Assembly (NCBI GenBank): GCA_019313095.1 | Contig: JAFDBU010000009.1 | Span: 1 to 11,340 of the forward strand | DNA length: 11,340 nt | DNA from: Deltaproteobacteria bacterium | GTDB taxonomy: Bacteria > Desulfobacterota > Desulfobulbia > Desulfobulbales > BM004 | Direction: 5' to 3' | Part shown: piece after piece, positions 1-11,340 of the stretch | Numbering within the stretch: the stretch's first letter is position 1 | Layout of the letters: every line of letters begins with the position of its first letter | The notes under the pieces: generated by a model | What the model saw: the letters and a program-made list of their open reading frames with translations, nothing else | Databases searched by the model: none | Told to the model about the DNA's origin: nothing | Translations under genes and position numbers: made by a program

Positions 1-134
1 ATGCCAATACCGGTGTTGTGCAACCATGTCTAGCATTTCAAATATGTTATCATTTCCTGGCAGAAGCAAAAATATATATGTTAAATCAATTTGGGGTTAG
101 CTTATCTGTTTTAAACACGAAGGAAGAGAAGTTT

Positions 135-176
135 ATGAATAACCCGCGTCAATCAAAAGCAATCATCATGCATTAA
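135..176 (+). CDS. possible 13-residue leader peptide upstream of the gate-domain membrane protein
   Basis: A short reading frame, MNNPRQSKAIIMH, starts at an ATG eight bases after AGGAAG (121-126), a good ribosome binding site. It stops at TAA (174-176), one base before the ATG of the next gene. The larger gene has no Shine-Dalgarno of its own because its upstream 20 bases lie inside this mini-ORF. That arrangement suggests translational coupling: ribosomes load at 121-126, finish the leader and restart at 178. The peptide shows no run of one amino acid that would point to classical attenuation. It could be chance, but the placement of the ribosome site is hard to explain otherwise. The function is inferred only from position. 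Confidence 0.35.
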   Translation: MNNPRQSKAIIMH

Positions 177-177
177 T

Positions 178-1146
178 ATGGAGCAGCCGGAATTTTTCAT
201 AATGCTGTGGCAGGGATTGGGCTGGCCACTTCTGCGGCTGGTATTTTTTATTTCCCTCGGCCTGATGATCGGCAACCTCATCGAATCCCTCAACTGGACC
301 CATGGAGTTGCACGGCTGTCTTCACCGCTGATTCGTAATGCCCATTTATCGGATATTACAGGAGCCAGTTTCTCCATGGCCTTTTTTTCGGCGGTAACAG
401 CAAATACCATGCTTTCAGAAGCATATGAGCAAGGCAGGCTTACCAAGCAGGAACTTGTTTTTTCAAATCTATTTAATAGTCTGCCCACATATTTTCTGCA
501 CCTGCCGACCCTTTTTTTTCTGGCCGCGCCACTGCTAAAAGGTGTGGCGTTTGTTTACGTGGGCCTGACTCTTCTTGCCGCTTTTTTACGCACTGTCTGC
601 ATTCTAATTGTCGGCAGGGTGTTGCTTCCCGGCAACAAGGAGCATTGTGTCACCTGTCGGCTTGAGGAAAACAGGGTCAGTTCCCTGGCCCAGGCTTTTC
701 ATAAAGCCTGGGTTCGCTTCCGGAAAAGGATCAAGCGCATACTCCTGGTTACAGTACCAATATATACAGCGGTTTTTATCTTAAACCGTTTTGGTTTGTT
801 TGCTCTGGTGCAGGAATGGCTGGCCCGGCATGTAAAACTTCTTGCCTGGCTGCATCCGGAAAGCCTTGGTGTGGTTGCCCTCCAGCTTACGGCGGAAATA
901 AGCGCCGGTATGGCTGCCGCAGGCGCCCTGCTGGATAACGGCAGCCTGGAAGTCCGCCAGGTTGTTCTGGCCCTGCTGGTGGGGAATGTCGTCTCATCTC
1001 CCATGCGCGCCGTACGGCATCAATTTCCTTTTTATGCCGGGGTGTTCCAGCCTAAACTGGCGGTTGAGCTAATTACCTATAACCAGATTTTCCGTACAGG
1101 TTCCATTATTCTGGTAGGAGTATTTTATTATTTTCTGTCTGCTTAA
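178..1146 (+). CDS. nucleoside-recognition (gate) domain membrane protein
   Basis: This 322-residue protein has multiple membrane segments (about residues 14-34, 62-76, 100-150, 186-212, 228-252, 258-275 and 303-320). It has the two-half layout of the 'nucleoside recognition' gate family (Pfam Gate), also found in the FeoB core and in SpmA/SpmB. The first half carries a segment ending in NTMLSEAY (residues 76-83). The second half carries a small-residue helix TAEISAGMAAAGALL (238-252) followed by GNVVSSPMRAVRH (269-281), both typical of the family. Between the halves lies a basic loop (about 151-187) with a CVTC pair (C157, C160), possibly a metal or redox site. The substrate is unknown and despite the family name may not be a nucleoside. 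The start at 178 has no ribosome site of its own and seems coupled to the leader ORF. The ferredoxin gene follows after 69 bp on the same strand and may be cotranscribed. The family call is from memory of sequence style and is fairly firm; the function is open. Confidence 0.8.
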   Translation: MEQPEFFIMLWQGLGWPLLRLVFFISLGLMIGNLIESLNWTHGVARLSSPLIRNAHLSDITGASFSMAFFSAVTANTMLSEAYEQGRLTKQELVFSNLFNSLPTYFLHLPTLFFLAAPLLKGVAFVYVGLTLLAAFLRTVCILIVGRVLLPGNKEHCVTCRLEENRVSSLAQAFHKAWVRFRKRIKRILLVTVPIYTAVFILNRFGLFALVQEWLARHVKLLAWLHPESLGVVALQLTAEISAGMAAAGALLDNGSLEVRQVVLALLVGNVVSSPMRAVRHQFPFYAGVFQPKLAVELITYNQIFRTGSIILVGVFYYFLSA

Positions 1147-1215
1147 AATAGTATAAGAAACAGGGAACAAATAACTCAGGCGGTGCATAAATAATAAGAA
1201 ATCGGAGGTATTGAA

Positions 1216-1404
1216 ATGGCGGTTTATATTGATGAGGACGAATGCATAGGGTGCGGCACGTGTGAAGAAATATGTCCGCAGGTTTTCAGGCTTGATACCG
1301 AAAAGGAAAAGGCAGAGGTTATCATGCCGAAAGGGGGTCCGGAAGACCTGATTGAGGAAGCCATTGAAAGTTGTCCAGCCTCCTGTATCTATGAGGAAAA
1401 ATAA
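1216..1404 (+). CDS. single-cluster [4Fe-4S] ferredoxin
   Basis: A 62-residue acidic cytoplasmic electron carrier. C10, C13 and C16 in CIGCGTC plus C53 in the ESCPASC motif are the expected four ligands of one [4Fe-4S] cluster. C20 (EEICP) and C57 are two further cysteines. In related Desulfovibrio and Thermotoga monocluster ferredoxins an extra pair outside the cluster can form a disulfide or help switch 3Fe/4Fe forms, so C20/C57 may be such a pair, although C57 sits unusually close to the C-terminus. The length is typical (58-64 residues). There is no second CxxCxxC, so it is not a 2[4Fe-4S] clostridial type. The start is fixed by GGAGG (1204-1208) seven bases before the ATG. Electron partners cannot be deduced. 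The upstream membrane gene may share its transcript, while the downstream hemerythrin gene has its own regulatory region. Confidence 0.93.
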   Translation: MAVYIDEDECIGCGTCEEICPQVFRLDTEKEKAEVIMPKGGPEDLIEEAIESCPASCIYEEK

Positions 1405-1413
1405 TTTTTATCG

Positions 1414-1458
1414 ATTTGACCCAGGTCAAGGATTTGTGTTGTCTTCGGCTTGTATGAT
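1414..1458 (+). promoter_or_regulatory. FNR/CRP-family (HcpR-like) dyad with class II spaced -10 box
   Basis: TTGACC (1416-1421), two bases, then GGTCAA (1424-1429) form a perfect dyad, preceded by AT at 1414-1415. A good -10 hexamer TATGAT lies at 1453-1458. This puts the dyad centre (1422.5) at about -41.5 from a start near 1464, the standard position of a class II activator site for CRP/FNR proteins. From memory, HcpR, the CRP/FNR-family nitrosative-stress regulator of Desulfovibrio and Desulfotalea, uses a closely similar dyad (ATTTGACC-N2-GGTCAA). No typical -35 box is needed in this arrangement. The site would activate the hemerythrin-PAS gene that starts 109 bases downstream. No regulator of this family is encoded in the window, so the identity of the binding protein is inference. 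Confidence 0.6.
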
Positions 1459-1572
1459 CAGGAGAAAATTTTTGCTTAAGACATTGTCTGGTATAAACTC
1501 AGCTAATCAAAACTGATACTTATGAAATAGCGATTTGCATTTTTTATAAATTATATTTCGCGGAGGCGCATT

Positions 1573-2532
1573 ATGGAACACTATACAAGATGGGATGATT
1601 TCCTCGTGTCTGAGCACGAGATGATAGAGCGGGCAATGGCTGTCCTGAAAGCCAACCTGGAAAAGATTGATACAGCGGTCAAGACCCCCTTGCAGATGCA
1701 GCGGGCCATAGATTTCCTGCTGGAATTCGGCGACAAGATACATAATACCAAGGAGGAGAAATTCCTGTTTCCGCTCATGGGCCGGAAGGGGCTTCCGGTG
1801 GAAGGCGGTCCCATAGGTGTTATGCTCATGGAACATGATATGGAACGCAAACTCCTCCAGAAGATGACCGCTGACCTGCCAAGCCTGGCTGAAGCAACAA
1901 CAACCGCCAGGCAAAAATTTGCCGCCGAAGGATTTGAGTATCTTAAAATAAGGGCTGAGCATATTTGGAAGGAAAACGATGTGCTCTACGCCATGGGGCG
2001 CAAGGTCATCAATGAGGAAGAAAACCAGGATCTGTTAAACGAGTTTAAAGGGCTGGATAAGCTTACATACGGGGACAAAGCGAGAGAACATTATGAACAG
2101 ATGCTGAACGAAGTTGAAAAAGACAGTGAGGCCAAAAAACGGCTCATCCGGAATCTTTCCTATGAACAGTTGGACGCCATCCTGGAAACGCTGCCGTTTG
2201 AGGTGACGTTTGTGGATGCTGAAGATACCGTGGCCTATTTTAACAAGCTGGACAAAACCAAGCTCTTTCCGCGGACCCGTTCCGTTATCGGCCGCAAGGT
2301 GGAAAAATGTCACCCGGAAAAAAGTGTCGCCATGGTAAACCAGATTGTCAGCGGTTTCAAGGACCGGACCATGGATCACGCGGAGTTCTGGATTGATTTC
2401 AGGGGAGACAAAATACTTATCCGCTACTACCCGGTGTTCAGCGAAAATGATACGTATATGGGGGTCCTGGAGGTAACGCAGGCAATCGGCGCCATTCAGA
2501 AAATTGAGGGAGAAAAAAGGTTAATCTACTAA
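1573..2532 (+). CDS. hemerythrin-like (HHE) domain protein with C-terminal PAS domain
   Basis: A 319-residue cytoplasmic protein with no signal peptide or membrane segment. Residues about 8-140 form a hemerythrin four-helix bundle with the di-iron ligand set in order: H15 (SEHE), H57 and E61 (HNTKEE), H88 (MEHD), H130 and E134 (EHIWKE). A linker (about 150-195) leads to a PAS domain (about 200-310) of the kind found at the end of DUF438 proteins, with the conserved CHPEKSV segment (about residues 248-254). It lacks the N-terminal DUF438 part of those longer relatives. Hemerythrin domains bind O2 or NO at a di-iron site, and PAS domains sense or dimerise, so a sensor or scavenger of O2/NO is likely. 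No output domain (kinase, HTH or cyclase) follows. The start is supported by GGAGG at 1562-1566. The FNR/HcpR-like dyad upstream fits control by low oxygen or nitrosative stress. Confidence 0.9.
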   Translation: MEHYTRWDDFLVSEHEMIERAMAVLKANLEKIDTAVKTPLQMQRAIDFLLEFGDKIHNTKEEKFLFPLMGRKGLPVEGGPIGVMLMEHDMERKLLQKMTADLPSLAEATTTARQKFAAEGFEYLKIRAEHIWKENDVLYAMGRKVINEEENQDLLNEFKGLDKLTYGDKAREHYEQMLNEVEKDSEAKKRLIRNLSYEQLDAILETLPFEVTFVDAEDTVAYFNKLDKTKLFPRTRSVIGRKVEKCHPEKSVAMVNQIVSGFKDRTMDHAEFWIDFRGDKILIRYYPVFSENDTYMGVLEVTQAIGAIQKIEGEKRLIY

Positions 2533-2750
2533 TCACGAATAGAGTTGATCTAATAAAAAGAGGGGCGGATAAACCTTTCATTTTTTTATAGATGGCGGCG
2601 GTGAGCAGGACAATTACTCAACCAGCTTGAATAACTCTGTTTTTCCCTGCATGGTGAGTATGGAATCAGTGCTGACCTGCAGGAAGGATTATAGGAAGCG
2701 AGGTAATGAAGGGTTATTGCATATTTGTTTTGGAACCTGGCTGATGTTTC

Positions 2751-4085
2751 TTATTGCATTGTGAGCAGATAGGTCCGCAGGTTTATCTTTTTGTTCTGCA
2801 GCCCCAGTTTTTTTCGCAGGTTGTTCCTATGAAATTCCACGGCATTAACTGAGATACTTAGAATATTGGCCGCGTCCTTGTTCGATCTGCCCTGGCGCAC
2901 AAGATCTGCTACCTGAATTTCCCGTGGGCTCAAGTTCAGGTAACTTGAGGAGAGATTGACAGAAAATGAAGAGGTGATTTTCTTGATGTTCTCCTGAATA
3001 ACCCTGACATATTCCAACTGCCGTGTATGTGCCAGGTTTTCCTCCAGCAGATCAAGATAGGGGTTCACCAGCCTGGTAAAATTATCCAGAACTCTGGTTT
3101 CCATCTCTGTTTTATTTTCATTGATTTGCTTCAGAAGGACGCGCAGAGCAGTATTTGTGTTTTTTAGTTCTTCGGCATGCAGCTCGGCCTTCACCTGGGC
3201 CTTGTTCCTTTCGGTAATATCCAGATTGGTACCGATAATTCCCCCGATCTTCCCGTCATTATTAAAAAAGATAGACTTAAATATAATCAGGTCATGTTCC
3301 GTGCCGTCGGGATAGCCGCAAGACACCTCATATGAGATGGTCAGACTTGTCTTTAGGAGGCGCTGATCCTGCTGTTCATGGATACTGGCCAGTTTCGCTC
3401 CGGTTATTTCAGGCTCTGTTTTACCGATAATTTGTTCTTTGCTGGAACCTAGAGATTCTGCAAATGATCTGTTGCAGCCGAGGTAGCGTAAATTGTTATC
3501 CTTAAAATAAACTGGTACCGGAATTGAATCGATAAGGTTCTGCTGGAACCGGACTTGGTTTATGAGGGCTTGGGTTCTCTCGACCACCTTTTTTTCAAGA
3601 CTGCTGCGGTGTGCCCGCAGCTCTCTCTCATTTGCCTTCATTTCGAGACAACGCCTTGCCAGGCAACGAACCTCAATAAGGCTTAAAGGCTTGCGCAGAA
3701 AAAAGTTTACTCCGAGTTCAAAACTTCTTTCCACTTCCTTATCATCGCCATGCCCGGTGATCACCACAACATGATATGGATCTTCGGGCTTTATGTTTAA
3801 CTTTTCAAGAAAACCAAAGCCATCGAGACCCGGCATGCGCAGATCAAGGAATATCAGGTCCGGCTTTTCCTTCTCAATGTGGGTAAGACCTTCTAGTCCG
3901 TTGCCGGCAAAGGCAATTTTACAATTTTCATCTTTCAATATTTTGAACATTGCCTTTTGCAGGGCAGGTTCATCATCAATAACGAGAATTTGGGGAGCAG
4001 TTTTAGAAGCCGGCACATGTGCCTCCACGTGTTGGGGTTTGTTGTCAGAAAAACCGTGAAGAGTTCCAAGTGTTTCGTGCACCAT
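2751..4085 (-). CDS. response regulator: REC-PAS-LuxR-type HTH
   Basis: A 444-residue cytoplasmic regulator. The receiver domain (about 31-150) has the acidic pair D37/D38, phosphoacceptor D81 (FLDLRMPG), T110 and K132 (LRKP). A coiled linker (150-180, with a KKVVERTQAL segment) leads to a PAS domain (about 183-295, ending in NLDITERN). A second helical stretch (295-370) resembles the dimerisation helices that precede HTH domains in PAS-LuxR proteins. The C-terminal LuxR/NarL HTH (384-429) begins LSPREIQVADLV and contains the recognition helix region SVNAVEFHRNNLRKKLGL. All receiver residues are intact, so phospho-control is expected, but no kinase gene adjoins it. The PAS domain may provide a second ligand or redox input. 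The start ATG at 4085 has only a weak ribosome site (GAAG). It is convergent with the hemerythrin gene. Target genes are unknown; a palindrome 48-62 bp upstream may be an autoregulatory site. Confidence 0.9.
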   Translation of the reverse strand: MVHETLGTLHGFSDNKPQHVEAHVPASKTAPQILVIDDEPALQKAMFKILKDENCKIAFAGNGLEGLTHIEKEKPDLIFLDLRMPGLDGFGFLEKLNIKPEDPYHVVVITGHGDDKEVERSFELGVNFFLRKPLSLIEVRCLARRCLEMKANERELRAHRSSLEKKVVERTQALINQVRFQQNLIDSIPVPVYFKDNNLRYLGCNRSFAESLGSSKEQIIGKTEPEITGAKLASIHEQQDQRLLKTSLTISYEVSCGYPDGTEHDLIIFKSIFFNNDGKIGGIIGTNLDITERNKAQVKAELHAEELKNTNTALRVLLKQINENKTEMETRVLDNFTRLVNPYLDLLEENLAHTRQLEYVRVIQENIKKITSSFSVNLSSSYLNLSPREIQVADLVRQGRSNKDAANILSISVNAVEFHRNNLRKKLGLQNKKINLRTYLLTMQ

Positions 4086-4132
4086 ACATTACATTCTTCA
4101 AATCGTAAAATAAGAAGAATATTAGCTAAATG

Positions 4133-4147
4133 CTAGTTTTAAACTAG
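4133..4147. promoter_or_regulatory. 15-bp palindrome upstream of the REC-PAS-LuxR gene
   Basis: CTAGTTT-T-AAACTAG is a perfect palindrome with a single central base. It lies 48-62 bp upstream of the start codon of the LuxR-type regulator, where a promoter-proximal operator would sit. LuxR/NarL-family proteins bind dyads as dimers, so autoregulation is a reasonable guess. The sequence matches no specific consensus that I can name, and AT-rich palindromes of this size occur by chance at a low rate. Confidence 0.35.
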
Positions 4148-4198
4148 TAATAAGTGGACTGTGGCCAGTATAATTTACGTTTACTTCTGAAATAAATT

Positions 4199-4254
4199 AG
4201 GGCCATCCAGTTTACAGCATTTTAACTCTGCCCATGCTGTTTTCGGATGGCCCT
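4199..4254 (-). terminator. nested hairpin, possible terminator of the ABC operon
   Basis: The outer arms AGGGCCATCC (4199-4208) and GGATGGCCCT (4245-4254) are perfect 10-bp complements. Inside them ACAGCAT (4214-4220) pairs perfectly with ATGCTGT (4234-4240), leaving a small internal loop and a 13-base apical loop. Read on the minus strand, the stem is followed by AATTTATTTC, a loose T-rich tail, and lies about 145 bases past the stop codon of the ATPase gene, so it could end the operon transcript. On the plus strand there is no T-run. The two-storey shape is longer than a usual intrinsic terminator, so a structured RNA or a processing/3'-end stabilising element is an alternative. Confidence 0.45.
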
Positions 4255-4323
4255 TTGGGCTTGGGCGTTAGTGTGTAGACGGATCACGCATTCATAAGCA
4301 GGATCCGGCACAGAGGAGGGAAT

Positions 4324-4401
4324 ATGGTACCCCGTCAGCCTGGGAATGCTGATGGTGAAGGGGACACACTGGGCAGAGATTTTTCATTGTCAGTTTTTTA
4401 A
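4324..4401 (+). CDS. doubtful 25-residue ORF behind a strong ribosome site
   Basis: GAGGAGGG (4313-4320) stands three bases before an ATG that opens a 25-codon frame ending at TAA (4399-4401). It overlaps the 3' end of the convergent ABC ATPase gene by four bases. A TATAAT (4169-4174) lies upstream on the same strand, with the nested hairpin between, but has no -35 partner. The peptide is hydrophilic at first and ends FSLSVF; I recognise no family. It may be chance. It is listed because the purine-rich ribosome site is the strongest in the 312-bp gap. Confidence 0.2.
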   Translation: MVPRQPGNADGEGDTLGRDFSLSVF

Positions 4402-5099
4402 TTCGCATAACAGGAACCATCCTTGACATGAATAGTTCTTGATGTGTGTTTGCATGCCTCCGGGTTGTGGGTGACCATGATGATGGTCTGGCCTTCCCTG
4501 TTCAGTTCTTTCAGCAGTTTCATGATTTCATCGGCGGTTTTGCTGTCCAGGTTGCCGGTAGGTTCATCCGCCAGGAGAATGGGCGGCCTGTTTACAATGG
4601 CCCGGGCAATGGCAACCCGTTCCTGTTCGCCGCCTGAAAGCTGGTCCGGCAGCCGTTCTGCTTTGTTTGTCAGGCCGACCCGGGCCAGGACATCGCGGGC
4701 CATTTTGTCCTGTTCTTTTGCTTTTTTGCCTGTGATAGCAAGGGGCAGCTTAACATTTTCCAGCACCGTGAGGTAAGGGATCAACTGGAACGACTGGAAG
4801 ATAACCCCGATGTATTCGCTGCGCAGGTCAGCGCGTTGCTCACTCGTCAGCTTATAGATATCTAGGGAGTCAAGCAGGATCCTGCCGCGGGTCGGGTGGT
4901 TGAGCCCGCCGAGAACCGAAAGCAGGGTTGATTTTCCTGAGCCGGACTGTCCCATGATGGAAACGAATTCTCCATCATCGATATAAAGATCCATTTGCCT
5001 GATCGCCTGCACGTTTGTCTCGCCGTCCTGGTAATCCTTACCGATACCCTGGACCTCAATGAGGTGCTGTACATTAGGTTCAACTGCTGAGTTATGCAT
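4398..5099 (-). CDS. ABC transporter ATP-binding protein (MacB/LolD type)
   Basis: This cytoplasmic ATPase powers the permease encoded just upstream in the operon. Numbered from the longer frame that starts at 5114, it has Walker [10 protein letters not shown] (55-63), Q-loop Q107 (IFQSFQLIP), signature LSGGE (159-163), Walker B ILLADE (179-184) with catalytic E184, the D-loop GNLD, and H-loop H216 (VTHN). The Q-loop context and the [10 protein letters not shown] motif are typical of the LolD/MacB/FtsE group. The signature helix reads [12 protein letters not shown] rather than the common GGQQQRVAIARA, a mild variant. The start at 5099 (residue 6 of the longer frame) is preferred because AAGGA (5107-5111) sits seven bases before it, while the ATG at 5114 has no ribosome site. 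It is the last gene of the operon, 42 bp after the permease stop. Confidence 0.93.
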
Positions 5100-5141
5100 T
5101 GTGTTATCCTTCATGATAAGTTCTACAATTAATTTAATTTT

Positions 5142-6299
5142 TTACAGGGCCCGAAGCGCTTCACTCGGGTCGAGCTTGCTTGCTTTCTGGGCTGGATAAA
5201 GGCTTGCAATGAGGCTTAAGGCTATAGCCAGTAAAAGCGAGATGCCTCCAAGATTATAGTTAAAGCCTGCAAAGGAAGCGCTTTTTACAACCAGCGGCAG
5301 GGCAGCCCAGGCTATCCCGCTGCCGCCCAGATAACCAAGGAGGCCGCCAACTAAACCAACCACCATGGCCTCTAACAGTATGATCTGCATGACATGGCCA
5401 CGTCGGAAACCAATGGCGCGGAAGATGCCGATCTCGCGGGTCCTTTCATTTACCGATCCCATCATGGTCACGAAAACCAGAAGTGAGCCGATGAAGATAA
5501 CCAGTACGGCAATGCCATAGCTGAATGTTTTGAACATTTCAACAGTCTGCATTTTTGACATCATTGCCTGCCGGAGACCAGTAACCTTTGCTTCCGGGAA
5601 TTTTTCGCCGATCTGCAGAACCAGCTCAGTGATCGGGCAGTCCCTGCAGAAGGCCTGGATCTCAACCATAGATACCTTGCCTTCCTTGTCCAGAATTTTC
5701 TGAAAAGCATGCAGGTCTCCAATGATAATGCCGTCTTCGGATGATCCTGTCGGTTTTAAGATGGAAGTGACTATGAAATCACGCCCGTCAATACCAAGGG
5801 TGTCACCGACTGCCAGATTAAAAGTTGTTGCAGTCTGGGAACCGAGCAAAAGTTCGTTTGTTTCAGTAGGAGGGGCTCCCTCAAACTGCCACCAGTTTTT
5901 GAGCTGCAGCTCGGTTTCAAAATCAACACCCATGAGCAGTACATCTTTATCCCTTACGGTAGTAGCCCCGAGAACTTTAGGAGCTACCAGGCCAAGATTC
6001 TTTGCGTATTCTATAGTCCTAATCTCAGGGATTCTTTCCTCGGCAAATTCCACGGTCTGGTAGTTGACACCGCCCATGGTGATGCCGCCGTAGGAAAGGG
6101 CCAGGTTTTCGCTTCTGGGAACCATGACAATATTTGCCCCATACTGGTCAAGCCTGTCTTCAATATCATGGGTCATTGATTCCGTGATCGACATAAGGGC
6201 GACAATCGTGGCAATACCGATAAAAAGACCCAGGACCAGAAAGATCATTTTGCCTTTACGGCGTTTGAGATTATTGAATGATATATTATGCAGTTTCAC
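5142..6299 (-). CDS. ABC transporter permease, MacB/FtsX type
   Basis: A 385-residue inner-membrane protein with the MacB topology: one N-terminal membrane helix (about 19-40), a periplasmic domain (about 41-258), and three more helices (about 262-282, 303-333 and 352-372). The cytoplasmic coupling segment NERTREIGIFRAIGFRRGHV (284-303) and the C-terminal YPAQKASKLDPSEALRAL are classic FtsX-superfamily features. Such proteins usually act as dimers with a LolD-like ATPase and drive periplasmic events or release rather than simple channel transport. The periplasmic domain carries a CRDC pair (C218, C221), unusual for this family and fitting a metal/thiol role. The start is GTG at 6299, with GAGGG eight to nine bases upstream, inside the last codons of the preceding gene, which ends five bases before. 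That spacing implies tight translational coupling. Substrate unknown; the neighbours suggest metal or thiol handling. Confidence 0.9.
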   Translation of the reverse strand: MKLHNISFNNLKRRKGKMIFLVLGLFIGIATIVALMSITESMTHDIEDRLDQYGANIVMVPRSENLALSYGGITMGGVNYQTVEFAEERIPEIRTIEYAKNLGLVAPKVLGATTVRDKDVLLMGVDFETELQLKNWWQFEGAPPTETNELLLGSQTATTFNLAVGDTLGIDGRDFIVTSILKPTGSSEDGIIIGDLHAFQKILDKEGKVSMVEIQAFCRDCPITELVLQIGEKFPEAKVTGLRQAMMSKMQTVEMFKTFSYGIAVLVIFIGSLLVFVTMMGSVNERTREIGIFRAIGFRRGHVMQIILLEAMVVGLVGGLLGYLGGSGIAWAALPLVVKSASFAGFNYNLGGISLLLAIALSLIASLYPAQKASKLDPSEALRAL

Positions 6300-6304
6300 G
6301 GCGG

Positions 6305-6739
6305 TTATCCCTCAAATTTTGCTTCTTGTTTGATGGTATGCAGGCGCTGTGTATGACCTACCTGATTTAGCAGGATAGCTTTTAAGTCATTCGCCTTGAA
6401 AAATGTATTCAATTCATTTGTTCCGGTTATGGACTTGTCAAAGGTAACCACGATTCTCGAACTGCCTGTATCTGTTTCAATACCCTTGACACCCGCCAGC
6501 TGTTCAATACCGGTGATGACTTCCTGGGGCCATACTTCGGTATTCTGAAGTTTGTAAATGGCGTCATCAAGGTGCCTGGTATTGAAGTAGGCAATTGATT
6601 TGGGTACAATAACAAATCCCAGTCCCAGGATAATTACCATCGATATCATGGCAGCCAGGGTGCCGAAACTGATGCCGCGTTTTTTTACCCCGAGAACTTT
6701 CTCTCTTTTTTCTTTGTATTTTTCCAGATCGTATGCCAT
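6305..6739 (-). CDS. membrane-anchored protein with Cys-less HMA-like domain
   Basis: No firm family recognition. The 144-residue protein starts with a charged cytoplasmic segment (1-21) rich in K and E, one membrane helix (about 24-46), then about 95 residues outside. The outer part, from residue 70, reads like an HMA/ferredoxin-like beta-alpha-beta fold: VITGIEQLAGVKGIETD (74-90), IVVTFDKS (96-103), then NELNTFFKANDLKAILL (108-124). This matches the 'IExLxGVxxV...VxVxyD...ELxxai...Gy' rhythm of HMA domains, but WPQEV stands where MTCxxC should be, so no metal-binding cysteines exist. It may be a docking partner of the exported HMA protein or of the permease. The start at 6739 is chosen because GAGGAAA (6746-6752) lies six bases upstream; the frame stays open to an ATG at 6772 that lacks a ribosome site. 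It sits 48 bp after the lipoprotein gene and 5 bp before the permease gene. Confidence 0.75.
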   Translation of the reverse strand: MAYDLEKYKEKREKVLGVKKRGISFGTLAAMISMVIILGLGFVIVPKSIAYFNTRHLDDAIYKLQNTEVWPQEVITGIEQLAGVKGIETDTGSSRIVVTFDKSITGTNELNTFFKANDLKAILLNQVGHTQRLHTIKQEAKFEG

Positions 6740-6787
6740 TTCAAATTTCCTCATCTTATAAATATCTGTCATTGAGATTTTTGGTTA

Positions 6788-7285
6788 TTATGACTGGCGA
6801 TACTTCATGTACCAGCTGTTCATGTCTACATCACGCATATTGATAACCAGTTTGTCGCCAACAACTGTCCTGTTCAATGGAGCCGGATTGCAGCCGCCCT
6901 TGATGACATTGATCTTGTTGGAGGCAAATTTCTGGCCGCAATTCTTGCAGACCATTTTGTCGCCTTCCTGGTAATATCCTAGTCCGGAACGGTAGCAGAC
7001 GTCACAGGAGTCAATGGCGGCGCGCAGGATACCATCAGCACTCTTCAAAACAAAAAAGGTGACCATGGTGCCGTCGGTTGACTTGACCTGAAAATGGTGA
7101 GCCTCGCCGTCTGAGATATCGGCAATAGGAATCTCGAGTTTGCCGTTGTTCGGTGTAATCAGTCCGCCGCTTTTAGTTCCTGAAGCAGAGCTTGAGGCGG
7201 AGCCGGAGCAGCCGTAAAGTGCAAATCCCGTTATCAGTAAAATAAGAAGTGTGATGAGTGACCTGTGTTTGTTTGGATGAAACAT
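6788..7285 (-). CDS. DUF2318-family lipoprotein, cysteine-rich
   Basis: A 165-residue envelope protein. The N-terminus is basic, then hydrophobic (10-24), and ends in a lipobox LYGC with C26 as the lipidated residue. A Ser/Gly-rich tether (27-41) follows. The C-terminal domain (about 48-162) is DUF2318: IDSCDVCYRSGLGYYQEGD, then MVCKNCGQKF, then INVIKGGCNP. This gives C94, C97, C113, C116 and C132, likely ligands of a metal centre or redox thiols. H63/H64 are further candidates. DUF2318 proteins occur in iron-handling loci such as those with P19/FetP and an FtsX-type permease plus ATPase, as I recall for Campylobacter and uropathogenic E. coli. The start is well supported by GGAGG nine bases upstream (CCTCC at 7295-7299 on the plus strand). 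It is the second gene of the operon, 74 bp after the tandem HMA gene. Confidence 0.9.
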   Translation of the reverse strand: MFHPNKHRSLITLLILLITGFALYGCSGSASSSASGTKSGGLITPNNGKLEIPIADISDGEAHHFQVKSTDGTMVTFFVLKSADGILRAAIDSCDVCYRSGLGYYQEGDKMVCKNCGQKFASNKINVIKGGCNPAPLNRTVVGDKLVINMRDVDMNSWYMKYRQS

Positions 7286-7359
7286 GATAGAAGACCTCCG
7301 ATTGTTATTGTGTTCTTTGCGGGTTAATTAGGCTATTAGGTTAAATATTGATTCACTAT

Positions 7360-8172
7360 TTATTTCGAGTCTGTCTGGCTGAAATAGCGCCTGTATAATT
7401 TCTGCCAGGATGCTGCTGTGGCGTTGCAGGGCCCATTGCTGTTGCAGCCGGAGCCTGAACGCACAGCCTTTCCCTGGGAACCTGAGCTGCGGGTTGTTGT
7501 AAAAGCTTTTTGGACTGGGATTTCATTGGTTGCCAAAACTCTTGCCGGATAACCGAGGTCGGTTATTATTGTAGCAATTCTGCTGCTTTGCAGACTGTCT
7601 GCATGGTCAACAATGACAACCCCTCTGCTCAAGTAACCGTTCATGCCATAAGTATCTGCGAGTTTACCCAGTTCAGCGGCAATGTTGGCCAGACAGGAAG
7701 TACAGGAAAGTTTACTGACCTGCAGGGTTGTACGGCTGATAGTACCGGTTGCAGGGGCAGCTTTCCAGGCAGTCGGGCCGGCTCCACCGGAAACGCCACA
7801 GCCGCCGCTTGAGCAGCCGGAACGGTACCTGCTCTGCTGGGCAAATTTATTTGTATATTGCTCCGGCAGTGTTGCCGTCCATTCCATTGTGGCAGGATAG
7901 CCTAGTCTGCTTATAGTGGCAGCGATCTGTTCAGAATTTAGCGTGGAAAGATGATCAACGGTCACCCTACCGGCACGAATATCAGCATCCATGCCGAGAG
8001 CTCCCGGCACGCCCTTTAATTCAGCCTCAATAGTTGCCAGACAGGAAGTGCAGGAGAGATTGTTCACAATAAAGTTTGAACGATGTACTGTTGCCGAGTT
8101 TGCCTGAAGGGCCCAAATAAAGGGCAGCAGAAGCGTGCTCAAGACTGCGATAAATTTTTTGTTTTGATTCAT
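7360..8172 (-). CDS. exported tandem heavy-metal-associated (HMA) domain protein
   Basis: The 270-residue protein starts MNQNKKF with a signal peptide ending near LQANSA (22-27). It then carries two HMA-like units: NNLSCTSCLATIEAEL (37-52) to RLGYPA (89-94), and SKLSCTSCLANIAAEL (153-168) to DLGYPA (205-210). Each holds a CTSC metal site (C41/C44 and C157/C160) and a VDH (H74, H190) in the strand where HMA domains usually have VxYD. Each unit is followed by a Gly/Ser linker with a second Cys pair (C120/C125 and C243/C249) and a Trp (W136, W256). A periplasmic metal-binding (Cu, Hg, Zn or Fe) or thiol-exchange protein is expected. ATG 8172 is chosen over the one at 8250: it opens the signal peptide, has AAGGA just upstream, and the longer start overlaps the sigma-54 promoter. 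It is the first gene of the operon. Confidence 0.85.
   Translation of the reverse strand: MNQNKKFIAVLSTLLLPFIWALQANSATVHRSNFIVNNLSCTSCLATIEAELKGVPGALGMDADIRAGRVTVDHLSTLNSEQIAATISRLGYPATMEWTATLPEQYTNKFAQQSRYRSGCSSGGCGVSGGAGPTAWKAAPATGTISRTTLQVSKLSCTSCLANIAAELGKLADTYGMNGYLSRGVVIVDHADSLQSSRIATIITDLGYPARVLATNEIPVQKAFTTTRSSGSQGKAVRSGSGCNSNGPCNATAASWQKLYRRYFSQTDSK
7405..8076 (-). repeat. in-frame duplication inside the tandem HMA gene
   Basis: Two copies of an HMA plus Cys-linker module, at about 8076-7765 and 7728-7405 on the minus strand, are offset by 348 bases (116 codons). The best-kept stretch is the CTSC region, where 14 bases (GCCAGACAGGAAGT at 7688-7701 and 8036-8049, plus-strand reading) are identical. 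The copies differ at many other codons, so the duplication is old, yet the CTSC, VDH, LGYPA, linker Cys pair and Trp are all kept in both. Confidence 0.8.
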
Positions 8173-8233
8173 TTGTCCTTCTCTGTAGTTGGTTAAATTT
8201 TTTGGAGCCGTACCCGAAACCCATTTCTCATAA

Positions 8234-8249
8234 AGCAAAGGGTGTGCCA
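8234..8249 (-). promoter_or_regulatory. sigma-54 (-24/-12) promoter of the HMA-DUF2318-ABC operon
   Basis: Read on the minus strand the sequence is TGGCAC-ACCCT-TTGCT, an exact match to the sigma-54 consensus TGGCAC-N5-TTGCW, with ten bases between the invariant GG and GC. The expected start of transcription is near 8223, giving a 5' leader of about 51 bases to the ATG at 8172. Sigma-54 promoters need an AAA+ activator bound upstream; an NtrC-type regulator with an intact GAFTGA is encoded directly upstream on the same strand. A 14-bp AT-rich palindrome ATTATT-tg-AATAAT (8291-8304, about -75) lies where a bending protein such as IHF often binds. Confidence 0.88.
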
Positions 8250-8352
8250 CATTGTGGTTCTTGATGAAATTCTGATCGCATCATTCTGGAATTATTTGAA
8301 TAATATAAGAAGGGCTATATTGGGCAGGCTGGGAATATCAAAAAAAATGAAG

Positions 8353-8390
8353 AATATTGTTTAATCGAGAAGACAGAATTAAACAATATT
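8353..8390. terminator. 13-bp inverted repeat flanked by T-runs; bidirectional terminator or enhancer site
   Basis: AATATTGTTTAAT (8353-8365) and ATTAAACAATATT (8378-8390) are perfect complements around a 12-base loop. On the plus strand the stem is followed after ACTGA by seven T; on the minus strand it is followed after CTTCA by eight T. It lies between the regulator gene stop (8596) and the operon promoter, so on the minus strand it could end the two-component transcript. The stem is very AT-rich (only two G-C pairs). Its centre is also about 148 bp upstream of the predicted sigma-54 start, a normal distance for an activator enhancer, so binding by the regulator is a real alternative. Confidence 0.55.
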
Positions 8391-8469
8391 ACTGATTTTT
8401 TTAAAAAGTTCCTCGACGGTAAATAAATTTTGACTTCAAAAAAAGCCTAGCGAAAATTACAATTGATTA

Positions 8470-8503
8470 GCACCGGTGATGAGCGGTGGAGTCCTACCGG
8501 TGC
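8470..8503. promoter_or_regulatory. paired ACCGGT palindromes, candidate operator or hairpin
   Basis: GCACCGGT (8470-8477) and ACCGGTGC (8496-8503) are perfect inverted arms with 18 bases between. Each arm also contains the self-palindrome ACCGGT, so the stretch can be read as two binding sites 24 bp apart, near -250 to -275 of the operon start. A third small palindrome, GCATA-T-TATGC, follows at 8506-8516. No T-run follows on either strand, so it is not a plain terminator. It may be a regulator site or a hairpin in the 3' end of the two-component transcript. The remainder of the 8251-8595 gap is AT-rich and shows no gene. Confidence 0.35.
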
Positions 8504-8595
8504 AAGCATATTATGCGACAGGCCATATTGGCTGCAGGGAAAGAAAAGTTGATGAACCGAAACTTTATTAATAATTCAATTAAGAATGTGTGACT

Positions 8596-9948
8596 TTACC
8601 CGTCTTGATCTATATTGAATTTTTCAAGACGGTAGATCAGGACATGGCGGGGTATTTTCAAGAGGCGGGCTGCCTGCGAACGGTTGCCGCGACTTTTTTC
8701 TAAGGCTTTTAAAATGAGCCCCTTTTCGATATCCTCCAGGGAGACGCCGTCAGGAGGGATGTCAGGGATTTCAAGGATATCAGGCGCTTTTGCAGTTGGC
8801 AGATTGATGTCCGCCGGCTCGATGATGTTGCCTTTCCGTAAAATAAGACTCCGTTCAACGGTATTCTGCAGTTCTCGTATATTCCCCGGCCAGTCGTACT
8901 TTTTCATGATTGACATGGCTTGGTCGGAAAATTTAACGCCGCGTGGGGCGCCTAGTTTTTTTAAAAAGTGATTTCCCAACGCCGTTATGTCTTCACGACG
9001 TTCCCTCAGCGGCGGAATATGTAAGGGGATGACGCTGAGACGGTAGTAGAGGTCCTCGCGGAAACGACCCTTTGTCACCTCTTCATGCAGATCCTTGTTG
9101 GTGGCGGCAATGATCCGGACATCAACTTTTTCAGTACGGTCTGAGCCCACTGGCTCGACTTCCCGTTCCTGGATAACTCGTAAAAGCTTGGCCTGCATAT
9201 CAGTTTTCAGCTCGCCGATCTCATCGAGAAACAGGGTGCCCTGGGTTGCCGCCTGAAAACGTCCCTTGCGGTTTGCAACTGCACCGGTAAAGGCACCCTT
9301 GACATGACCGAACAGTTCGCTTTCAATGAGATTGTCAGGTATGGCAGTGCAGTTTACCGCCACCATTGGCCCTTTTTGGCGCGGGCTGTGCTGGTGCACC
9401 AGCCTGGCCAATACTTCTTTCCCTGTTCCCGATTCTCCGGTAATAAGGACTGTTGCCTCACTGGAGGCCACCTTAAGAGCTGTTTCAAGTAGTTCGGCCA
9501 TGGCGGAATTTGCTGTTTCCATACCGGATGTGCCGGTCAGCCTGTTTACCTCTTCGGCGAGCTGCTCCTTTTGGGAGCGCAATGATGTAAGTTCAAGAGC
9601 TTTACTGCACGAAAGCCGCAAGGTTTCACGCTCAAATGGCTTGGTAAGGAAAGTGAAGGCTCCTTCGTGCATTGCTTTTACAGCCATTTCTATGGACCCG
9701 AAAGCTGTTATGACAATAACCGGTGTTTCCGGGGATTCTCTTTTTATGGCAGCGAGAACTTCCAGGCCGTCCATATCACCCAATTTAACATCGGTAATCA
9801 CCAGGTCTGGATCGTTCTTTTTGAAAAGCTTTATACCTTCCCGGCCTGAAGCGGAAGGTATTACATCAAATCCCGCTTCCGACAGGTTGTATTCGGTAAC
9901 CCGCCGTAAACTTTCATCATCATCAATGAGAAGAATGGTGTCTGCCAT
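8596..9948 (-). CDS. NtrC-family sigma-54-dependent response regulator
   Basis: A 450-residue cytoplasmic transcription activator with three domains. Receiver (about 3-118): D10/D11, phosphoacceptor D53 (VITDVKLGD), T81 and K103 (LTKPF). AAA+ domain (about 140-375): Walker A GESGTGKE (171-178), the sigma-54 contact loop GAFTGA (218-223), Walker [10 protein letters not shown] (238-246), and the arginine-finger region with FREDLYYRL (296-304). Fis-type HTH (about 405-445): [20 protein letters not shown] then [20 protein letters not shown]. Every key residue is present, so it should activate sigma-54 promoters when phosphorylated. The start is supported by AAGGA six bases before the ATG. The kinase gene ends 19 bp upstream, so the two are cotranscribed. 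The likely target is the sigma-54 promoter at 8234-8249, about 350 bp downstream of this gene; that link is inference from position. Confidence 0.95.
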
Positions 9949-9967
9949 ATGATATCCTTCGGTGTCG

Positions 9968-11086
9968 TTAACTTAAGCTTCTACCTGAACCAGGCTTGGG
10001 TAAAAAGATTGTAAAACATGCTCCCCCGGTTTCTGAATCAGAAATAGTAAGGTTGCCGCCGTAACTTTCAACTATTTTTTTGCTGATTGAAAGGCCGAGT
10101 CCGGTTCCTCCTTCCTTCGTCGAGTAAAACGGGTCAAAAATTTTTTGCTTAAGTTCATCAGGGATTCCCGGTCCGTTATCTTTTATAGCAACAGTACAGC
10201 CAGCCTCAGTCTTTTCGGTTTCAATGATGATTTTACCTCTCGGGGGTAATGCATCAATAGCATTTAAAATAATGTTCAGAAACACCTGGGATAATTTTTC
10301 CTGGTCAACCTGACATTCCTTGCCGACTTCCCAGCCCAGCATTGAAAGAGATATGCTTTTTTTTCGCAACTGGCTGTTAAGAAGACTGGCAACCCGTTCG
10401 ATAACCTGTGATAAAGGTTCATGTACAACTTCTTCCTTCTTCCTGCCGGGTTGTCCCTGCCGTGAAAACTGTAAAACCTCCTCAACCGTATTGTTAAGAC
10501 GGGTGGTTTCCTTAAGGAGGATCTCAACAAATTCTCTTTTGGGATGCCCGACGGGAAAATCGTCAAGCAGAATCTCTGCCGTACCCTTGATTGACGAGAG
10601 CGGATTTTTGATTTCATGGGCCAGGGAGGCTGATAGCTGGCCTAGGGCAGAAAATTTTTGCGCTGCGCTTAATTGTTCTTCAACTTCCAGCAAAAGCTGG
10701 GTTTCCCGGTGCAGTTTATCATATGATCTTTCCAGTTTTTCTGACAACTCTTTGTAGCGCCGGCGCAGCAGGGATTCCCGGCCGGCAATAAAGCCGGTCA
10801 CTGTTCCGGCTGCAAGGTAAAGGATGATTTCCGTCAGCTCGCTTAAATAGGTTCCTGTTTCCTGCCCGATGTAGAGAAGAACATGTGGAATAAAGGCGAT
10901 TGATGACATGACGGCAAGCGCCAACCCGCCCCAGACGCCGAACCATATTGCCCCCAGGACAATGGGGAAATAACTGAGACGCCTGAACATATCATGATAA
11001 AATATCATGTATCCAGGCGTAAAATAGTGCAGCAGTCCTATACCGATTATAACGAGCACCAGAACGGCAAAAAGAATTTTCCTCAT
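9968..11086 (-). CDS. sensor histidine kinase with four-TM N-terminus
   Basis: Numbered from the longer frame (TTG at 11101, 377 residues), four membrane helices lie at about 7-27, 44-58, 60-78 and 88-107, joined by very short loops, so there is almost no periplasmic sensor domain. A coiled linker (108-148) leads to the HisKA domain with H162 (LAHEIKNPLSS). The HATPase domain has N276/N280 (NIILNAIDA), DNGPGIP (308-314) and GGTGLGLSIS (331-340). The short-loop layout suggests sensing within the membrane or through another membrane protein, perhaps the permease or the anchored HMA-like protein. H25, H36 and H73 in the membrane part are possible metal ligands. The ATG at 11086 is taken as start; TTG at 11101 is equally possible, as neither has a clear ribosome site. 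It pairs with the downstream NtrC-type regulator. The 11102-11340 stretch upstream shows no gene and no clear promoter. Confidence 0.93.
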   Translation of the reverse strand: MRKILFAVLVLVIIGIGLLHYFTPGYMIFYHDMFRRLSYFPIVLGAIWFGVWGGLALAVMSSIAFIPHVLLYIGQETGTYLSELTEIILYLAAGTVTGFIAGRESLLRRRYKELSEKLERSYDKLHRETQLLLEVEEQLSAAQKFSALGQLSASLAHEIKNPLSSIKGTAEILLDDFPVGHPKREFVEILLKETTRLNNTVEEVLQFSRQGQPGRKKEEVVHEPLSQVIERVASLLNSQLRKKSISLSMLGWEVGKECQVDQEKLSQVFLNIILNAIDALPPRGKIIIETEKTEAGCTVAIKDNGPGIPDELKQKIFDPFYSTKEGGTGLGLSISKKIVESYGGNLTISDSETGGACFTIFLPKPGSGRSLS

Positions 11087-11340
11087 AGGTTCGTCAGCCA
11101 AAAGTTTACATATGCCTGTAGATGAAAGAACGTCCGCAGTAACGATAACTGTAACTATAATGTTTCTAACAGAATGAAACCATTACTATTTTGAGTCCAG
11201 CCGGAAAGCCTCTTTATCTGGTTGGAAACTAAGCTAATCGAGGTAAACACCTTTTGCAATCCGTGAAACAGTTTGAATTCTATCCCCAGAGATTTACAAG
11301 GAATAGAGTTATAGCAGGAAAATAAGTGATGATTATAAGG

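Follow-up and report, generated by a model that had tools for sequence, protein, structure and literature searches.

The closest described relatives of the locus analysed here are the FetMP-FetABCDEF systems of Campylobacter jejuni and an E. coli plasmid, in which genes for a DUF2318 protein (CxxC...CxxC...C), an FtsX-like permease and an ABC ATPase adjoin, as in our locus. In Campylobacter, the loss of fetA, fetB, fetC or fetD each impairs growth, and passages of PMC10783030 describe their biochemical role as not known. Another point of comparison is the MacB/LolCDE group of ABC systems, with which the module shares a MacB_PCD and FtsX permease and a LolD-like ATPase. Among regulators of metal defence, ZraSR is a sigma-54 two-component system for envelope metal stress, and the ZraP/Spy-like family is tied to zinc in E. 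coli. To our knowledge, envelope copper handling in Desulfobacterota is poorly known, and no known Cus system includes an ABC machine together with an HMA carrier. In gut Firmicutes, the predicted CsoR copper meta-regulon includes DUF2318 and HMA-DsbD_2-DUF2318 proteins, according to passages of PMC4938975. Among the titles, abstracts and selected passages of the literature surveyed, we found no description of the five-gene system presented below.

The window, i.e. the whole stretch of 11,340 nucleotides analysed, carries all five genes on the minus strand at 4398..8249, where the original prediction had placed them. Its features are as follows.

4398..5114, minus strand: ABC ATPase, LolD/MacB-type (ABC_tran 121.9 bits, cut-off 25)
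5142..6299, minus strand: permease, MacB/LolC-type (FtsX 75.9 bits, cut-off 25.5; MacB_PCD 60.6 bits, cut-off 27)
5634..5648, minus strand: CRDCP motif of the permease, residues 218-222, with its only two cysteines
6305..6739, minus strand: Cys-less, membrane-anchored protein with a predicted HMA fold (model, profile match to ATP7B, PDB matches)
6788..7285, minus strand: DUF2318 (PF10080) protein (Pfam 105.6 bits, cut-off 26.3)
7360..8172, minus strand: exported carrier-like protein of 270 aa with two HMA domains (Pfam HMA 42.6 bits, cut-off 24.8)
7378..7446, minus strand: C-terminal tail of the carrier, C-x5-C-NATAASWQKLYRRYF, also kept where relatives have a single HMA domain or none
8234..8249, minus strand: sigma-54 (-24/-12) promoter TGGCACACCCTTTGCT, 61 bp 5' of the ATG of the HMA gene
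8348..8363, no strand assigned: putative activator dyad TGAAGAATATTGTTTA, differing from TGWAGAATATTCTWCA at two positions, 98 bp upstream of the -24 element
8596..9948, minus strand: NtrC-type sigma-54-dependent response regulator (Response_reg, Sigma54_activat, HTH_8)
9968..11101, minus strand: membrane-bound histidine kinase (HisKA, HATPase_c)

A total of 85 DUF2318 places were located, and 60 stretches from among them were retrieved. The gene order of the module is kept across Desulfobacterota, with the permease and the ATPase each present in 40 of 40 loci whose downstream sequence reaches far enough, the DUF2318 gene in 36 of 38 and the HMA gene in 31 of 38; these loci are related and partly represent the same species in two collections, so the counts are not independent events. 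Because it is present in 31 of the 38 loci, the HMA gene is not a random neighbour, and its proposed union with the DUF2318, permease and ATPase genes in one unit is supported. Beyond the operon, the two-component system and a LuxR-PAS regulator, no family occurs in more than seven of the 46 loci compared. The LuxR-PAS regulator recurs as a neighbour in the nearest relatives.

The first protein of the module begins with a signal-like segment, and a profile of the family's own domains found both HMA copies in the window protein (123.8 and 122.2 bits), in agreement with its description as an exported two-HMA protein. Both domains bear a CxxC motif (residues 41/44 and 157/160), and each is followed by a further cysteine pair (120/125 and 243/249). 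The start of the gene was corrected from GTG 8250 to ATG 8172, because most aligned homologues begin there and the sigma-54 promoter fills 8234-8249. The 155-aa membrane-anchored protein has no Pfam match and no cysteine, and hence no CxxC metal site of the HMA fold. Its model (mean pLDDT 83.5) has one membrane helix followed by a beta-alpha-beta-beta-alpha-beta succession, HMA-bearing chains make up 49 among the 50 PDB matches listed (E 1e-3 to 1e-2), and its profile matches ATP7B with E 3.3e-5. It is thus predicted to adopt the HMA fold, which fits the earlier view of a membrane-anchored HMA-like protein without cysteines. The longer open reading frame of this gene starts at 6772, and most homologues start at 6739.

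The ABC pair was rightly assigned to the MacB type, as the FtsX, MacB_PCD and ABC_tran domains all score over their Pfam cut-offs. The CRDC announced for the permease is part of its CRDCP motif, and CxxCP occurs in 100 of 100 permease relatives, whereas CxxC occurs in none of 11 FetB/FetC permeases, a contrast newly found here. The PDB relatives of the permease are 5xu1, MacB, LolE and LolC. Among the NCBIfam models, the permease scores best with LolC/E, under the cut-off, and the ATPase with LolD (236.8 bits, under the cut-off of 307.75). Unlike the MacB/LolCDE systems, the module scores under all listed NCBIfam equivalog cut-offs, possesses the CxxCP motif and metal-binding partners, and has no MacA-type adaptor in its operon. 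By analogy with its family, the pair would perform an ATP-driven periplasmic motion.

The DUF2318 protein of the window has the pattern C94-x2-C97-x15-C113-x2-C116 plus C132, and the CxxC...CxxC motif occurs in all 60 DUF2318 proteins compared, the fifth cysteine also being invariant. Its fold is predicted from the model to be Rieske-like, with cysteines where histidine ligands would stand, and a PDB profile search found no relative by sequence. The Rieske ligand motif is CxH...CxxH. The spacing of the DUF2318 cysteine pairs resembles it, but four cysteines replace the two cysteines and two histidines, and a fifth invariant cysteine is added. The window protein, earlier described as a five-cysteine DUF2318 lipoprotein, retains its domain and its lipobox, whereas its cysteines are six in all, one of them that of the lipobox. 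A lipobox was found in four of 32 aligned relatives (the window and its nearest relatives L004, L007 and L009), so lipidation is not general.

These data bear on the idea of a dedicated Lol-like release system, in which the ABC pair would pull the (metal-loaded) DUF2318 lipoprotein out of the inner membrane, so that it could be transferred to the outer membrane or leave the cell. The best NCBIfam scores and the PDB relatives named above, as well as the four lipoboxes, agree with such a role, which we nevertheless consider improbable and only a weak rival because 28 of the 32 relatives have no lipobox. Moreover, two genomes (G086 and G132) encode DUF2318 on a different contig from the operon, and the DUF2318 domain of the Fet branch belongs to a membrane protein with multiple spans, according to passages of PMC10783030. 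In two other genomes, G083 and G139 (both about 90% complete), the operon with the Cys-less HMA gene is present and a DUF2318 match occurs nowhere in the genome, so DUF2318 may be dispensable to the module.

The original prediction had likened the locus to the accessory half of the FetMP/p19 systems, lacking the Ftr1-like permease, P19 and thioredoxin-like genes, in whose place a double-HMA protein had come. The absence of these genes from the locus stands; the replacement is too strong a statement, because the exported first protein has two, one or no HMA domains across relatives. FTR1 (PF03239) is absent from all 24 genomes searched, including the window's own (64% complete), and there is no P19/FetP beside DUF2318 among the marker matches in the window or in L004-L049. 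The module further differs from FetMP-FetABCDEF in that its DUF2318 protein is free and not an 8-TM FetA, the HMA carrier and the Cys-less HMA protein are extra, a single permease gene of the CxxCP family stands against the two FtsX-like permeases FetB and FetC, and the operon is under sigma-54 control in a copper-type regulon. An iron-uptake accessory unit like Campylobacter FetABCD, working without FetMP or with another permease, would share the DUF2318 domain, the FtsX-type permease and the ATPase with our module, and the FetA-like protein of the E. coli plasmid is 32.6% identical over 56% of the query. However, with no FTR1, a CxxCP motif confined to this branch, one permease instead of two, CusB in none of five Fet-type loci, and co-regulation seen with Cus-type efflux (iron genes as a class lay outside the survey), this explanation is very hard to credit. 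The functional kinship with the FetMP accessory half was therefore dropped on account of FTR1, the CxxCP family and the Cus-type co-regulation, whereas the broader assignment to an envelope metal or thiol system is supported.

The two-component system adjoins the operon upstream, and in 24 of 31 loci with at least 4 kb of upstream DNA a regulator relative of more than 480 bits is encoded no further than 10 kb away, as expected of the dedicated system that had been proposed. The NtrC-type regulator is presumed to be the activator of the regulon. E. coli CusR is an OmpR-type regulator, and here an NtrC-type activator stands in that position. Among 55 kinases of 300-700 aa, 38 including that of the window match its N-terminal membrane sensor region and 17 do not; His25, His36, His73 and Glu91 (numbered from the TTG start of the open reading frame) are invariant in these 38. 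Sigma-54 sites scoring at least 12.5 were found in 29 of 42 loci, where shuffles predict 2.15, which corroborates the suggested sigma-54 control of the operon. Similar to the ZraSR-ZraP system of enterobacteria, a ZraP-like (Metal_resist) gene has this promoter as well in two genomes belonging to the genus of the window, although the window kinase (184.2 of 479 bits) and regulator (404.7 of 760 bits) stay far under the ZraSR equivalog cut-offs, and the regulon and the binding site differ.

The module operon is preceded by the dyad TGWAGAATATTCTWCA, placed some 100 bp upstream of the -24 element. With up to two mismatches, it occurs in 33 of the 35 module promoters whose sigma-54 score close to the first gene is at least 12.5 (weaker, siteless or upstream-cut loci being left out), and in 13 of 14 Cus-type promoters, themselves picked because a sigma-54 candidate lies close to the first gene; shuffles gave none in either set. 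Overall, 13 of 18 CusCBA-type efflux operons from the same genomes are preceded by the dyad and a sigma-54 site, and none by the mirrored motif. In these 18 RND stretches, 13 have a sigma-54 site before the first gene, three (L196, L200 and L207) have no upstream DNA, L201 has upstream DNA and no site, and for L209 the promoter on the Cus side is found in L121, with a sigma-54 site and the dyad 167 bp before it. The label CusA here denotes a 1056-aa open reading frame of L033, named by eye, and matches to it.

The dyad was discovered in these sets and afterwards checked against shuffles and a mirrored motif, and with matrices for which only module sites served as training data; L019 and L023, which seem to be the species that carry two of the Cus operons, were excluded from the training. 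A matrix from 20 module sites placed 14 of 14 Cus promoters over the threshold (column-shuffled mean 0.075, maximum 2), and one from 14 Desulfobacula-like sites placed 13 of 14. In the four locus sets there are 63 paired dyad and sigma-54 promoters, against none for the mirrored motif and two in all for four other control motifs, one of which is not a palindrome. The module thus shares the dyad with Cus-type operons, with a DUF2318 gene lying away from its operon and with the Metal_resist gene, and we infer that the regulator binds it. The separate DUF2318 gene is that of G086 (one mismatch and a sigma-54 site), the only convincing in-trans case; in G084 the dyad has three mismatches beside a good sigma-54 site. 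The candidate of G132 (three mismatches, sigma-54 score 12.0) was rejected, being no better than three chance pairs in its stretch. The window's own genome has eight dyad sites within two mismatches, of which only those of the window and C31 are accompanied by a sigma-54 site scoring at least 12.5.

The sequences show the parts of the module, their conserved order, the promoters, the shared dyad and, in relatives, linkage to Cus-type, CueP and CopA genes. For example, L033 has the module followed by a sigma-54 site with the dyad, CueP (115.6 bits, cut-off 27), CusC, CusB and RND genes, and in L121 the dyads lie between divergent HMA-DUF2318 and Cus-type genes. Plasmid pPRO1 combines a CsoR-type regulator, CopA (TIGR01511, 622 bits, cut-off 397), HMA, DUF2318, permease and ATPase genes, together with a kinase, a regulator, TolC, an RND adaptor and a CusA/CzcA-type gene. 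Of 44 DUF2318-permease-ATPase stretches, 16 have a CusB match of more than 100 bits, where genome density would predict 0.17; in the other 28 of these modules from across the phylum the stretch contains no CusB, and contig ends cut many of the stretches. Dyad and sigma-54 promoters or gene neighbourhood are therefore common to the module and the CusCFBA/CueP/CopA copper defence in relatives.

It should be noted that the copper link in the window's own genus is indirect. The window has no CusB or CusC marker match, so the RND pump, adaptor and channel are not in the locus, and the genus yielded no dyad-bearing Cus operon. No CusB match at E 1e-20 occurs in G073 (93% complete), G131 or G142, and G000 has a weak generic RND match with no site, cut by a contig end. 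The only other regulon member seen in the genus, where part of the G073 and G142 dyads was followed, is Metal_resist (ZraP/Spy-like), in G000 and G131. CueP is absent from all 24 module genomes and is ruled out as a general regulon member. Copper is not cleanly separated from silver, zinc or cadmium, because two CusB relatives tested score under the NCBIfam cut-offs for both CusB and CzcB.

On balance, we favour, with some reserve, the view that the module is an arm of a sigma-54 copper (soft-metal) envelope-stress regulon operating by the following mechanism, in which copper would be the signal. The kinase would sense envelope metal stress and phosphorylate the NtrC-type regulator, which would bind the dyad and open the sigma-54 promoters of the module and, elsewhere in the genome, those of CusCBA-type RND efflux or ZraP-like genes. 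The exported protein with its HMA domains and cysteine pairs would gather Cu(I) in the periplasm, and the Cys-less HMA domain, anchored beside the permease, may be the docking site for this carrier. The DUF2318 protein (Rieske-like, with four cysteines at the ligand loops) and the permease CxxCP would provide receiving or redox sites. The ABC pair would not pump metal through the inner membrane but spend ATP on changing its periplasmic shape, thereby releasing the metal, or thiols holding it, to be handed on for efflux.

Alternatively, the module could be a thiol or electron machine of the same copper regulon, its cysteine pairs being redox couples rather than metal carriers and DUF2318 holding an Fe-S or Fe centre on its Rieske-like fold, while the ABC pair powers an electron or dithiol-disulfide step by which thiols that are oxidised or blocked by metal are repaired, or by which the redox state of copper is set. 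We regard this as possible but rather unlikely, given that CxxC-bearing HMA domains are metal-transfer folds, that a single TlpA-type query found no match in the 46 loci L004-L049, and that we know of no precedent for MacB-type ATP-driven electron transfer. The ATP-driven relay across the envelope that the original prediction had put forward is one of two candidate mechanisms.

The gene set recurs in many sulfate reducers and their relatives within Desulfobacterota. In it, the DUF2318-FtsX-ATPase core occurs without an iron permease and is tied by a shared operator to Cus-type efflux; this core now has defining cysteine motifs and a predicted DUF2318 fold, and the module makes both a regulon (one dyad) and a metal amenable to testing, with a set of parts that is minimal. 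Returning to the copper-release mechanism, we tentatively suppose that the module might be a further kind of defence against copper, additional to P-type ATPases, RND pumps, oxidases and metallothioneins. In this view, a MacB-type machine acting by mechanotransmission would spend ATP on the periplasmic stripping of Cu(I) from an HMA carrier docked on a Cys-less HMA subunit, the all-cysteine, Rieske-fold DUF2318 protein would be the acceptor or a redox partner, and control would lie with a sigma-54 copper regulon distributed across Desulfobacterota. If true, the same chemistry would explain the role of the DUF2318-ABC genes in FetMP iron uptake. Our analysis suggests that this so far unnamed module represents a new way for anaerobic bacteria to handle toxic copper.

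The window is a single contig (C9), taken from an incomplete genome of 1.55 Mb with a completeness of 64%, and its nearest named relatives at this locus belong to the Desulfobulbaceae and other Desulfobacterota. In order of transcription, the minus strand carries a two-component system, a sigma-54 promoter and the five module genes:

11101-9968, minus strand: membrane histidine kinase
9948-8596, minus strand: NtrC-type regulator
8172-7360, minus strand: exported double-HMA protein, between the sigma-54 promoter and the DUF2318 gene
7285-6788, minus strand: DUF2318 protein
6739-6305, minus strand: membrane-anchored protein without Cys
6299-5142, minus strand: MacB-type permease
5114-4398, minus strand: ABC ATPase

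An upstream start at 8250 had been proposed for the HMA gene; this start was abandoned, since it overlaps the promoter and the homologues mostly begin at the position corresponding to 8172. The ATPase gene is immediately followed by that of a PAS-containing response regulator with a LuxR-type output (2751-4085, minus strand), with an orthologue downstream of the ATPase in the nearest relatives as well (loci L004-L008). Three genes in series on the plus strand (178-2532) encode a 'Gate'-domain membrane protein, a small ferredoxin and a hemerythrin-PAS protein. Counterparts of all three are present in L007, of the hemerythrin protein in L006 and of the Gate protein in L023.

Searching with aligned sequences of the Cys-less HMA protein, we collected 46 loci from a one-genome-per-species collection; within the class, this protein is present in 23 of 144 genomes. 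Upstream DNA of 1.4 kb or more is available for 38 loci; of these, 31 have the HMA gene, 32 the HMA gene or a protein sharing its tail, and 36 the DUF2318 gene. Among loci with enough DNA, the permease is next in 40/40 and the ATPase in 40/40. Of the 22 double-HMA profile matches of at least 41 bits in the class sample, 19 adjoin a Cys-less HMA or DUF2318 gene, the remaining three being located at a contig edge (two in genome G084) or on another contig (one in G137). The HMA gene thus does not stand here by chance, in line with the original prediction. Neither the HMA gene nor the tail was found in L023, L033, L042, L045, L046 and L047. Genomes G086 and G132 have an operon with two single-HMA genes and encode DUF2318 on another contig; in G083 and G139 the operon is present and no DUF2318 match was found in either genome. 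In L045 (1149-1568), a regulator assigned by eye as Rrf2/IscR-like, carrying a cluster of Cys, precedes DUF2318 and replaces the two-component system. The separate DUF2318 genes of L111 and L112 have an ArsR-like regulator and a YraQ-like permease, both labelled by eye, in their vicinity, and that of L111 also adjoins a Metal_resist gene.

The double-HMA protein (270 aa) contains eight Cys in four pairs, one CxxC per HMA domain and a second pair behind each domain, and ends in the tail C-x5-C-NATxASWxxLYxRxF. In the loci compared, the HMA domain varies more than the tail, which persists in a looser form in single-HMA relatives and even in short exported proteins without HMA (L019, L060, L061, L067, L068). 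In Desulfobacula-like loci, the single-HMA protein has a different Cys-rich stretch at its end. The first module gene of L141 (8291-9232) fuses an HMA domain to a SurA-like foldase domain, as perhaps also in L142, L147 and L161 (the Pfam check covered L141 only). HMA-free DUF2318-permease-ATPase modules often begin with a Cys-rich protein of ~130-170 aa with a recurring hydrophobic, PLYLxxxSFLI-like C-terminus (L114, L116, L118-L120, L123, L138, L139 and others), possibly a copper-responsive leader.

The predicted model of the Cys-less protein has a membrane helix (25-54) followed by a beta-alpha-beta-beta-alpha-beta arrangement. HMA-bearing chains account for 49 of the 50 Foldseek matches listed, the best being ATP7B, MerP and Menkes, with E about 1e-3 and TM-scores by target of 0.78-0.80. 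The profile of the Cys-less protein also matches ATP7B (E 3.3e-5), and the protein as modelled has the HMA fold. The only two Cys of the permease form a CRDCP motif between its MacB_PCD and FtsX domains. CxxCP occurs in 100/100 permeases from the module and related DUF2318 loci, some species counted twice, and CxxC in 0/11 FetB/FetC permeases.

In 29 of 42 loci, versus 2.15 expected, a -24/-12 element scoring at least 12.5 stands upstream of the first gene. A shared dyad, TGWAGAATATTCTWCA, lies mostly 85-130 bp further upstream and is found within two mismatches in 33/35 module promoters; the window's copy (8348-8363) has two mismatches. CusCBA-type RND operons were fetched from module genomes, on contigs other than that of the module; a sigma-54 site immediately precedes the first gene in 13 of the 18. 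Together with the promoter in cis in L033, this gives 14 Cus promoters, of which 13 carry the dyad with up to two mismatches and all 14 with up to three, 50-96 bp before -24. A matrix built from 20 module sites places all 14 above threshold (column-shuffled matrices: mean 0.075, maximum 2), and one from 14 Desulfobacula-like sites only recovers 13. Four locus sets contain 30, 6, 15 and 12 paired dyad and sigma-54 promoters, versus none in any set for the mirrored motif and 0, 0, 2 and 0 for four other control motifs. The 15 phylum-wide pairs precede HMA genes (4), DUF2318 (5), CusC (2) and Met/His-rich exported proteins (2), two having no assignable gene behind them. The separate DUF2318 gene of G086 has its own dyad (one mismatch) and sigma-54 site, and G084, whose two HMA genes lie at the edge of a contig, has a three-mismatch dyad and a good sigma-54 site before its DUF2318 gene; the candidate pair in G132 does not stand out from chance pairs in its vicinity. 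In G108, HMA-DUF2318 genes diverge from Cus-type genes with dyads in between, and ~10 kb away there is a gene for a close relative (702 bits) of the regulator.

In L033 (Smithellaceae), a sigma-54 site with dyad lies behind the module and precedes genes for CueP, one Met/His-rich and one YtkA-like protein, an outer-membrane efflux protein, an adaptor of the CusB type and an RND-like protein of 1056 aa. On plasmid pPRO1 of Pelobacter propionicus, HMA-DUF2318-permease-ATPase genes are flanked by CsoR/CopA and by kinase, regulator and RND genes. Sixty DUF2318 neighbourhoods fetched phylum-wide include 44 DUF2318-permease-ATPase modules, 16 of which have CusB above 100 bits in a stretch of up to 16 kb versus 0.17 expected (base: 57 matches above 100 bits in 198.9 Mb). 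In DUF2318-module loci, 38 kinases share the homologous membrane sensor of the window's kinase; CusB is present in the stretches of six (L033, L130, L137, L151, L166, L184), and no match was found in 17 other kinases compared. The sensor's three His and one Glu, invariant in 38/38, could be a metal site, although general conservation of a sensor family would look alike. On this evidence, copper is the best supported metal. Against it count that no dyad-controlled Cus operon was found in the window's own genus, where the second regulon member is a Metal_resist protein (G000:C31, G131:C80), that CueP is absent from 24/24 module genomes, and that two tested CusB relatives reach neither the CusB nor the CzcB cut-off. 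In L116, a CueO-like multicopper oxidase (2308-3780; 409 bits, under the cut-off of 525) lies directly upstream of the gene for a Cys-rich protein, which in turn precedes a DUF2318-permease-ATPase module. In six related genomes (L192-L197), the contig stops within 0.5 kb upstream of the YtkA-Cus operon, as would happen next to a repeated element.

No description of this regulon was found in titles, abstracts and passages of the literature. The module shares DUF2318, FtsX permeases and an ATPase with the Fet systems of C. jejuni and E. coli, which additionally own FTR1, P19, two permeases and thioredoxins. Membership of the Fet system was rejected, since FTR1 occurs in 0/24 module genomes and other parts differ, the E. 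coli Fet permeases being without CxxC.

In MacB/LolCDE-type pairs, ATP moves periplasmic domains and no substrate needs to pass the membrane. The HMA protein would carry Cu(I), the membrane-anchored Cys-less HMA protein would be its likely dock, and the DUF2318 protein, all-Cys and predicted to be Rieske-like, may be a partner beside the permease CxxCP. These parts are most simply read as a machine for releasing or handing over Cu(I) at the expense of ATP; the hand-over step alone we hold tentatively, at somewhat short of an even chance. The main rival, a thiol or electron step instead, draws support from the Rieske-like fold and the redox model proposed for C. jejuni FetABCDEF in passages of PMC10783030; we consider it rather unlikely. 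The copper-regulon explanation as a whole appears reasonably probable, and the module may use chemistry related to that of Fet.
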